A program made the position numbers and the translations under genes. The notes under the pieces are model-generated. The model searched no databases. It saw only the letters and a program-made list of their open reading frames with translations, and was not told the DNA's origin. This document shows, in pieces, positions 1 through 64,000 of a stretch of 64,000 bases of DNA. How positions within the stretch are numbered: the stretch's first letter is position 1; each line of letters begins with the position of its first letter. The stretch comes from an uncultured Paracoccaceae bacterium (GTDB lineage Bacteria; Pseudomonadota; Alphaproteobacteria; Rhodobacterales; Rhodobacteraceae): positions 248,001 through 312,000 of the forward strand of contig CALKXV010000009.1 of NCBI GenBank assembly GCA_938005545.1, written 5' to 3'.

Positions 1-40
1 GTCGGCAGGCGCGTCAGGGTCAGTGCCGTTTAAGGAAAAA

Positions 41-1072
41 TCAATCCAAAGCGGTGACATCCACTTCAAGAAGAATATCGTCTTCCGGTGTGGTCTCTTG
101 ATTAAGTCCGAGAAGAGATTGAACGGCGTCTTCGACTTCATCCGTCACCTCTTTGTTGGCTGCCGCTTCTAGGGCTGCGCGCTGTGTATCGCTTTGGTTC
201 GCCAATGCGTCATCGAGAGACGCCAGATCTTCTTCTGCTGCCTCGTATGCTGCATTGTCTTCACGCTCTTGCTCAAGGGCAGAGATTTGTTCGTCCAGTT
301 CGACAATGTCGTCCGTGACGGATGCAATATCGCCTTCGATAGCCTCGTCAGTACCACCGGCCTCTTCCAGCGCGGCGAGCAAATCATCCAATTCATCCAG
401 ACGAGCCGCCTTTTCCGCATCAGTCTCTGTCAGCGCAAGATCGATTTCTGCACTGCCACGCTCTGGGGCTTCCAAGGCGTCAAGAATGGCCTGCGCCTCA
501 GCGCGTTCGGCTTCGAGCGCACGGGTCGCTTCGACTTCTTGAGCGTAAAGTGCCAACAAACCGACACGCGAGTTGGGAGACGCGTTGGCCAAGGCATTTG
601 GTGATGCATTGGCGGCGTTCAACGCACCCAATTCGCTGGGGTGCACGCCCAATGTCCGTGCCAACTTGTTTCCGCGGGGTTTGGGAGCGGTTGCCCCTGC
701 AGGGGCCTTAGCCACTTTGGTAACCGACTTGGTTTTCGCAACGCGCTTTACCTTTGGCGCGTCTTCTTTCTTCTTAAACAGATCACCAAGTGCTTTGATT
801 GGGTTTTTAGATGTCTGACGCGCGGTCGATTTTTGCTTCCCGCCCGACTGCCCTCTGCTGGCCCTAGACTTTCCACTATTCCCTTTGTCAGACGATCCAG
901 CGGACTTGCCGCTGTTTCCCTTGTCGCCGCTATTTCCGTTTCCTTTGCCGTTGCTCTTGTCTGAACCAGCATAGGCGGCGCCTGGCAGGGTGACTGTCGC
1001 TACAACGGCGGCACTTGCAAGAAGCGCCACAGACAGAGTTGAGATTTTCAAGAGGCCAGTGATAAAGTGCAT
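41..1072 (-). CDS. Secreted Gly/Asn/Ser-repeat protein with acidic C-terminal half
   Basis: The reading frame continues to 1135, but the ATG at 1072 fits best. It has GGAG about 8 bases upstream and opens a clear signal peptide (MHFITGLLKIS followed by an Ala/Val core ending AAYA). The product is 343 residues. After the signal come GNGNSG/KGNSGK-type low-complexity repeats (about 37-75), a basic Lys-rich stretch, a short LGVHPSELGALNAAN motif, and a long acidic, probably coiled-coil C-terminus rich in Glu, Asp and Ala. I do not recognise a catalytic domain. It is divergent from a second secreted protein with GNGNS repeats (1206-1745) and a two-component system, which suggests shared regulation. 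The function is unknown; a structural or matrix role is only a guess. Confidence 0.75.
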   Translation of the reverse strand: MHFITGLLKISTLSVALLASAAVVATVTLPGAAYAGSDKSNGKGNGNSGDKGNSGKSAGSSDKGNSGKSRASRGQSGGKQKSTARQTSKNPIKALGDLFKKKEDAPKVKRVAKTKSVTKVAKAPAGATAPKPRGNKLARTLGVHPSELGALNAANASPNALANASPNSRVGLLALYAQEVEATRALEAERAEAQAILDALEAPERGSAEIDLALTETDAEKAARLDELDDLLAALEEAGGTDEAIEGDIASVTDDIVELDEQISALEQEREDNAAYEAAEEDLASLDDALANQSDTQRAALEAAANKEVTDEVEDAVQSLLGLNQETTPEDDILLEVDVTALD

Positions 1073-1205
1073 AATTGTCTCCAAAATTTGTCGCGACCGT
1101 GCCATTTGGTTGCCGCGTTGACCGTCAATAATCACATTGCATATGAACGCCGACGCAACGCGCCGTTCATCCTGGGTTCAACTTGGGTGGTGTAGACCAA
1201 TTGGT

Positions 1206-1745
1206 ATGAAACGTTTTGTGTTGCCCATAGTCGTGATCATGTCAGGATCGTTTAGCAGCCCGGCATTTTCGGATGTACGCGAACTTGCGCGCAGCGAGTT
1301 GCGCGAAAGTGTACGCTTGGGGCACAGCATGAGTCTGTCCCGCTTGATGAAAGTTATGGATTCTAAAACGGACGGAAAACTTGTCGATGTTCGTGCGTTT
1401 GACGTCGGCGAAATCTATTACCATGTTCTTTTGAAGAAACCTGATGGAAGGCTGACAGTCGCCGTCGTCAACGCCAGAACTGGCAATTTCATGTCCAGGA
1501 ATTCTTCGGTTGTGAAAGACGTGATTCTAGCGACCAAAACAAAGAGCAATTCCAACAGAACCACGAATGCAAGTAATGCGGGCGGCAACGGAAACGGCAA
1601 CTCTCGCGGCAACGGAAATGGCAACTCTGGCGGGAACGGAAACGGCAACTCTGGCGGGAATGGAAACGGCAACTCTGGCGGGAATGGCGGAGGCAACTCT
1701 GGCGGCGGTGGTGGCGGCAACTCCGGCGGTAACGGAAAAAAGTAA
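1206..1745 (+). CDS. Secreted PepSY-like protein with C-terminal GGNGNGNS tandem repeats
   Basis: A signal peptide (MKRFVLPIVVIMSGSFSSPAFS) leads into a domain of about 85 residues. Its pattern (helix, then a strand pair YYHVLLKKPDGRLTVAVVNARTG) resembles PepSY domains, which are often encoded beside two-component systems and act in the periplasm. The C-terminus is six copies of an 8-residue unit of the GGNGNGNS type, encoded by 24-bp repeats at 1581-1724. I chose the start at 1206 because it opens the signal peptide; the frame is open back to 1137. The response regulator and kinase genes follow on the same strand after 61 bases. A role as periplasmic modulator of that kinase is inferred from context and family habit. 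Confidence 0.75.
   Translation: MKRFVLPIVVIMSGSFSSPAFSDVRELARSELRESVRLGHSMSLSRLMKVMDSKTDGKLVDVRAFDVGEIYYHVLLKKPDGRLTVAVVNARTGNFMSRNSSVVKDVILATKTKSNSNRTTNASNAGGNGNGNSRGNGNGNSGGNGNGNSGGNGNGNSGGNGGGNSGGGGGGNSGGNGKK
1581..1724 (+). repeat. Six 24-bp tandem repeats encoding GGNGNGNS units
   Basis: Six consecutive 24-base units encode GGNGNGNS, RGNGNGNS, GGNGNGNS twice, GGNGGGNS and GGGGGGNS. They keep the reading frame. The array lies inside the PepSY-like gene and is expected to vary in copy number through slippage or recombination. Confidence 0.9.
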
Positions 1746-1806
1746 AATCGCGATAAAAACCCATAAACGCCATACTCTCGCCGTGAGAAATGGCAACTAC
1801 CATTAG

Positions 1807-2466
1807 ATGCGAATCCTTATTGCCGAAGATGACGCGACGCTTGGTCAGCAAATCAAATCCGCTCTGGCAGAAGAAGGCCGTGCAGTTGATATTGCAACCG
1901 ACGGTGAAGAAGCGCTTTTTCTGGGATCAACCGAACCTTACGATCTTGTCGTTCTCGACGTCGGATTGCCCGAACGCGATGGCATTTCTGTCTTGAAAGA
2001 ATGGCGCAAGGAAAATGTCGCTACCCCCGTTTTGATCCTGACCGCACGTGATGGATGGTCCGAACGCGTTGATGGTCTCGATGCTGGTGCCGACGATTAC
2101 ATGACCAAGCCGTTCCATATGCCTGAGTTGTCAGCGCGAATAAGAGCCATGCTTCGCCGTCAATCAGGCAATGTTAATCCCGTCTTTCAATGCGGCCCCA
2201 TTGTCTTTGACAGCCGGACAAACAAAGTTCTGAACAATGGCATGCCCGTTTCGCTTACCGCTCAGGAGCTGTCTGTCTTGGCGTATATGTTCCACAATGC
2301 CAACCGAATGATTTCGCGTACCGAGCTATCCGAACACATTTACGAGTATGACGGCGACCGCGATTCCAACACCATTGCGGTCTTTGTCAATCGGCTGCGC
2401 AAGAAACTGGGTAAGGACCTGATCACAAGCGCGCGTGGTCAAGGCTACCAACTTAGCCTGGACTGA
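1807..2466 (+). CDS. OmpR/PhoP-family response regulator
   Basis: This is a 219-residue two-domain regulator. The receiver domain (1-115) has the acidic pocket EDD at 7-9, the phospho-acceptor Asp51 in VVLDVGLPERDG, and Lys101 in DDYMTKPF. The C-terminal winged helix (about 125-217) contains LTAQELSVLAYM and the recognition region with NTIAVFVNRLRKKL, as in PhoP-type regulators. Its stop overlaps the start of the kinase gene by one base, so the two are co-translated partners. The secreted PepSY-like gene just upstream is probably in the same operon. The natural signal is unknown; PhoP relatives often sense cations or envelope stress, but nothing here proves that. Confidence 0.93.
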   Translation: MRILIAEDDATLGQQIKSALAEEGRAVDIATDGEEALFLGSTEPYDLVVLDVGLPERDGISVLKEWRKENVATPVLILTARDGWSERVDGLDAGADDYMTKPFHMPELSARIRAMLRRQSGNVNPVFQCGPIVFDSRTNKVLNNGMPVSLTAQELSVLAYMFHNANRMISRTELSEHIYEYDGDRDSNTIAVFVNRLRKKLGKDLITSARGQGYQLSLD

Positions 2467-3821
2467 TGCGTTCGCTCCAAAGACGTGTGATCGTTGGTGG
2501 TCTTATCTGGGCCGTACTGACGACGGTCATAGGTGCATTTGCATTGAACGCGGTCTTCAGTCAAATCGCCGACCGTCGGTTTAACGAGACACTGCTTGAA
2601 CGTCATACTCAGGTCTTGGTTGCGTTGGCAACTTCCGGAACTCCCGCCCTTGTTGAAGACGTTCTGATCGATCCCTTCTACAATCGAGTTTATTCCGGTC
2701 GCTACTGGCAGATTTCAAACGCAAGCGGTATGCGCATAACGTCGCCGTCATTGTTTGATGCTGAATTGGATGACCCTGATAAAGTCGGGTTTTGGGAAAG
2801 TGCCGGACCAAACAGCATGATACGTGGGTACAGCGAAAGCGTGGTGCTTGACGATGAAACAGCCTGGTCTGTGTCGGTCGCACTGTCCCTAAGCGGGCTT
2901 GCAGCAGAAAGAGCTGAAATGCGCCGCAACGTCGCTTTGGCCTTTGGTTTGGTCGGCGCATTAGGCATTGCTTGCGCGGCCCTCCTAACGACGACACTGG
3001 TTGCTCCACTTCGACAACTTCGAGAAGACGTTACACACCGCTGGGACAGCGGCAAGTCTTTGGACCCTCATTCTTATCCGACAGAAGTCGCTCCATTGGT
3101 TAGTGACATCAACGCGTTGATCCAGCGCAATACCAAAATCGTCGATCAAGGAAGGCGACAGGCGGCGGATCTGGCGCATGCGCTTAAAACGCCGTCATCC
3201 GCTCTTCGCAACGAACTGGCGCGCTTGAGCCGAAGCGTTGACGGAACCGCTCCGCTTTTTGAGGCGCTCGATCGAATCGATGCCCAAATCACCCGGTCGT
3301 TAGCTCGAATGCGAGCCGCAACGGCCGCAGATGCCGTCGATGTCCAAACCGATCTTTTGCGTTCAGTCGCTCGCATGGAGCGTCTGTTTCAAGCCATGCC
3401 CGATGCCGAAGGTAAAGAATTTAAAGTAAACACAGTTGATGCGACGATTAATGTGGACGCACAGGACTTCGAAGAGATGCTGGGAAATCTCCTGGAAAAC
3501 GCATTCAAATGGTGCCGTCGCGAGGTACGACTGTCGGTTTCGAAGTTCGAACGCGCTGTCGAGATTACAATTGAAGATGACGGCCCAGGAATTCCCATCA
3601 AGCAACGGGAAATGGTGCTGCGCGAAGGCGCACGCCTTGACACGTCGATGCCTGGTACGGGCCTTGGGTTATCTATCGTCAACGATTTGGTTCAGGCCTA
3701 TGGCGGTGCCTTCGAATTGGAGACATCAGAAGCTTTAGGAGGTCTTTGCTGCAGGCTTCGTGTGCTTGTGGCCCACATTCAACTGGCCGATGATGAGCTT
3801 CGGCGCGAAACGCTCTGCTAG
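2466..3821 (+). CDS. PhoQ-like membrane sensor histidine kinase
   Basis: The 451-residue kinase has a transmembrane segment near 8-30, a periplasmic sensor region of about 120 residues, and a second membrane segment near 155-180. A HAMP-like linker follows, then the phospho-acceptor His238 in DLAHALKTP. The ATPase domain has the N box NLLENAFKW (Asn345), DDGPGIP and GTGLGLSIV. The overall layout resembles PhoQ. It overlaps the response regulator by one base, so the two form a cognate pair. The nearby PepSY-like secreted protein could act on the sensor domain; that is inference. Confidence 0.92.
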   Translation: MRSLQRRVIVGGLIWAVLTTVIGAFALNAVFSQIADRRFNETLLERHTQVLVALATSGTPALVEDVLIDPFYNRVYSGRYWQISNASGMRITSPSLFDAELDDPDKVGFWESAGPNSMIRGYSESVVLDDETAWSVSVALSLSGLAAERAEMRRNVALAFGLVGALGIACAALLTTTLVAPLRQLREDVTHRWDSGKSLDPHSYPTEVAPLVSDINALIQRNTKIVDQGRRQAADLAHALKTPSSALRNELARLSRSVDGTAPLFEALDRIDAQITRSLARMRAATAADAVDVQTDLLRSVARMERLFQAMPDAEGKEFKVNTVDATINVDAQDFEEMLGNLLENAFKWCRREVRLSVSKFERAVEITIEDDGPGIPIKQREMVLREGARLDTSMPGTGLGLSIVNDLVQAYGGAFELETSEALGGLCCRLRVLVAHIQLADDELRRETLC

Positions 3822-3920
3822 ATGAACCGAAAATGAATGCGTCGTTTTCTCTGCGTTCAGTCCGCGTTTGGTATTTCTTGTTTCGAGGGTCGTAAAACCG
3901 AAGAATCGGACGAGGTCACA

Positions 3921-4064
3921 ATGTTTGCTGCTACAAAGAAAACTGAAGCCAGCGTGGAACACTCCGCTGATGGCGCACGCTTCGAGCCTGTTAAGAAGAT
4001 TCTTATGCGTTGCGACGAAAAAACCATCGAATGTGCACGTTCCATGAAAGCTATAGCTGCCTGA
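3921..4064 (+). CDS. Possible 47-residue protein
   Basis: This short open frame has GAGG about 9 bases before its ATG and encodes a hydrophilic peptide (MFAATKKTEASV... to MKAIAA) with two cysteines and no signal or membrane segment. It sits in a 337-base gap after the kinase gene and could be the last gene of that operon. I recognise no family. The only support is the ribosome-binding site and position, so it could be non-coding. Confidence 0.35.
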   Translation: MFAATKKTEASVEHSADGARFEPVKKILMRCDEKTIECARSMKAIAA

Positions 4065-4158
4065 ACGCTAGAAGAAAGTTTCTGTGGATTAGAATGCGAA
4101 TAATCTAAATCTGGAAATCTTTAGCCAAGTCTAAACTCACCGCCAAAATTAATGACCG

Positions 4159-4386
4159 TCAAGCGGTGACATGCACGCTATATTCGGAGAATGCCTTACC
4201 CCTGAAAGGAATTGCTTGCGCGTATTCAGCGCTACTAAAGACTTTATCAATGGCCTCATAATTGGGGTACTCGACGACAATCACAATTTTAGCCGAACGG
4301 TTTCCGACAACCTCTTTTTCCAAGACGTAACGTTTGGTGATCCTTGCGCCCACTTCCTTTAGAATCGGTTCTGCGTCAACGGTCAA
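4159..4386 (-). pseudogene. DUF1330-family protein, N-terminally truncated
   Basis: The frame encodes a C-terminal part of a DUF1330-like small protein. It has the strand-helix pattern IVIVVEYPNYEAIDKVFSSAEYAQAIPFR seen in that ferredoxin-fold family, whose members are usually about 95 residues. Here only 75 residues follow the first possible start, a TTG at 4386. The in-frame sequence before it reaches a stop at 4426-4428 without the usual N-terminal strand. It is probably a decayed gene at the edge of a remnant-rich accessory region. A shortened functional gene cannot be excluded. Confidence 0.55.
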
Positions 4387-4559
4387 GCGACACGTCGCAA
4401 ATTCGCGGGGTGTTTCATAACTGGTTCACAACCGCTGTTTTGTTTTGCACCACCATTCATCCGGCACCATCTGCTCATGCTCGAATACGGGAGAATGAGC
4501 CATGTGGACCCCCCCGGAGTTGATCAACCAAGCCGCGCAAATTCTTGCGGTCTCGCCGA
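4387..4559. other. Intergenic stretch before the HTH remnant
   Basis: No complete gene is seen. A frame starting with ATG at 4502, behind GGGAG, runs about 40 codons out of frame with the HTH remnant at 4560. It may be the 5' part of the same decayed gene separated by a frameshift. Confidence 0.35.
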
Positions 4560-4721
4560 ATGAAACCGCGCTTGTGCAGCATCGGGCGCACCACGCTCTA
4601 TGTCGCGCTTTCGTCCGGTGACCTTAAAAGCGTCAAGATAGGCACCCGCCGTCTTGGGGCATTCAAAGCTCAGCACAACGGCGCGCCATACGCATGTCGC
4701 AACCAAAACCATCCGCGGTAA
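4560..4721 (+). pseudogene. Excisionase-type helix-turn-helix fragment
   Basis: The 53-residue frame contains SIGRTTLYVALSSGDLKSVK followed by IGTRRL. This is the core of the excisionase-family (MerR-like HTH_17) DNA-binding domain, in which a turn-helix is followed by KIGxRR. The family's preceding helix and following helix are missing or shifted into other frames. I read it as a broken excisionase or small regulator from a lost mobile element. It fits the integrase and IS110 fragments about 5 kb away near tRNA-Ser. Confidence 0.6.
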
Positions 4722-5085
4722 ATGACCACAGCAAGCGCTCCAAACACAATCGACCGCGCACTCATGGCTAAGTCAGCCTCTCCCGACAGCGCTCTTTCCC
4801 CATAGGTCATAACCAGTCCCCGCAGCTTCCTCCTTCCGAGATTTGTCAAAGCGGGCCGCAAGCTGCGCGGGAAGGGAATGTTGCACCCCGGCCGGCATCG
4901 AAAAATCTTCAGGCAACCGGACATTCGCTGCGCCTGCAAGGCTGGTTTTCTAGATTGAGGAAAACGGCCATTCAAAAGCCAACGACGCCAACCAGATTAC
5001 ATCTTAGCCAAGTCGCAAAGCCGTCCGAAAAAAACAGGATCACTTCATACACTGAACGGGCACTCTTAAGTCGAATTCTCGCGTT
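4722..5085. other. Gene-poor stretch, no supported feature
   Basis: About 360 bases lie between the HTH remnant and the end of the membrane-protein gene. Frames on both strands are short and show no family signature. It is probably degenerate accessory DNA. Confidence 0.5.
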
Positions 5086-5958
5086 TTACTCACTCGGCTT
5101 CACAGCACCTCTTTTGCTTTGCAACCCAAAAAACAGCGCAACCGGAGTCGTAATCAAAAGGCCAATGATTCGGTTCAAACTTGCTGCTAAATATGCCGCT
5201 GCAGCAGGCAGCGCCACAATCGGAGCCAGCAATGCGGCAACTCCTTCGCGAACACCCAGCCCTGCAGGCACGATAGACACCGCTGCCCCCATCACGCTTG
5301 ATACTGTCAAAACGGATGCTTGTGAAAACAACGCCAAATGACCAAGTGCATGCAGACACCCGTAAATCCGGGCGGCATCAACAAAAACAAGACCAGTTTT
5401 GATGATCAATAGCCGCGTCATCACGCTCTGATCTGTCGCCAGCTTCGCACTCAGGAAAATGCACACTGCCAATGCAGCGATACCAATCGCCAGAAAAAGC
5501 AAGGCCAGTTGGTAAGAACTTACACCTAGCCATAGCCCTGAATATAAAAATGCGATGCCAATCCACAGGCCTGACACCAGCAGGGTTACAGCCGTACCCC
5601 GCTTTACCGTCGTGCCCGCAGCTTTTAGGGCAGCAACACGAACCATAGTGCCACCGGGGATAGGCAGCATATTGGCGACGCTGCCAATAATTGTAATCTC
5701 GGCGGCTTGAACCAATGAAAACCTTAGACCAACCAGCTTTGCAGATGCCTGAAATTCTAACATGTTGAGTGCGACCGTCACAGGAACCCCGATCACCGCA
5801 ACTGCGATCAGCGGTCCCCAATTTGGATTAGACAGGAGATCAGGCTGCGCGCGATATGACAGATAGATCCCCAAAACAAAGCCAATGGCCGCAACAATAA
5901 GAACAACACGCAACCACATGGGGCGCGTTTCAGACGTCACAGGGTTTTCATTTTCCAC
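5086..5958 (-). CDS. UPF0104 / lysylphosphatidylglycerol synthase transmembrane-region family protein
   Basis: This is an integral membrane protein of about 290 residues with roughly seven or eight hydrophobic segments. It has the family's C-terminal motif MGAAVSIVPAGLGVREGVAALL. Proteins of this type resemble the flippase-like membrane half of MprF and occur in polysaccharide and lipid gene sets. The start is uncertain: GTG at 5958 overlaps the upstream methyltransferase by 11 bases, ATG at 5919 leaves a short gap, and TTG at 5982 is possible. None has a strong ribosome-binding site. Co-transcription with the methyltransferase suggests a role in surface glycan or glycolipid handling; the substrate is unknown. 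Confidence 0.8.
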   Translation of the reverse strand: MENENPVTSETRPMWLRVVLIVAAIGFVLGIYLSYRAQPDLLSNPNWGPLIAVAVIGVPVTVALNMLEFQASAKLVGLRFSLVQAAEITIIGSVANMLPIPGGTMVRVAALKAAGTTVKRGTAVTLLVSGLWIGIAFLYSGLWLGVSSYQLALLFLAIGIAALAVCIFLSAKLATDQSVMTRLLIIKTGLVFVDAARIYGCLHALGHLALFSQASVLTVSSVMGAAVSIVPAGLGVREGVAALLAPIVALPAAAAYLAASLNRIIGLLITTPVALFFGLQSKRGAVKPSE

Positions 5959-6565
5959 ACGCGCACCATCGGGCTGTATCAATCAGCTTCATGTCGGGGG
6001 TAACTTTGCCAAGTTCATAGCCATTGGGCCAGATGCCGCTATTTTTCGGCGATAACAAAATACCATATGGCATTTTGGTCAGCCCGTTGCAGGTCACATC
6101 CACTTTGCGAAAGTCCGATGGCATCCGCCGCAAGGCAAATTCCGTGTAGCGGTAAAAATCGTGCGGTTCATCATGCAACGGAAATGCAAATGGTACGGCC
6201 ATTGCCAACTGCCCGCCATCGACCAGCGCGGCGTGCAGGTTTTTCACAGCTATTTGGAAATCATGAACATGTTCAAGAACATTTAGACACAAGACCACAT
6301 CATAGGCTGAAGTGATTTCCATATCCGAAATATCAAGCGGCTCATGTCCATATTCTGGATTCAAATCCGTCTGGCAAAACTCAGCCACGTCTTCAAATAT
6401 ATGAACGGCGGAATAGGCTTCCTTTCCCTTCACCTGCTTGCCGCTACCAATTTCCAACACGCGCCTTCCTTTTTCGGATGGAGCCATCTCGTGCAGCTTG
6501 CGATAGTAAAATTTTCGCGTACCGGTGATCGCCTGAAAAATTGGCCTGATAATCGTTTCAAGCAT
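5948..6565 (-). CDS. Class I SAM-dependent methyltransferase
   Basis: The product is 205 residues when started at ATG 6565; the frame is open back to 6730. Motif I is RRVLEIGSGK (about residues 31-40). An acidic strand end follows at QTDLNPEYG, then the DVVLCLNVLEHVHD motif typical of class I methyltransferases. The C-terminal part has HDFYRYTEFALRRM, common in methyltransferases of glycan clusters. It precedes the flippase-like gene in the same direction and diverges from the pyruvyl transferase gene. I infer modification of a surface polysaccharide or its lipid carrier; the acceptor is unknown. Confidence 0.83.
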   Translation of the reverse strand: MLETIIRPIFQAITGTRKFYYRKLHEMAPSEKGRRVLEIGSGKQVKGKEAYSAVHIFEDVAEFCQTDLNPEYGHEPLDISDMEITSAYDVVLCLNVLEHVHDFQIAVKNLHAALVDGGQLAMAVPFAFPLHDEPHDFYRYTEFALRRMPSDFRKVDVTCNGLTKMPYGILLSPKNSGIWPNGYELGKVTPDMKLIDTARWCACGK

Positions 6566-6774
6566 GTTTCTTACATTTCTAAGGTCATTAAAATCGGCGG
6601 CTGCCTGACAAACCGTATACCGAAATTGCCTGCGATAAACAGGGGTAACGGATTCAGCTTTCGACAAATCACCGCTGTCCGGCATGCCAGCGCCAATTTG
6701 ATAGCTCAAAAGCCTTGGATGTACCCTCACTTATGCTTAAACACGACTAACATCCAAAGGAGCAGCACCGCCTG

Positions 6775-7875
6775 ATGTATCTTATTCTGCACGCATTTAG
6801 TCGGCGCAACTCTGGCGATGGGTTGCTTGTCGATCTGACGTTAGAAGCATTGGCCGACGCGGGCATTGCCAAACAGGACTGCGCCATTCTGGCGCTTGAT
6901 CCTGATAGTTTTCCAGAAGCTCATCTAGTCTACCGCGCGCCTGGCGAACCCGCAGCGCGTATATCTGTTCGGCTGTTTCTAGCAGCACTTGAACTGGCTG
7001 GCGATACACTGACTGGTGGACGCATTGGGTCAGTTGCAAAACTGGTGACACAGGCTGACGGGCTTATCGCCGTCGGTGGCGGGTATCTGGTGGCAGACAG
7101 CCCTGTGCGACAAATAGGTGTATCATTGAACCATATGGTACAAATCTCTGCCGCCGCTCGCGTCCAAATTCCTACAATCTATCTTCCGCAAAGTATTGGC
7201 CCCCTACGTGGTCCGGTTGGGAGGGTAGCATTGAAAAAGCTTCGTAAAATAGACCGGCTGTATGTACGCGATGACCTGACGCTTGCTGAAATCGGGCATT
7301 ACAACACAAAACGTGTCGGCGATTTGGCGGTCTTGAAGCTTGCGCGGGACATCGCATCTATCAACCCAGTTCCACCCCAAGGTAAATCTATCATCGTCGC
7401 GCGCGATCTTCCCAATCCCGGTAGCTATCTCGACCGGATCAAAAATTTGGATGCCGCATTGCCCAACCCGCTTTGGGCTGTTCAAGCCGACACCGAAGGG
7501 CCACGAAGCGATCGCGCCTTTTACCAACGATTGGCTGTGCAAGACTGCGGATCATTCAGTGATTTACTAAAAACGGACACACCGGGCGTTGTCGTGTCTG
7601 TGCGTCTACATGGAGCGATTGCAGCACTTTTGGCGGGACGACCCGCGATCCATCTATCTTATGAACGAAAAGGGTGGGGTGCCTACGAAGATTTGGGCAT
7701 TGCAGATTACGTGCATGACGCCCGCGCTTTTGATGTCGAACTAGTTGCGGATCAAGTGCGGGCACTTAATGCCAATCCGGCCCTATTTTGGGATCGTATT
7801 CGCGCAGCGGCGCCCGTTTTGAAAACGCAGTACGGTGACTTGGTCAGCGATCTGCGAGCGCGTTTGATCGGCTAG
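6775..7875 (+). CDS. Polysaccharide pyruvyl transferase family protein
   Basis: This 366-residue protein fits the polysaccharide pyruvyl transferase (CsaB/WcaK-like) fold. It opens with a glycine-rich nucleotide-like segment (RRNSGDGLLVDL), then has GLIAVGGGYLV, the PQSIGPLRG loop, LYVRDDLTL, and the C-terminal VSVRLHGAIAALLAGRPAIHLSYERKG. These match the family, which transfers pyruvate from phosphoenolpyruvate to sugars of surface polymers. The RLH segment is the expected active-site region. It converges with the glycosyltransferase gene, overlapping it by 32 bases. Confidence 0.88.
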   Translation: MYLILHAFSRRNSGDGLLVDLTLEALADAGIAKQDCAILALDPDSFPEAHLVYRAPGEPAARISVRLFLAALELAGDTLTGGRIGSVAKLVTQADGLIAVGGGYLVADSPVRQIGVSLNHMVQISAAARVQIPTIYLPQSIGPLRGPVGRVALKKLRKIDRLYVRDDLTLAEIGHYNTKRVGDLAVLKLARDIASINPVPPQGKSIIVARDLPNPGSYLDRIKNLDAALPNPLWAVQADTEGPRSDRAFYQRLAVQDCGSFSDLLKTDTPGVVVSVRLHGAIAALLAGRPAIHLSYERKGWGAYEDLGIADYVHDARAFDVELVADQVRALNANPALFWDRIRAAAPVLKTQYGDLVSDLRARLIG

Positions 7876-9088
7876 GCGCAGCACCAAGATCAACGTCGCC
7901 CCGTTCGATAACCATCAAATATTCGCCAATCAGCTGGTCCCACCGGTATCGGTTCGCGATCCTGCTTAACACCTTTGCGTGGTTCGCCACGGTCTTTGAG
8001 CCTCGCGATAGCAGCCGTTTTATGGCATCCGCAAATGCAGTCGCGTCCGCAGGATCATCCAGCAATTCAATGCAATCCGCCATCTCAGGCCATTCTTCCA
8101 GAAGCGTAATATTAGTGTCCCTCGACGCGATAATCGGTTTCCCGGCCGCCATCGCCTCTAGCACCGAAACCGGCAAACCTTCAACGTCGCCGTTCGTTGA
8201 CACAGATGAGAAAATCATCGAAAAACAATCATCGAAAAACTGCTGCTTTTCATCGCCAGTGATGAACCCGGTGAACGTCACATCTGACTCCTCTGGCATG
8301 GCCTTTATACTGTCTGCATCCTCACCATCCCCAGCAATCGCTATCTTGGGACGATGTCCGGCTTTGGCCATCATCTCGGCCGCAGCAATCAGGTGGTTGA
8401 TTCCTTTTTTGCGGGACAGGCGCGATATCGTTCCCAATGCGTATTTGTAATTATCAGACTCTGTTAGGTCGGGTGCGTCGGACACCTGCATCGCCACCCC
8501 CATAGGAAGGACATTGCACAGCAAGCCGGGTACAATTTCTTGGGCGGTGTGGCGTTGATTAATATTCACGCAGAAAAACGCCTGCGCGTTGGTTAAAATA
8601 CGACGCGCCAATAAGGTGCCAAACCGACCAAGCTTTTGAAACACAGCCAAATCGGACGAATGGTTTTGTAAAATATACGGCACGCCAGTAGACCGGTTAA
8701 GCCGTTGTGCGACAACCCCCTGAGGCATCACCCAATGCGCGTAGATCAGGTCAATGTTATGATCTTTGATTAACCGCTTTGCCGCACGATACTGCGCCCA
8801 TAAATAGAACGGTATTTGCAATGCCAGCAATGGGTTGCGTCGCAAATTCGGCATGATCGCCGGATATGCAAGACGTTGCCACTGCACAGGCCACATATAG
8901 CGAAAGCGCTGAACTGAATTTCCATTGTTCTGCTCGGCTGTTGCTGCCTGCGCATCATGCGGGGCAAGAATGTATAAGTTGTCATCAGGCCGAGCCTGTT
9001 TCCACGCCGTGGCTTGTTCCAAAACAAACGGTGCTTGGTGATCCCCTTCAAAACGCGGCAGCGTCGATGTCAGGAACAAAACATTCAT
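7844..9088 (-). CDS. GT-B glycosyltransferase, family 4 type
   Basis: The 414-residue protein has the two-domain GT-B layout. The N-terminal domain starts MNVLFLTSTLPRFEGDHQAPFV. The C-terminal Glycos_transf_1 domain has GTISRLSRKKGINHLI, IAGDGEDADSI, and the EGLPVSVLEAMAAGKPIIAS motif with the conserved E-x7-E spacing. Such enzymes move a sugar from a nucleotide donor to a lipid-linked or protein acceptor. Its tail overlaps the pyruvyl transferase gene on the other strand by 32 bases. It is part of the small polysaccharide set; donor and acceptor cannot be read from sequence. Confidence 0.9.
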   Translation of the reverse strand: MNVLFLTSTLPRFEGDHQAPFVLEQATAWKQARPDDNLYILAPHDAQAATAEQNNGNSVQRFRYMWPVQWQRLAYPAIMPNLRRNPLLALQIPFYLWAQYRAAKRLIKDHNIDLIYAHWVMPQGVVAQRLNRSTGVPYILQNHSSDLAVFQKLGRFGTLLARRILTNAQAFFCVNINQRHTAQEIVPGLLCNVLPMGVAMQVSDAPDLTESDNYKYALGTISRLSRKKGINHLIAAAEMMAKAGHRPKIAIAGDGEDADSIKAMPEESDVTFTGFITGDEKQQFFDDCFSMIFSSVSTNGDVEGLPVSVLEAMAAGKPIIASRDTNITLLEEWPEMADCIELLDDPADATAFADAIKRLLSRGSKTVANHAKVLSRIANRYRWDQLIGEYLMVIERGDVDLGAAPSRSNALADR

Positions 9089-9462
9089 CTCACCGTCCTT
9101 AAAGTCACGCAGTTATCAGTCGAAATCGATAGATTTTCGCGTATCGCAGCAAGGCAGCCTTAGCAATTGAAAAATCTATAGCCTTCAGAATGCTCGCTCA
9201 CAGGATAACTTATTCATTTGTAAATTCCCATCAAACGACCTGACCTCAATGAATATGACCTTTGATCGTTGCCGCCCGAAATCCGGGCATACAGCTCACC
9301 GAATTGGTGGCCAATAGATGACTCCATTTTGATACCTGCGGCCGCGCGCAGCATGGCAAGATATGTGCGGCACAGATGCAAAGGTCCGCTAATGGGATGA
9401 ACCGGCTGCTTCACCCAGCAGGATAGGCGGAGCCTAGTTCATCTGCATATAGGAGAAGTAGC
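9089..9462. other. Intergenic region upstream of the IS110 fragment
   Basis: About 370 bases separate the glycosyltransferase from the transposase fragment. A minus-strand frame (9214-9414, GTG start) encodes 66 residues including LCRTYLAMLRAAAGIKMESS and FGELYARISGG. This looks protein-like but I cannot assign a family. Its 5' end coincides with the presumed left flank of the insertion sequence, so it may be the tail of an interrupted gene. Nothing else is seen. Confidence 0.35.
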
Positions 9463-9982
9463 ATGGCGAAGACAGACTTTGACGAACTGATGTCGATTGG
9501 CATCGATATCGGCAAAGACACGTTTCATTTGGTTGGTTTTGACCAAGATGGACAGCGCGTTCTGCGCAAGCAGATCAAGCGCCTTGCTTTGATAGCGACG
9601 GTCGAGAAGTTGCCGCGTTGTGTAGTCGGCATGGACGCGTGTCTGAGCCCTCACTTTGTCACCCGCACCCTGCGAAATATGGGTTTTGAGCCTCGGATCA
9701 TCCCTGCGATTTACGTAAAGCCGTTCAACAAAGGTCAGAAGAACGACTACAACGATGCTGAGGCCATCGCAGAGGCTGCGCTGCGGCCGAACTTGAAGGC
9801 GGTCTCCGAGAAGACGCAGGACCAGCTCGACTTACAGGCGTTGTATCGTGTGCGCTCACGTTTGGTGTCGCGTCGGACAGCGACGATCAATCAGATCCGC
9901 GCCTTTCTGATCGAACAAGGGATCACTGTCCGCAAAGGCCTGCGCGCGCTGAAGAATTCTTTTGAGACGATCCTGGAGGTCC
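9463..9982 (+). pseudogene. IS110-family transposase, 3'-truncated
   Basis: The start of an IS110-type transposase is clear. It has the DEDD-type N-terminal domain with IGIDIGKDTFHLVGF (first Asp), GMDACLSPHFVTRTL, and KGQKNDYNDAEAIAEAAL (later acidic pair). It is followed by the linker LYRVRSRLVSRRTATINQIRAFLIEQG. A ribosome-binding site AGGAG precedes the ATG. Homology stops at about 9980, where the frame runs antisense into an integrase fragment up to 10071. The C-terminal Transposase_20 domain is absent, so it cannot be active. The element ends were not identified; the truncation point is approximate. Confidence 0.85.
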
Positions 9983-10169
9983 GTAAGGGCGCACCCCTCT
10001 TATTCTTCTGTCCTTTGACGACAACTCGGACGATCCAGCGCCGTGCACCGGACGGGTCCACAACCAAGTAAAGCCCGTTCCCGTCCCCGTGACGCCCAGC
10101 GCCAAGGTTCTCAACCAGTTTCTTCGTCAGCTTGCCGGACAAAGCCATTCCAAAAATACCACGTTCCAT
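9983..10169 (-). pseudogene. Tyrosine integrase, N-terminal DUF4102 fragment
   Basis: The frame begins at ATG 10169 or 10148. It encodes LTKKLVENLGAGRHGDGNGL followed by YLVVDPSGARRWIVRVVVKG, the N-terminal arm-binding domain of phage and island integrases. It breaks off at about 9983, where sequence from the IS110 fragment begins, so the core-binding and catalytic domains are lost. It lies 131 bases from the 3' end of tRNA-Ser, the usual place of an integrase that used this tRNA as attachment site. It is a remnant of an integrated island or phage. Confidence 0.8.
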
Positions 10170-10299
10170 ACCACTCAAAAAATCAATATAGGCATCATCG
10201 AAAGAAACTCAACACAAAGCCGAACTGTAGATACGGCCAACAAAACAAAAGAAAAATGCCGCCCAAGGCGACCAATTCAAATTCACGACAATGCCAGAC

Positions 10300-10389
10300 T
10301 GGCGGAGGAGGTGGGATTCGAACCCACGGTAGACTTTCACCTACGTCGGTTTTCAAGACCGGTGCATTCGACCACTCTGCCACTCCTCC
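10300..10389 (-). tRNA. tRNA-Ser (anticodon UGA)
   Basis: The minus strand reads a 90-base tRNA with acceptor arms GGAGGAG and CTCCTCC, a G discriminator, and an encoded CCA end at 10300-10302. It has a long variable arm (class II, GTAGGTGAAAGTCTAC), a TTCGAAT T-loop, and the anticodon TGA at plus positions 10353-10355. This is serine UCA-type. Its 3' end faces the integrase fragment, so it probably was an attB site. Confidence 0.95.
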
Positions 10390-10564
10390 GACCGGCACTT
10401 CCTAGCGATCCTTTTGCGATTCTGAAAGGCCCAAGCTTGGCATTGGTTTGCCTGTGGCTCGGATGCTCCCTTTCCTTACCGGTGTCTTGCGGATAAACTG
10501 CATCGAAAGAGCCCTCAATGGGCCACCCAACCATCCGAACCCAACGTGGCCGGAGGAGCAGAAC

Positions 10565-11617
10565 ATGAGAATTGCGGTAAAAACGGCAGCCCTATCTTCG
10601 CTGTGTTTCCTGACATTGGCAGCGTGCGAAGACGGGCAAGGTTTCCCCAGCTTCGGCGACACCACGTCAGAATCTGAAGGTGCGGAAACCACCGAAGTAG
10701 CACAACAGGGACCGACCTCTGTTCTGAAAGATGTTGAAAGACCTGATATCTTCAACGTCACCGAAGCCGCACTTTGGGACGGTCGCCCCTCGCTTGGTGG
10801 CGTCTGGGTCGCGCATCCGGACATTACAACGCCAGAACGCGTGATCCTGACCAACACATCCAACGGCAAAACCATTCCGGGCGCCCTGTTCCGCCGCGAA
10901 AGAAACAACCCCGGACCAAGCATTCAGGTGTCGTCTGACGCCGCTTCGGCCTTGGGAATGTTGGCGGGTCAACCGACTGAACTGACTGTGCTTGTTGTAC
11001 GTCAGGAAGAAGTTGTTATCGAACCCGCTCCGTTGCCGGAATCCGAGGACGCCCCATTGTCGGCCGAAGAACTCGCCGCTGCAGGTGTGGTCGACGACAG
11101 TGGCGCTGGTGAACCGCTGACCGAAACCGAAGAACCAAAGCGAGGTAATTTCTTCCAACGCCTGTTCGGTCGGCCGGAAGCGCCTGCTGCGGCGGTTGTA
11201 ACGATCGAAGGCGACCCGATTGAATTGACCGACGGAACCTCGACACCCAGTGTGGAAACAACACCACTTGACCCTGTGGCGACCAGTGCCGCCGCTGCGA
11301 TTACGCGCGCGGAAGCCACTGACAAACCTGTTGCGCGCCCAACCCGTGAAGTTGCGGCACCGCCCGCAGCGCCGGCGTCTGGAGTTAAAAACCCCTTTAT
11401 TCAGATCGGATTGTTTAGCGTCGAAGCCAATGCTGATGCGGCGGCGGCCAATCTTCGCCAATCCGGCATTGTTCCATTGATCCAGACCAGCGATTCCAAT
11501 GGTGGGCTGATGTGGCGCGTGCGTGTTGGGCCGGTTTCCAACGCCGATGATCAGGCTGCTCTTCTCGCTCAGGTAAAAAGCCTGGGCTATACAGATGCGT
11601 TCCTAACCCCAGAATAA
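10565..11617 (+). CDS. SPOR-domain lipoprotein
   Basis: The start at ATG 10565 has GGAGG 9-10 bases upstream and opens a lipoprotein signal with the lipobox LTLAAC. The 350-residue product has an acidic, Pro/Ala-rich middle and a C-terminal SPOR domain (about 275-350) beginning NPFIQIGLFSVEANADAAAANL and ending RVRVGPVSN...LGYTDAFLTPE. SPOR domains bind peptidoglycan stripped of stem peptides at the division septum. The next gene, 14 bases downstream, is a D,D-carboxypeptidase that trims stem peptides, which supports a shared envelope or division role. The middle region is not recognised. Confidence 0.85.
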   Translation: MRIAVKTAALSSLCFLTLAACEDGQGFPSFGDTTSESEGAETTEVAQQGPTSVLKDVERPDIFNVTEAALWDGRPSLGGVWVAHPDITTPERVILTNTSNGKTIPGALFRRERNNPGPSIQVSSDAASALGMLAGQPTELTVLVVRQEEVVIEPAPLPESEDAPLSAEELAAAGVVDDSGAGEPLTETEEPKRGNFFQRLFGRPEAPAAAVVTIEGDPIELTDGTSTPSVETTPLDPVATSAAAAITRAEATDKPVARPTREVAAPPAAPASGVKNPFIQIGLFSVEANADAAAANLRQSGIVPLIQTSDSNGGLMWRVRVGPVSNADDQAALLAQVKSLGYTDAFLTPE

Positions 11618-11631
11618 CGGAGGCTTGCGCC

Positions 11632-12807
11632 ATGGTCCGTCGTACCGTCGCTTTCTTGATCGTCGCTGTCATCTCGGCCTGTGGCGTTACGCCCGAGCCT
11701 GCCCGCGCAGCCTATGAAACCCAATCAACCGCCGCTGTACTATACGATGTAACAACCGATACGATTTTGTTCGAAAAGAACGCAGACGCGGCGTTACCAC
11801 CGGCGTCGATGTCAAAACTGATGACGCTTTATATGCTGTTTGAAGCTTTGCGGGATGGCCGTGTTACGCTTGATACAACGTTCTCTGTGTCGACCCGCGC
11901 GCGCCAGATGGGTGGCTCGACCATGTTTTTGGACGAAACCGACCGGCCCAGCGTTGAAGACCTGATCAAAGGTATCGTCGTTCAGTCCGGCAATGATGCC
12001 TGCGTGGTTGTTGCCGAAGGTCTGGCAGGTACAGAAGATGCCTTTGCGCGTCAGATGAATGCGCGTGGCGTCGAAATCGGGCTTCGCAATTCCACCTTTG
12101 CCAATGCCAGCGGCTGGCCAAATCCAAACCACCGGATGAGCGTGCGTGATCTGGCGCGTCTGGCCTCGCTGATTATCACTGAATTCCCCGAATATTATGG
12201 CTATTTCGCGCTGGAAGAGTTCGACTTCGATGGTCGTTCGCCCTCAAACCGCTTCAACCGAAACCCTGTTCTGGGCCTTGGATTAGGGGCTGATGGGCTG
12301 AAAACCGGTCATACCGAAGAAGCGGGCTTCGGTCTTGTCGGATCGGCGCTCCAAGGTGATCGACGCATTGTGTTCGTCTTTACAGGCCTCAACAGCAACG
12401 CCGAACGCCGCCAGGAAGCCGAGGCGATGATCAACTGGGGATTTCGCCAGTTCATTCGCAAGAAGGTCGCCACAAAAGGTGACGCGTTGGCCGAAATCCC
12501 GGTTTGGCTTGGGGATCATCAACGGATCAATGCCATTGCAGCCGAGGATTTAGAACTTCTGGTTCCTGCCATTGGCCAAGAAAGTGTGGAATCTCGTGTT
12601 GAATACCGCACCCCCTTGGAAGCCCCAATCGTTGCGGGCGCGCCGATTGCTGAGCTGGTCGTCACCGCACCGGACATGCCGGAAAAACGGATCGAGCTGG
12701 TTGCCGACCGCGAGGTCGTACGTGGCGGGTTCCTTCCCAGGGTGCGCGCTTCAAGCAGCGTGTTGTTTGACAAGGCAATGGCACAGGTGCAAAGCCTTTT
12801 GGAATGA
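11632..12807 (+). CDS. D-alanyl-D-alanine carboxypeptidase (PBP5/6 type)
   Basis: This 391-residue exported serine peptidase has a signal sequence ending near ARA. Its three active-site motifs are SMSK (serine within PASMSKLMT), SGN in VQSGNDACV, and KTG in LKTGHTEEAGFG. The C-terminal part (about 270-375) is the beta-rich PBP5 C-terminal domain, with a terminal amphipathic segment for membrane attachment. It removes the terminal D-Ala from peptidoglycan stem pentapeptides in the periplasm. It lies between a SPOR lipoprotein and tmk, overlapping tmk by four bases. Confidence 0.94.
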   Translation: MVRRTVAFLIVAVISACGVTPEPARAAYETQSTAAVLYDVTTDTILFEKNADAALPPASMSKLMTLYMLFEALRDGRVTLDTTFSVSTRARQMGGSTMFLDETDRPSVEDLIKGIVVQSGNDACVVVAEGLAGTEDAFARQMNARGVEIGLRNSTFANASGWPNPNHRMSVRDLARLASLIITEFPEYYGYFALEEFDFDGRSPSNRFNRNPVLGLGLGADGLKTGHTEEAGFGLVGSALQGDRRIVFVFTGLNSNAERRQEAEAMINWGFRQFIRKKVATKGDALAEIPVWLGDHQRINAIAAEDLELLVPAIGQESVESRVEYRTPLEAPIVAGAPIAELVVTAPDMPEKRIELVADREVVRGGFLPRVRASSSVLFDKAMAQVQSLLE

Positions 12808-13424
12808 CGCCTGCGCGATTTATTACTTTTGAAGGCATTGATGGTTCGGGCAAGTCCACCCAGGCCCGCCTTTTGGCTGCATATCTGAAATCCAAAGACA
12901 TCGACGTTGTACTGACGCGCGAACCGGGCGGATCACCCGGCGCCGAAGAAATCCGCAAATTGCTGGTCGAAGGCGCGCCGGATCGATGGTCGGGCGAAAC
13001 AGAAATCCTGTTGTTCACCGCAGCCCGTCGTGACCATCTGGAAAAAACCATACGACCTGCTCTGGAACGCGGTGCGGTGGTTATCTCGGACAGATTTGCC
13101 GATTCAACCCGAATTTACCAAGGCGCCGCACGTGGAGATCTTCGCGATATCGTCGACCAACTGCACAACGCGGTGATTGGTTTGGAACCCGATCTGACCT
13201 TCGTCATCGACATGGACCCCGCCGAGGCTTTGCGACGCGGATTGGCGCGACAAAGCGGCGAAGACCGGTTCGAAGAATTGGGGCAATCGTTTCAAGAACA
13301 GCTGCGCGACGGATTCCATACTTTGGTCAGCGACAACCCTGGACGCTGTCATATGATCGACGGCCAACGTGATCCGAACGCCATTGCCCACGATGTGGCG
13401 TTGATCTTTGAGATGTCCAAGTGA
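12804..13424 (+). CDS. tmk: Thymidylate kinase
   Basis: The 206-residue enzyme phosphorylates dTMP to dTDP in the cytoplasm. It shows the P-loop FEGIDGSGKST at 8-18, the DR(Y/F) region VISDRFADST, and TREPGGSPGAEEIR in the substrate-binding region. Length is normal for the family. It overlaps the carboxypeptidase gene upstream and holB downstream by four bases each, so it sits in a translationally coupled run. Confidence 0.96.
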   Translation: MTPARFITFEGIDGSGKSTQARLLAAYLKSKDIDVVLTREPGGSPGAEEIRKLLVEGAPDRWSGETEILLFTAARRDHLEKTIRPALERGAVVISDRFADSTRIYQGAARGDLRDIVDQLHNAVIGLEPDLTFVIDMDPAEALRRGLARQSGEDRFEELGQSFQEQLRDGFHTLVSDNPGRCHMIDGQRDPNAIAHDVALIFEMSK

Positions 13425-14548
13425 GCGACGATGATCTGCCCGAAGCCGACCGGGCTGCCGGTGCGCCGCATCCGCGCGAAACCTTCGGGCTTTTCGGGCA
13501 TGAAGCCGCCGAGACCGAAGCGCTGAACGCCCTAACCGGCGACCGCATGCACCACGCCTGGCTTTTGACCGGCCCAAAGGGCATCGGTAAAGCCACCCTT
13601 GCCTGGCGCATGGCGCGGTTCCTTCTGGCCAAGGCACCGGCACCTGCGCGCGCTGGCATGTTTGATGATCTCCCCCCGGAACCGACGCCAACCCGTCTGG
13701 ATGTCCGCCCGGATCACCCCGTGGCCCAAAGACTTTCGGCCCTGTCTGAACCCGGCTGCCTTTTGATCCGGCGGGCGTGGGATCATGATCGCAAACGGCT
13801 CAAAACCCAGATCACTGTGGAAGAAGTGCGCAAACTCAACGGGTTCTTTGGCCTTAGCGCGACGGATGGCGGCCACCGCGTTGTAATTGTGGACAGCGCG
13901 GATGAGATGAACCCTTCGGCGGCAAATGCCTTGTTGAAGGTGCTTGAAGAACCCCCGAAAGGCGCTGTTCTGATCCTGATCAGTCATCAACCTGCGCGAC
14001 TTTTGCCAACGATCCGGTCACGTTGCCGGGTTCTGCGCATGTCGGAAGTGGGGCTTGAGGCTATGCAGAACGCGCTGTCTGCGTCAGACATTGAGCTTGA
14101 TGACACAAGCCCCGCATTGTTTGAGCTGGCTCAAGGATCAGTGGGTGCAGCAATCCGGCTTCAGGTGGAGGGCGGATTGGAGCTATATGCCGAAATCATG
14201 AATGTGATCGGCACGACACCTTCAATGGATCGCCAGCGCCTTGCAAAGATGGTGGAACGGGTGGCCGCGCGCGGGGCCGAGGCCCGGCTGGAACTTGCCG
14301 TCACCCTGTTGGATCTGGCCCTGACCCGCATGGCGCGCGCTGGTGCGGGTGTTCTGCCAAGCCATGAGGCTTGCCCGGGCGAAACCGAGCTTTTGACCCG
14401 CCTTGGGGCTGCGCCGGGGCGTGCGCAACTTTGGGCCGGTCTTCAACAGGAATTGTCGTCGCGCATTGCCCATGGTCGCGGCGTTAACATTGATGCGGCC
14501 AGTCTTTTGACTGACGCCTTCCTTCAGATCAACGAAGCAAGCCGCTAG
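13421..14548 (+). CDS. holB: DNA polymerase III subunit delta'
   Basis: The 375-residue protein is the delta' subunit of the clamp loader. It has an AAA+ fold with GPKGIGKATLAWRMARFLL (Walker A-like, about 47-65). Further on are VVIVDSADEMNPSAANALLKVLEEPPKG and the SRC motif in TIRSRCRVL. The zinc-binding cysteines of some relatives are not obvious. The gene follows tmk with a four-base overlap, a common pairing, and precedes a TatD-family nuclease. Confidence 0.93.
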   Translation: MSDDDLPEADRAAGAPHPRETFGLFGHEAAETEALNALTGDRMHHAWLLTGPKGIGKATLAWRMARFLLAKAPAPARAGMFDDLPPEPTPTRLDVRPDHPVAQRLSALSEPGCLLIRRAWDHDRKRLKTQITVEEVRKLNGFFGLSATDGGHRVVIVDSADEMNPSAANALLKVLEEPPKGAVLILISHQPARLLPTIRSRCRVLRMSEVGLEAMQNALSASDIELDDTSPALFELAQGSVGAAIRLQVEGGLELYAEIMNVIGTTPSMDRQRLAKMVERVAARGAEARLELAVTLLDLALTRMARAGAGVLPSHEACPGETELLTRLGAAPGRAQLWAGLQQELSSRIAHGRGVNIDAASLLTDAFLQINEASR

Positions 14549-14651
14549 TATAGGGACGCCCCTTTCGGGTCGACACCTTTCGTCTCGTCGTTACCGCTTT
14601 GCGGTGCCTCCTCGGCTTGACGCCCTTGGCGAACCTACCCATACCAGAGCC

Positions 14652-15449
14652 ATGTCGCGCCCTTTGATAACAGACAGTCATTGCCATCTGGATTTCCCCC
14701 AATTCGAAGGTGAGTTGGAGGCGTTGATCGCTCGCGCATCGGAACGCGGTGTCGCCCGACTGGTGACCATCTGTACCCGGATGGGAGCCGAACCCGACGT
14801 ACGCGCCATCGCCGAAGCCCATGATCCGGTTTTCTATGCCGCTGGCACCCACCCAATGTCTGTTGCCAAAGAACCCATGGTCACCTTGGATGCGCTGTTG
14901 AACCTTGCACAGCACCCCAAATTTGTGGGCATTGGCGAAACCGGGCTGGATTACCACTACACCGTTGAAAGCAAAGATGTTCAGCAGGAAAGTCTGCGTT
15001 TGCATATTGAAGCTGCGCGGCAAACCGGCCTGCCTTTGATCATTCATTCCCGCGACGCCGATGACGATATGACCCGCATTTTAGGCGAAGAACACCGCGC
15101 TGGCTCGTACTCTTGTGTCATGCATTGCTTTTCTTCCGGTCGGACATTGGCCGAAGCCGCCTTGGACCTTGGGTTTTACTTGTCGATGTCGGGCATTGCA
15201 GCCTTCCCGAAAAGCACCGAACTTCGCGAAATTTTCGCCGCCGCCCCGGTCGAACGCATTCTGGTTGAAACCGACGCGCCCTATCTGGCGCCCCCCCCGA
15301 ACCGGGGCCAACGCAACGAACCCGCCTTTGTTGCGGATACGGCCCAGGTTGGCGCAGACGTTTTCGGGTTAGACTATGCAACCTTCGCCGCTCAGACCGA
15401 AGCCAACTTTGACCGTTTGTTTTCCAAGGCCGCCGCATGGCAGAGCTAG
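14652..15449 (+). CDS. TatD-family metal-dependent deoxyribonuclease
   Basis: The 265-residue protein starts at ATG 14652; the open frame extends to 14604 without better support. Metal ligands are seen in ITDSHCHLDF (HxH), GIGETGLDYHY (Glu), LIIHSRDAD and CVMHCFSSG (His), and LVETDAPYLAP (Asp). This is the full TatD set. Family members are cytoplasmic Mg-dependent nucleases involved in DNA repair or turnover. It overlaps the next gene, an MBL hydrolase, by 13 bases. Confidence 0.93.
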   Translation: MSRPLITDSHCHLDFPQFEGELEALIARASERGVARLVTICTRMGAEPDVRAIAEAHDPVFYAAGTHPMSVAKEPMVTLDALLNLAQHPKFVGIGETGLDYHYTVESKDVQQESLRLHIEAARQTGLPLIIHSRDADDDMTRILGEEHRAGSYSCVMHCFSSGRTLAEAALDLGFYLSMSGIAAFPKSTELREIFAAAPVERILVETDAPYLAPPPNRGQRNEPAFVADTAQVGADVFGLDYATFAAQTEANFDRLFSKAAAWQS

Positions 15450-16234
15450 TCTTCACCATCCTTGGATGCGGCTCCTCCGGTGGCGTACCGCGCATCGGCG
15501 GTCTTTGGGGCGATTGTGACCCAAAAAACCCCAAGAACATCCGACGCCGCTGTTCGCTTTTGGTCGAACGCGTCACGCAAGCGGGCAAAACTCAGGTTCT
15601 GATCGACACATCGCCTGACATGCGCCAACAACTTCTGGACGCGGGCATCACCAATCTGGACGCCGTTGTTTACACGCACGGCCACGCCGATCATGTGCAT
15701 GGGATCGATGATATGCGCCCGCTTGTGTTTGCGCGCCGTTCAAGGATGCCGGTCTGGGCCGACGCCCCAACGCAAAAGCGGCTGCTTGGCGGCTTTGAAT
15801 ATTGCTTCGTGCAAGCCGAAGGCTCGATTTACCCACCTATTCTTGACCTCAAAACAATCGACGGCGACGTGGTGATCGATGGGGCTGGTGGGACGATAAC
15901 TCTAAAGCCCTTTCTGGTCGGTCATGGGTCGATTGATGCACTTGGGTTCCGCGTCGGTGGTTTGGCCTATTTGCCGGATGTGGCCGAAATTTACGACGAG
16001 GCTTGGCCCGTTCTTGAAGACCTGGACATCTGGATCGTTGATGCGCTCCGCCGTGAACCGCATCACACCCACGCCCATTTGGATCAAACGCTGGACTGGA
16101 TCACTCGCGCCGCGCCGCGCCGCGCGGTTCTGACTGACATGCATATCGATCTGGACTACGCCACACTTCAGGCCGAAACCCCCGATCATATCGAACCGGC
16201 CTATGACGGCATGCAACTTCGTTTGCCGGACTGA
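15437..16234 (+). CDS. MBL-fold metallo-hydrolase, PhnP-like
   Basis: The 265-residue protein begins with FTILGCGSSGGVPRIGG, typical of PhnP/RNase Z-like beta-lactamase folds. It carries the dinuclear metal motif THGHADHVHG, then a further His in LVGHGSIDALGF, Asp in LPDVAEI, and His in HTHAHLD. PhnP relatives hydrolyse cyclic phosphate sugars, but this genomic neighbourhood has no phosphonate genes. The substrate is therefore open. Its start lies inside the end of the TatD gene. Confidence 0.88.
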   Translation: MAELVFTILGCGSSGGVPRIGGLWGDCDPKNPKNIRRRCSLLVERVTQAGKTQVLIDTSPDMRQQLLDAGITNLDAVVYTHGHADHVHGIDDMRPLVFARRSRMPVWADAPTQKRLLGGFEYCFVQAEGSIYPPILDLKTIDGDVVIDGAGGTITLKPFLVGHGSIDALGFRVGGLAYLPDVAEIYDEAWPVLEDLDIWIVDALRREPHHTHAHLDQTLDWITRAAPRRAVLTDMHIDLDYATLQAETPDHIEPAYDGMQLRLPD

Positions 16235-16237
16235 TTT

Positions 16238-17167
16238 GTGCAGGCTCTTTTAGACGTTATCATCCCCGTCTTTCTTGTGATTGGCGCAGGGTATATCGCT
16301 GTTTGGGTTGGGATTTTCAGCGACAAAGGAACAGACGCGCTGATGACATTCAGCCAGAACTTCGCGATCCCGTGTTTGCTGTTCACCGCACTTGCCTCGC
16401 TCGACTTGGGTGCCAGTTTCAATCTGCCGCTCCTGCTCAGTTTCTACATCGGCGCGGTCGCTGGATTTCTGACAGGCGTGATGGGCGCACGGTTTGTCTT
16501 TGCACGACCATGGACCGATTCCGTCGCAATCGGTTTTTGTTGCCTTTTCTCAAACTCCCTCCTCCTCGGGTTGCCGATCACCGAACGCGCCTATGGACCG
16601 AACGCCTTGGCCGGAAACTATGCAATCATCGCGCTACACGCGCCCTTTTGCTACTTTCTGGGCATCACAACGATGGAGCTGGTCAAGAATGGCGGCGGTT
16701 CGGTCGTCACCTCAATGACACGCGTCCTACCGGCCATGTTCAAGAACGCTCTGATCCTTGGCATCAGCTTGGGATTGATTGTGAATATCACGAACATAGC
16801 TGTGCCATCCGTTCTGCAAGACGGCGTTGACTTACTGGCCCGTGCGGCCCTGCCGTCGGCGCTTTTCGCTTTGGGGGGTGTCCTTGTGCGGTACCGGCCC
16901 GAGGGTGACTTGAAGGTCATCCTTATGGTTTGTGCGATTTCGCTTTTGGTGCATCCGATGATTTCCTGGGGGGCTGCAACCACATTTGGACTAGATCAAG
17001 ACGCTTTCCGTTCGGTCATCTTGACGTCTGCAATGGCTCCCGGTGTCAGCACCTATCTTTTTGCCAACATGTATGGGGTGGCAAGGCGTGTCGCCGCAAC
17101 ATCTGTCCTTGTCGCGACAGCGTCGTCCATCTTTTCAGTTCTGATTTGGTTGCTGGTCCTGCCCTGA
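16238..17167 (+). CDS. AEC-family permease (auxin efflux carrier type)
   Basis: The 309-residue membrane protein has about ten hydrophobic segments. The AEC pattern shows at the N-terminus (LLDVIIPVFLVIGAGYIAVWVG), the centre (FCCLFSNSLLLGLPITERAYG), and the end (AMAPGVSTYLFANMY). Bacterial relatives export or import small organic acids such as malonate or malate. The substrate is unknown. The start is a GTG at 16238, three bases after the previous stop, so it is probably in the same transcript. Confidence 0.85.
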   Translation: MQALLDVIIPVFLVIGAGYIAVWVGIFSDKGTDALMTFSQNFAIPCLLFTALASLDLGASFNLPLLLSFYIGAVAGFLTGVMGARFVFARPWTDSVAIGFCCLFSNSLLLGLPITERAYGPNALAGNYAIIALHAPFCYFLGITTMELVKNGGGSVVTSMTRVLPAMFKNALILGISLGLIVNITNIAVPSVLQDGVDLLARAALPSALFALGGVLVRYRPEGDLKVILMVCAISLLVHPMISWGAATTFGLDQDAFRSVILTSAMAPGVSTYLFANMYGVARRVAATSVLVATASSIFSVLIWLLVLP

Positions 17168-17207
17168 CTGATCTTAAGTTCGATACGTTAACCGAAAAGA
17201 TACCCAG

Positions 17208-17231
17208 ATTGTGCCCATACTCGGACACAAT
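17208..17231. promoter_or_regulatory. Imperfect inverted repeat, possible operator
   Basis: ATTGTG and CACAAT arms face each other across 12 bases, with further C-C/G-G pairing inside. It lies 40 bases upstream of a small open frame (17271). It could be a dimeric regulator site; no regulator is identified. Confidence 0.35.
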
Positions 17232-17270
17232 AGAGGGGCCTAATCAGGCCATGGTATCGGAGTAGAGTTG

Positions 17271-17438
17271 ATGAACAACGTCATTGCATTCCCCCAGCAC
17301 GTGGCCCCTGCGCCCGTCAAGGCTAGCAGCAAACGGTCGATGACCTTGTTTTTGCATGTCAAATGCGCAACCTTGATCGTCCATCTGGCCGACACCAGCA
17401 TCCCTGAAATCCAAAGCGGCCGCGTCGTCGAATCCTGA
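17271..17438 (+). CDS. Small hypothetical protein, 55 residues
   Basis: The frame opens MNNVIAFPQHVAPAPVKASS and ends RVVES. It has no signal peptide, membrane segment or known motif. AGTAGAG just before the ATG is a weak ribosome-binding site. It converges with xylA, ending four bases from xylA's stop. I do not recognise a family; an upstream inverted repeat and codon use like its neighbours modestly support it. Confidence 0.5.
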   Translation: MNNVIAFPQHVAPAPVKASSKRSMTLFLHVKCATLIVHLADTSIPEIQSGRVVES

Positions 17439-17442
17439 TTTT

Positions 17443-18750
17443 TCAGGTTTGACCGATCACACGATTCACCAAATTTTCCAGACGTTCCTGACGGCCTGAT
17501 TTTGGCTCCGGTTGAATGTCCTCTGACTTTACCATTTCGGTAATACCAGCCAAATCCAATTCCATCATCGCTTCGCCACGCGGCCCATCCCAGCTGGCAT
17601 AACGGGCATCGCGCGCAGCCTCCAAACCACCGTCATCGATTAAACGCACCGCCGCCTTCAGCCCTCGTGCGCAGACATCCATCGCCCCCACATGACCCAG
17701 CACCAGATCTTCGGCATCCAATGATTGCCGCCGTAGTTTCGCGTCAAAGTTCGTACCACCCGTGGTGAAACCGCCAGACTTCAGAATTTCAAAATAGATC
17801 AACGCCACTTCCGGCACCGAATTCGGAAACTGATCCGTGTCCCAGCCCGACTGATAATCATTCCGGTTCATGTCGATCGACCCCAACATGCCCAAGCTCG
17901 ACGCCAAAGCCACCTCGTGCTCAAAAGAATGACCTGCCAAAATTGCATGACCCTGCTCAAGGTTCAGCTTCACATCGTTTTCCAAACCATAGCGCTTTAG
18001 AAACCCGTAACATATCGCTACATCGAAATCGTATTGATGCTTGGTGGGTTCCTGTGGTTTGGGTTCGACCAAAATCGTGCCCTCGAACCCGATCTTGTGT
18101 TTGTAATCAACAACCAACGACAGCATCCGCGCCATCTGATCGGCCTCACGTCCCAAATTGGTGTTCAAAAGCGTCTCATAGCCCTCGCGTCCGCCCCAAA
18201 GCACATAGTTCTGACCGCCCAGCTTGTGAGTTGCATCCATATTCGCTTTGATCGTGGCCGCCGCATAAGCGAACACATTCGGGTCAGGATTTGTCGCAGC
18301 GCCCGACATAAACCGTCGATGCGAGAATAAATTGGCCGTCCCCCACAACAGCTTTGTTCCGGTGGCTTCCATCTTTTCACCAAAATAATCGGTGATTTCC
18401 TCAAGGTTTGCGGTGTTTTCGGCATAACTATCCCGCTCGGGCCGCACGTCGGCGTCGTGGAAACAGAAAAACGGCTGACCCAGAATGCGAAACAGATCAA
18501 AGGCCGCATCCGCTTTGATTTTGGCATGATCCATCGTGTCACCGAACCAAGGCCGATCAAAGGTGCGCCCACCGAACGGATCACCCCCCTCCCAGGCAAA
18601 ACTGTGCCAATAGGCAACCGCAAACCGCAGATGTTCGGCCATCGTCTTGCCCGCGATCACCTCATCAGGATTGTAATGGCGATAGGCGAATTCATTGTCG
18701 GTCTCGGGGCCCTCGAACGCGATGTCGGGGATATTTGCAAAAAAGCTCAT
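17443..18750 (-). CDS. xylA: Xylose isomerase
   Basis: The 435-residue TIM-barrel enzyme converts D-xylose to D-xylulose. It shows the family segments [31 protein letters not shown] (catalytic His), [31 protein letters not shown] (metal Glu), [18 protein letters not shown], and SIDMNRND. The length is normal. It is downstream of and co-directional with a Gfo/Idh/MocA dehydrogenase, with a 24-base gap, so both probably serve sugar catabolism. No xylulokinase or xylose transporter is in the window. Confidence 0.96.
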
Positions 18751-18774
18751 CGGCTTGTCTTTCTGTTCAAAGGG

Positions 18775-19950
18775 TCAAAGCGCCAGCGACACCCAAGCCG
18801 CGTTTCGCACCGAAGATCGGACGCAAGCATCCACGAAGGCGACTCCCAGCAAACCGTCCCGGATGTTGGGGAATGTGACTTCGCGCGGCAATTCAGCACC
18901 AGCGTCAGCGGCACGGATCGCACGGGCCGCTTCGGCATAAATATTGGCGAACCCTTCAAGGTAACCTTCGGGATGACCGGGCGGGATGCGCGACATGCGC
19001 GCGGCCGCGGCGCCGGTTCCGGCACCGCCCCGTGTCAAAACTCGTTTTGGTTCGCCAAGCGGCGTGTGCCACAAATAATTCGGGTCTTCCTGCGCCCATT
19101 CAAGCCCGCCTTTGGTGCCATAAACCCGCAGGCGCAGACCGTTCTCATTGCCGGGTGCAACTTGCGAACACCACAACATACCGCGTGCACCGCCTTCGAA
19201 CCGCATCATGACATGGGCGTTGTCATCCAGTCGCCGCCCTTCGACAAAAGTTTGCAAATCCGCAGATAGTGCTTCCAGCGTCAGGCCCGAGACAAACGAC
19301 GCCAGATTAAACGCGTGGGTTCCAATGTCGCCCGTCGAACCACCTGCACCACTTTTTTCGGGGTCTGTGCGCCAGCCAGCCTGTTTTTGACCAGTCGTTT
19401 CAAGATCTTCGCTCAGCCAGTCCTGCGCGTATTCGACCTGAACCAGACGGATGTCACCCAATTCACCGCCTGCAATCATATCGCGGGCTTGGCGGGTCAT
19501 TGGGTAACCGGTGTAGTTATGGGTCAAAATAAATTGCGCATCCGATGCCTCAACGGCCTTCGCCAGTTTACGCGCGTCTTGCAAGGTCGAGGTCAGGGGC
19601 TTGTCGCAAATCACGTGGATGCCACGTTTCAAAAACTCGCGCGCAACAGGGTAATGCATGTGGTTTGGCGTCACAATCGCAACGGCCTGAATCCCGTTCT
19701 TTAACCGCGCCTCGCGTTTGGCCATCGCAGTGAAATCGTCATAGACCCGTGCCGCATCCAGCCCAAGATCTGCGCCCGAGGCTTGGCTTTTCTCAGGTGT
19801 CGAACTGAAACACCCGGCAACCAACTCAAAATGATCATCGATCCGCGCCGCTATCCGGTGCACACCGCCGATAAACGCATCACGCCCACCGCCGACCATG
19901 CCAAGGCGAAGTCGTCCGGCACGAACGTCAGATGTCCCATCAATTGCCAT
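18775..19950 (-). CDS. Gfo/Idh/MocA-family oxidoreductase
   Basis: The 391-residue protein starts at ATG 19950 behind a strong GGGGGAGG site. The N-terminal Rossmann domain has LRLGMVGGGRDAFIGGVHR (about 11-30). The conserved CDKPLTSTLQDA contains the catalytic-region Lys, followed by LTHNYTGYPM. The C-terminal domain has GAGGSTGDIGTHAFNLASF. Such enzymes use NAD(P) to oxidise or reduce sugars and cyclitols. Its place just upstream of xylA suggests a sugar substrate, but which one cannot be told. Confidence 0.88.
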   Translation of the reverse strand: MAIDGTSDVRAGRLRLGMVGGGRDAFIGGVHRIAARIDDHFELVAGCFSSTPEKSQASGADLGLDAARVYDDFTAMAKREARLKNGIQAVAIVTPNHMHYPVAREFLKRGIHVICDKPLTSTLQDARKLAKAVEASDAQFILTHNYTGYPMTRQARDMIAGGELGDIRLVQVEYAQDWLSEDLETTGQKQAGWRTDPEKSGAGGSTGDIGTHAFNLASFVSGLTLEALSADLQTFVEGRRLDDNAHVMMRFEGGARGMLWCSQVAPGNENGLRLRVYGTKGGLEWAQEDPNYLWHTPLGEPKRVLTRGGAGTGAAAARMSRIPPGHPEGYLEGFANIYAEAARAIRAADAGAELPREVTFPNIRDGLLGVAFVDACVRSSVRNAAWVSLAL

Positions 19951-20039
19951 GTCACGCCTCCCCCAAATTTGCGTTGGAAAGCATAGCCACAAAATCCTGA
20001 GGTACGTCAATCATTTTCGACGAATGATCGCAGAAAGCC

Positions 20040-21017
20040 TTAAAAATCAATCCGAAACTTTGTGCCTTCGCCTTCGCTTTCCTCAACCAAAGAAATCCGG
20101 CATCCATGAGCCAACAACAGGGTCTGAACGATCGCCAAGCCCATGCCTGTTCCACCAGAATCGCGACGGGTCGTAAAAAAGGGCTCGAACACCTGACCGG
20201 CATTGCCCTGGCTTATCCCCGGCCCATTATCCGCGACCGTCAGCCATGCGTTGTCATCCGTCCGCCCGGAATCAAGCGTCACTTGCGTGGCCCCTGCTTC
20301 TTCCGCGTTTTCAACGATATGGCCCAGAACAACATCCAAACCCGACTGCGCCAAAGGCAAAGGTTCATTCGAGTTCAAAATCTTGATCTCAAGCTTGTCG
20401 ACCCGCATTTCCAAAGGCCGAACACAATCGATCAACCTGGTCGCGCCCCGGTGTTCCGGCATCCGCGCCGCCGCAATAGATCGCGCGGCACCCAGCAATT
20501 TCACGGCACGTTTTTCGGCACCTGCAATGGTCGCCACCAACCGTTCAGCACCGGGTGGAAGGTCTTCTTCGGCATCCAGCAACTCGGCTGCACCGCGAAT
20601 TGCGGTCAGTGGAGTTTTCAGCTCATGGGTCACATGATCGGTGTAGCCCCGTACGGCCATCTCGCGCGACTGCAACACTTCGGCCATGTCCAAAACGGCC
20701 TGTGCCAACTCGCCAACTTCGGGCGTTCCGTAATGCTCCAGTTCCCCCGGCGATGCACCGCCCCGGATTGCTTCTGCCTGTGCGGCCAGTGCCTGAACCG
20801 GCGCAAGAATCAACCGCCACAGCAGCCAGCCCAGCACCAAAGTCGCAAGAAATGATCCCGCCGCCACAATGAACACCGCATTCCGGCGGCCCGTCAGCGG
20901 CGTCAGAATGTCAGCAATCAGCGCGGCATAAATGGGTAGAACAAGGATCGCCAAAAGCGACCCACCTAGCACCAACATAAGTGGCGGTCGCCACTTCGGC
21001 GCTACGTACCGAGACAC
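20040..21017 (-). CDS. Membrane sensor histidine kinase
   Basis: This is a 325-residue compact kinase. It has two membrane segments (about 13-38 and 46-70) separated by very little periplasmic sequence, then a HAMP-like region. His131 lies in DHVTHELKTPLTAIRG. The ATPase part has VLGHIVENAEEAG, VADNGPGIS and GGTGMGLAIVQTLL. The near absence of a sensor loop suggests it senses within the membrane or via a partner. It overlaps the upstream response regulator gene by 16 bases, so they form a pair. Confidence 0.92.
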   Translation of the reverse strand: MSRYVAPKWRPPLMLVLGGSLLAILVLPIYAALIADILTPLTGRRNAVFIVAAGSFLATLVLGWLLWRLILAPVQALAAQAEAIRGGASPGELEHYGTPEVGELAQAVLDMAEVLQSREMAVRGYTDHVTHELKTPLTAIRGAAELLDAEEDLPPGAERLVATIAGAEKRAVKLLGAARSIAAARMPEHRGATRLIDCVRPLEMRVDKLEIKILNSNEPLPLAQSGLDVVLGHIVENAEEAGATQVTLDSGRTDDNAWLTVADNGPGISQGNAGQVFEPFFTTRRDSGGTGMGLAIVQTLLLAHGCRISLVEESEGEGTKFRIDF

Positions 21018-21706
21018 GGACCCATCCGAAGTCCAACGCCATGCAGCGTTTCAATGGCATCCGGGCATCCGGCATCCGCCAGCTTCGAACGCAAGTTCCG
21101 AAGGTGGCTGTCCAGCGTGCGGTCACTTACAACCATACCGGGGCCCCAGATCGCATCCACCAAAGCGGGGCGACTAAACACTTGCTTGGGCCGCGACATT
21201 AGCTTGCCCAGAATGGTGATTTCGGTCGACGTCAATGTGACGCTGTTTTCATCCACTTTACAAACATGGGATTCAGGCACCAAAGACAACCGCCCGATTT
21301 GCAACATGCCCGTGTCATCTGTTTCGGGCTGCGTCGCGCCGCCTGCACGCTTCAAAATGGCGCGGACACGGGCGACCAATTCACGTGGGCTGAATGGTTT
21401 GGTGACGTAATCGTCGCCGCCCAGTTCAAGCCCAAGGATGCGGTCAACTTCGTCATCACGCGCAGTTAAAAAAAGGATCGGCAGATCGCTGTCGCGCCGG
21501 ATCGCTTTGCAAAGCTCCAAGCCGTCCATTTCGGGCAACCCGATGTCCAAAACAGCCAAGGCCGGATCAACCGTCATTGCCTGATGCAACCCTTCGGCGC
21601 CATCTCGCGCCAAAACGGCATCGAAGCCGGCACGTTCAAGCGCCATGCTGAGAATTTCGCGGATTTGGGGATCGTCATCAACGACTAATATGGTTTGGTT
21701 GCTCAT
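21002..21706 (-). CDS. OmpR-family response regulator
   Basis: The 234-residue regulator starts at ATG 21706 (MSNQTILVVDDDPQ), although the frame extends further up. The receiver has Asp54 in AVLDIGLPEMDG and Lys in DDYVTKPFSPREL. The C-terminal winged helix has LTSTEITILGKLMSRP and VSDRTLDSHLRNLRSKL. The kinase gene overlaps its end by 16 bases. Targets are unknown; it diverges from truA over about 290 bases. Confidence 0.92.
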   Translation of the reverse strand: MSNQTILVVDDDPQIREILSMALERAGFDAVLARDGAEGLHQAMTVDPALAVLDIGLPEMDGLELCKAIRRDSDLPILFLTARDDEVDRILGLELGGDDYVTKPFSPRELVARVRAILKRAGGATQPETDDTGMLQIGRLSLVPESHVCKVDENSVTLTSTEITILGKLMSRPKQVFSRPALVDAIWGPGMVVSDRTLDSHLRNLRSKLADAGCPDAIETLHGVGLRMGPCLGT

Positions 21707-21993
21707 ATCACTTCGCAGGGCTGAGGGGACAATGGGTACAATCTTTAACGTCAACTGTGAGAGGAGACTATGAGCAATTTGGCCGGGAAGCGGGGGGACA
21801 ATGCTCCCCGGCGTATTTAGGTGCGTGCCTTAACCTTAAATAGACATCAGCCAAGTGCAGATGCGTACCCTTTGGTTGTGCAGAGACCGTGCAGGGTTGA
21901 TGCGAATACCGAAACGATCCCGGAAAATACTGTTTTGTTGATAAGAAATCGGAAATTGTTGCGCATGTTTCTGCCGACGTTTAAGGCATTCGC

Positions 21994-22758
21994 ATGCCGC
22001 GATATGCGTTGAAAATTGAATATGATGGTCGTCCATTTGCGGGCTGGCAGCGTCAGAACGACGTTCCAAGCGTACAGGGTGCGGTCGAATCGGCCTTGTC
22101 CAAGCTGGAAAAGCACGCCCCGACCATTGCGGCGGCCGGGCGTACAGATGCCGGCGTTCATGCATCCGGCCAGGTGGCCCATTGCGACATGTCCCAGGCC
22201 TGGGACCCGTTCCGCCTGTCCGAAGCGTTGAACTATCACTTAAAGCCGAACCCCGTTGCCATTGTCGCCTGCCAAGCCGTGGATGACGATTGGCATGCGC
22301 GTTTCTCGGCTATTGAGCGCCACTATCTGTTTCGTATCGCGTGCAGGCGCGCGCCGCTTGTCCATGACAAAGGTCAGATGTGGCACCTGAAACGCGACCT
22401 TAATGTGGATGCCATGCGCCAAGGCGCAGACCATCTGATCGGCAAACACGACTTTACCACATTCCGATCCACTATTTGCCAAGCCAAGTCGCCTGTGAAA
22501 ACCATGGGTGAAATCACATTCGATACCCGTCCCTACCCCGCCGGGACCGAGGTGTTCGTAAATCTCCGCGCGCGCAGCTTCCTGCATAATCAGGTGCGGT
22601 CGATTATCGGAACACTGGAACGCGTCGGCACCGAAGCATGGTCACCCGACGATGTAAAAACCGCGCTGGACGCGAAAGATCGCGCGGCCTGCGGGCCCGT
22701 CTCGCCACCGGATGGATTACACCTGAAAGCCGTAACTTACGATCCGCCGGTGTTTTAG
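21994..22758 (+). CDS. truA: tRNA pseudouridine(38-40) synthase
   Basis: The 254-residue enzyme has the TruA start [18 protein letters not shown] and the catalytic Asp in [17 protein letters not shown]. The later conserved segments are [18 protein letters not shown] and [20 protein letters not shown]. It isomerises uridines at positions 38-40 of the anticodon arm in many tRNAs. No ribosome-binding site of note is seen. The gene stands alone between the two-component system and the DUF4198 gene. Confidence 0.95.
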
Positions 22759-22883
22759 CGCCCAATCGTTGATCGGGGCGATGGTCACGCGGATGCCCTC
22801 TGGTCATGTTCGAACCTTGCGCCAGCATCGACCAATCGCAAAACGGAGCGAAATGCCACGGCAGTCCGATACGTGCAGACGGC

Positions 22884-23708
22884 TTAGTTCGTTGGTACGG
22901 AACTTGGCACTTCGAACGTCAGATTGGCCCAAAGGCTTTCCCATTGGAATGGCTTACCGTCGTCGTTCACCTTCTCGGTCCGCCGCAACACCACCGAATC
23001 CAGCATGTATTCGTGCCCCGGCAAAACCGGGACGGCGACAACCCCGCGCCCATCTGTTTCAACCGTCGAAATCGTGACGGTTCCATCGGGCGCACGCTGG
23101 AAAACTTCGACTTGGGTCGCAGGGCGCGGCTTTCCCTCGTACAAAACGCCGATCGAAAAACCATCTGTCATATCATCAAGGTAAGGGTTTTCGATGGCAA
23201 CGATCTCCGTCAGCATGCCTGCGATCACATCGCGACCTTCACCAGCTCCCACCGCCACCAGTGATTTGGCATAGCGCGAATAGATTTCGCGAATGCCATC
23301 CTTGTCCAATCCTTGGGCCAGGTGATCATCCAAAACCCAATCGGCATCCTTGTGCACGACAAAGTTGCGAAACTTATCCCAAGTGTCCCACGTCACCGCC
23401 TGATCCGTGGTTTGGTGGATCACAACGACCAAACCTTCGTCTTCCACCGGAAAGTTCACGGCAGGGCGATCCCCCAAAACCCCCGGCACATCCGCTGCCT
23501 CACCATTCTGAACGAATTGGAACCGTCGAAAGTTGCGCGGGATATAGGATTGCGACGATCCTTCGTATTCGGTTCCCACCCTTAAATCCGCGACAATGGC
23601 CTCGCCGGGATCAATTTGATAATCGACTGTATCAATCCAGAACTCATGGGCCTTGGCTGGCACGGCGATACATGCGATGGAAGCAAAAATTGAGAGGGTA
23701 GAACGCAT
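22884..23708 (-). CDS. Exported DUF4198-family protein
   Basis: The 274-residue product begins with a signal peptide (MRSTLSIFASIACIAVPAKA) cleaved before HEFWIDT. The His at the mature N-terminus is usual for DUF4198 proteins, which are periplasmic and often lie with metal-uptake genes. The rest is beta-rich and ends with an Ig-like segment (TISTVETDGRGVVAVPVLPGHEYMLDSVVLR). Its ATG at 23708 overlaps the ATG of the divergent HupE-like gene at 23707. Ni or Co handling is inferred from family and partner. Confidence 0.8.
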   Translation of the reverse strand: MRSTLSIFASIACIAVPAKAHEFWIDTVDYQIDPGEAIVADLRVGTEYEGSSQSYIPRNFRRFQFVQNGEAADVPGVLGDRPAVNFPVEDEGLVVVIHQTTDQAVTWDTWDKFRNFVVHKDADWVLDDHLAQGLDKDGIREIYSRYAKSLVAVGAGEGRDVIAGMLTEIVAIENPYLDDMTDGFSIGVLYEGKPRPATQVEVFQRAPDGTVTISTVETDGRGVVAVPVLPGHEYMLDSVVLRRTEKVNDDGKPFQWESLWANLTFEVPSSVPTN

Positions 23709-25152
23709 GACAGGGTCTCTTTCCAAAGTTTTGTCTATTAGGGTGGCGCTGTTGGCGGTGCTGTCAACCCTGCTTACCGTCACGGCTTTGCGAGCGCACG
23801 AAGTTCAGCCGGGTGTGATGGACATCGAAATCACACCTGACGCAATCACCGCTTTTATCGAGTGGACAATCGAAGCGCCCGTTGCGGGCATCGACCTTGA
23901 AAGCATCGAAGACACCAACCTGTCCGATCAGGAAGACGAATACTTGCGTCTTCGCGCCCTGCCCCCCGCCGATATGGAGGCCGCCTTTCGCGCAGCATGG
24001 CCTGGTCTTATTGAAAAACTGACGTTCAAAACCGGCGATACCGCGCTTGCACCCGAACTGCAAAGCGTCACCGTTCCAGACGTTGGCAATATCGAAGTCG
24101 CGCGCACATCGACCATCGAACTTTCGATCCCCCTGCCCTCCGGCATTGATCCGATCATCATCGGATGGACCGCCGACCTTGGCCCCTTGATCGTGCGTCA
24201 ACGCACCATCGAAGACGGTTACAGAGGCTACCTGACGCCCGGACAACTGTCTGATCCGATCCCGCGCGAAGGCGGCAGCGCCCAAAGCCCGTGGCAGGCC
24301 TTCGTCAGCTATATTTCGGTCGGTTTCGATCACATCGTGCCGCAAGGGCTGGATCATATCCTGTTCGTGCTTGGGCTGTTTTTCCTGTCCTTGCGGCTTC
24401 GCCCGCTGTTGATGCAGGTGACCGCCTTTACACTGGCGCATACTGTAACCTTGGCACTCGGCGCGCTCGATCTGATCCCCCTTTCCGCCGATATTGTTGA
24501 ACCCTTGATCGCGGCGTCGATTGTCTATGTCGGCATCGAAAACGTCTTCATGCGCAAACTGGCGCCTTGGCGACCCGCCGTTGTGTTTGCCTTTGGCTTG
24601 TTGCACGGCCTTGGATTTGCATCCGTCCTTCAGGATTTTGGGTTGGGCGAAGACAACTTCATCGCCAAGCTTATCGGGTTCAATGTGGGTGTCGAAGTCG
24701 GCCAGCTCGCTGTTATTGCCGCCGCTTGGGCGACCTTCGCGCTGATGTTCGGACGCAACGAATGGTATCACCGCCGGATTGCCGCACCCGTTTCCATCGG
24801 CATCGCCGTCATCGCGGCCTTTTGGGTGCTGGAACGTACAGGTACCATTGAAACAACCGGCCCGTGGGCCCTGTTTTCGGCGCTGACCGAAGGTGGGTTC
24901 GCACCGCTGACAGTTTTGATCTCGGCGGTTGTTCTTGCCGGCGTTCTGACCGCGCTTGTCCTTTTGGCAATCACCGCCGATGGTTTTCGCGATCTTGCCG
25001 CCATGGCGACATCCTTCACACTGTTCCTCTGCCTGATCGCGGCCTTCACGTCCGGTGCATGGATCGTAAGCGCCGTCGTCACCGGAATCTGGGTGTTGGC
25101 CTTGAGAATTCAAGCGCTTGGCGGCCCCGAACCAGAAGGCGAACCCATATGA
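23707..25152 (+). CDS. HupE/UreJ-family membrane protein with periplasmic N-domain
   Basis: The 481-residue protein has a signal peptide (MTGSLSKVLSIR...ALRA), and its mature form starts HEVQPGVMDIEI. A periplasmic beta-rich region of about 170 residues follows, then six to eight membrane segments. Histidines sit in the family positions: FDHIVPQGLDHILFVLGLF, VTAFTLAHTVTLALG, and FGLLHGLGFASVL. HupE/UreJ proteins are linked to nickel or cobalt uptake. The ATG at 23707, preceded by GAGAGGG, overlaps the divergent DUF4198 start. Its stop overlaps the next gene's ATG. Confidence 0.85.
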   Translation: MTGSLSKVLSIRVALLAVLSTLLTVTALRAHEVQPGVMDIEITPDAITAFIEWTIEAPVAGIDLESIEDTNLSDQEDEYLRLRALPPADMEAAFRAAWPGLIEKLTFKTGDTALAPELQSVTVPDVGNIEVARTSTIELSIPLPSGIDPIIIGWTADLGPLIVRQRTIEDGYRGYLTPGQLSDPIPREGGSAQSPWQAFVSYISVGFDHIVPQGLDHILFVLGLFFLSLRLRPLLMQVTAFTLAHTVTLALGALDLIPLSADIVEPLIAASIVYVGIENVFMRKLAPWRPAVVFAFGLLHGLGFASVLQDFGLGEDNFIAKLIGFNVGVEVGQLAVIAAAWATFALMFGRNEWYHRRIAAPVSIGIAVIAAFWVLERTGTIETTGPWALFSALTEGGFAPLTVLISAVVLAGVLTALVLLAITADGFRDLAAMATSFTLFLCLIAAFTSGAWIVSAVVTGIWVLALRIQALGGPEPEGEPI

Positions 25153-25892
25153 AAACGGCCCTTGTCACCGGCGCTGCGCGCGGCATCGGCCTTGCCACGA
25201 CAAAACTGTTTCTGGAAGACGGCTGGCAAGTCGCCATGGTTGACCGTGACGGCGAAGAACTGCTTGCCGCCTCAGAAGGGCTGGAAGCCGTGCACCCGAT
25301 CAGGGCAGATGTATCGGATCCCGACGATGTCAGCGCCATGGTCGCCGAAACGCTGGATACCTGCGGCCAGATCAATGCCCTTGTGAACAATGCCGGTGTC
25401 GCCGATTTCGGCCCCATCGAAGACACCACATATGCGCGTTGGAAAACCGTGATGGCCACCAATCTGGATGGCCCGTTCCTGTGCACCCAAGCCGCAGCAC
25501 CGGCGCTGAAAGACACCAAAGGCGCCGTCGTCAACATCGCGTCAATCTCGGGCCTGCGGGCCTCGACCTTGCGCGTGGCATACGGCACCTCAAAAGCTGC
25601 GGTCATCCAACTGACCCTGCAACAGGCTGTCGAACTTGGCGAATATGGCATCCGCGTCAACGCCGTTGCACCGGGGCCTGTGCGTACAAAACTCGCCATG
25701 GCCGTGCATTCCCCCGAAATCATCGCCGCGTACCACGACGCCGTTCCGCTTAACCGATATGGGTCAGAACGCGAGATTGCCGAAGCCATCGTTTTTCTCG
25801 CCAGCGACAAAGCCAGCTACATCACGGGGCAATGCCTTGCTGCCGACGGGGGCTTTGAAGCCACAGGGATCGGGCTGCCCGCGCTCCGTTGA
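25149..25892 (+). CDS. SDR-family NAD(P)-dependent oxidoreductase
   Basis: The 247-residue enzyme is a classical short-chain dehydrogenase. It has TGAARGIG (about 8-15) for cofactor binding, NNAG in ALVNNAGVADFG, Ser in NIASISGLRAS, the catalytic YGTSK, and a C-terminal ITGQCLAADGGFEATG. It starts at ATG 25149, overlapping the HupE stop by four bases. Co-translation with a metal permease is unexpected and may only reflect compact gene order. The substrate is unknown. Confidence 0.92.
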   Translation: MKTALVTGAARGIGLATTKLFLEDGWQVAMVDRDGEELLAASEGLEAVHPIRADVSDPDDVSAMVAETLDTCGQINALVNNAGVADFGPIEDTTYARWKTVMATNLDGPFLCTQAAAPALKDTKGAVVNIASISGLRASTLRVAYGTSKAAVIQLTLQQAVELGEYGIRVNAVAPGPVRTKLAMAVHSPEIIAAYHDAVPLNRYGSEREIAEAIVFLASDKASYITGQCLAADGGFEATGIGLPALR

Positions 25893-26003
25893 CCCAGCGT
25901 CATCCAAACGCTTTACCCTGTTCCTTAAAACTTCCTTTACGGCCTTCCAATTCGTTAAATTTTCGTATACGTTGACGCCTGTAGTTTAGTATTGGGTATA
26001 GCA

Positions 26004-26414
26004 ATGTATGCACGTCAAGCGCCTAGTCGCACCAGTGCGGGTAACCGCACACAACGTCGCGGAAATATCGTAGAACGCATAGCCGAAGCACGCGCACAGC
26101 GCGGTGATATCGTCGTTCCAACCGCTCCGAAGCCACCGCAACCACAAGAAATCACACCAGAACTGCCGGCAGAAGAAGAAGCTCTGCCGTACGTGGAATT
26201 GCGGACCGAACTGCGCGACATCATTGCGAGCGATGTTCAAAATAGCGCAAACGAGACGACTGAACCAAATATGACTGCCTCCACTGCGGCCTTGGGGTCT
26301 TACAAGCGCGCGCCTTGGATAATCTGCGTTGCCGCAGCCCTTGCCGTCGCCGCAGCCGTCATTTGGGGCTATGCACCCGACAGCAACACGGTCTGGCTCA
26401 GCACCAGAGTTTAG
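26004..26414 (+). CDS. Hypothetical single-span membrane protein
   Basis: The 136-residue product has a basic N-terminus (MYARQAPSRTSAGNRTQRRG), a Pro/Glu-rich middle, and one membrane segment near the C-terminus (WIICVAAALAVAAAVIWGYA). The upstream 111 bases contain no gene. It converges with hemF across a strong hairpin. I recognise no family; topology suggests a mostly cytoplasmic protein anchored at the C-terminal end. Confidence 0.65.
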   Translation: MYARQAPSRTSAGNRTQRRGNIVERIAEARAQRGDIVVPTAPKPPQPQEITPELPAEEEALPYVELRTELRDIIASDVQNSANETTEPNMTASTAALGSYKRAPWIICVAAALAVAAAVIWGYAPDSNTVWLSTRV

Positions 26415-26423
26415 CCAAAAACC

Positions 26424-26460
26424 AAGGCGCAGGGCGATGACAACACATCGCCTGCGCCTT
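26424..26460. terminator. Bidirectional hairpin terminator
   Basis: AAGGCGCAGGGCGATG pairs with CATCGCCTGCGCCTT across a six-base loop, with one unpaired G. It sits exactly between two convergent genes. The 3' arm ends at the hemF stop codon. Confidence 0.75.
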
Positions 26461-27350
26461 TAGGTCCACTTGGCCAAAGGTGGCAAGCTCATCAGCACCG
26501 CATTGGCATCGTGCCCCGTCTCAAGCCCAAACTTGGTCCCACGGTCATAGACCAGATTGTACTCGGCATAGAGCCCGCGATGCACCAATTGCCTGTCCTT
26601 GTCCGTGTCGTCCCAAGGCGTGTTCCGACGTCGTTCGATCAAAGGCGGATAGGCCGCCAGAAACGCGCGCCCAACGTCTTGCGTAAAGCGAAAATCCGCA
26701 TCCCAATCGCCCGTATTCCAGTCATCAAAGAAAATTCCACCCACGCCCCGTGCCCGGTGCCGATGCGGAATATAGAAATATTCGTCCGCCCATGTCTTCA
26801 GACGAGGATAAATCTCGGCCCCATGCGGATCACAATGAGCCTTCTGGGCGGCATGAAAATCGCCTGTGTCTTCTTCGTATTCAATGCACGGGTTCAAATC
26901 TGACCCACCGCCAAACCACCAGGCGTGCGGTGTCCAGAACATCCGTGTGTTCATGTGGACGGACGGCACATGGGGGTTCTGCAAATGGGCCACCAGTGAA
27001 ATGCCCGATGCCCAAAACCGCGGATCATCAGCCATGCCCGGCACGCCCCGTGCGGCCATCGCCTTTTGCGCGCGTTCGCCCAGCGATCCGAAAACAGCCG
27101 ACACATTCACACCGACCTTTTCGAACACCCGACCACCGCGCATCACGCTCATCAACCCGCCACCGGCGTCCGATCCATCGTCCGATGCGCGCTTGGTTTC
27201 GGTCATCTCGAACCGCCCCGGCGCGAGCCCGGCCATGGGCCCTTCGGTCTGGCTATCTTCAATCGCTTCGAAACAGGCAACAATCTCATCGCGCAGGCTG
27301 CGAAACCAACCACTCGCCTTTGCGCGTTCGTCTTTTAAGTCAGTCGTCAT
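26460..27350 (-). CDS. hemF: Aerobic (oxygen-dependent) coproporphyrinogen III oxidase
   Basis: The 296-residue enzyme makes protoporphyrinogen IX from coproporphyrinogen III using oxygen. Family signatures are GGRVFEKVGVNVSAVFG, PHVPSVHMNTRMFW, WWFGGGSDLNPCI, the HCDPHG-type segment, RARGVGGIFFDDW, and VHRGLYAEYNLVYDRGTKFGL. It starts at ATG 27350 with GAGGA upstream; the open frame continues to 27422. It probably has its own promoter in the 220-base divergent gap to 27574. Confidence 0.96.
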   Translation of the reverse strand: MTTDLKDERAKASGWFRSLRDEIVACFEAIEDSQTEGPMAGLAPGRFEMTETKRASDDGSDAGGGLMSVMRGGRVFEKVGVNVSAVFGSLGERAQKAMAARGVPGMADDPRFWASGISLVAHLQNPHVPSVHMNTRMFWTPHAWWFGGGSDLNPCIEYEEDTGDFHAAQKAHCDPHGAEIYPRLKTWADEYFYIPHRHRARGVGGIFFDDWNTGDWDADFRFTQDVGRAFLAAYPPLIERRRNTPWDDTDKDRQLVHRGLYAEYNLVYDRGTKFGLETGHDANAVLMSLPPLAKWT

Positions 27351-27573
27351 AGGGTCCTCAATTGCTTCGGTAATCTCTGACACAAAACCTGCCCGCTGGG
27401 AAATAGCATTGAGGCAAATCAAGGTTTTGCGAATAATTCACGGTTCGATCACAAGACCCGACGTACTTTCACGGAAACGGCCACAATCATCTAGCCAGCT
27501 CCCAATTCAGATCGTTACGAACGTGCCAGTGACCCTGCGTCAATTTCAGGAACCCGGTTCAAAGGTCTGTCTG

Positions 27574-27846
27574 ATGGATATATTTGGTGAGAGTTTTTTT
27601 CGTGCGATTGGCCTGCTTGGCTTCGGCTTATACGTCACCAATTATGGATTGTTGTCGTCAAGACTCCTCAGCAGCGAAAGCAAATGGTTCTTCGTCAACA
27701 ACACCATCGCCGCTTCGTTGGTGCTGGCCTCGAACTACATCGAGTTCAACCTTGCCTCGGTCATGATCCAGGTCTTCTGGATTTTCATCGGCACAATCGC
27801 CATCCTTCACCGGCGGAATTCAAACCACAACTTGTCGCGGTTCTGA
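27574..27846 (+). CDS. CBU_0592-like small membrane protein
   Basis: The 90-residue product has two or three hydrophobic segments. Its pattern is LGFGLYVTNYGLLSSRLLSS, FFVNNTIAASLVLASNYIEFN, and VMIQVFWIFIGTIAI, which matches the CBU_0592-type small membrane domain. Function is unknown for this family. It is the first gene downstream of the hemF divergent region and precedes ileS by about 140 bases. Confidence 0.7.
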   Translation: MDIFGESFFRAIGLLGFGLYVTNYGLLSSRLLSSESKWFFVNNTIAASLVLASNYIEFNLASVMIQVFWIFIGTIAILHRRNSNHNLSRF

Positions 27847-27989
27847 GGCTTCCCTATAAGGCGGATATGCGCCGTTTCATGACGTCCATACGAATTACCT
27901 GCCCGGCGCTCTGATGAGCGACCGGGTCTTTGGCGTTGAGGTCCTCCGCCACCCCAGAAAATCCGAAAAAACACCCAAGGACACGTCCC

Positions 27990-30893
27990 ATGTGCGCCGA
28001 CACACCCGACTATAAAGACACACTCAATCTGCCCGAAACCGAATTTCCAATGCGGGCTGGCTTGCCAAAACGCGAACCCGACTGGCTGGAAAAATGGGCC
28101 AGGATCGGCATCTATGATCGGCTGCGCGAAAAAACGGGCCGCGAACCCTTCACGCTTCACGACGGCCCGCCCTATGCCAACGGCCATCTGCACATCGGCC
28201 ATGCGTTGAACAAAATCCTGAAAGATATGGTCGTGCGATCCCAACAAATGATGGGCAAAGACGCACGCTACATCCCCGGCTGGGATTGCCACGGTCTGCC
28301 CATCGAATGGAAGATCGAGGAACAATACCGCAAGAAGGGTAAAAACAAAGACGACGTCGATGTCGTTGAATTTCGCCAGGAATGCCGCACATTCGCCGAC
28401 GGCTGGGTCGATGTCCAACGCGAGGAATTCAAACGCTTGGGCGTGACCGGCAACTGGGCCGATCCTTACCTGACGATGAACTTCCACGCCGAACGCGTGA
28501 TCGCGGCTGAATTCCAGAAATTCCTGATGAACGGCACGCTTTATCAGGGCTCCAAGCCCGTCATGTGGTCGCCCATCGAACAAACAGCCCTCGCCGAAGC
28601 CGAGGTCGAATACCACGACAAGGAAAGCTTCACTGTTTGGGTGAAATTCCGAGTGAATGAAACATCCGATGACCGTCTGAAAAACGCTCAAGTCGTCATC
28701 TGGACAACCACCCCTTGGACAATCCCATCCAACAAAGCCGTCGTTTACGGTTCAGATTTCTCCTACGGTCTTTACGAAATCACGGGCCGCCCCGAAGAGT
28801 GCTGGCTCTCCATCGGCGACAGATACATCCTCGCCGACAAACTCGCCGACGACGTCCTGACCCGCGCGCGCCTTGACGACACTATGTATCGCCGCCTTGG
28901 TGACGTAGATCCAAGCACAATCAATGGCCTAAAACACCCGCTCGCCGGTGCAGACGGCGCAAACGGCGAATGGGACGACATCCGCGATTTCCGCGCCGCC
29001 GACTTTGTCACCGACGACGAAGGCACCGGTTTCGTCCACTGCGCCCCGTCCCACGGGATGGAGGAGTACGAGCTCTACCGTGACCTCAACATGCTGAGCC
29101 AGGTCATCACCTACAACGTGATGGACGACGGGTCGTTCCGCAAAGACCTTCCCTTCTTCGGCGGCACATACATCCTGTCGCGCAAGGGCGGCGAAGGCGA
29201 CGCGAACAAGGCCGTCATCGACAAACTGACCGAAGTCGGCGGCCTTCTGGCCCGTGGCAAGATCAAGCACAGCTATCCGCACAGCTGGCGCTCAAAAGCC
29301 CCGATCATCTATCGCAACACCCCACAATGGTTCGCCGCAATCGACCAAGCCGTCGGCGACGGCCAAGACACCCACGGCACAACCATCCGTGAACGGGCGC
29401 TCACCGAAATCGACAACGTCAAATGGACGCCGCCGTCGGGGCGCAACCGCCTGCACTCCATGATGGAACAACGCCCCGACTGGGTTCTGTCACGCCAACG
29501 TGCTTGGGGCGTGCCGCTCACCTGTTTCGTCAAAAAAGGCGCGATGCCCACCGACGATGACTTCCTGCTCAGAAACGAAACCGTCAACCAACGCATCCTC
29601 GACGCCTTCGAAACCGAAGGCGCCGACGCATGGTACAAGGACGGCGCAAAAGAACGTTTCCTCGGCAATGACGTCCCCCACGACGATTACGAGCAAATCT
29701 TCGACATCCTCGACGTCTGGTTCGATTCCGGTTCGACCCACGCCTTCGTCCTGCGCGACCGGGATGACGGAAGCGAAGACGGCGTCGCCGATCTCTACCT
29801 CGAAGGCACCGACCAACACCGCGGCTGGTTCCATTCATCGCTCCTCCAATCCTGCGGCACCAACGGTCGCGCGCCCTATCGCGGTGTGCTGACCCATGGC
29901 TTCACGCTCGACGAAAAGGGTGTAAAAATGTCCAAATCCTTGGGCAATACCATCGTGCCCGAGCAAGTCGTCAAACAATACGGCGCTGACATCCTGCGCC
30001 TTTGGGTCGCGCAAACCGACTATACCGGTGACCAGCGCATCGGCCCCGAAATCCTCAAAGGCACGGCCGACAGCTATCGTCGCCTGCGCAACACCATGCG
30101 CTTCATCCTCGGCAATCTCGCCGATTTCTCGGACGCTGAACGCGTCGCCGAAGCCGATATGCCGGAACTCGAACGCTGGGTGCTTCACCGCATGACCGAG
30201 GTGGATGCCGCCGTTCGCAAAGGCTACGCCGCTTACGATTTTCAAGGCGTCTTCCGCGAAGTTTTCGACTTCGCCAATGCCGATCTGTCGTCCTTCTACT
30301 TCGATATCCGCAAGGACACGCTTTATTGCGACGGCGACACCAGCTTGGATCGCCGCGCGGCCCGGACCGCGCTTGATCTTCTGTTCCACCGGCTCACAAC
30401 CTGGCTCGCGCCCGTCCTTGTCTTCACCATGGAGGAAGTTTGGCTCGAACGCTTCCCCGGCGACGACAGCTCGATCCATCTGACAGACATGCCCGAAACG
30501 CCCAATTCGTGGGCCAATGCGCCGCTGGCAGAAAAATGGGACACCATTCGAAAAACCCGCCGCGTCGTCACCGCCGCGCTCGAAATTCAGCGCCGCGACA
30601 AGGTGATCGGTGCTTCTCTGGAAGCCGCGCCCGTGGTCTATATCACTGACGCGGGCACAATTGATGCGCTAAACACCGTGAACTTCGCTGATATCTGCAT
30701 CACCTCGGGCATCACGATCACCGATGACCAACCCCCAGCCGACGCGTTCACACTTCCTGAAACCGATGGCATCGCCGTTGTTTTTCAAAACGCATCGGGC
30801 GAAAAATGCGGCCGTTGCTGGAAGCTTTTGCCGGATGTCGGAACCCACAAACACCCCGGCACCTGCGAACGATGCAATGGCGCACTTGGCTAG
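27990..30893 (+). CDS. ileS: Isoleucyl-tRNA synthetase
   Basis: The 967-residue class I synthetase charges tRNA-Ile. It shows the HIGH motif at 68-71 (PYANGHLHIGHALNKI), the WDCHGLPIEWKIE segment, and the editing-domain WTTTPWTIPSNKAV. The class signature KMSKS is at about 646-650 (VKMSKSLGN). The C-terminal zinc motif is CGRCW...CERC. The start at ATG 27990 matches the family; the frame is open further upstream. The layout follows the common bacterial (IleS1-like) type with the C-terminal zinc site. Confidence 0.97.
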   Translation: MCADTPDYKDTLNLPETEFPMRAGLPKREPDWLEKWARIGIYDRLREKTGREPFTLHDGPPYANGHLHIGHALNKILKDMVVRSQQMMGKDARYIPGWDCHGLPIEWKIEEQYRKKGKNKDDVDVVEFRQECRTFADGWVDVQREEFKRLGVTGNWADPYLTMNFHAERVIAAEFQKFLMNGTLYQGSKPVMWSPIEQTALAEAEVEYHDKESFTVWVKFRVNETSDDRLKNAQVVIWTTTPWTIPSNKAVVYGSDFSYGLYEITGRPEECWLSIGDRYILADKLADDVLTRARLDDTMYRRLGDVDPSTINGLKHPLAGADGANGEWDDIRDFRAADFVTDDEGTGFVHCAPSHGMEEYELYRDLNMLSQVITYNVMDDGSFRKDLPFFGGTYILSRKGGEGDANKAVIDKLTEVGGLLARGKIKHSYPHSWRSKAPIIYRNTPQWFAAIDQAVGDGQDTHGTTIRERALTEIDNVKWTPPSGRNRLHSMMEQRPDWVLSRQRAWGVPLTCFVKKGAMPTDDDFLLRNETVNQRILDAFETEGADAWYKDGAKERFLGNDVPHDDYEQIFDILDVWFDSGSTHAFVLRDRDDGSEDGVADLYLEGTDQHRGWFHSSLLQSCGTNGRAPYRGVLTHGFTLDEKGVKMSKSLGNTIVPEQVVKQYGADILRLWVAQTDYTGDQRIGPEILKGTADSYRRLRNTMRFILGNLADFSDAERVAEADMPELERWVLHRMTEVDAAVRKGYAAYDFQGVFREVFDFANADLSSFYFDIRKDTLYCDGDTSLDRRAARTALDLLFHRLTTWLAPVLVFTMEEVWLERFPGDDSSIHLTDMPETPNSWANAPLAEKWDTIRKTRRVVTAALEIQRRDKVIGASLEAAPVVYITDAGTIDALNTVNFADICITSGITITDDQPPADAFTLPETDGIAVVFQNASGEKCGRCWKLLPDVGTHKHPGTCERCNGALG

Positions 30894-30972
30894 GTCTCAA
30901 CACCTGTGATCGCTACCCATTGGGACCGCAGATTTTCTCAAAGGATCGCGGTCCTGACGCATATCTGAGGTG

Positions 30973-30991
30973 ATGGGCCCAAATGGCCCAT
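30973..30991 (+). terminator. Possible hairpin after ileS
   Basis: ATGGGCC and GGCCCAT form a seven-base stem with a five-base loop, 79 bases after the ileS stop. The T tract after it is poor, so termination strength is uncertain. Confidence 0.35.
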
Positions 30992-31058
30992 TGTTAGTTC
31001 GCCAAAAGGCGCGCATCCCCATGGCAAGAACATTCAACAATCTGAACAGGAGAAGACT

Positions 31059-31289
31059 ATGGGACTAGGCGATATGTTAGGCAAAGCAGCTGGCGCACTT
31101 GGCGGTGGCGAATTTGATTTTGCATCCAAAATGGGCGAACTCGGTGTTGATCCCTCCATGCTGCAAGGGCTGGATATTGACGCTGCGAAATCAATGATCG
31201 AGGAAAAAGGGTTCGACCTTTCCATGCTCGACAGCCTCGGTTTGAACATTGACGACCTGATCGCGAAATTCACAGGCGGCGGTGCGTAA
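31059..31289 (+). CDS. Small Gly/Leu/Asp-rich protein, 76 residues
   Basis: AGGAG seven bases before the ATG supports expression. The product (MGLGDMLGKAAGALGGG...DLIAKFTGGGA) is acidic and helical in pattern. It repeats an amphipathic theme: VDPSMLQGLDIDAAKSMIEE, then FDLSMLDSLGLNIDDLI. It has no signal peptide. I do not recognise a family. It stands alone between ileS and the DNA-repair methyltransferase. Confidence 0.7.
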   Translation: MGLGDMLGKAAGALGGGEFDFASKMGELGVDPSMLQGLDIDAAKSMIEEKGFDLSMLDSLGLNIDDLIAKFTGGGA

Positions 31290-31413
31290 CAGCCAAAGAT
31301 AGCAATGGCGAAAGGCGGGGCATTTTGCGTCGCCTTTTGTCTTAACATCGCATTTACAAAGATGACCGAACGCCCGGATCTGACGGCTGTTCCCGGCAAA
31401 CGCCCCCCAAACC

Positions 31414-31457
31414 ACCGACGCAATACCGACGTGATACCGACGCAATACCGACGTGGT
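31414..31457. repeat. Four 11-bp tandem repeats
   Basis: Four adjacent 11-base units alternate ACCGACGCAAT and ACCGACGTGAT (the last ends GGT). They lie in the 279-base gap between the 76-residue gene and the alkyl-DNA repair gene. The 11-base period puts each copy roughly on the same helix face. Confidence 0.9.
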
Positions 31458-31568
31458 GATTTCGCCGGTTTTCTTGAGAAGTAGGCCGTTAACGCCACAG
31501 CTTCCATCAACGCAACACCGATGGAACGTACGTTGCATTAACGCGTTTTTCCCGCCACGTTTGCGAAC

Positions 31569-32021
31569 ATGGCAACCTTGACCACAAACAGCCCTTTGGG
31601 CCCGCTTACCCTGACGGAAGGGAACGGCGCGATCACCCACCTCGACTGGGGCGGCAACGGCACTGATCAAACCCCGCTTTTGACGCAGGCAATTGGTCAG
31701 CTCGAAGAATATTTCAACGGCGAACGCACCGAATTCACCTTGCCCCTGTCGCCCAAGGCCACCGCATCTCAACAGCGCTTTCTCGACGCGTTGATCGCCA
31801 TTCCCTATGGTGAAACAAGAACTTACGGCGAGATGGCCAAAACCTTGGGTATCTCGGCGCAAGCGGCGGGCCAATCCTGTGGTGCCAACCCCATCGCCAT
31901 CCTCATTCCCTGTCACCGCGTCACGGGAACCGGCAATCTGGGCGGTTTCTCTGCCCCGGATGGGATCGAGAAAAAAGTGGCGCTCCTAAAGCTCGAAGGT
32001 GCCGCCTCTCTCCTGATCTGA
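31569..32021 (+). CDS. Methylated-DNA--protein-cysteine S-methyltransferase (Ogt type)
   Basis: The 150-residue suicide repair protein takes alkyl groups from O6-alkylguanine. It has the acceptor cysteine in IPCHRVTGTGNLGGF, the RTYGEMAKTLGISAQA helix-turn-helix, and the small N-terminal domain. The N-terminal domain is short, as in Ogt-type members without the Ada regulatory part. It starts about 110 bases after the 11-bp repeat array, which might include its promoter region. Confidence 0.92.
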   Translation: MATLTTNSPLGPLTLTEGNGAITHLDWGGNGTDQTPLLTQAIGQLEEYFNGERTEFTLPLSPKATASQQRFLDALIAIPYGETRTYGEMAKTLGISAQAAGQSCGANPIAILIPCHRVTGTGNLGGFSAPDGIEKKVALLKLEGAASLLI

Positions 32022-32160
32022 GCTTGCGGAACACCGGCCAGAATTTCAAAAGTGACGCAAAGGAAACCGTCGCTTCATTTTGGAAATCCGTCGAACGTGC
32101 TCCACATCGCCCACAAAACACTTTAAACTCAATCCAAGACAGGCAAACAACGGACATCCC

Positions 32161-34287
32161 ATGAGCGGGCCGCGCAGAAAACGCCCCTCCTTGGTCGCTG
32201 AGAAACGTGGCTCGGGCAAAACAAAGACCAAACCGCGTTCCAAAAAACGGGCTGCGAAGCCAAAGGCACGTCCGCGCAATCCGCTCGTCTGGATGATGCG
32301 CGCGATCATGCGGATGATCTGGAGCATCGGCTGGCGGATCTCCGTTCTTGCGACGTTGGTGCTTGTTGGCATCATTTTGTTCTACACAGCAACGCTTCCA
32401 CCGGTCACCGCCCTGTTGGATGGCCGTTCGCGCGGGTCAGTCACGCTGCTCGACAGGGACGGTTCGATCTTTGCGTGGCGCGGCGAACAGTTCGGCGGGC
32501 AAATCACCGCCGAAACGGTGTCACCCTATCTGAAGAACGCCGTTGTCGCGACCGAAGACAAGCGTTTTTATGGCCACTTTGGTCTGTCACCCCGCGGCAT
32601 CGCCAGTGCCGTCCGCATCAACCTCAGCGAAGGGCGCGGCCCCTTATCTGGCCATGGTGGGTCAACCATTAGCCAACAGACCGCCAAGCTTCTTTGCCTT
32701 GGCACGGTGTATGATCCGGGCAGCGGTTTGTCGGAGGCCGAGTTCGAAGCCGATTGCCGGCGCACAACCCTTGTTCGTAAGATTAAAGAAGCGCTTTACG
32801 CCGTCGCGATGGAGGTTCGTTACTCTAAGAACGACATCCTGACGATCTATCTCAACCGCGCCTACCTTGGCGCTGGTGCACGTGGGTTTGAGGCTGCGGC
32901 CCAACGTTATTTCGGGATTTCCGCGAACGAGGTTCTGCCTGCCGAAGCCGCTATGCTGGCCGGGCTGCTGAAGGCCCCAAGCCGCTATGCCCCTACTGCC
33001 AACCTGCAACGAAGCCGTGATCGCGCCGCGACGATCATTCGTCTGATGCAAGACCAAGGGTATCTTTCAAACACCGAAGCCGAAGATGCGCGCCAGCGCC
33101 CTGCCGAACTTTCGGCAGCCGCAGAAGCCCGCGCTGGCGGGTATTTCGCTGATTGGGTGATGGAAGCGGGCCCGAATTTCCTGACCGACGACACCACCGA
33201 AGACGTCATTATTCGCACGACTTTCGATCAGCGTATCCAAACCGCTGCCGAAGACGCGCTACAGTTTATCTTTGACAACAAGGTGCGCAAGGGTTCGGAA
33301 GCGCAAGCGGCCATTGTCGTGATGAGCGCCGACGGAGCGGTCCGGGCCATGGTCGGTGGACGCAAATTCAAAGGCGTTGCTGGCCAGTTCAACCGGGCAA
33401 TTCAAGCCAAACGGCAAACCGGTTCAGCCTTCAAGCCCTTCGTTTATGGCGCGGCTCTTGACCTTGGCTATGAACCAAATGCTTTGGTCACTGACGAACC
33501 CTTTTGCTGGGACGTTCCCGGTTCAGGTGAATGGTGTCCGACAAGCCCCAGCGGAAAATATAAGGGCCAAGTCACTCTGACGCAGGCTTTGGCTCTTTCT
33601 CTGAATGTCCCTGCCGTCAAAGTTTTCGACCGTGTGGGACGCGAAGCGGTCGCGAACATCGCAACAGACTTCGGCATCGAGAGCGATTTAGCCGTTGGCC
33701 CAGCGCTTGCACTTGGTACTTCGGAATCAACGCTTTTGGAAATGACCGGTGCCTATGCCGGCATCCTGAACGGCGGTTCGTCAGTTGAACCTTACGGATT
33801 GGTTCAACTGAATATCAAAGGCGACAGTACACCGGTTCTAGAGCAAACTGGCGGGATCGGCGAACGGGTTATTTCCGACACCGCCGCCAAAAACCTGATC
33901 TTCATGATGAACCAAGTGGTCGAAGCAGGCACCGGCGGGCGCGCGCGCCTGCAAGGGCGACAGGCGGCAGGTAAAACCGGCACCACCCAAGCCGCTCGTG
34001 ACGCATGGTTCATCGGCTTCACGGCGGATTACGTGGCAGGTGTCTGGATGGGATACGATGACAACACACCGCTCACCGGGGTAAACGGCGGCGGTCTACC
34101 GGCGGAAATCTGGCGCGAAACGATGGAACGTGTTCACGTCGACACCCCGGCGCGCCCCTTGCCAATGGCCGAGCCTGCCCGCGTGGCCGTCAAACCAAAG
34201 GCAACCGAACGCCGCCGGCCCAGTTCAGGCGGCAGCAACACAGAACGCGTGATCATCAACATCCTTGAGGAATTGTTCGGACGCTAA
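32161..34287 (+). CDS. Class A penicillin-binding protein (PBP1A type)
   Basis: The 708-residue bifunctional enzyme polymerises and crosslinks peptidoglycan. A basic cytoplasmic tail (1-50, Lys/Arg rich) precedes one membrane segment (about 58-80). The glycosyltransferase domain has ATEDKRFYGHFG (catalytic Glu), GGSTISQQTAKLL and IYLNRAYLGAGARGFEAAA. The transpeptidase domain has SAFK in RQTGSAFKPFVYG, SLN in ALSLNVPAV, and KTG in GKTGTTQAARDAWF. It starts at ATG 32161 and its end overlaps the convergent GNAT gene by four bases. Confidence 0.94.
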   Translation: MSGPRRKRPSLVAEKRGSGKTKTKPRSKKRAAKPKARPRNPLVWMMRAIMRMIWSIGWRISVLATLVLVGIILFYTATLPPVTALLDGRSRGSVTLLDRDGSIFAWRGEQFGGQITAETVSPYLKNAVVATEDKRFYGHFGLSPRGIASAVRINLSEGRGPLSGHGGSTISQQTAKLLCLGTVYDPGSGLSEAEFEADCRRTTLVRKIKEALYAVAMEVRYSKNDILTIYLNRAYLGAGARGFEAAAQRYFGISANEVLPAEAAMLAGLLKAPSRYAPTANLQRSRDRAATIIRLMQDQGYLSNTEAEDARQRPAELSAAAEARAGGYFADWVMEAGPNFLTDDTTEDVIIRTTFDQRIQTAAEDALQFIFDNKVRKGSEAQAAIVVMSADGAVRAMVGGRKFKGVAGQFNRAIQAKRQTGSAFKPFVYGAALDLGYEPNALVTDEPFCWDVPGSGEWCPTSPSGKYKGQVTLTQALALSLNVPAVKVFDRVGREAVANIATDFGIESDLAVGPALALGTSESTLLEMTGAYAGILNGGSSVEPYGLVQLNIKGDSTPVLEQTGGIGERVISDTAAKNLIFMMNQVVEAGTGGRARLQGRQAAGKTGTTQAARDAWFIGFTADYVAGVWMGYDDNTPLTGVNGGGLPAEIWRETMERVHVDTPARPLPMAEPARVAVKPKATERRRPSSGGSNTERVIINILEELFGR

Positions 34288-34748
34288 GTATCCGTGGCTC
34301 CAATGAATTTTTTGAAACCCACATGGCTTTGTTCATAGCCAAGCCGGCGATAAAACTCATGTGCCCGATCCCGCATCACATTTGAGCTGAATTGCAGAAG
34401 ACCCGCGCCACGCTTGCGCGCACGTTGTTCGGCATCTTCCATCAAGGCGTTCCCCAGACCTTGGCCCCGCACTTGCGACGCCACGCGAACACCTTCAATC
34501 TGGGCCCGGCGCATGGCCATTAGAGAGAGCCCCGTGAACAACGTCAGTTGATAGACAGCCACGATCTCACCTTTGACTTCCCCGACGACCAGAGTGTTGT
34601 TGGCTTCTTCTTGCATGGTGTGAAATGCCGCAAGATAGGCCGGATCACCAAGTGTCTCGCGCCCTTTGCCCAAGTCGTCATCGGCAAGCATTGCGACAAT
34701 GGCGGGAACATCCCCGGCTTTTGCCTCGCGAAAGGTGATCTTGGTCAT
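34284..34748 (-). CDS. GNAT-family N-acetyltransferase
   Basis: The 154-residue protein shows the GNAT fold. [21 protein letters not shown] is its first strand-helix. The acetyl-CoA loop is in [22 protein letters not shown], and the C-terminal strand has [19 protein letters not shown]. The substrate is not predictable. It overlaps trpF by four bases (ATGA) and is the last gene of the ihfB-lapA-trpF run. Confidence 0.9.
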
Positions 34749-35383
34749 GCGTTCGCCAGAAAGCGCGCGATCAGTGCGTTGTCTTTCCGCCCCGGCGCAG
34801 TTTCAACACCCGACGACACATCAACCTGACGTGCACCCGTCAGCGCGATGGCTTCGGCCACGTTGTCAGGCGTCAACCCGCCTGCCAGCATCCAAGGCGA
34901 GCCCCAGCGGCGATTTGCAATAAGGCGCCAGTCAAACGACACCCCGTTCCCACCTGGCAGATCGCCAGTCTTTGGGGGTTTGGCATCGATAAGAAGCTGG
35001 TCTGCCACGCCCGAATAAAGATCAATCTTGGCCACGTCACTGGCATCAGAAACGCCAATCGCCTTCATCACCGGCAGCCCGAATTTTGCCCGAACGTCTG
35101 ACACGCGTTCCGGTGTTTCGTTCCCGTGAAGCTGCAACATATCCAGCGAAACGACATCTGTGATTTGTTCCAATGCTGCGTCGCTTGCATCCACTGTCAG
35201 CGCAACTTTGGCGATGCCGGGCGGCACCGCGATGGCTAGGGCGCGCGCGGTCTCAATCGACACATTCCGTGGGGATTTTTCGAAGAACACAAAGCCAACA
35301 TAGCCCGCCCCGCCCAGACACGCGGCATGGACGCTGGTAGCGTTGGAAAGTCCGCAGATTTTTACGCGTGTGTTTGGGGCCAT
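34745..35383 (-). CDS. trpF: Phosphoribosylanthranilate isomerase
   Basis: The 212-residue TIM-barrel enzyme catalyses the third step from chorismate to tryptophan. It has [15 protein letters not shown] (catalytic Cys), [46 protein letters not shown] and the C-terminal [15 protein letters not shown] (catalytic Asp). It lies 21 bases after lapA. In related genomes trpB often comes next; here a GNAT gene does, so trpB must be elsewhere. Confidence 0.95.
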
Positions 35384-35404
35384 AGGCCGGGTGTAGCGCT
35401 TCGC

Positions 35405-35749
35405 CTAGCGACCCTCAAGCAGGGCCAGCACATCATCACCATCATCCGCAGAAGGAGCGACAGCTTTCACCTGCTTTTCCAAACGCTGACGTTCCTTGGT
35501 TTCGGTTGCGGCAACAACCCGGTGTTTGTGTTCACGCACCCATTCCAACAAGTATCCAAGCACTGCGCCCACGAACATTGCAACAAAGAGTATGAAGAAC
35601 ACCGGTAAAGTAATTTCCCAGTTCAAACCCAAAAGATCCGAAAGCTCGTTCGGCAAAAGCCGAACGGTCAGCGGGTCACGGTTTGCCATGGCAAGCACAA
35701 TCAACGCGATGGCGACCACGGCAAGAACGATTAGTCGAATAAAACGCAT
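35405..35749 (-). CDS. LapA-domain (DUF1049) membrane protein
   Basis: The 114-residue protein has two membrane segments (LIVLAVVAIALIVLAMANR and the hydrophobic stretch with FFILFVAMFVGAVLGYLLEW). A charged cytoplasmic tail with coiled-coil character follows. This is the LapA layout; in enteric bacteria LapA takes part in lipopolysaccharide assembly control. Its ATG overlaps the ihfB stop by one base, so they are coupled. Confidence 0.85.
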   Translation of the reverse strand: MRFIRLIVLAVVAIALIVLAMANRDPLTVRLLPNELSDLLGLNWEITLPVFFILFVAMFVGAVLGYLLEWVREHKHRVVAATETKERQRLEKQVKAVAPSADDGDDVLALLEGR

Positions 35750-36033
35750 TACGCGTTTCCGTTCAGTCTGTCTCGGAGAAGTTTGCCGGTCTTGAAGAAA
35801 GGAACGTGTTTCTCGTCAACCGAAACGCTGGTGCCTGTGCGCGGGTTGCGGCCAACGCGGGCATCGCGCTTTTTGACCGAAAAAGCGCCAAAGCCGCGCA
35901 GTTCAACCCGGTCGCCGCGGGACATGGCTTCGATGATTTCATCAAAGATGGTACTGACGATGCGTTCGACATCACGCTGGTACAAGTGAGGGTTCTCGTC
36001 TGCAATTTTCTGTACCAGTTCGGATCGTATCAT
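35749..36033 (-). CDS. ihfB: Integration host factor beta subunit
   Basis: The 94-residue DNA-bending protein starts [17 protein letters not shown]. It carries the signature [24 protein letters not shown], with the proline at the tip of the DNA-intercalating arm. It pairs with IhfA to bend DNA in recombination and transcription. The order ihfB-lapA-trpF is common in this bacterial group. The leader from 36034 to 36258 contains no gene. Confidence 0.94.
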
Positions 36034-36258
36034 CGTCCCCCCCTTTAAATTTTTGCGACCAATCTCGGCCTTATGATGCAGGGACTATAGGCCGAAAGAC
36101 AGCCTCACGGAACATCTGTATTTGTGAATTTCTGCGGAAAATCGCCACTAATGTGCTGAATTCCGGCGAAAAATGAGGCGAGTCCTATGGAAAACTGGGA
36201 ACGCCCAAGTAGAAACGGCGATTGCTGCGCCGCAGCTAAAGGGCGATTCGCCTTTGTG

Positions 36259-37062
36259 TTAGTCGCCCAGCTTTTTATGGACCGCGTCCAGATCGATTTC
36301 ACCATTCGGCAAAGCGTTGGCCGGGTTTTCAAAGTCGTAGTGGAAAAGCTCGAAGTCCCGCTTGTACATTTCATAGACCAAGTGCATCGACAGGTCGTCG
36401 AAGTAATCTTCGACGGGATGCGCACGCTTGGGTCCATGGCCCTCGCTTTCGTTAAAACGCGGGATGCCAGAAAGATCGACGGGGACTTTAACGGGCACAT
36501 TGTCCAGAACATCCTGCATACCGTCGTTGAACTTTTCGGTCCAAAGAATCCTGTCGTAACGCCCACCGTTTGCAATGAAGGTCGCAACATGGCTTGATGT
36601 GGAAGACCAGTGGATGTCCGGGTCCATTGGCTTGCGGAACCGGATCGTATCACGCGCAAACAGCAAGAACCGGCGGAACATGGCGACCTGATCAAAATCG
36701 CCCTCGATATCCATCCCATAGTTCTGAGCCAGCTGAGGGATCAGATTGCCGCGATACCTTTGGCCATTTCTTTGAATGCTACAGATCTTGTCAAAGAACG
36801 ACGACAGAACCCGTGTGTAGGGGTTGCGCACAAAGGTGAAGGCAAAGGTATCCTTATTGTGCACGTTGTTTTCGATCGGTTCGCGGCTGGTTTCCTGCGC
36901 CCATTTGTGCAGCCCTTCACGCGCGTCGTGGATATCGCCGTCGAAAAATTCGCCATGGTCCGAAAAGTACATGATCTGGCCGATGGTCGAACAGGCACAC
37001 TTTGGAACCACGCGATAAAGCACGCTTTCACTTTCCGTCATCCAAGTGCCGGGAAAACCCAT
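36259..37062 (-). CDS. Sulfotransferase family 2 protein
   Basis: The 267-residue product starts at ATG 37062 with GGAAGG upstream. The PAPS-binding loop is YRVVPKCACSTIGQIM (5'-phosphosulfate loop), and the 3'-phosphate-binding region is FTFVRNPYTRVLSSFFDK. Later conserved features are ATFIANGGRYDRILWTE and the C-terminal VYEMYKRDFELFHYDFE. Family 2 enzymes sulfate glycans. It has no signal peptide, so it acts in the cytoplasm. It diverges from a branching-type glycosyltransferase gene, which suggests a sulfated surface glycan. Confidence 0.88.
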   Translation of the reverse strand: MGFPGTWMTESESVLYRVVPKCACSTIGQIMYFSDHGEFFDGDIHDAREGLHKWAQETSREPIENNVHNKDTFAFTFVRNPYTRVLSSFFDKICSIQRNGQRYRGNLIPQLAQNYGMDIEGDFDQVAMFRRFLLFARDTIRFRKPMDPDIHWSSTSSHVATFIANGGRYDRILWTEKFNDGMQDVLDNVPVKVPVDLSGIPRFNESEGHGPKRAHPVEDYFDDLSMHLVYEMYKRDFELFHYDFENPANALPNGEIDLDAVHKKLGD

Positions 37063-37201
37063 TTGGTGAATACCTTCCGAAACAATCGCCCCATCTGCGC
37101 AAAAGGGCCTTTTGGGGGAAAAAAGCAAACTTCTGAGGTTTCTTCAATCCTTCGTTGAGTTTACAAATCTTGAAAAGACCAACGGCAGAACGGACACCCG
37201 C

Positions 37202-38779
37202 GTGGCGCAGATCGCCTATATTCTCCTTTGCCACAAGAACGTCACGTCGATTATTGATCAGGCGCGGCAACTGACGGCCATGGGCGACGTTATGGCGATC
37301 CATTTCGATGCTCGCGCCAAGTCGGCGGATTATGACTCATTGCGCGAAGCCTTGGCCGACAACCCGTCGGTGGTATTTGCAAAAACGCGCCTGAAATGCG
37401 GCTGGGGCGAGTGGAGCCTTGTACAAGCGACCCTTCACGCGGTTGAGGCCGCCGTCGATGCCTTTCCACGCGCCACACATTTCTACATGCTGTCGGGCGA
37501 CTGTATGCCGATCAAAACGGCCGAACACGCCCATGATTACCTTGACCAACGCGATCTGGATTTCGTTGAAACCTATGATTTTTTTCAGTCAGACTGGATC
37601 AAGACCGGCTTCAAAGAAGAACGGCTGATTTATCGCCACTGGTTCAACGAACGCAGCCAGTCCAAACTGTTTTATGGATCGTACGAGCTGCAAAAGCGCT
37701 TAAAACTGAACCGACGCGTACCCGATGATCTTCAGATCATGATTGGTAGCCAGTGGTGGTGCCTGCGTCGCCAAACCATTGAAGCCATTTTGGAATTCAT
37801 CGCCGAACGTCCTGATGTCATCCGGTTTTTCCGCACGGCTTGGATCCCTGACGAAACGTTCTTTCAGACGCTGGTGCGTCATTTGGTGCCCGAAATCGAA
37901 ATCGACAATCGCACACTGACGTTCCTGATGTTTTCGGATTACGGAATGCCGGTGACGTTCTACAACGATCACTATGACCTGCTTTTGGCACAGGATTTTC
38001 TGTTCGCCCGTAAGATCAGCCCCGCGGCTTTGGACCTGAAAGATCGACTGGGTGAGCTTTATCAGAAGCGCGACGTCACGTTTCGTGTGTCGGACGAAGG
38101 CCGACGGCTGTTTACGTTTCTGACGGGCCGGGGCCGGATCGGCGAACGATTTGCACCAAGATTCTGGGAGAAAGACTCGACCATTGGGCGTGAACGATCG
38201 CTTTTGATCGTCACGTGTAAAAAATGGCATGTTGCCAAACGGCTTTTGGACCGAATTGGATCGGTTTCAAATATGCCGACGATTGAATACCTGTTCGACG
38301 AAGAAGCCACACCGCTCCCGGATTTGGGCGGTATTCAGGCCACACTTGCCAAGCGGACGCGTCATCGCCGGGCCTTGATGCGTATGTTATTTGAATACTA
38401 TGGGACCGACCGGTTGCTGATCTGTTTGGATCCCGCGAATTTGGATCTGTTCAAGGATTTCTATCTGGATCGAAGCGAAACACGGCTTTTGGAAATCGAA
38501 TGCCAATACACCGACGAATACCTTGAAGGTCACGCAAAACGGGTTGGATTGGCGGGTGAACATACGTCGCCTGACACGTTCCAGACATTGCTGCCAACAA
38601 TTCGCAACGACGTCTTCCGCGAGACAGAATTGATCCGCGACCAGAACTTCCCAGAATTTTACCGGATCAAAGAACGGGCCAGCGCCGAAGAAAATACCGG
38701 GCCGCTCGCAGACTTTTTAGGGCTCGAACGTGCAAAAGCGCGCGAAATTGCCGAAGCCAGCCACTTATTTGTGGATTGA
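37202..38779 (+). CDS. Core-2/I-branching-type glycosyltransferase with C-terminal extension
   Basis: The product is 525 residues from GTG 37202; the frame is open to 37112. The N-terminal 250 residues resemble GT14 beta-1,6-N-acetylglucosaminyltransferases: QIAYILLCHKN, FYMLSGDCMPIKT, MIGSQWWCLRR and WIPDETFFQTL. Residues about 310-500 form a separate domain with LLIVTCKKWHVAKRLLDRIG, which I take to be the DUF5928-like extension seen in this bacterial group. A fusion of transferase and helper domain is thus likely. It diverges from the sulfotransferase gene over 139 bases. The acceptor is unknown. Confidence 0.8.
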   Translation: MAQIAYILLCHKNVTSIIDQARQLTAMGDVMAIHFDARAKSADYDSLREALADNPSVVFAKTRLKCGWGEWSLVQATLHAVEAAVDAFPRATHFYMLSGDCMPIKTAEHAHDYLDQRDLDFVETYDFFQSDWIKTGFKEERLIYRHWFNERSQSKLFYGSYELQKRLKLNRRVPDDLQIMIGSQWWCLRRQTIEAILEFIAERPDVIRFFRTAWIPDETFFQTLVRHLVPEIEIDNRTLTFLMFSDYGMPVTFYNDHYDLLLAQDFLFARKISPAALDLKDRLGELYQKRDVTFRVSDEGRRLFTFLTGRGRIGERFAPRFWEKDSTIGRERSLLIVTCKKWHVAKRLLDRIGSVSNMPTIEYLFDEEATPLPDLGGIQATLAKRTRHRRALMRMLFEYYGTDRLLICLDPANLDLFKDFYLDRSETRLLEIECQYTDEYLEGHAKRVGLAGEHTSPDTFQTLLPTIRNDVFRETELIRDQNFPEFYRIKERASAEENTGPLADFLGLERAKAREIAEASHLFVD

Positions 38780-38787
38780 GGAAAACG

Positions 38788-39162
38788 ATGGCCTACACCT
38801 ATGACGATCAAAACATCTTTGCGAAAATCCTGCGCGGCGAAATTCCGAACAACACGATCAAGGAGACGGATCACACATTGGCCTTTCGGGATATCCAACC
38901 TCAAGCGCCAGACCATGTGTTGGTCATCCCCAAAGGCGCTTATGTCACGGCCGATCATTTCGCCGCCGAAGCGAGCGATACCGAAATTGTGGACTTCTGG
39001 CGATGCTTTGCCGCGATCTGTGGCGAATTGGGTGTGGCCCCTGATCAAGGCGAAGGATATCGGATCATTTCCAACGCCGGGACCAACGGTGTTCAGGACG
39101 TCCCTCACTTTCATCTTCACATCCTAGCGGGCCGACCGTTGGGACGGATGTTGAATTCGTAA
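38788..39162 (+). CDS. HIT-family nucleotide-binding protein
   Basis: The 124-residue protein has the histidine triad HFHLHILAG (HxHxH) at the C-terminal end and the N-terminal DQNIFAKILRGEIPNNTI typical of HINT-like members. These hydrolyse phosphoramidate-type nucleotides such as AMP-lysine. It starts at ATG 38788, eight bases after the glycosyltransferase stop. Confidence 0.93.
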   Translation: MAYTYDDQNIFAKILRGEIPNNTIKETDHTLAFRDIQPQAPDHVLVIPKGAYVTADHFAAEASDTEIVDFWRCFAAICGELGVAPDQGEGYRIISNAGTNGVQDVPHFHLHILAGRPLGRMLNS

Positions 39163-39218
39163 CCACTTGGCGCTAGGGCTTTGGCCAGAGATCGCCAACC
39201 GAGCCACGAAAAATATGG

Positions 39219-39413
39219 ATGTCGCAGAAAATGACCACCGACAGCGCCAAATCACCCCCACCCGAGACTGAAACAGTTTCAAAAACACGGATTTTTTGTG
39301 ATGGCGGCGAAGGCGCTTTGGGTCACCCGCGCGTTTGGTTGTCTATCGATGACGACACAGGCTGGGTCGAGTGCGGCTATTGCGACAAGCGATTTGTGCT
39401 GGCCAGGGACTAG
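39219..39413 (+). CDS. Zinc-finger CHCC-type small protein
   Basis: The 64-residue product ends in a zinc-binding pattern: C in RIFCDGGE, H in [10 protein letters not shown], then [10 protein letters not shown]. This matches the zf-CHCC family that includes the NDUFS6 subunit of complex I. The start may be ATG 39219 or ATG 39231. Its stop overlaps the end of the convergent gene at 39410. Confidence 0.8.
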
Positions 39414-39799
39414 TGTTCCGGGCTAGGTGTCTCTTCTGAACAATGGCGTCGAAACGCGCGCTTCAGCAGATCTAGCTCGGCCCGAAGCAATGACACTTCG
39501 GCTCTGATATCATCGTCCAGAACTTCGCCAGCGATCAAGGTTTCGTGGGCCAGCGCGTCGCCGGTTACGGCATCTTCAATGACAAAAGTCTGTACTCCGT
39601 CCGACAGACGGTCGACCGGGATTTTGAACCGTACCAGCCAGTTCGAGGTATCGCCTTCAGCCTCGCCTGTTTCGAAGGTTTCCGGTTCACCCAATACTTC
39701 TTCCTGATGACGCAAACGCAAATGCGGTGCGGTCGCGTTTCGCACCGACAAAAGCCCTTCCCAGACCCCTTCAGATAACCGCATGCGTGTGAGTGTCAT
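39410..39799 (-). CDS. Conserved hypothetical protein, 129 residues
   Basis: The product is acidic and beta-rich in its first 90 residues ([25 protein letters not shown]). It ends with a helical coiled-coil-like segment ([20 protein letters not shown]). No signal or membrane segment is seen. It lies 25 bases downstream of the 253-residue gene in the same direction. I do not recognise a named family. Confidence 0.7.
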
Positions 39800-39824
39800 C
39801 TCGGACAGAGTTTCGTCCTTCCGT

Positions 39825-40586
39825 TCAGATTTCCGCGCGCGGGCGACGGCTTAACGTCACATCGCGCAAGATAATTTCATTCATCTCTGGCCCCTCAAAA
39901 ATCAGATCGAGCCAAGCACGTTCTACACGAGCTTCAAGCATCTGCGTGGCCGACAGATCGAACTCTATCGCATATTCGCCGGTTGATCCCGAAAATTCCC
40001 GAACCAGTTGTTCGACGTTGGGCCCGTGGTGGACATTGAAACGCCCAAAGATTTCCAACGGCTTTTCAGTTTCCACACGGATTTCAAGACGGATCAAGTG
40101 TCGACGCGACAGATCTTCGACGCCTTCTGACGGGACATCGACGACAAGGCTTAGAAATGATCCGTCAAAACGGAACACATCAAAGTGGACGCCATAGGCC
40201 GCGATATCCTTCGCACGTGTGTTTCGAAGTTGGCGGATCGAAAGCTCGTTCAACGCGCAGTCATGGAAAACCTTGGCTTCCCGACCAATGGCCGTTTTGG
40301 TTTTTACCGAAGCGTAGCCTGTAGGTTTGACCGGGCCGCTCCATAATTCGGGTCGCCACGCCCAATCAGAATGCATCGGGCGTCTAATTGCGGCTTGACC
40401 CGCCAGCGGCAAAGCAAGCCGTCCTTCGGCAACGTGCAAAACCTGATCCACGTGTCGGCCCAGTGCGCGGGCCCGATTTCTAAGCGCTTTCAGGTCTGAC
40501 GGGCCAATATCATCGACGCGACTGGCAGCATGGCGCCACCGACGCAGCGTGCGTTTCTCGATCAAGCCTGTCAAAAGTCCTGCCAC
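39825..40586 (-). CDS. Conserved hypothetical protein (DUF6478-like)
   Basis: The 253-residue product begins with a basic helical stretch (TLRRWRHAASRVDDIG...). It continues as a beta-rich domain with DWAWRPELWSGPVKPTGYAS, HFDVFRFDGSFLSLVVDVP and NEIILRDVTLSRRPRAEI. I think it corresponds to DUF6478, but this is from memory and uncertain. It appears to form a two-gene unit with the 129-residue gene downstream. Confidence 0.7.
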   Translation of the reverse strand: MAGLLTGLIEKRTLRRWRHAASRVDDIGPSDLKALRNRARALGRHVDQVLHVAEGRLALPLAGQAAIRRPMHSDWAWRPELWSGPVKPTGYASVKTKTAIGREAKVFHDCALNELSIRQLRNTRAKDIAAYGVHFDVFRFDGSFLSLVVDVPSEGVEDLSRRHLIRLEIRVETEKPLEIFGRFNVHHGPNVEQLVREFSGSTGEYAIEFDLSATQMLEARVERAWLDLIFEGPEMNEIILRDVTLSRRPRAEI

Positions 40587-40691
40587 GTTGTGTTTTCCAC
40601 ATTTACTTGCGTTAACCTTAGACGTGCCCCCTATATCTAGGCAACCATCGGTAAGTAACGATCCGGTATGTTTCTGTGGATAACTCGGGCT

Positions 40692-41297
40692 TTAGGGTTT
40701 GTTGACAGCGATCAACTCATCGACTTGGGCTTCCAGCGTCGCAAGCCCGTCTTCTGGTTCAATCGGCTGATCTTGCAGGCCATAAAGCGACACAGATACG
40801 AAACGTCCGCCAAGATCAAAGAGCGCACGCCAGGTCAAAGGCGACGCACCGGGCAATGCGCTTCGGTCTTCGGTGTGCATGATAAATCGGTCTTCGCCAG
40901 TGCGGGATTCCAAAATATCCACACTTTCAGAATTGCCGTCCCGCGCCAACGCCGCCCGTCCCTGATCGGACACAAAGAAATCGCCAAGCTCTGCGGGGCT
41001 AGGGGAGCCAGCAGTCCCTTGTTCGACAGATACAGTCACAACCCCAGCCACGTCAGGGCGCGGAGCCAATGCGTTCTGGCCGATAGCGGCACAACTGCCC
41101 AACACAACAACGGCTGTCTCGCCCCGCGCGCGACTGACGCTTGGGTCCACACACCAGCCGTTTGCCCCGGCAATTATCATGCCATCAGGCAATTCGATCC
41201 GTGTAGCTGCCGCTCGGGTCGGGTTGTTGAATGCGGCGTCAGTGCAGCCGGGCAAAGCGACCAGCCCTGCAAAGGCCCAGCTCTTAAAGGTCGGCAT
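40692..41297 (-). CDS. Small lipoprotein of unknown function
   Basis: The 201-residue product starts at ATG 41297 and has a lipoprotein signal with the lipobox VALPGC. The mature part has [25 protein letters not shown], a segment common in Rhodobacteraceae lipoproteins, but I know no function for it. Its start overlaps the ilvD stop by 14 bases, so it is probably made from the ilvD transcript. Confidence 0.75.
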
Positions 41298-43008
41298 AGA
41301 TGTGTTTTTCTTCTTTTGCGCCCGGATGCGTGACCGCACCCAAACGGGTTGAGCCCACAAGCTGTGCATATTTCCAAAGCGCACCGGACGCATAGATCGT
41401 TTCACGCGGCGTATAGGTGCGGGCCTCAATTTCCTCGTCCGTAAGATCGACGCTGATTTCCCCCTTCACCGCATTGATGGTGATGACATCGCCATCTTGC
41501 AGCTTGCCAATTGGTCCGCCGCGCGCACTTTCCGGGCCCACGTGACCAACACAGAAGCCGCGTGTTGCGCCTGAAAAACGGCCATCGGTGATCAAAGCAA
41601 CCTTCTTGCCCATACCCTGGCCCGAAAGTGCCGCCGTGGTCGCCAGCATCTCGCGCATACCTGGCCCGGATGCAGGGCCCTCGTTGCGGATGACCAGCAC
41701 TTCGCCCTCCTTATAGGTGCGCGCTTTGACAGCTTCGAATGCATCTTCCTCGCATTCGAATACGCGAGCGGGGCCTGTGAACACTTGTTCTTCTTCCGAC
41801 ATGCCTGCGACCTTTACAATCGCGCCTTCCGGGGAAAGATTGCCCTTCAAGCCCACGACGCCGCCGGTTTTTGTGATCGGATTTTCAATCGGATAGATCA
41901 CTTTGCCATCCGCCCAGCCTTCGATCTTGTCGAGCGCTTCGCCGATGGTTTCGCCGCTGGCAGTCATGCAGTCTTCGTGCATCAGCCCAGCTTTGCGGAG
42001 TTCTTTCATCACCACAGGAACACCACCGGCTTCGTACAGATCCTTGGCCACAAACTGACCGCCGGGTTTCAGATCGACAAAATAGGGCGTGTCACGGAAA
42101 ATGTCGCAAACGTCGTCCAGATCGAAGTCGATTCCAGCTTCGTGCGCAATCGCGGGAAGGTGCAGACCAGCGTTGGTTGACCCCCCCGTACAGGCTACCA
42201 CGCGGGCAGCGTTTTCCAAGGATTTCAAGGTAACCACATCGCGTGCCCGAATGTTCTTTTCCAACAATTCCATCACGGCCAATCCACTGGCCGTCGAATA
42301 GGCATCGCGACTTTCGTAAGGCGCTGGTGCGCCTGAGGAATTTAACAAAGCCAAACCAATCGCTTCTGAAACACAAGCCATGGTGTTGGCTGTGAACTGA
42401 CCACCACAAGCGCCCGCCGATGGGCAGGCGACCCTTTCCAAGGCACGCAATTCCTCGTCTGAGTTTTGGCCCGCTTGATGGCGACCAACCGCTTCAAAGA
42501 CGTCCTGAACCGTAACATCCCGGCCTTCGTACCGACCCGGCATGATCGAACCACCATAAATAAAGACTGACGGCACATTCAAACGCACCATCGCCATCAT
42601 CATGCCCGGCAATGATTTATCGCACCCCGCCAAACCCACGATGGCGTCATAGCAATGACCACGCATGGTCAATTCAACAGTGTCTGCAATGGCTTCGCGC
42701 GATGCCAAGGACGACCGCATCCCTTCGTGACCCATGGCAATCCCGTCAGTGACGGTGATGGTGGTGAATTCGCGCGGTGTACCAAAACCTTCTTTCACAC
42801 CCATTTTCACGGCCTGGGCCTGACGGTTCAGCGAAATATTGCAAGGGGCGGCTTCGTTCCAGCAGGTCGCGACACCGATAAAGGGCTGCGCAATTTCTTC
42901 TTCCGAGATCCCCATGGCGTAATAGTACGACCGGTGCGGTGCACGTGCGGGACCTTCGGTCACATGACGGCTGGGCAAATTGGTCTTGTCGAACTTTTTC
43001 TTAAGCAT
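41284..43008 (-). CDS. ilvD: Dihydroxy-acid dehydratase
   Basis: The 574-residue iron-sulfur enzyme makes 2-oxo acids for valine, leucine and isoleucine. Seen are [16 protein letters not shown] (cluster Cys), [34 protein letters not shown], and the C-terminal [21 protein letters not shown]. The start at ATG 43008 is typical for the family; the frame runs on to 43065. A small lipoprotein gene overlaps its 3' end. Confidence 0.96.
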
Positions 43009-43142
43009 GGTTGGCCTCCCCGGAACTGCGCAAGAAGGAATAGACGCGAGTGGATGGCACGGCAAGCAGATCGGCCTAGAATTCGGGCGTTACAGGCAAC
43101 TTCCTGCGTTGACGGGCAGGTATCCGGCCATAGTGTGAGCAA

Positions 43143-44030
43143 ATGAGTTTCGCCCGCTTCGCACCGATGATCGAATCCGCCCGCCCGCGCGCTGCCCTTT
43201 GGCGGTTGTTTCTTGGTATCCTGACAGTTGTTATCGTGTCCTTTGCCTGGGCTGCGGCAATTATCCTTTTGGCGTCGTGGATCATCGGGACCGAGGATGT
43301 TTTTGCAACTTTGGATGGTCTGACCGGCACGCCCGGTCCTGCGGGGACGATAACCGCCTTGTTGACCATTGTCGGCTTCGGCGCGGGTTCTTTCCTTGCA
43401 GTACGCCTATGGCATAAGCGAAGCATCGGATCGCTTTTCGGAGCCGCAGCCAAGACATGGCGGCACTTTTTTGTCGCCGCAGGCCTGACATTCACGGCAA
43501 TGGCTATTTTGTCGGCCGCGTCCTTGCCGTTTATCGGTTGGCCCCTTCCCGGTCTCGATGTCAGGACATGGATTGCCTTTCTTCCGCTGGCTTTATTTGC
43601 CATCTGGGCACAAACCGGCGCGGAAGAGGTGTTGTTTCGTGGGTATCTGCAAAGTCAGTTGGCCGCGCGTTTCAAGTCGCCGCTCGCATGGCTTTTTGCA
43701 CCATCGCTTCTGTTTGGTGCATTGCATTACACCCCTGGCCATCAGGCGATATATGTCACCGTTGTTGTGGTGGGTACCTTTGCCTTCGGGCTTATGGCTG
43801 CGGATCTAACTGCGCGCACCGGGAGCATTGGCGCGGCTTGGGGGTTTCACTTTGCAAACAACACCTTGGTCATCCTTTTCTTCAGCTCGCAAAGCTCTTT
43901 TTCGGGCCTTAGCCTCTACACTTCAGCAATGCCAATGGAGGCAATAGACGGCTTTTCCATGATTTTTATTCTGGACCTACTGATCGTGACGGCCATCTGG
44001 GTGATGATCCGGCGCGCACTTGCCACATGA
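43143..44030 (+). CDS. CPBP-family intramembrane glutamic endopeptidase
   Basis: The 295-residue protein has about eight membrane segments and the three CPBP (Abi) motifs: EEVLFRGYLQ (EExxxR), LFGALHYTPG (FxxxH) and WGFHFANNTL (HxxxN). Relatives of CaaX proteases cleave membrane substrates; the target is unknown. It is followed by accD on the same strand after 54 bases. Confidence 0.92.
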   Translation: MSFARFAPMIESARPRAALWRLFLGILTVVIVSFAWAAAIILLASWIIGTEDVFATLDGLTGTPGPAGTITALLTIVGFGAGSFLAVRLWHKRSIGSLFGAAAKTWRHFFVAAGLTFTAMAILSAASLPFIGWPLPGLDVRTWIAFLPLALFAIWAQTGAEEVLFRGYLQSQLAARFKSPLAWLFAPSLLFGALHYTPGHQAIYVTVVVVGTFAFGLMAADLTARTGSIGAAWGFHFANNTLVILFFSSQSSFSGLSLYTSAMPMEAIDGFSMIFILDLLIVTAIWVMIRRALAT

Positions 44031-44084
44031 TTGCAATTTTGCCCCAAGCGGCTTAACTGGATTGAAACACGACCGGGCAGGCTC

Positions 44085-45035
44085 ATGAACTGGATTTCTA
44101 ATTACGTTCGTCCCACAATCAACTCGCTCTTCTCACGCCGAGAAGTGCCTGAAAACCTCTGGACCAAGTGTCCAGAGTGCGGGACGATGCTTTTTCACCG
44201 CGAATTGACGGAAAACCTTGGCGTTTGCAGCAATTGCGATCACCACATGCCGCTCAGTGCGCGCGATCGATTGTTGTCGCTTTTCGACAATGGCGTGTTC
44301 ACCGAAGTTGAAGTGTCGCAGCCCAATGCCGATCCTTTGAGTTTTCGCGACCAAAAACGCTATCCAGAACGTCTGAAAACTGCGCAGCGGTCTACTGGCG
44401 AAAAAGAGGCCATGATCGTGGCCGAGGGCGAGATTGGTCGCACGCCGATTGTTGCGGCCTGTCAAGACTTTAGCTTCATGGGCGGCTCTATGGGCATGTA
44501 TGTGGGCAATGCAATTATCGCTGCGGCTACGCGCGCCGTGGAACGAAAACGCCCTTTGATCCTGTTTTCGGCGGCCGGGGGTGCACGGATGCAAGAAGGC
44601 ATCCTGTCGTTGATGCAAATGCCGCGCACGACGGTTGCCGTGGAAATGGTGCGCGAGGCGGGTTTGCCCTATATCGTTGTGCTGACACATCCGACAACCG
44701 GAGGTGTAACAGCGTCCTATGCCATGCTGGGCGACGTTCATATCGCGGAACCGAATGCGCTGATCTGTTTTGCAGGCCCCCGTGTTATTGAACAGACGAT
44801 CCGCGAAAAGCTGCCCGAAGGCTTCCAACGGGCCGAATATCTTTTGGATCATGGCATGCTGGACCGGGTGACGCACCGCCGCGATCTAAAGGAAGAGCTG
44901 GTCAAAATCACGCGCATGCTTTTGAACATGCCACCGCCCGTAAAGGGTGATTTGCCAGCCCCCACGCCCGAGACTGAAAACACGGGCGTTGGCGAGCCAA
45001 CCGATGCGAAACCAACCGCCGCCACCGAAACCTGA
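44085..45035 (+). CDS. accD: Acetyl-CoA carboxylase carboxyltransferase subunit beta
   Basis: The 316-residue protein has the N-terminal four-cysteine zinc ribbon ([11 protein letters not shown]...GVCSNCDHH) and the carboxyltransferase core with [25 protein letters not shown] and [13 protein letters not shown]. It works with AccA to make malonyl-CoA. It starts at ATG 44085. The acidic Pro/Thr-rich C-terminal tail is longer than the core needs. folC follows after 16 bases, a common pairing. Confidence 0.96.
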
Positions 45036-45051
45036 CACGCGAACAGCGACC

Positions 45052-46329
45052 ATGACCAGCAATCCTTCTTCTGACGCTGTTCTTGAACGGATGATGCGCC
45101 TGCACCCGAAGGTGATCGATCTGACTTTGGATCGTATGGGTCGGTGTTTGTCCGCGGTCGGCGATCCCCATCTAAGACTGCCGCCTGTTGTTCATGTCGC
45201 TGGTACGAACGGTAAGGGGTCAACCCAAGCCATGATCCGCGCCGGTCTTGAAGCCGAAGGCCAACGGGTGCACGCCTATACTTCACCACATTTGGCCCGG
45301 TTTCACGAACGCATACGTGTGGCGGGCGAGCTGATCACAGAGGCTGATCTGACGACCCTGTTGGATAAGGTCTATGTGGCCAACGGCGGCGAAACGATCA
45401 CTTATTTTGAGATTACAACCGTTGCCGCGTTTCTGGCGTTTGCGGAAACCCAGGCGGATTGGACCCTGTTGGAAGTTGGTTTGGGGGGGCGGCACGACGC
45501 AACGAACGTCGTGGATGCACCGAAGTTGACGATCATCACCAAGGTTGATCTGGATCACCAGCAGTTCCTTGGCGAAACAGTCAGCGAGATTGCCTATCAG
45601 AAAGCCGGGATCATTAAGCGCGGTGTGCCTTTGGTTATTGGCCCGCAACATGACGAAAGCCTCGCAGTGATCGAAGCGGAAGCTGCCAAATTTGGCGCGC
45701 CCGTGATTGCGCATGGCCAACATTGGCACGCCTGGGAAGAACGCGGGCGCATGGTGTTTCAGGATGAAACCGGGCTATTGGACCTTCCACTGCCCAATCT
45801 GCGCGGCCCCCATCAGATTGGCAACGCGGGCATGGCGATTGCAGCGCTGCGGCATCTGGGCTTTGGCGAAGCGGCGTGTCAAAGCGCAGTCTCCAAAGCT
45901 TTTTGGCCAGCGCGGATGCAACGCCTGGCGACTGGCCCCTTGATCGACGTGGCGCCGAATGCCGAACTTTGGCTGGACGGCGGGCACAACCCTGCCGCTG
46001 CTGAAGCGCTGGTGGCCACCCTTTCGGCGATGCCCGAACGACCGACACATCTGATTTGCGGCATGCTGTCGACCAAGGATGTCACCGGCTATCTCGCCCC
46101 GCTCGCGCGGGTGGCGCAAAGCCTACATGCGGTCGCGATCCCGGGCGAGACAGCGACTTTACCAGCCGAAGACACTGCGGAAGCCGCCAAGAATGTTGGT
46201 CTTACGGCCAGCATCGCACCTTCTGTTCAAGATGCTTTGGCCGAGGTCACCGCCAAAGACCCGACAGCGCGGGTTCTGATCTGTGGGTCGCTCTATCTTG
46301 CGGGTGCGGTGTTAAGGGAAAACGGGTAA
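45052..46329 (+). CDS. folC: Bifunctional folylpolyglutamate synthase / dihydrofolate synthase
   Basis: The 425-residue Mur-ligase-fold enzyme adds glutamate to folates. The P-loop is VHVAGTNGKGSTQAM, followed by YTSPHLARFHERIRV, LEVGLGGRHDATNVV (Mg site), the DHQQFLG segment and the C-terminal WLDGGHNPAA. The start is ATG 45052, 16 bases after accD. Confidence 0.95.
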   Translation: MTSNPSSDAVLERMMRLHPKVIDLTLDRMGRCLSAVGDPHLRLPPVVHVAGTNGKGSTQAMIRAGLEAEGQRVHAYTSPHLARFHERIRVAGELITEADLTTLLDKVYVANGGETITYFEITTVAAFLAFAETQADWTLLEVGLGGRHDATNVVDAPKLTIITKVDLDHQQFLGETVSEIAYQKAGIIKRGVPLVIGPQHDESLAVIEAEAAKFGAPVIAHGQHWHAWEERGRMVFQDETGLLDLPLPNLRGPHQIGNAGMAIAALRHLGFGEAACQSAVSKAFWPARMQRLATGPLIDVAPNAELWLDGGHNPAAAEALVATLSAMPERPTHLICGMLSTKDVTGYLAPLARVAQSLHAVAIPGETATLPAEDTAEAAKNVGLTASIAPSVQDALAEVTAKDPTARVLICGSLYLAGAVLRENG

Positions 46330-46376
46330 TTCACAGACAGGTTTCAAAGGAGGGTCTCTCCTCGATCTGTCGTAAT

Positions 46377-47561
46377 TTACGCGCCGACGTCGACCATAGC
46401 GGCGGCCAATACCGGTACCGTTTCCGCATTTAGCCCGGCCACGTTCATCCGACTGTCACCAATCATGTAAACACCATGTTTCTCGCGAAGCGCGGTGACT
46501 TGATCGGGCGAAAGACCGGTACGCGAAAACATGCCGCGATGCCTGGCGATGAAATCAAATCGATCTGAGTTCGTGCGTTGACGCAGATCCTCGGCCAATT
46601 GCTGGCGCAGACTAAGCATTCCAAGACGAACGTCTTCCAGCTCACTTTTCCAATCCGCGCGTAGGTCTGCATCATCCAGAATGGTTTGAACAACTTTCGC
46701 GCCATGGTCCGGCGGAAAGGAATAGTTTTGCCGGTTCAGGAACGACAAGGTGGATTGAGCCATGCCATGCGACGCGGCGTTCGGTGTGATCGCCATCAGC
46801 AAGCCGACACGGTCACGGTACACGCCAAAGTTCTTCGAACAACTCGCCGCGATGATCATCTCGGGCATCTTCGACGCTAAATACCGAACCCCATAAGCAT
46901 CTTCGTCCAAACCGTCGCCAAAACCTTGGTAAGCAATGTCGACAAAGGGGACAGCCCCGGTTTTTTCCAACAGATCAGCAACTTGGCCCCATTGTTCCTT
47001 TGTCAGGTTGGCACCAGTTGGATTGTGACAACAGCCATGCAGCAAAACCAGGTCGCCCGCCTTCGCCTCTTTCAAATCGGTCAGCATGCCGTCGAAATTC
47101 ACACCACGCGTCGCGTTGTCGAAGTAGCGATATTCCCGCATCGGAATGCCAAGGTATTTCACAATCGTCAGATGGTTCGGCCACGTCGGTGACGACACCC
47201 AAACCGTCGTCCCCGCTTCGGCATAACGCGCCAATTCCAAACCTTGTCGGATCGCCCCAGTGCCACCGGGCGTTCCGGCCGCTGCCACCCTGTCAGCACT
47301 TATGCTGTCGCCAAGTATCAGATCGCGCAAGGCTGTGGTAAAGGCCGGGTCTCCAACCAAACTCGTATAGCTTTTCGTCTGCTGTTCTTCGACCAAACGC
47401 CGCTCGGCGCTTTTCACGGCCCGCATAACAGGCGTCACACCTTCAGCATTTTTGTAAACACCCACGCCCAGATCGATCTTTTGCGTGCGCGTGTCCTCGC
47501 GGAACATCTGCATCAGCTCAAGAATTTTATCGGGCGGTTGGGGTGTCAGATCGGTCAGCAT
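46377..47561 (-). CDS. Aromatic/aspartate aminotransferase (class I, PLP)
   Basis: The 394-residue enzyme belongs to the aspartate aminotransferase subgroup Ia. It begins MLTDLTPQPPDKILELMQMF, has LLHGCCHNPTGANLT, the PLP lysine in AASCSKNFGVYRDRVG, and the substrate-arginine region near SRMNVAGL. Its composition suggests tyrosine or aspartate as substrate. It converges with folC across 47 bases that hold a weak hairpin. Confidence 0.93.
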   Translation of the reverse strand: MLTDLTPQPPDKILELMQMFREDTRTQKIDLGVGVYKNAEGVTPVMRAVKSAERRLVEEQQTKSYTSLVGDPAFTTALRDLILGDSISADRVAAAGTPGGTGAIRQGLELARYAEAGTTVWVSSPTWPNHLTIVKYLGIPMREYRYFDNATRGVNFDGMLTDLKEAKAGDLVLLHGCCHNPTGANLTKEQWGQVADLLEKTGAVPFVDIAYQGFGDGLDEDAYGVRYLASKMPEMIIAASCSKNFGVYRDRVGLLMAITPNAASHGMAQSTLSFLNRQNYSFPPDHGAKVVQTILDDADLRADWKSELEDVRLGMLSLRQQLAEDLRQRTNSDRFDFIARHRGMFSRTGLSPDQVTALREKHGVYMIGDSRMNVAGLNAETVPVLAAAMVDVGA

Positions 47562-47570
47562 CTCATGTCC

Positions 47571-48137
47571 TTAAGTCGGTATGCGCGATAGGTCGCGGTC
47601 GCGGGTCAGAATGCGCGTCTTTTCTTCCCGTCGGACCGGCATGAACCCCTTTTTCTGGTAAAGCGCAAGAGCACGGGGATGATCAAGCGTGCAGGTATTC
47701 ACTGTTAGCTTTTTCATACCTTCGCGATCCCAGGCCGTCAGGATCGCGGTTTTCAAAAGCCACCCGCCCAAGCCGCGTCCCACGGCCTCGGGCACCATGC
47801 CGAAATAGGAAAGGTCGCAGACACCATCGCCCTGGTCTTCCAACATAAAAAAACCTTGTGGCCAGCCACGATCCAACAGTGTGTAAAGCGTCATCTTCTC
47901 ATTGGTCAGCCAGCGCACAATGTCGTCATGTTCCCATGTGTGGATTTCTTCCCAGGCGTAATCCCGCCCGACCACATCATAGAGCGTCAAAAACCACCAA
48001 ACGGGCGGTTTCTCAGCCCGAAGCAAAGCCGCAGTCGACCCAAGCGGTAAATGCGGCCAGTCAAACGTCGGGCAATCATTCATCTCAAGGTATGTGATCG
48101 TGTAATCGACTTCGGTGCCAGCTTTCTGGAGTGTCAT
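47571..48137 (-). CDS. GNAT-family N-acetyltransferase
   Basis: The 188-residue protein has VCDLSYFGMVPEAVGRGLGGWLLKTAI (acetyl-CoA loop) and TCTLDHPRALALYQKKGFMPVRR at the end. The substrate is unknown. Its ATG overlaps the sseA stop by four bases, so the two are co-translated. Confidence 0.9.
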   Translation of the reverse strand: MTLQKAGTEVDYTITYLEMNDCPTFDWPHLPLGSTAALLRAEKPPVWWFLTLYDVVGRDYAWEEIHTWEHDDIVRWLTNEKMTLYTLLDRGWPQGFFMLEDQGDGVCDLSYFGMVPEAVGRGLGGWLLKTAILTAWDREGMKKLTVNTCTLDHPRALALYQKKGFMPVRREEKTRILTRDRDLSRIPT

Positions 48138-48982
48138 CCTCGTTCAACCCGCAAATCGTCGTACATGCCCCACTCGGCCCATGACCCATCGTAAAGCGCG
48201 TGGTTCTGGTGACCCATCCGTTCCAAAGCAAGACTTATGATGGCCGCTGTCACACCTGACCCACAACTTGTAATCGCCGGTTTGCTCAGATCGATGTTGG
48301 CACCCTCAAAAACCGCTTTTAAATCATCTGCTGTCTTCATCGTACCATTGCTGTTCAATAACTTCTGATAAGGCAGCGACTTTGATCCCGGAATGTGACC
48401 CGCGCGCAGACCTTGGCGCGGCTCAGGTTCTTCGCCGCGAAATCGTGCCACAGGTCGCGCGTCGATGATTTCGTAATCGCCCAACTTGGAAGCCGCAGCG
48501 ACTTGAGTGACATCTTTCACAAGCTGGTTTTGAAAACTGACCGTGATGTGCCGGTCGCGCATAATGGGCGGTTTATCTTCCGTTGTATGGCCTTCGGCCC
48601 GCCATTTTGGCAAGCCACCATCCAGAACAGCGATGTCTGACTTCCCCATCAAACGGAACAACCACCACACGCGAGCCGCAGAAAAAATCCCGGCCCCATC
48701 GTACACCACAACCTGATGACCATCGCCCACGCCCATGGCGCGCATCCGGCTGATGAATTTTTCGACGGGCGGCACCATATGGGGCAAATCCGAACGATGA
48801 TCGCTGATGTCGTCAATGTCGAAGAACCGCGCACCGGGGATATGTGCCGCCTCATATTCAGAGCGTGCGTCCCGGTTCATCGCAGGTAAGTACCATGACG
48901 CATCGAACACCCGTAAATCGGGATCGCCCAGATGGTCAGCCAACCACTTGGTCGAGACAAGGATTTTGGGATCATCCGCCAT
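48134..48982 (-). CDS. sseA: 3-mercaptopyruvate sulfurtransferase
   Basis: The 282-residue protein has two rhodanese domains. The second has the active cysteine in ITSCGSGVTAAI, the loop typical of mercaptopyruvate-specific enzymes (CGSGVTA). The first carries LRVFDASWYLPAMNRDARSEYEAAHIPGARFFDID. It moves sulfur from mercaptopyruvate to cyanide or thiols. ATG 48982 is the preferred start. Confidence 0.94.
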   Translation of the reverse strand: MADDPKILVSTKWLADHLGDPDLRVFDASWYLPAMNRDARSEYEAAHIPGARFFDIDDISDHRSDLPHMVPPVEKFISRMRAMGVGDGHQVVVYDGAGIFSAARVWWLFRLMGKSDIAVLDGGLPKWRAEGHTTEDKPPIMRDRHITVSFQNQLVKDVTQVAAASKLGDYEIIDARPVARFRGEEPEPRQGLRAGHIPGSKSLPYQKLLNSNGTMKTADDLKAVFEGANIDLSKPAITSCGSGVTAAIISLALERMGHQNHALYDGSWAEWGMYDDLRVERG

Positions 48983-49107
48983 AAGACGCACCTTTGTTTG
49001 CTTGCTTCCTGCTAAGGCGTCGGGCCACGGGTGGCAAGAGTTGCGCGCGATTGTCGGGGCTACGTGCTTGCGTTAATGTATCGGAAAAACAAGGAGAGCA
49101 GTGGGGC

Positions 49108-50115
49108 GTGACCGTTCTGGCGAAATACCAGCGGCTTGAAGCCGAAGGCGTCTGGCGCGCGCAACCAGACGCGCAGCGCCGTGACGTGATCGTTTCGATT
49201 GGCGATGCGACCATCACGATTGGGGCCGCCAATGGCACGGCTTTGACGCATTGGTCCTTACCTGCGATCGAACGGTTGAACCCCGGCGAACGCCCGGCTC
49301 TTTATCAACCGGGCGAAGACTCGTCGGAAACTTTGGAAATCGCTGAAGCCGAGATGATTGACGCTGTGGAAGAGGTGTTGAAGTCCATTCGTCGCGGCCA
49401 TCAACGCCCCGGTCGGTTCGTGAATTTGGTCACCCTTGGCGTTGGTATTGCGATCCTTGTGGCCGCGGTGATTTGGCTGCCCGGTGCGATCATTCGCTAT
49501 ACCGCTTCGCTGGTTCCCGATGTGGCAAGGGTGACCATTGGCGCACAATTGTTGACCGAAATGGACCGGGTCGCCGGAATGCCCTGTGCCGCACCATCCG
49601 GGTTGCGTGCGCTGGACAAGCTTGAGGCCCGGCTGTTTGACGACCCATCGAACCAGCTTGTTGTTTTGCCTTCTGCGTTAAAGGACACAGCCCACTTGCC
49701 GGGGGGTACCATCCTGATCGCCCACACCTTGGTCGAGGATTTCGAAACGCCCGACGTGGTGGCCGGATACGTTCTGGCAGAAGACTTACGGCGCGAAAAA
49801 GAAGACCCCCTGGCGCGTCTTCTGGAATTCGCAGGTCTGCGCGCCGCCCTGGTTCTTTTGTCGCAAGGCAAACTGCCCGAAGCGTCACTGAAACGCATGG
49901 CAGAAGGCGTGATTTCCAAAGACCCCGTCCAAGTCATGGACACCGACTTGATCGCGCGACTGAACGCCGCCGCCGTTCCGGCAGAAGCCTACGCCTTCGC
50001 ACGCGACTTCTCTGGCGAAACCACGACCGATTTGTTGCAAGGGACCGCACCCGCCTCGGCCCCGATCCTTGAGGATGGTGACTGGATTGCGCTTCAGCGG
50101 ATTTGCGAAGAATAA
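49108..50115 (+). CDS. Membrane protein resembling M48 protease without HExxH
   Basis: The 335-residue product starts at GTG 49108. An N-terminal beta-rich domain (about 1-85, HWSLPAIERLNPG) resembles the PH-like domain of some alphaproteobacterial M48 proteases. A membrane segment follows (about 105-130). Residues about 185-235 (QLVVLPSALKDTAHLPGG then TILIAHTLVEDFETPDVVAG) follow the M48 pattern before the active site. Where HExxH should be, it reads AGYVLAEDLRR (about 219-229), so zinc ligands are missing. I infer a catalytically dead relative; no search confirms this. Confidence 0.6.
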   Translation: MTVLAKYQRLEAEGVWRAQPDAQRRDVIVSIGDATITIGAANGTALTHWSLPAIERLNPGERPALYQPGEDSSETLEIAEAEMIDAVEEVLKSIRRGHQRPGRFVNLVTLGVGIAILVAAVIWLPGAIIRYTASLVPDVARVTIGAQLLTEMDRVAGMPCAAPSGLRALDKLEARLFDDPSNQLVVLPSALKDTAHLPGGTILIAHTLVEDFETPDVVAGYVLAEDLRREKEDPLARLLEFAGLRAALVLLSQGKLPEASLKRMAEGVISKDPVQVMDTDLIARLNAAAVPAEAYAFARDFSGETTTDLLQGTAPASAPILEDGDWIALQRICEE

Positions 50116-50122
50116 CGGCGGT

Positions 50123-50755
50123 TTACTTCGTTCCAAACATTCGGTCGCCCGCGTCGCCCAAGCCCGGAACGATATAGCCTTTTTCGTTCAAGCGTTCATC
50201 CACCGCAGCCGTCACAATGGGAACATCCGGATGTGCTTCGTGCATCCGAGCAATTCCCTCTGGGGCTGCCAAAAGGCAGAGAAAGCGAATGTTCGTGGCC
50301 CCTTCTTCCTTGATCAGGTCGATGGCCGCGGCCGAACTGTTGCCAGTTGCCAGCATCGGGTCGACTGCAATAACCAGCCGGTCGGAAATTTCGCCGGGTA
50401 ATTTGCAGTAATATTGTACGGGTTCCAGCGTCTCCTCGTCACGGTAAAGCCCAACAAAACCCACCCGAGCCGACGGGATCAGATCGAGCATCCCGTCCAA
50501 AAGACCATTGCCCGCCCGCAGGATCGACACCAAGGCGAGCTTTCGGCCATCCAACACGGGCGCATCCATCTCTTGCAGCGGGGTTTCGATCCGTCGCGTT
50601 GTCATGTCCAGATTGCGCGTCACCTCATAGGCCAGAAGCGTGCTGATCTCGCGCAGAAGCTGGCGGAAAACGGCTGTGGGCGTTCCGACATCGCGCATCA
50701 GGGTTAGTTTGTGTTGCACCAGCGGATGGTCAACGATTGTCAGCTTGCCGCTCAT
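50123..50755 (-). CDS. upp: Uracil phosphoribosyltransferase
   Basis: The 210-residue enzyme converts uracil and PRPP to UMP. It has the PRPP loop [19 protein letters not shown] and the C-terminal [21 protein letters not shown] typical of UPRTase. It is the last gene of the cdd-deoA-deoB-upp salvage unit, 18 bases after deoB. Confidence 0.96.
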
Positions 50756-50773
50756 GATTATTTCCTTTTCGTG

Positions 50774-51979
50774 TCACAGAAAACTTTTGCCGGGCCCACG
50801 ATTGGGAACGCCAAGATGATCCGCAATCGACGCACTGACGTCGGCGAACGCAACGTGTCCGATGGGTTTCTGGCCGACGCCAAATCCGACAACGGGCACG
50901 CGTTCGCGGGTATGGTCTGTGCCCACCCAGGTCGGATCGTTGCCGTGGTCTGCGGTGAATAATATCAGATCACCCGACCGCATGTTATCAAGAACGCGTG
51001 GCAGTTCCGCATCGAACCATTCCAGCGCTCGGGCATAGCCTGACACGTCGCGGCGATGGCCATAGATTGAGTCGAATTCCACGAAATTGGCAAATGTCAG
51101 GCTGCCGTCTTCTACGGTTTTCGTCAGATCAACCAGATGGCTCATCAGATCGGCATCTGGTCCCTTCACGACGTCGTCTATCCCTTGCATCGAGAAAATA
51201 TCGCCAATCTTTCCAACGGCATGCACTTTTCCACCTGCGTCGGACACCCAATCACAAAGTGTGGGTTCAGGCGTTTTAATGGCGTAGTCTTTCCGGTTTG
51301 ATGTCCGTTGAAACCCACCAATGTCGCCAAGAAAGGGCCGCGCAATGACACGGCCAACACGTTTGTCATGCAGCATCGGCGCAAGCTCCCGACACAGGGT
51401 CAACAACCGGTCGAGCCCGAATTGATCTTCGTGGGCGGCGATCTGAAGAACGCTGTCTGCGGAGGTGTAAACAATCGGCCAACCGGACTTCAGATGTTCG
51501 GCCCCAAATCTGTCGATGATTTCCGTTCCGCTGCCATGGCAATTTCCCAGAACGCCGTCTGTGCCCGACAAGCGGGTGATCTCCTTCGTGATCTCGGGTG
51601 GCAAAGCAGGGGTCATGTCGGGGAAGTAATGCCAATCCCATGGCACCGGAACACCGGCCAATTCCCAATGCCCGGAAGGGGTGTCTTTGCCTTTGGAAAC
51701 CTCGGTCGCCGCCCCCCACAGCCCGTTTGGCGTCGGAAAATTGGCGGGTAAGGTATCGTTGGCCAAAAGCGCAGCGGCCCCAAGACCCAAACCGTCAAGG
51801 TTCGGGATGTGAAGCGCGCCGTTGCGCCCTTCGTTCGCGGCACCGGACAGGCAGGCTTCGACGATGTGCCCAAACGTGTTGGCGCCTGTGTCTGGAACAT
51901 TGCCGTTAAAGAATTGATCCGCATCTGGCGCGCCGCCAATTCCGACGCTGTCCAGAACCACAAGGAATGCGCGCGCCAT
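50774..51979 (-). CDS. deoB: Phosphopentomutase
   Basis: The 401-residue alkaline-phosphatase-fold enzyme interconverts ribose-1-P or deoxyribose-1-P with the 5-phosphates. It has LDSVGIGGAPDADQF (metal Asp), PSGHWELAGVP, LFTADHGNDPTWVGTDHTRE and VEFDSIYGHRRD. The start overlaps the deoA stop by one base. Confidence 0.95.
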   Translation of the reverse strand: MARAFLVVLDSVGIGGAPDADQFFNGNVPDTGANTFGHIVEACLSGAANEGRNGALHIPNLDGLGLGAAALLANDTLPANFPTPNGLWGAATEVSKGKDTPSGHWELAGVPVPWDWHYFPDMTPALPPEITKEITRLSGTDGVLGNCHGSGTEIIDRFGAEHLKSGWPIVYTSADSVLQIAAHEDQFGLDRLLTLCRELAPMLHDKRVGRVIARPFLGDIGGFQRTSNRKDYAIKTPEPTLCDWVSDAGGKVHAVGKIGDIFSMQGIDDVVKGPDADLMSHLVDLTKTVEDGSLTFANFVEFDSIYGHRRDVSGYARALEWFDAELPRVLDNMRSGDLILFTADHGNDPTWVGTDHTRERVPVVGFGVGQKPIGHVAFADVSASIADHLGVPNRGPGKSFL

Positions 51980-53280
51980 CAGTCGATCCTGTCGATGACA
52001 AGCGGTGGAGAAACAATCGGATCGCCCAGTTGAATGGCATCAAGGTAAGCACGCTCGGCAGCAACTGCGGTTTTCTCGTTCCCAGCATGAAGGCGGGCAA
52101 TGGGTTGACCCTTTTCAACCTTTTCGCCCAATCCGATCATATCTGAAAATCCGACAGATGGTTCGATGCGGTCCCCTTCCCGCATCCGACCACCACCCAG
52201 CCGTACAACGGCCATGCCAATCTTGTGGCCATCCATCGCGTTCAGGGTTCCAGTGACAGGCGCGGCAATTTCGCGAATGACATTTGCCTCAGGCAGTCGC
52301 GCGCGCCAGTCATTGCTGAAGTTTTTTGGTCCGCCCAAGGCAGAAATCATCGCGTCAAAGGAGGCTGCTGCTGCGCCCGATTGTAACGCGTCGCGCAACT
52401 TAACGGCGGCAACTTCGCGTGCGGTTTCGACATCGGCAAGCACCAACAATTCGGCCCCAAGCGCCAGTGTCAAATCGACAAGTCGCGAATTTCGGGGTTC
52501 GGTCAGCGCCCGCATCACTTCAACGACCTCAAGCGCGTTGCCTGCCGCAGGGGCCAAAGGTTGGTCCATGTCAGTGATCAATGCGACCGTGGGACAGCCC
52601 GCGCCCTTTGCCGTTGCCACCAGGGATTTGGCCAAAATGCGCGCATCTTCGGTGGACTTCATGAAGGCGCCGGAACCGCATTTCACATCCAATATCAGCG
52701 CATCAAGCCCGGTTGCCAGTTTCTTCGACAGGATCGATGCGGTAATCAGATCAACGCTTTCGACCGTTCCGGTTACATCGCGAACGGCGTAGAGGCGCTT
52801 GTCGGCAGGAGCGATACGGCCAGTCGCCGATACGATGGCGCTGCCGGTTTCGTCGATAATTTTTCGGAAACGCGCTTCGTCAATTGTGGTCGAAACGCCG
52901 GGGATCGCTTCCAGTTTGTCCAACGTGCCCCCGGTGTGGCCCAAGCCACGGCCCGAGATCATCGGGTTCGCAACACCAGCTGACGCGAGCAACGGCGACA
53001 GCAAAAGCGAAACGCAATCCCCTATGCCGCCGGTCGAATGTTTATCGATCACCGGACGGTCGATGTCCCACCTCAGCACGTCGCCGCTGTCGCGCATGGC
53101 CAGCGTCAGTGCCACACGGCCTTCTTCCGAAAGTCCCCGCAGGCAAACGGCCATCGCAAAAGCCCCGGCCTGCGCATCAGAGACCGCGCCGCCTGCCAAT
53201 CCGGCGGCGAACCAGTTCAGTTCTGCCTGCGTTGGTTCGTCATCGCCTCGCAGTTTTTCGATGATTGCGCGCGCTTCCAT
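51979..53280 (-). CDS. deoA: Thymidine phosphorylase
   Basis: The 433-residue enzyme splits thymidine into thymine and deoxyribose-1-P. It shows DKHSTGGIGDCVSLLLSPLLA (phosphate loop), GRGLGHTGGTLDKLEAIPG, DVKCGSGAFMKS and SAGAFAMAV-like segments near the start. The start at ATG 53280 follows the cdd stop by one base. It is part of the nucleoside salvage operon. Confidence 0.95.
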   Translation of the reverse strand: MEARAIIEKLRGDDEPTQAELNWFAAGLAGGAVSDAQAGAFAMAVCLRGLSEEGRVALTLAMRDSGDVLRWDIDRPVIDKHSTGGIGDCVSLLLSPLLASAGVANPMISGRGLGHTGGTLDKLEAIPGVSTTIDEARFRKIIDETGSAIVSATGRIAPADKRLYAVRDVTGTVESVDLITASILSKKLATGLDALILDVKCGSGAFMKSTEDARILAKSLVATAKGAGCPTVALITDMDQPLAPAAGNALEVVEVMRALTEPRNSRLVDLTLALGAELLVLADVETAREVAAVKLRDALQSGAAAASFDAMISALGGPKNFSNDWRARLPEANVIREIAAPVTGTLNAMDGHKIGMAVVRLGGGRMREGDRIEPSVGFSDMIGLGEKVEKGQPIARLHAGNEKTAVAAERAYLDAIQLGDPIVSPPLVIDRID

Positions 53281-53281
53281 G

Positions 53282-53674
53282 TCAGGCGTTGTCCATCTGG
53301 GCTTTGACGAAAGCGCCGGGCAACAAATCGGCGACCGCCATGATCGTTTGTTCGCCGGAAAGCGACGCCATGGTGATCTTGGCCTCGGGAGCCGCAAATT
53401 CAAACAGCTTTTGCCTGCACCCGCCGCAGGGTGTTACGGGAACCGGGCTGTCTGCAATGACAGCGATTTCTGTGATCTGGGTATCGCCACCTGCAATCAT
53501 CGCTGCAATCGCGCCCGCTTCGGCACAGGTGCCTTCTGGATAAGCGACGTTTTCGACGTTGCAGCCCACATAAACAGCACCGGACTTTGCCGTTAAAGCC
53601 ACACCAACTTTGAAATTGGAATAGGGGGCATAGGCGTTTTCTCGTACGGCCTTGGCGGCGTCGATCAAGCTCAT
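53282..53674 (-). CDS. cdd: Cytidine deaminase
   Basis: The 130-residue homotetrameric-type enzyme deaminates cytidine and deoxycytidine. The zinc site is TCAEAGAIAAM plus PCGGCRQKL. Also seen is APYSNFKVGVAL. It starts at ATG 53674 and is the first gene of cdd-deoA-deoB-upp; the promoter should lie within 53675-53820. Confidence 0.95.
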   Translation of the reverse strand: MSLIDAAKAVRENAYAPYSNFKVGVALTAKSGAVYVGCNVENVAYPEGTCAEAGAIAAMIAGGDTQITEIAVIADSPVPVTPCGGCRQKLFEFAAPEAKITMASLSGEQTIMAVADLLPGAFVKAQMDNA

Positions 53675-53822
53675 CACAGATGTTCCTTTGTTTTGATCAA
53701 ACTGGCCCGCCGAAAGAGCGAAGGCAAGTGGTCTGCGGGCTTGCCCCCAAGCGAAGTTCGAAGCAAAGTGCAAACATCGCAGTTTTGCTCTAATTGCAAG
53801 AGGCTGTATGTAAGATAAAAAA

Positions 53823-53842
53823 GTAGTTTAACGTTAAACTAC
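53823..53842. promoter_or_regulatory. Perfect 20-bp palindrome upstream of maeB
   Basis: The site reads GTAGTTTAAC followed by its exact reverse complement, with a central CpG. It ends 17 bases before the maeB ATG, between the likely promoter and the GGGAGG ribosome-binding site. Such symmetry is typical of a dimeric repressor operator (LacI-like sites have a central CG). The regulator is not in the window. Confidence 0.7.
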
Positions 53843-53859
53843 CTGTCGGGAGGGACAGA

Positions 53860-56142
53860 ATGTCAGATGATCCGCGCGAAACTGCGCTCCGACAGGCGGC
53901 ACTAAACTACCACGAATTTCCCAAGCCCGGAAAGCTTGAAATCCGCGCAACCAAGCCGCTCGCCAACGGGCGCGATCTTGCTCTTGCCTACAGCCCCGGT
54001 GTCGCTGAGGCCTGCCTTGAGATCAAAGCTGATCCCATGACGGCCAGCCGCTACACGTCGCGCGGGAACATGGTGGCCGTTGTGACAAATGGTTCGGCTG
54101 TGTTGGGACTTGGAAATATTGGCGCGCTTGCGTCGAAGCCCGTCATGGAAGGCAAGGCTGTTCTTTTTAAGAATTTTGCCAATATCGATTGCTTTGACAT
54201 CGAATTGAACGAGAGCGATCCAGAAAAGCTGGCTGACATCGTCTGCGCTTTGGAACCCACGTTCGGTGCAATCAACCTTGAAGACATCAAATCGCCCGAC
54301 TGCTTCATTGTGGAAAAGCTTTGCAAAGAGCGGATGAACATTCCCGTCTTTCACGATGATCAGCACGGAACGGCCATCGTTGTGGGCGCTGCGGCGACCA
54401 ATGCGTTGCACGTTGCCGGAAAGAAATTCGAAGATATCAAGGTCGTCTCGACTGGCGGCGGGGCCGCAGGGATTGCGTGTTTGAACATGCTTTTGAAACT
54501 GGGCGTGAAACGCGAAAACGTCTGGCTTTGTGATCTTGAAGGATTGGTTCACGAAGGACGCGAATCCGACATGACGCCGCAAAAGGCCGACTATGCACAG
54601 CCGGGTGGTGCGCGTGGATTGATCGATGTTATTCCAGACGCCGATCTTTTTCTTGGCCTGTCGGGCCCGGGTGTTTTGACCCAAGACATGGTGAAAACCA
54701 TGGCAAAGGCACCGATTATTTTTGCGCTTGCCAACCCAGACCCTGAAATTTCCCCAGATGATGCGCGCGCGGTGGCCCCGGACGCGATCATCGCCACTGG
54801 CCGATCCGACGTGCCAAACCAAGTCAATAACGTGCTCTGTTTTCCCTTCATTTTCCGCGGTGCACTGGACGTTGGCGCAACTGTGATCAACGATGAAATG
54901 AAGCTGGCCTGTGTCGATGGAATCGCCCGATTGGCCCGCGCTGCAACAAGCGCTGAAGCCGCCGCTGCCTATAAGGGCGAAGAGATGACGTTTGGTCGCA
55001 ACTATCTGATTCCAAAGGCATTTGATCCTCGCTTGATGAGCGTGGTTGCCTCTGCAGTCGCGCAGGCCGCCATGGAAACAGGCGTGGCAACGCGCCCGCT
55101 CGACGACATTGAAGCCTATCGCAGCGATCTGGATGCGGCCGTCTACAAGTCCAGCATGGTCATGCGCCCGGTCTTTGAAGCCGCCGAAACCTCAAGCCGA
55201 CGCATTGTCTTTGCTGAGGGTGAAAATGAAAGCGTTCTGCGGGCGTCAGCTGCCATGATTGAGGATATGGTCGACAAGCCGATCCTGATCGGACGTCCCG
55301 AGGTTATCGAAAGCCGGATCGAACGATTGGGCCTTCCCGTGTCAGTGAACGATCAGTTCGAAATCGTGAACCCGGAAAACGATCCAAGATATCGGGATTA
55401 TTGGACGACCTATCACGAGTTGATGCAGCGAAAGGGCGTAACGCCGGAATTGTCCCGCGCGATCATGCGCACCAACACCACAGCCATCGCTGCTGTGATG
55501 GTGCATCGCGGCGAGGCCGACAGTTTGATTTGTGGCACCTTTGGGCAATACCTTTGGCATCTGCGTTATGTGCAACAGGTACTGGCAACCGAAGGCAGAC
55601 ATCCGATCGGCGCGCTTAGCCTTCTTTTGCTGGAAGACGGTCCGCTTTTCATCGCCGATACGCATGTGCATCCCGAACCGACATCGGAACAGATAGCCGA
55701 AGTCGTCATAGGTGCTGCGCGCCATGTCCGCCGTTTTGGTCATACGCCGAAAATTGCGCTTTGCAGTCACAGCCAATTCGGTAATCTCGATTGCGACACT
55801 GGGCGGCGTATGCGGGGTGCGCTCGACATTTTGGATTCTGAGCCTCGCGATTTCGACTATGAGGGTGAAATGCATACCGATACCGCGCTCGACATCGATA
55901 TTCGTGAACGCATCATGCCAAACGCGCGCTTCGAAGGACCGGCCAACGTATTGGTTTTTGCGAACACTGATGCGGCATCCGCCGTGCGAAACGTGTTGAA
56001 GATAAAGGCCAGCGGGTTGGAAGTTGGCCCCATTCTGATGGGTATGGCAAACCGCGCGCACATCGTGACGCCGTCGATTACTGCGCGTGGACTGCATAAC
56101 ATTTCGGCTTTGGCCGGTACGCCCGTTGGACACTACGGTTAG
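53860..56142 (+). CDS. maeB: NADP-dependent malic enzyme with phosphotransacetylase domain
   Basis: The 760-residue protein decarboxylates malate to pyruvate, making NADPH. The malic domains (1-about 420) have YSPGVAEACLEI, CFIVEKLCKERMNIPVFHDDQHGTAIV and VVSTGGGAAGIACLNM. The C-terminal half (about 430-760) is phosphotransacetylase-like (RRIVFAEGENESVLRA...GPANVLVFANTDAASA) and is thought to regulate rather than catalyse. GGGAGG precedes the ATG. A perfect palindrome just upstream suggests repression. prpE follows after 62 bases. Confidence 0.96.
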   Translation: MSDDPRETALRQAALNYHEFPKPGKLEIRATKPLANGRDLALAYSPGVAEACLEIKADPMTASRYTSRGNMVAVVTNGSAVLGLGNIGALASKPVMEGKAVLFKNFANIDCFDIELNESDPEKLADIVCALEPTFGAINLEDIKSPDCFIVEKLCKERMNIPVFHDDQHGTAIVVGAAATNALHVAGKKFEDIKVVSTGGGAAGIACLNMLLKLGVKRENVWLCDLEGLVHEGRESDMTPQKADYAQPGGARGLIDVIPDADLFLGLSGPGVLTQDMVKTMAKAPIIFALANPDPEISPDDARAVAPDAIIATGRSDVPNQVNNVLCFPFIFRGALDVGATVINDEMKLACVDGIARLARAATSAEAAAAYKGEEMTFGRNYLIPKAFDPRLMSVVASAVAQAAMETGVATRPLDDIEAYRSDLDAAVYKSSMVMRPVFEAAETSSRRIVFAEGENESVLRASAAMIEDMVDKPILIGRPEVIESRIERLGLPVSVNDQFEIVNPENDPRYRDYWTTYHELMQRKGVTPELSRAIMRTNTTAIAAVMVHRGEADSLICGTFGQYLWHLRYVQQVLATEGRHPIGALSLLLLEDGPLFIADTHVHPEPTSEQIAEVVIGAARHVRRFGHTPKIALCSHSQFGNLDCDTGRRMRGALDILDSEPRDFDYEGEMHTDTALDIDIRERIMPNARFEGPANVLVFANTDAASAVRNVLKIKASGLEVGPILMGMANRAHIVTPSITARGLHNISALAGTPVGHYG

Positions 56143-56204
56143 GCCCGTACACAAGAAATGCTGCACACTCAAAGCAAAGCATTGCCGCTAAAGAGGAACC
56201 CGTG

Positions 56205-58097
56205 ATGGGATACAAAGACGTTTTCTCCGCTTGTAAAGCTGATCCGGAGAAATTCTGGCTGGAGGCCGCAGACGCCATCGATTGGGTCAAAAAGCCGACG
56301 CGCGCTCTTCATGCAGAAAATGCGCCGTTGTATGAATGGTTCAAGGATAGCGAGGTCAACACGTGCTGGAATGCCGTTGATCGTCATGTGGAAGCCGGGC
56401 GCGGCGATCAAGATGCGATTATCTACGACAGCCCTGTGACCGACACCAAAGCGCGCATTACCTTTTCCGAGTTGAAAGTCCAAGTGGCGGCGCTTGCCGG
56501 GGCCTTGGCAGAAAAGGGCGTCACAAAGGGCGACCGTGTCATCATCTATATGCCCATGGTGCCCGAGGCGATAACGGCCATGCTGGCTTGTGCCCGGATC
56601 GGAGCCGTGCATTCGGTTGTCTTCGGCGGATTTGCCGCCAACGAACTGGCTGTGCGCATAGACGACGCAACACCAAAGGCCATTTTGGCGGGATCCTGCG
56701 GGATCGAGCCGGGCCGCGTTGTTGAATACAAACCCTTGCTTGACGAAGCCATTTCACTTGCGGATCACAAACCAGAGTTCTGCATTATTCTGCAACGTTC
56801 GCAGTGCCTTGCAAGTCTTGTCGATGGTCGCGACTTTGATTGGACCGCTATCACGTCGACGGCCAAACCCGTCGATTGCATTCCCGTTTCTGGAACGCAT
56901 CCCGCTTATATCCTGTACACATCTGGTACGACCGGTGCGCCCAAAGGCGTCGTGCGTCCAACCGCTGGGCACATTGTCGCGCTGAACTGGACGATGAAGA
57001 ACATCTACAACGTTGATCCGGGCGAAGTGTTCTGGGCTGCTTCCGATGTCGGCTGGGTCGTCGGCCACTCCTACATCTGTTACGGTCCGCTTATTCACGG
57101 CAACACCACCATTGTCTTTGAAGGCAAACCTGTCGGTACACCTGACGCCGGAACCTTTTGGCGCGTGATGCAGGACTATGATGTCAAAACCTTTTTCACC
57201 GCACCGACCGCGTTCCGAGCCATCAAACGCGAAGACCCAAAGGGGCTGTTGATCAAGGATTACGATCTTTCGGGGCTGCGCGCGTTGTTTTTGGCGGGCG
57301 AACGTGCCGACCCTGACACTATTCTCTGGGCTCAAGATCAATTGGGCGTGCCGGTGATCGACCATTGGTGGCAAACTGAAACCGGATATCCGGCGGCTGC
57401 AAACCCACTTGGCATTGAAGCCATGCCCGTCAAAATCGGCTCACCCTCGGTCGCGATGCCGGGCTATGACATTCAGGTTCTGGACGATGGCGGTCATCCT
57501 TTGCCAGCGGGCGAATTGGGTGCCATCGCTGCCAAGCTTCCGTTGCCGCCCGGGACGTTGCCAACGCTTTGGAACGCCGAAGACCGTTTTGTCAAAAGCT
57601 ATCTCACCACATTTCCGGGGTACTATGAGACGGGCGATGCGGGTTACATCGACGACGACGGCTATCTTTACATCATGGCGCGCACCGATGACGTCATCAA
57701 CGTCGCCGGTCATCGTCTATCGACCGGCGCGATGGAAGAAGTGCTGGCCGGTCATCCCGATGTCGCAGAATGTGCCGTGATCGGGGCCACCGACACGCTC
57801 AAAGGTCAGCTTCCACTGGGTTTCATCTGTACCAACACGGGCACTGATCGGACCAACGAAGATATCGTTGCCGATTGTGTCGCGCGTGTTCGCGAGCAGA
57901 TCGGACCTGTTGCCGCCTTCAAACACGCGGTGGTGGTGGATCGGTTGCCGAAGACCCGCTCAGGCAAAATCCTGCGCGGCATTATGGTTAAGATCGCCGA
58001 CAGTCAGGACTATAAGATGCCCGCAACCATCGACGATCCCGCAATCCTTGATGAAATCAAGGCCGCCCTCAAAACCATCGGATATGCGTCGCACTGA
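56205..58097 (+). CDS. prpE: Propionyl-CoA synthetase
   Basis: The 630-residue AMP-forming enzyme activates propionate. It has ILYTSGTTGAPKGVVRPTAGH (P-loop-like A3 motif), WQTETGYP, GYYETGDAGYID (A8 region), and the catalytic Lys in KTRSGKILRG. The N-terminal YKDVFSACKADPEKFW is typical of PrpE-like members and not of Acs. The start is the ATG at 56205; a GTG one codon earlier is possible. maeB upstream gives a C3/C4 metabolic context. Confidence 0.9.
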   Translation: MGYKDVFSACKADPEKFWLEAADAIDWVKKPTRALHAENAPLYEWFKDSEVNTCWNAVDRHVEAGRGDQDAIIYDSPVTDTKARITFSELKVQVAALAGALAEKGVTKGDRVIIYMPMVPEAITAMLACARIGAVHSVVFGGFAANELAVRIDDATPKAILAGSCGIEPGRVVEYKPLLDEAISLADHKPEFCIILQRSQCLASLVDGRDFDWTAITSTAKPVDCIPVSGTHPAYILYTSGTTGAPKGVVRPTAGHIVALNWTMKNIYNVDPGEVFWAASDVGWVVGHSYICYGPLIHGNTTIVFEGKPVGTPDAGTFWRVMQDYDVKTFFTAPTAFRAIKREDPKGLLIKDYDLSGLRALFLAGERADPDTILWAQDQLGVPVIDHWWQTETGYPAAANPLGIEAMPVKIGSPSVAMPGYDIQVLDDGGHPLPAGELGAIAAKLPLPPGTLPTLWNAEDRFVKSYLTTFPGYYETGDAGYIDDDGYLYIMARTDDVINVAGHRLSTGAMEEVLAGHPDVAECAVIGATDTLKGQLPLGFICTNTGTDRTNEDIVADCVARVREQIGPVAAFKHAVVVDRLPKTRSGKILRGIMVKIADSQDYKMPATIDDPAILDEIKAALKTIGYASH

Positions 58098-58155
58098 TAA
58101 GGCTTCTGCTGTCGTTCTTTGGTGCGGCATGTCGTTCGATTTTGTCTGCGAGACC

Positions 58156-58923
58156 TTAGACAAATTGCTCGCGGATAAGGCGTTCTGCCAGCCCATGACC
58201 GGGGTCGAACAGAATACGGTGTTGAACCGAGGGTTCGCTGCGGACTTCCACCCAAATGACATCCCGTACTGGTTTGCCATCTGCGTCAGCCATGACGGGG
58301 CGCTTTTCAGGGTTTAAGACGTCGAAACGAACCCGTGCCGCCCTTGGCAGCAATGCACCCCGCCAGCGTCTGGGCCGAAAGGGCGCAACGGCTGTCAGGG
58401 CCAGAACTTCCGATCCGATCGGCAAAATCGGGCCATGTGCCGAATAGTTGTATGCCGTTGATCCTGCGGGTGTCGACACCAAGGCACCATCACAAACCAG
58501 TTCTTCCAGCCGCGGTTGCCCGTCAATGCTAATGCGAAGCCGTGCGGCCTGCGGGCCTTCGCGCAACAAGGATACTTCATTGATGGCAAGGCCTTCGTGA
58601 ATGGCCCCGGCACCATCTTCGGCACGCATGCGCAAGGGATGGATCACGGCCTCTTCTGCTTCGGCCAAGCGATGGGGTAAATCTTCACCGCGGTATTCGT
58701 TCATCAGGAACCCCACGGTGCCGCGGTTCATTCCGTAAACCGGTTTTTCCAAGGGCTGCGCGTCTTTCAGGGTTTCCAGCATAAAACCATCGCCGCCCAA
58801 TGCGACGACCACATCGGCCTCTTCGGGCGTGGTTTGTCCAAACCGTGCCGTCAATTCGGCCAAGGCCTCTTGAGCAACCCGCGCTTCACTGGCACGAAAA
58901 GATATGGCATTCGATGGACGCAT
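58156..58923 (-). CDS. nadK: NAD kinase
   Basis: The 255-residue enzyme phosphorylates NAD to NADP. It has the GGDGFMLETL motif, the NRGTVGFLMNEY segment, NEVSLLREGPQAARL, and the C-terminal VCDGALVSTPAGSTAYNYSAHGPI. It diverges from glyA over 149 bases; no riboswitch is recognised in that gap. NADP supply fits the malic enzyme gene nearby, but no shared regulation is seen. Confidence 0.95.
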   Translation of the reverse strand: MRPSNAISFRASEARVAQEALAELTARFGQTTPEEADVVVALGGDGFMLETLKDAQPLEKPVYGMNRGTVGFLMNEYRGEDLPHRLAEAEEAVIHPLRMRAEDGAGAIHEGLAINEVSLLREGPQAARLRISIDGQPRLEELVCDGALVSTPAGSTAYNYSAHGPILPIGSEVLALTAVAPFRPRRWRGALLPRAARVRFDVLNPEKRPVMADADGKPVRDVIWVEVRSEPSVQHRILFDPGHGLAERLIREQFV

Positions 58924-59072
58924 CTCGTCCTCCCCTATTCCCGGCCACGATTGCCCGCCAAAGACGGAAACTCAAGGCCGAGACGACTGGTCGCGCCAAA
59001 ATGATGGTTTCCGAGCTTTTCGTGCCGGTTCAATGGGTTTAGAACGCAGCCAACTTACTCAGGAGCATGCCC

Positions 59073-60368
59073 ATGAACGCCCCGCATCGTGACGCTGGTT
59101 TTTTCACCGAGACACTTTCTGCCCGCGATCCCGAACTATTCGACGCGGTCACATCCGAACTTGGCCGCCAGCGCAACGAGATCGAGCTGATCGCCTCGGA
59201 AAACATCGTTTCTGCCGCCGTTCTTGAGGCGCAAGGCACTGTTTTGACGAATAAATATGCCGAAGGCTATCCCGGAAAGCGGTATTACGGTGGCTGCCAG
59301 TACGTCGACATCGCCGAAACACTGGCCATCGAACGCGCGAAAGAGCTGTTCAACGCCGGTTTCGCCAATGTTCAACCGAACTCGGGCAGTCAGATGAACC
59401 AAGCGGTGTTTCTGGCCCTTCTTAAACCCGGCGACACCTTCATGGGGCTTGATCTGAATTCAGGCGGTCACCTGACACACGGCTCGCCGGTGAATATGTC
59501 GGGCAAGTGGTTCAACGTTGTGTCTTATGGTGTGCGGCAACAGGACAACCAGTTGGATATGGACGACGTGCGCGCAAAAGCCCGCGAACACAAACCCAAG
59601 CTGATCATCGCAGGTGGCACAGCTTATTCCCGGACATGGGACTGGGCCGCGTTTCGCGAGATCGCGGACGAGGTTGGGGCATACCTTCATGTCGACATGG
59701 CGCATATTGCGGGGCTTGTTGCCGGTGGCCAGCACCCCTCGCCCGTGCCCCATGCGCATGTTGTGACATCGACGACCCACAAATCCCTGCGCGGTCCACG
59801 TGGCGGTTTGATCCTGACCAATGATGCAGACATCGCAAAAAAGGTAAATTCAGCCGTGTTTCCCGGGCTTCAAGGTGGCCCCTTGATGCATGTTATCGCA
59901 GCGAAGGCGGTGGCTTTCGCTGAAGCGCTTCGCCCCGAGTTCAAAGATTACGCCGCAGCCGTTGTGGCCAATGCAAACGCAATGGCCGATGAGTTGATGA
60001 AAGGTGGCATCGACATCGTTTCAGGCGGAACAGATAACCACCTGATGCTTGCCGATCTTCGTCCCAAGGGCGTCACCGGGAAAGCCGCCGAAGCCGCATT
60101 GGGCCGTGCGCATATCACATGCAACAAAAACGGTGTGCCTTTTGATCCGGAAAAACCCTTTGTAACCAGCGGCATCCGCCTTGGCACACCTGCGGGCACC
60201 ACCCGTGGTTTCGGTGTGCCCGAGTTCCGCGAAATTGCCGCTTGGATCGTCAAAGTCACAGACGGGCTCGCTCAGAACGGCGAAGACGGTAATTCGGAAA
60301 TCGAAGCCCAGGTGCGTGCGGAAGTTTCTGCGTTGTGTGCGCGGTTCCCGCTTTACCCAAACCTCTGA
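59073..60368 (+). CDS. glyA: Serine hydroxymethyltransferase
   Basis: The 431-residue PLP enzyme interconverts serine and glycine with folate. It has the PLP lysine in [16 protein letters not shown], plus [33 protein letters not shown] and [19 protein letters not shown] at 59061 gives seven-base spacing to ATG 59073, better than to ATG 59067. A hairpin terminator follows. Confidence 0.96.
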
Positions 60369-60377
60369 TCCACCAGT

Positions 60378-60403
60378 GCCTGCGTCGCGAAAGCGGCGCG
60401 GGC
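60378..60403. terminator. Hairpin after glyA, bidirectional
   Basis: An 11-base stem (GCCTGCGTCGC with GCGGCGCGGGC, two G-U pairs) closes a GAAA tetraloop. It lies between the convergent glyA and 121-residue genes. No T tract follows, so strength is uncertain. Confidence 0.6.
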
Positions 60404-60417
60404 TGGCCCTGTGGCGA

Positions 60418-60783
60418 TCAATCGAGATAGCCGCTTGTGGTCAACAAATAAAATAGCACCACAGCAATCACGAAGACGACAAATCCTATCTTGGCCAGAA
60501 AATCCAAAACCTCACCGCGACGAACCGCTTTGGGGTCTTGTCGATCCAGGAATTTCCGCAACTTCCGCTCCGAACGCAAAAGCGCCTTTTCATCGACCAA
60601 TCGTTCCAATCGCGGATGCTGCGTCAACGTCTCGGCAGCACTGATCTTTTCGGCTTCGCGGCGCAAATGTTTGGGCAGGCGTCGGCCAGCCTTTGCAGTG
60701 ACGTCCGCAAGCGTATCGCCCTTCACGCGAAGCTGAGAGGCCATGTATTCCGCTAACCCATTTGCTTGATCTTTGACATCCAT
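60418..60783 (-). CDS. Hypothetical protein with C-terminal membrane anchor
   Basis: The 121-residue product is helical and basic (AKAGRRLPKHLRREAEKISAAETL...LRSERKLRKFLDRQDPKAVRRGE). It ends in a single membrane segment, IGFVVFVIAVVLFYLLTTSG. The pattern suggests a tail-anchored protein. I do not recognise a named family. It diverges from the alpha/beta hydrolase gene across 42 bases. Confidence 0.75.
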   Translation of the reverse strand: MDVKDQANGLAEYMASQLRVKGDTLADVTAKAGRRLPKHLRREAEKISAAETLTQHPRLERLVDEKALLRSERKLRKFLDRQDPKAVRRGEVLDFLAKIGFVVFVIAVVLFYLLTTSGYLD

Positions 60784-60825
60784 GATGTGACTGGCGATAC
60801 CCCGATCTGGGCGCTATGAAAAGCC

Positions 60826-61575
60826 ATGCTGAACTCGATCATTCATGGCACAACCACTGACCACCCCCCGCTTCTGATCGCCCATGGTCTGTTTGGCTCG
60901 GCGCGAAACTGGGGCGTAATCGCCAAACGCCTGTCGCAGGATCGCCAAGTCACCACCGTCGATATGCGCAACCATGGCGACAGCGCGCGGAGAAACACCA
61001 ACAGCTATCTCGATATGGCCAACGACCTGGCTGAAATCACGCCCAAGGGGGGTGACATTCTAGGCCATTCCATGGGCGGCAAAGCCGTGATGGCCCTTGC
61101 TTTGATGCAACCAAAGCATCTTCGCCGGATCGTCATCGCCGACATCGCGCCTGTCGCCTATTCCCACTCGCAACAGCCGATGATCGACGCCATGCGCAAA
61201 GTTGATCTGACCACCATCGAGAAACGCAGTGATGCGGACGCCCAGCTGGCCGAACACATCGATGAGCCCGGCGTTCGCGCGTTTCTTCTTCAATCGCTGG
61301 ACGTTACGGCTCGCCGCTGGAAACTGAACCTCGACGTCCTTCAGGCCGAGATGGAAAACATCATTGGGTTCCCCGATCTGGATGGACGCTTTGAAGGACC
61401 TGCGCTTTTTCTGACCGGCGCAAACAGTGATTATGTGACGCGCGCGCATCGCCCTCGTATTAAATCTTTGTTCCCAAAGGCACGCTTCGCCAAACTTCCG
61501 GATGCGGGGCATTGGCTGCATGCAGATAAACCCCGCGAATTCGAAGGCACTGTTGCGGCATTTCTCAACGGTTGA
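60826..61575 (+). CDS. Alpha/beta-fold hydrolase (YbfF-like esterase)
   Basis: The 249-residue protein has the fold's oxyanion region LLIAHGLFGSARNWGVIAKRL, the nucleophile elbow GHSMGG (Ser), and a C-terminal His in DAGHWLHADKP. The aspartate of the triad is probably in the region around FLTGANSDYV. YbfF-like esterases cleave acyl esters or thioesters. It follows the divergent 121-residue gene. Confidence 0.9.
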   Translation: MLNSIIHGTTTDHPPLLIAHGLFGSARNWGVIAKRLSQDRQVTTVDMRNHGDSARRNTNSYLDMANDLAEITPKGGDILGHSMGGKAVMALALMQPKHLRRIVIADIAPVAYSHSQQPMIDAMRKVDLTTIEKRSDADAQLAEHIDEPGVRAFLLQSLDVTARRWKLNLDVLQAEMENIIGFPDLDGRFEGPALFLTGANSDYVTRAHRPRIKSLFPKARFAKLPDAGHWLHADKPREFEGTVAAFLNG

Positions 61576-61655
61576 AAACGGCAACCGGGCGCTGATAAAC
61601 AAGCGTGTACAAAATGCGCAAATCGGCCATACTGATCAAAACGATTGGAGCGAGC

Positions 61656-61793
61656 ATGTCCAAATTCCTTCTTTCCGCCGCCCTCTTAGTCAGCGCGTTT
61701 GCGACATCGGGCTGCGTCCCTTTGGTGATTGGCGCAGGTGGCGCGATTGCAGCTGATACGATTGCCGAAGATAATGGCGGCGATCTGTTCTAG
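61656..61793 (+). CDS. Very small lipoprotein, 45 residues
   Basis: The product is almost all signal: MSKFLLSAALLVSAFATSGC (lipobox TSGC), then a Gly/Ala segment VPLVIGAGGAIAADTIAEDNGGDLF. A mature peptide of about 26 residues with a glycine-rich hydrophobic core would be attached to the membrane. It resembles small glycine-rich envelope lipoproteins but I cannot name a family. Confidence 0.7.
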   Translation: MSKFLLSAALLVSAFATSGCVPLVIGAGGAIAADTIAEDNGGDLF

Positions 61794-62054
61794 GCGAACC
61801 GTCTCAGGCAAGTATTGCGATGCGCTCACCCAAGGCGCCAAAGGTGAGCAGAACCGCTGACAGCACATTTAAAGCGTTGAGGTTGCGGGACTTTGCGGCC
61901 TTTCGCATTTTATCCTTTGAATTCAACCGGCTCATATTTTTCCGTACACGTCTTACAATTTATGCACGTGGACGTGAGGGAAAGAGATCAGCCTTGATTT
62001 GCGATACAGCGGGCGGCCTGCGTAGAATTGTCGCACTGTAGGAGCACTCGTCGA

Positions 62055-62405
62055 ATGAAATATCTGATCTGGGCCGCGATGGGGATCATCTCTGCTGTGA
62101 TGGTGGTGGGCGGGATCGCACACCTGACAGACGCCGAGATGTCGCACGAGAGCTTCACACGACTTGGACTACCCAATTGGTTTGGTTACTTTTTTGGTGT
62201 CTGCGAGGTGCTGGGCGGGATCGGGCTTTGGATCCGGCAAACCTCGTGGATTTCCGCCTGTGGGATCGCAATCATCATGGTCGGAGCGCTGTTTTACCAC
62301 GTATCCTTCCCGCCCTTTTGGGCCGGCGTCCCAGCGATGATCGTCATGCTTTGCTCGATCTTCATTATGACCAGCAATTCCGGCGGCGTGGCCAGCGAAG
62401 CGTGA
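62055..62405 (+). CDS. DoxX-like small membrane protein
   Basis: The 116-residue product has four hydrophobic segments (WAAMGIISAVMVVGGIAHL, the FGYFFGVCEVLGGIGLW stretch, ISACGIAIIMVGALFYHV, and the C-terminal MIVMLCSIFIMT). The spacing and Gly pattern around FGVCEVLGGIGLW fit the DoxX/DoxD-like family. The function is unknown. The 260 bases upstream hold no gene. Confidence 0.7.
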   Translation: MKYLIWAAMGIISAVMVVGGIAHLTDAEMSHESFTRLGLPNWFGYFFGVCEVLGGIGLWIRQTSWISACGIAIIMVGALFYHVSFPPFWAGVPAMIVMLCSIFIMTSNSGGVASEA

Positions 62406-62515
62406 ACGCAACCTTACCTGTACGTGCGCACGAATGGGATTTCGTGCAGGTTTGTGCGTCATTCTGACCCCCGTTTTTCCGTTTTGTACGGACTTTCGAA
62501 CGCACGGGTTAACAG

Positions 62516-62797
62516 ATGATCAATTATGACGACCACGACACCAACATGATCACACGCGTCACCGTGACAGAATTCCGCAAATATCTGGCCCGGTATATCG
62601 CCACGGTCCGATATGGCAGCGACTACGTTTGCATCAGACGAAAAGGCCAAGACCCGGTCTATCTGATCAGCCAAGCGGACATGGATTTGATCTGGGAACG
62701 CCGGGACGATCTGGAAGTCGGCCCGCGAAACGAAGACGGACAGCGTTCGGGAAACGGGCTGATGAACCTGTGGCGGGACGTTTTGAGCAGTCGCTAA
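62516..62797 (+). CDS. Phd/YefM-like antitoxin family protein
   Basis: The 93-residue product has the Phd-type N-terminal half: ITRVTVTEFRKYLARYIATVR, then DYVCIRRKGQDPVYLISQADMD. This is the DNA-binding and dimerising part of type II antitoxins. The start could be ATG 62516 or ATG 62546. No partner toxin lies directly next to it; a Fic-family gene starts 608 bases downstream on the same strand. It may be an orphan regulator. Confidence 0.75.
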   Translation: MINYDDHDTNMITRVTVTEFRKYLARYIATVRYGSDYVCIRRKGQDPVYLISQADMDLIWERRDDLEVGPRNEDGQRSGNGLMNLWRDVLSSR

Positions 62798-62800
62798 AGC

Positions 62801-62989
62801 CTAGCCACCCGCCGCTTTGACAATGCCCGTGATCGCGGGTTTCGCGGAATTTGAATAGCCTTGAATGGCACTCGAGCCAGAACCACCGCCAAACCCACCG
62901 CCGCCCCCGGACAGGCGAACGGTCCCCGTTTTGTCGAGGTAATAGAGCGCACCGGCCCCAATGACGAGGATCGCAAGAAGGCGTGTCAT
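62801..62989 (-). CDS. Small Gly-rich membrane protein, 62 residues
   Basis: The product has an N-terminal membrane or signal segment (MTRLLAILVIGAGALYYLDKTG), then a Gly-rich stretch (RLSGGGGGFGGGSGSS) and a short tail. No ribosome-binding site of note is seen. It converges with the Phd-like gene, three bases apart. I recognise no family. Confidence 0.5.
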   Translation of the reverse strand: MTRLLAILVIGAGALYYLDKTGTVRLSGGGGGFGGGSGSSAIQGYSNSAKPAITGIVKAAGG

Positions 62990-63045
62990 GGCGACAGTCT
63001 AGGCGGCAATTATGGCGAAAATTCGAGTGGTGTCGCGGGCGAGGT

Positions 63046-63159
63046 TTACTCGTCGCGCTTCTTCATCGTGCGCGAAATCACAACATAGAGCAGAACAACA
63101 CCGCACAGGAAACCTGCGATGGCAATCGGGGAGCCGAAGATATTTGAAAGAAATTCCAT
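63046..63159 (-). CDS. Tiny single-span membrane protein, 37 residues
   Basis: A 38-codon frame encodes MEFLSNIFGSPIAIAG followed by FLCGVVLLYVVISRTMKKRDE: one membrane segment (about 10-29) with a charged C-terminal tail. It has AAGG upstream. The hydrophobic span and charged end are typical of small membrane proteins in bacteria. No family is recognised. Confidence 0.55.
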   Translation of the reverse strand: MEFLSNIFGSPIAIAGFLCGVVLLYVVISRTMKKRDE

Positions 63160-63251
63160 TTAGATGGCCTTTGGTTTTGGTCCAGCTCTGGGGTGATATG
63201 GGGGGAATGTGGCGGAAGTTGGGTTCGATCTATGTTTGGAGCCGAGAGACT

Positions 63252-63395
63252 TATAGGAAGCTATAACTCGGAACTCGGAGTTCATACCTTATCTCGCCAA
63301 ACTATAAACTTGTCAGCCTACTCTATAGGAAGCTATAAGGTCCCTCTCGAGGTTCATACCTTTCCTCAAGAAACTATGAACTCACAGGCGAGGAG
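63252..63395. repeat. Two 72-bp direct repeats with conserved blocks
   Basis: Two units (63252-63323 and 63324-63395) share three nearly identical blocks: TATAGGAAGCTATAA, GTTCATACCTT and AAACTATRAACT. The spacers between them are hardly alike. The first block contains TATAG-N4-CTATA, and the second and third face each other as GTTCATA...TATGAAC. The second unit ends in the ribosome-binding site of the Fic gene. This pattern suggests protein-binding sites. Confidence 0.9.
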
Positions 63396-63404
63396 CTACA
63401 AAAA

Positions 63405-64000
63405 TTGAACTACGACGACTTTTCAGAAAATTCACCCGGAAAGTTAGTGCCAACTGTGTTCGATGCAAAGGCATTCCTACCCGATCCGTTGCCCCCAACA
63501 TTTGATCTAGCCGAAGTTACGTTAACTCTGGCCGAAGCATCGTCCGCATTGGGAGAACTCAAAGGCGCATGCCGAAGGTTGGCCAACCCATATATTTTTA
63601 TACGTCCTCTCCAACGGCTCGAAGCTCAGACGTCGTCAGCTATGGAAGGCACGCACACGACTGCGGACAAGCTTGCTTTCGCGGAGGCAGGATTCGAGGA
63701 CCAATCCGATACACAAACTCAAGAGGTCTCAAACTATGTTCGTGCGCTTCGCGACGCCACGAATACAATCTCTGACTATCCAATAACACACAGAATTATA
63801 CGAGCGGCGCACTTTACTTTGCTAAACGGCGTCGGGCGCGAGCGAGGCGAAGACAAGTTGCCGGGAGAATTCAAACGGGATCAAAACATGATAGGAGGGC
63901 GCACTCTCGAATCTGCACGCTTCATCCCTGTCCCACCTGCAAACACCGCAGACTGCATTAGTCGCCTGGAAGAATTCATAAACGCTGACAGAGATCCTAA
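63405..64000 (+). CDS. Fic-family protein, N-terminal part (runs off window)
   Basis: A TTG start at 63405 has AGGAG nine bases upstream, and the frame is open to the window end (198 codons). The Fic N-terminal region is clear: RPLQRLEAQTSSAMEGTHTT holds the inhibitory motif (S/T)xxxE(G/N) as SSAMEG. The later part LPGEFKRDQNMIGGRTLESA then RFIPVP matches the segment before the Fic core. The catalytic HPFx(D/E)GNGR lies beyond the window. Fic enzymes usually AMPylate proteins; with the motif in the same chain this would be a self-inhibited (class II) type. It may belong to an accessory element. Confidence 0.85.
   Translation, partial: MNYDDFSENSPGKLVPTVFDAKAFLPDPLPPTFDLAEVTLTLAEASSALGELKGACRRLANPYIFIRPLQRLEAQTSSAMEGTHTTADKLAFAEAGFEDQSDTQTQEVSNYVRALRDATNTISDYPITHRIIRAAHFTLLNGVGRERGEDKLPGEFKRDQNMIGGRTLESARFIPVPPANTADCISRLEEFINADRDP

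Follow-up and report, generated by a model that had tools for sequence, protein, structure and literature searches.

A conserved Rhodobacteraceae gene set pairing a Gly/Asn-tailed PepSY protein with a two-component system under a shared predicted operator

We identified a gene set in Rhodobacteraceae in which an exported PepSY-domain protein with a disordered Gly/Asn tail is encoded 5' of an OmpR-family response regulator and a sensor histidine kinase, with a second exported protein (CC) divergent from it and a small gene after the kinase. Sequence comparisons support CC, PepSY, regulator and kinase as a conserved unit, which is common to marine and freshwater relatives of Rhodobacter. The four-half-site operator found at CC/PepSY and again at the small gene is new here. 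The locus is probably a Rhodobacteraceae-specific form of the DbfQRS-type, PepSY-modulated two-component module, whose regulator would act on CC and the small protein in addition to its own operon. The window, i.e., the whole stretch of DNA analyzed, comprises 64,000 nucleotides from an uncultured Paracoccaceae bacterium, and the features of the module are listed in Table 1. A sequence-only reading had already placed CC, PepSY, regulator and kinase at these positions, with PepSY ahead of the regulator/kinase pair, as we also found; the 47-codon gene was absent from it.

Table 1. Features of the module, numbered by position in the window
Feature	Position	Strand	Description
CC gene	41-1072	-	Start ATG at 1072 chosen, inferred from operator spacing and relatives; longest ORF extends to 1135
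Operator 1	1145-1180		Between CC and PepSY; GAACGCCGACGCAACGCGCCGTTCATCCTGGGTTCA; four half-sites in two divergent arms
-10-like element	1191-1196	+	TGTAGA; 3' of operator 1, ~10 nt 5' of PepSY ATG
PepSY gene	1206-1745	+	Signal peptide, PepSY domain at about residues 24-115, disordered Gly/Asn tail
Tandem repeat array	1581-1738	+	24-bp repeat encoding GNGNS-type units (TRF)
Response regulator	1807-2466	+	OmpR family, PmrA/PhoP-like; Response_reg, Trans_reg_C
Sensor histidine kinase	2466-3821	+	Periplasmic PDC/single-Cache-like sensor domain; HATPase_c; H-box DLAHALKTP
Operator 2	3823-3858		5' of small gene; minus strand reads GAACGCAGAGAAAACGACGCATTCATTTTCGGTTCA
Small gene	3921-4064	+	47 aa, without signal peptide; RFxPV core

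Among 394 genomes of the family, a PepSY match was detected in 41 and was strong in 17, and all 17 strong loci had the tail. The regulator and kinase followed PepSY in each of the 16 strong loci that could be assessed; CC was divergent in 8 of these and lay ~2 kb off in one more. A contig scan from the CC side gave 45 loci, 43 of which belonged to Rhodobacteraceae (Ruegeria, Tateyamaria, Tabrizicola, Rhodobacter, Gemmobacter, Litoreibacter and others). A divergent PepSY-tail/regulator/kinase set was present in 41 of these 43 named loci, and the remaining two were at contig ends. The sequence-only reading had made its proposal depend on linkage of the repeat proteins to the two-component system in relatives, and this linkage was thus retained. 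No CC gene was present nearby in module genomes G003, G091, G217, G219 and G385. In two genomes (L018 10358-12099 and L020 7413-9202), the place of CC, divergent from PepSY, was taken by genes resembling those of the TadE/TadG pilus type. The weaker PepSY matches examined were PepSY-regulator-kinase operons whose PepSY proteins had no Gly/Asn tail, some of them with an acidic tail; acidic runs (e.g., EDEDEDD) occurred in operons L094-L096 where the tail clade has Gly/Asn.

The PepSY protein of the window had no Pfam PepSY match by itself, and single-sequence Pfam and NCBIfam searches with PepSY and CC returned only weak low-complexity matches. In the PepSY alignment, 23 of the 28 members matched PF03413 (best E 2.3e-5). 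A fold model had pLDDT >90 in the PepSY domain and <60 in the tail, and its top structural matches were CD1622, YpmB, YpeB and UipA, with Z scores of 5.8-7.7 over ~60 residues; such scores (<8) are weak by themselves, and the assignment is also backed by the Pfam sequence matches. By the profile match of the alignment and the modelled fold, the exported protein can be assigned to the PepSY domain family. The six 24-bp GNGNS-type units noted earlier after this domain were recovered as a TRF array (24-bp period, 6.6 copies, 82% matches) and read GGNGNGNS, RGNGNGNS, GGNGNGNS, GGNGNGNS, GGNGGGNS and GGGGGGNS. Across 41 named relatives, the tail consisted of 28-106 residues, 88-97% of them Gly, Asn and Ser, and its end was basic in 39 (GKK in the window protein). 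RTX calcium-binding repeats (nonapeptide GGxGxDxUx) were considered and rejected, because the tail has a period of 8, no Asp and no hydrophobic position.

Mismatches to the repeat consensus were distributed over codon positions 3:1:2 as 11:4:3 (11 of 18 at the third position), and because of this excess the amino-acid repeat looks conserved beyond the DNA alone. A similar tail is found in an exported FecR-domain protein encoded nearby (see below). One may argue that the tails are nothing more than low-complexity linkers in all three proteins (PepSY, CC and FecR), shared through codon slippage and composition, and the variable tail length, the occurrence of CC relatives elsewhere with similar repeats and without the system, and the different codons used by the FecR and PepSY repeats would agree with this. 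We consider this explanation rather unlikely: the tail was kept in all 58 tail-clade PepSY proteins seen and was absent from the sister PepSY proteins examined, the basic end and the excess of third-position differences also speak against it, and the strong repeat is confined to this cluster in this genome, in which a repeat-only query of all 3.96 Mb matched the PepSY and FecR genes only. Furthermore, the third-position differences and the different codons of FecR and PepSY argue that recent DNA copying or pure slippage does not explain the shared peptide. The Gly/Asn tail is most simply viewed as a flexible arm that reaches a partner in the envelope. A more far-reaching idea, which we find doubtful, is that the tails form a shared "address" through which PepSY, CC and FecR co-assemble on one partner in the envelope or matrix, with the kinase reading the state of the assembly via PepSY release; if true, the kinase would be sensing its own secreted low-complexity scaffold.

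The regulator and kinase had been described as a PhoP/PhoQ-like pair. The best NCBIfam model for the regulator was PmrA (216 bits, cut-off 330), and PhoP gave 187 bits (cut-off 336); that for the kinase was PhoQ (125 bits, cut-off 497), and PmrB gave 110 bits (cut-off 314). With all scores below the equivalog cut-offs, the pair was accepted neither as PhoP/PhoQ nor as PmrA/PmrB orthologues. The kinase sensor was modelled as a PDC/Cache-like domain, and structure searches gave Cache/PDC-type matches, none of them decisive. On the kinase tree, tail-clade kinases were split from the kinases of tail-less PepSY operons by a 99/99 branch, with a single change of label (tail or tail-less). The tail-less operons of the family (L021-L023, L094-L097) have the identical order PepSY, regulator, kinase; they differ from the tail clade in having no Gly/Asn tail (several are acidic), in their separate kinase branch and in the operator, which was not found in them, including when sought as the simple box described below. 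In the alphaproteobacterium Sinorhizobium, the PhoPQ-like pair FeuPQ is modulated by the small periplasmic protein FeuN, which is likened to the present case by description only.

In the available text of the DbfQRS report, the PepSY protein DbfQ of Vibrio cholerae is encoded 5' of dbfRS and binds the sensor domain of DbfS, shifting it towards phosphatase activity, and the regulator is activated by outer-membrane damage (PMC12714742). This is an experimental precedent for the suggestion, made in the sequence-only reading, that PepSY modulates the adjacent kinase. According to the same text, PepSY/two-component neighbourhoods are >60 times commoner than chance (PMC12714742). DbfQRS-like modules are recognized by a PepSY-only secreted protein within four genes of a kinase/regulator, and here this protein is immediately upstream. 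As far as the text describes DbfQRS, both modules have a small Sec-exported PepSY protein directly 5' of the regulator and kinase in one operon, and a kinase with a periplasmic sensor domain. DbfQ is described there as a 135-aa protein with one PepSY domain, and no Gly/Asn tail is mentioned, which makes the tail an addition here; nor does that text report a divergent repeat protein, a small third gene or a four-half-site operator (PMC12714742). PA2658/PA2659, located beside BqsRS of Pseudomonas aeruginosa, are another example of PepSY adjoining a two-component system; they are two PepSY proteins for which no repeat tail is reported in the available text (as cited in PMC12714742). PepSY proteins beside kinases are a widespread class, recognized only recently, and the term "undescribed", previously applied to this locus, was overstated, as PepSY/two-component modules were described as a class in 2025. 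We found no paper on this particular module in the open-licence literature.

A GTTCAT-N5-GTTCA box was present 5' of PepSY, ~40 nt from its ATG, in the first seven genomes. Of the 17 family PepSY loci, 15 had this simple box at ≤2 mismatches; in the named loci, 38 of the 41 intergenic regions had it at ≤1 mismatch (31 exact), compared with a background of 5 in 1345 same-length windows at ≤1 mismatch and none exact. Alignment revealed a site of four half-sites ~11 bp apart (TTGAAC, AAC, GTTCAT and GTTCA), the left pair being inverted relative to the right, and the full pattern was written as GAAC-N8-AAY-N5-GTTCA-N6-GTTMA. At ≤1 mismatch, it gave 32 hits in 18 genomes, corresponding to 27 places (five were read on both strands), and the reversed-pattern control gave none. 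Of these places, 13 were at PepSY and eight at the small gene; a further one was at an unlinked CC gene, and five were unassigned. The 3.96 Mb genome contained the full operator exactly twice, both times in the module (operator 1 with 0 mismatches, operator 2 with 1). In G010, G147 and G292, the small gene is on a contig other than that of PepSY and retained the operator, and in G292 the operator was also present at the unlinked CC gene beside ilvA; because the operator stays with the small and CC genes where linkage is broken, its association with the regulator is supported.

Operator matches without an assigned module gene were observed at L256 and L270 (G091), at G147:C514:214 and at L262 (G285), that of L256 being 5' of an uncharacterized gene for a possible membrane protein. 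In a search with the simple box for regulon members outside the module, most further sites were inside genes or had no properly spaced gene; in the genome of the window, one exact box was inside a long helicase-like ORF, and no further candidate regulon members were found beyond the module genes.

The TA of the -10-like element was conserved at +28/+29 from the first GTTCAT. With this element only ~10 nt before the ATG and conserved in relatives, PepSY mRNA is likely nearly leaderless. A -10-like TA was present ~17-18 nt past the outer half-site in each arm (for the CC side, by reading of the alignment), and this equal distance suggests that the divergent CC and PepSY promoters are alike in design. 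Such a layout is expected of an OmpR-family activator overlapping the -35 region. It is likely that the regulator controls both exported genes via the shared predicted operator.

The CC protein of the window has a signal peptide and, at its mature N-terminus, a short Gly/Asn/Ser/Lys repeat; it further contains an acidic coiled coil and a conserved core (SELGALNAANASPNALANASPNSRVG, also given as SELGALNAANAS...NASPNSRVG). The earlier statement that both divergent exported proteins carry Gly/Asn repeats held in general, with the qualification that this genome has only a weak CC repeat (NGKGNGNSGDKGNSGKS), the repeat being long in relatives. CC belongs to a family that is wide in Rhodobacteraceae, with Gly/Asn repeats directly after the signal peptide and, in many genomes, no link to the PepSY system; its unlinked genes are often located between ilvA and argG (L202-L221). 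Profile matches below ~130 bits are partly low-complexity, and 20 that were inspected were real members of this wide family. No operator was seen in 20 CC loci of module-less genomes, many of them at the ilvA-CC-argG site. Since CC proteins with such repeats are common without the system, the repeat does not necessarily point to joint function, and by itself the shared repeat is weaker evidence for it than the shared operator.

The similar promoters of CC and PepSY, together with the structural appearance of CC proteins (repeat plus coiled coil), could also mean that both are output and that PepSY does not modulate the kinase. They would then be structural components of the envelope or matrix, their genes simply co-regulated with a two-component system that responds to some other cue. 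We regard this as improbable, given that PepSY and kinase share an operon wherever this could be assessed, which is also the arrangement in DbfQRS modules, and that tail type and kinase branch go together. It is very improbable that the operator is the site of a different regulator that controls these genes by coincidence: boxes of OmpR-family regulators do resemble one another, but the presence of the operator followed that of this regulator, in that it was seen in 16 of the 18 genomes tested and was absent from the 20 module-less CC loci and the tail-less PepSY operons.

For the preferred DbfQRS-type module, we propose the following sequence of events. The PepSY domain would be exported to the periplasm and bind the PDC-type sensor domain of the kinase and, if it acts like DbfQ, bias the kinase towards phosphatase activity. 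Envelope conditions that draw PepSY off would then allow the kinase to phosphorylate the regulator, which would bind both four-half-site operators and control three transcripts: its own operon, the divergent exported CC and the small cytoplasmic protein. Control of its own operon would lead to PepSY being made again and close a feedback loop. The disordered, nearly uncharged tail with its basic end may serve as a flexible tether or ligand-binding arm holding PepSY. Its partner, probably also that of CC and, in this genome, FecR, could be one envelope component, e.g., polysaccharide, peptidoglycan or each other. For such a linked envelope-sensing unit, the regulatory part is well supported by sequence comparison, and control of the kinase by PepSY is proposed by analogy. 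The predicted regulon is compact, with three transcripts, two operators and an exported partner, and its tail type tracks one kinase branch. Culturable strains of Ruegeria or Tabrizicola would permit a direct test of what frees PepSY from the kinase.

The small gene is predicted to be the third member of this regulon. Its products are encoded by ~47-70 codons and have no signal peptide and a core of RF-P-V/I-E...L. Best matches in the 394 genomes were almost all from module-bearing genomes, and the operator was present at similar spacing 5' of the gene in ~30 relatives. Homology among the small proteins rests on this short core, together with position and operator. As a guess, the protein may act as a cytoplasmic feedback or connector protein.

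Several additional genes were observed around the module. The exported FecR-domain protein, which has a Gly/Asn tail (NAGGNGNGN), is encoded just outside the window (window -1060 to -299; L004 12940-13701), on the strand of CC and beyond it. A FecR relative with a clear Gly/Asn-rich tail was found only in G047 (L248), so that FecR linkage is not general. The next gene, also beside the module in this genome, codes for a CHASE2-GGDEF-EAL protein (window -3862 to -1121; L004 10138-12879). On the 3' side, window 5086-9088 contains genes that read like polysaccharide functions (the first gene was scanned), with an LPG-synthase-like membrane protein, a methyltransferase, a pyruvyl-transferase-like protein and a glycosyltransferase as products. 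A short tandem repeat of the ACCGACGCAAT type (22-bp unit, 1.9 copies) is present at window 31414-31455.
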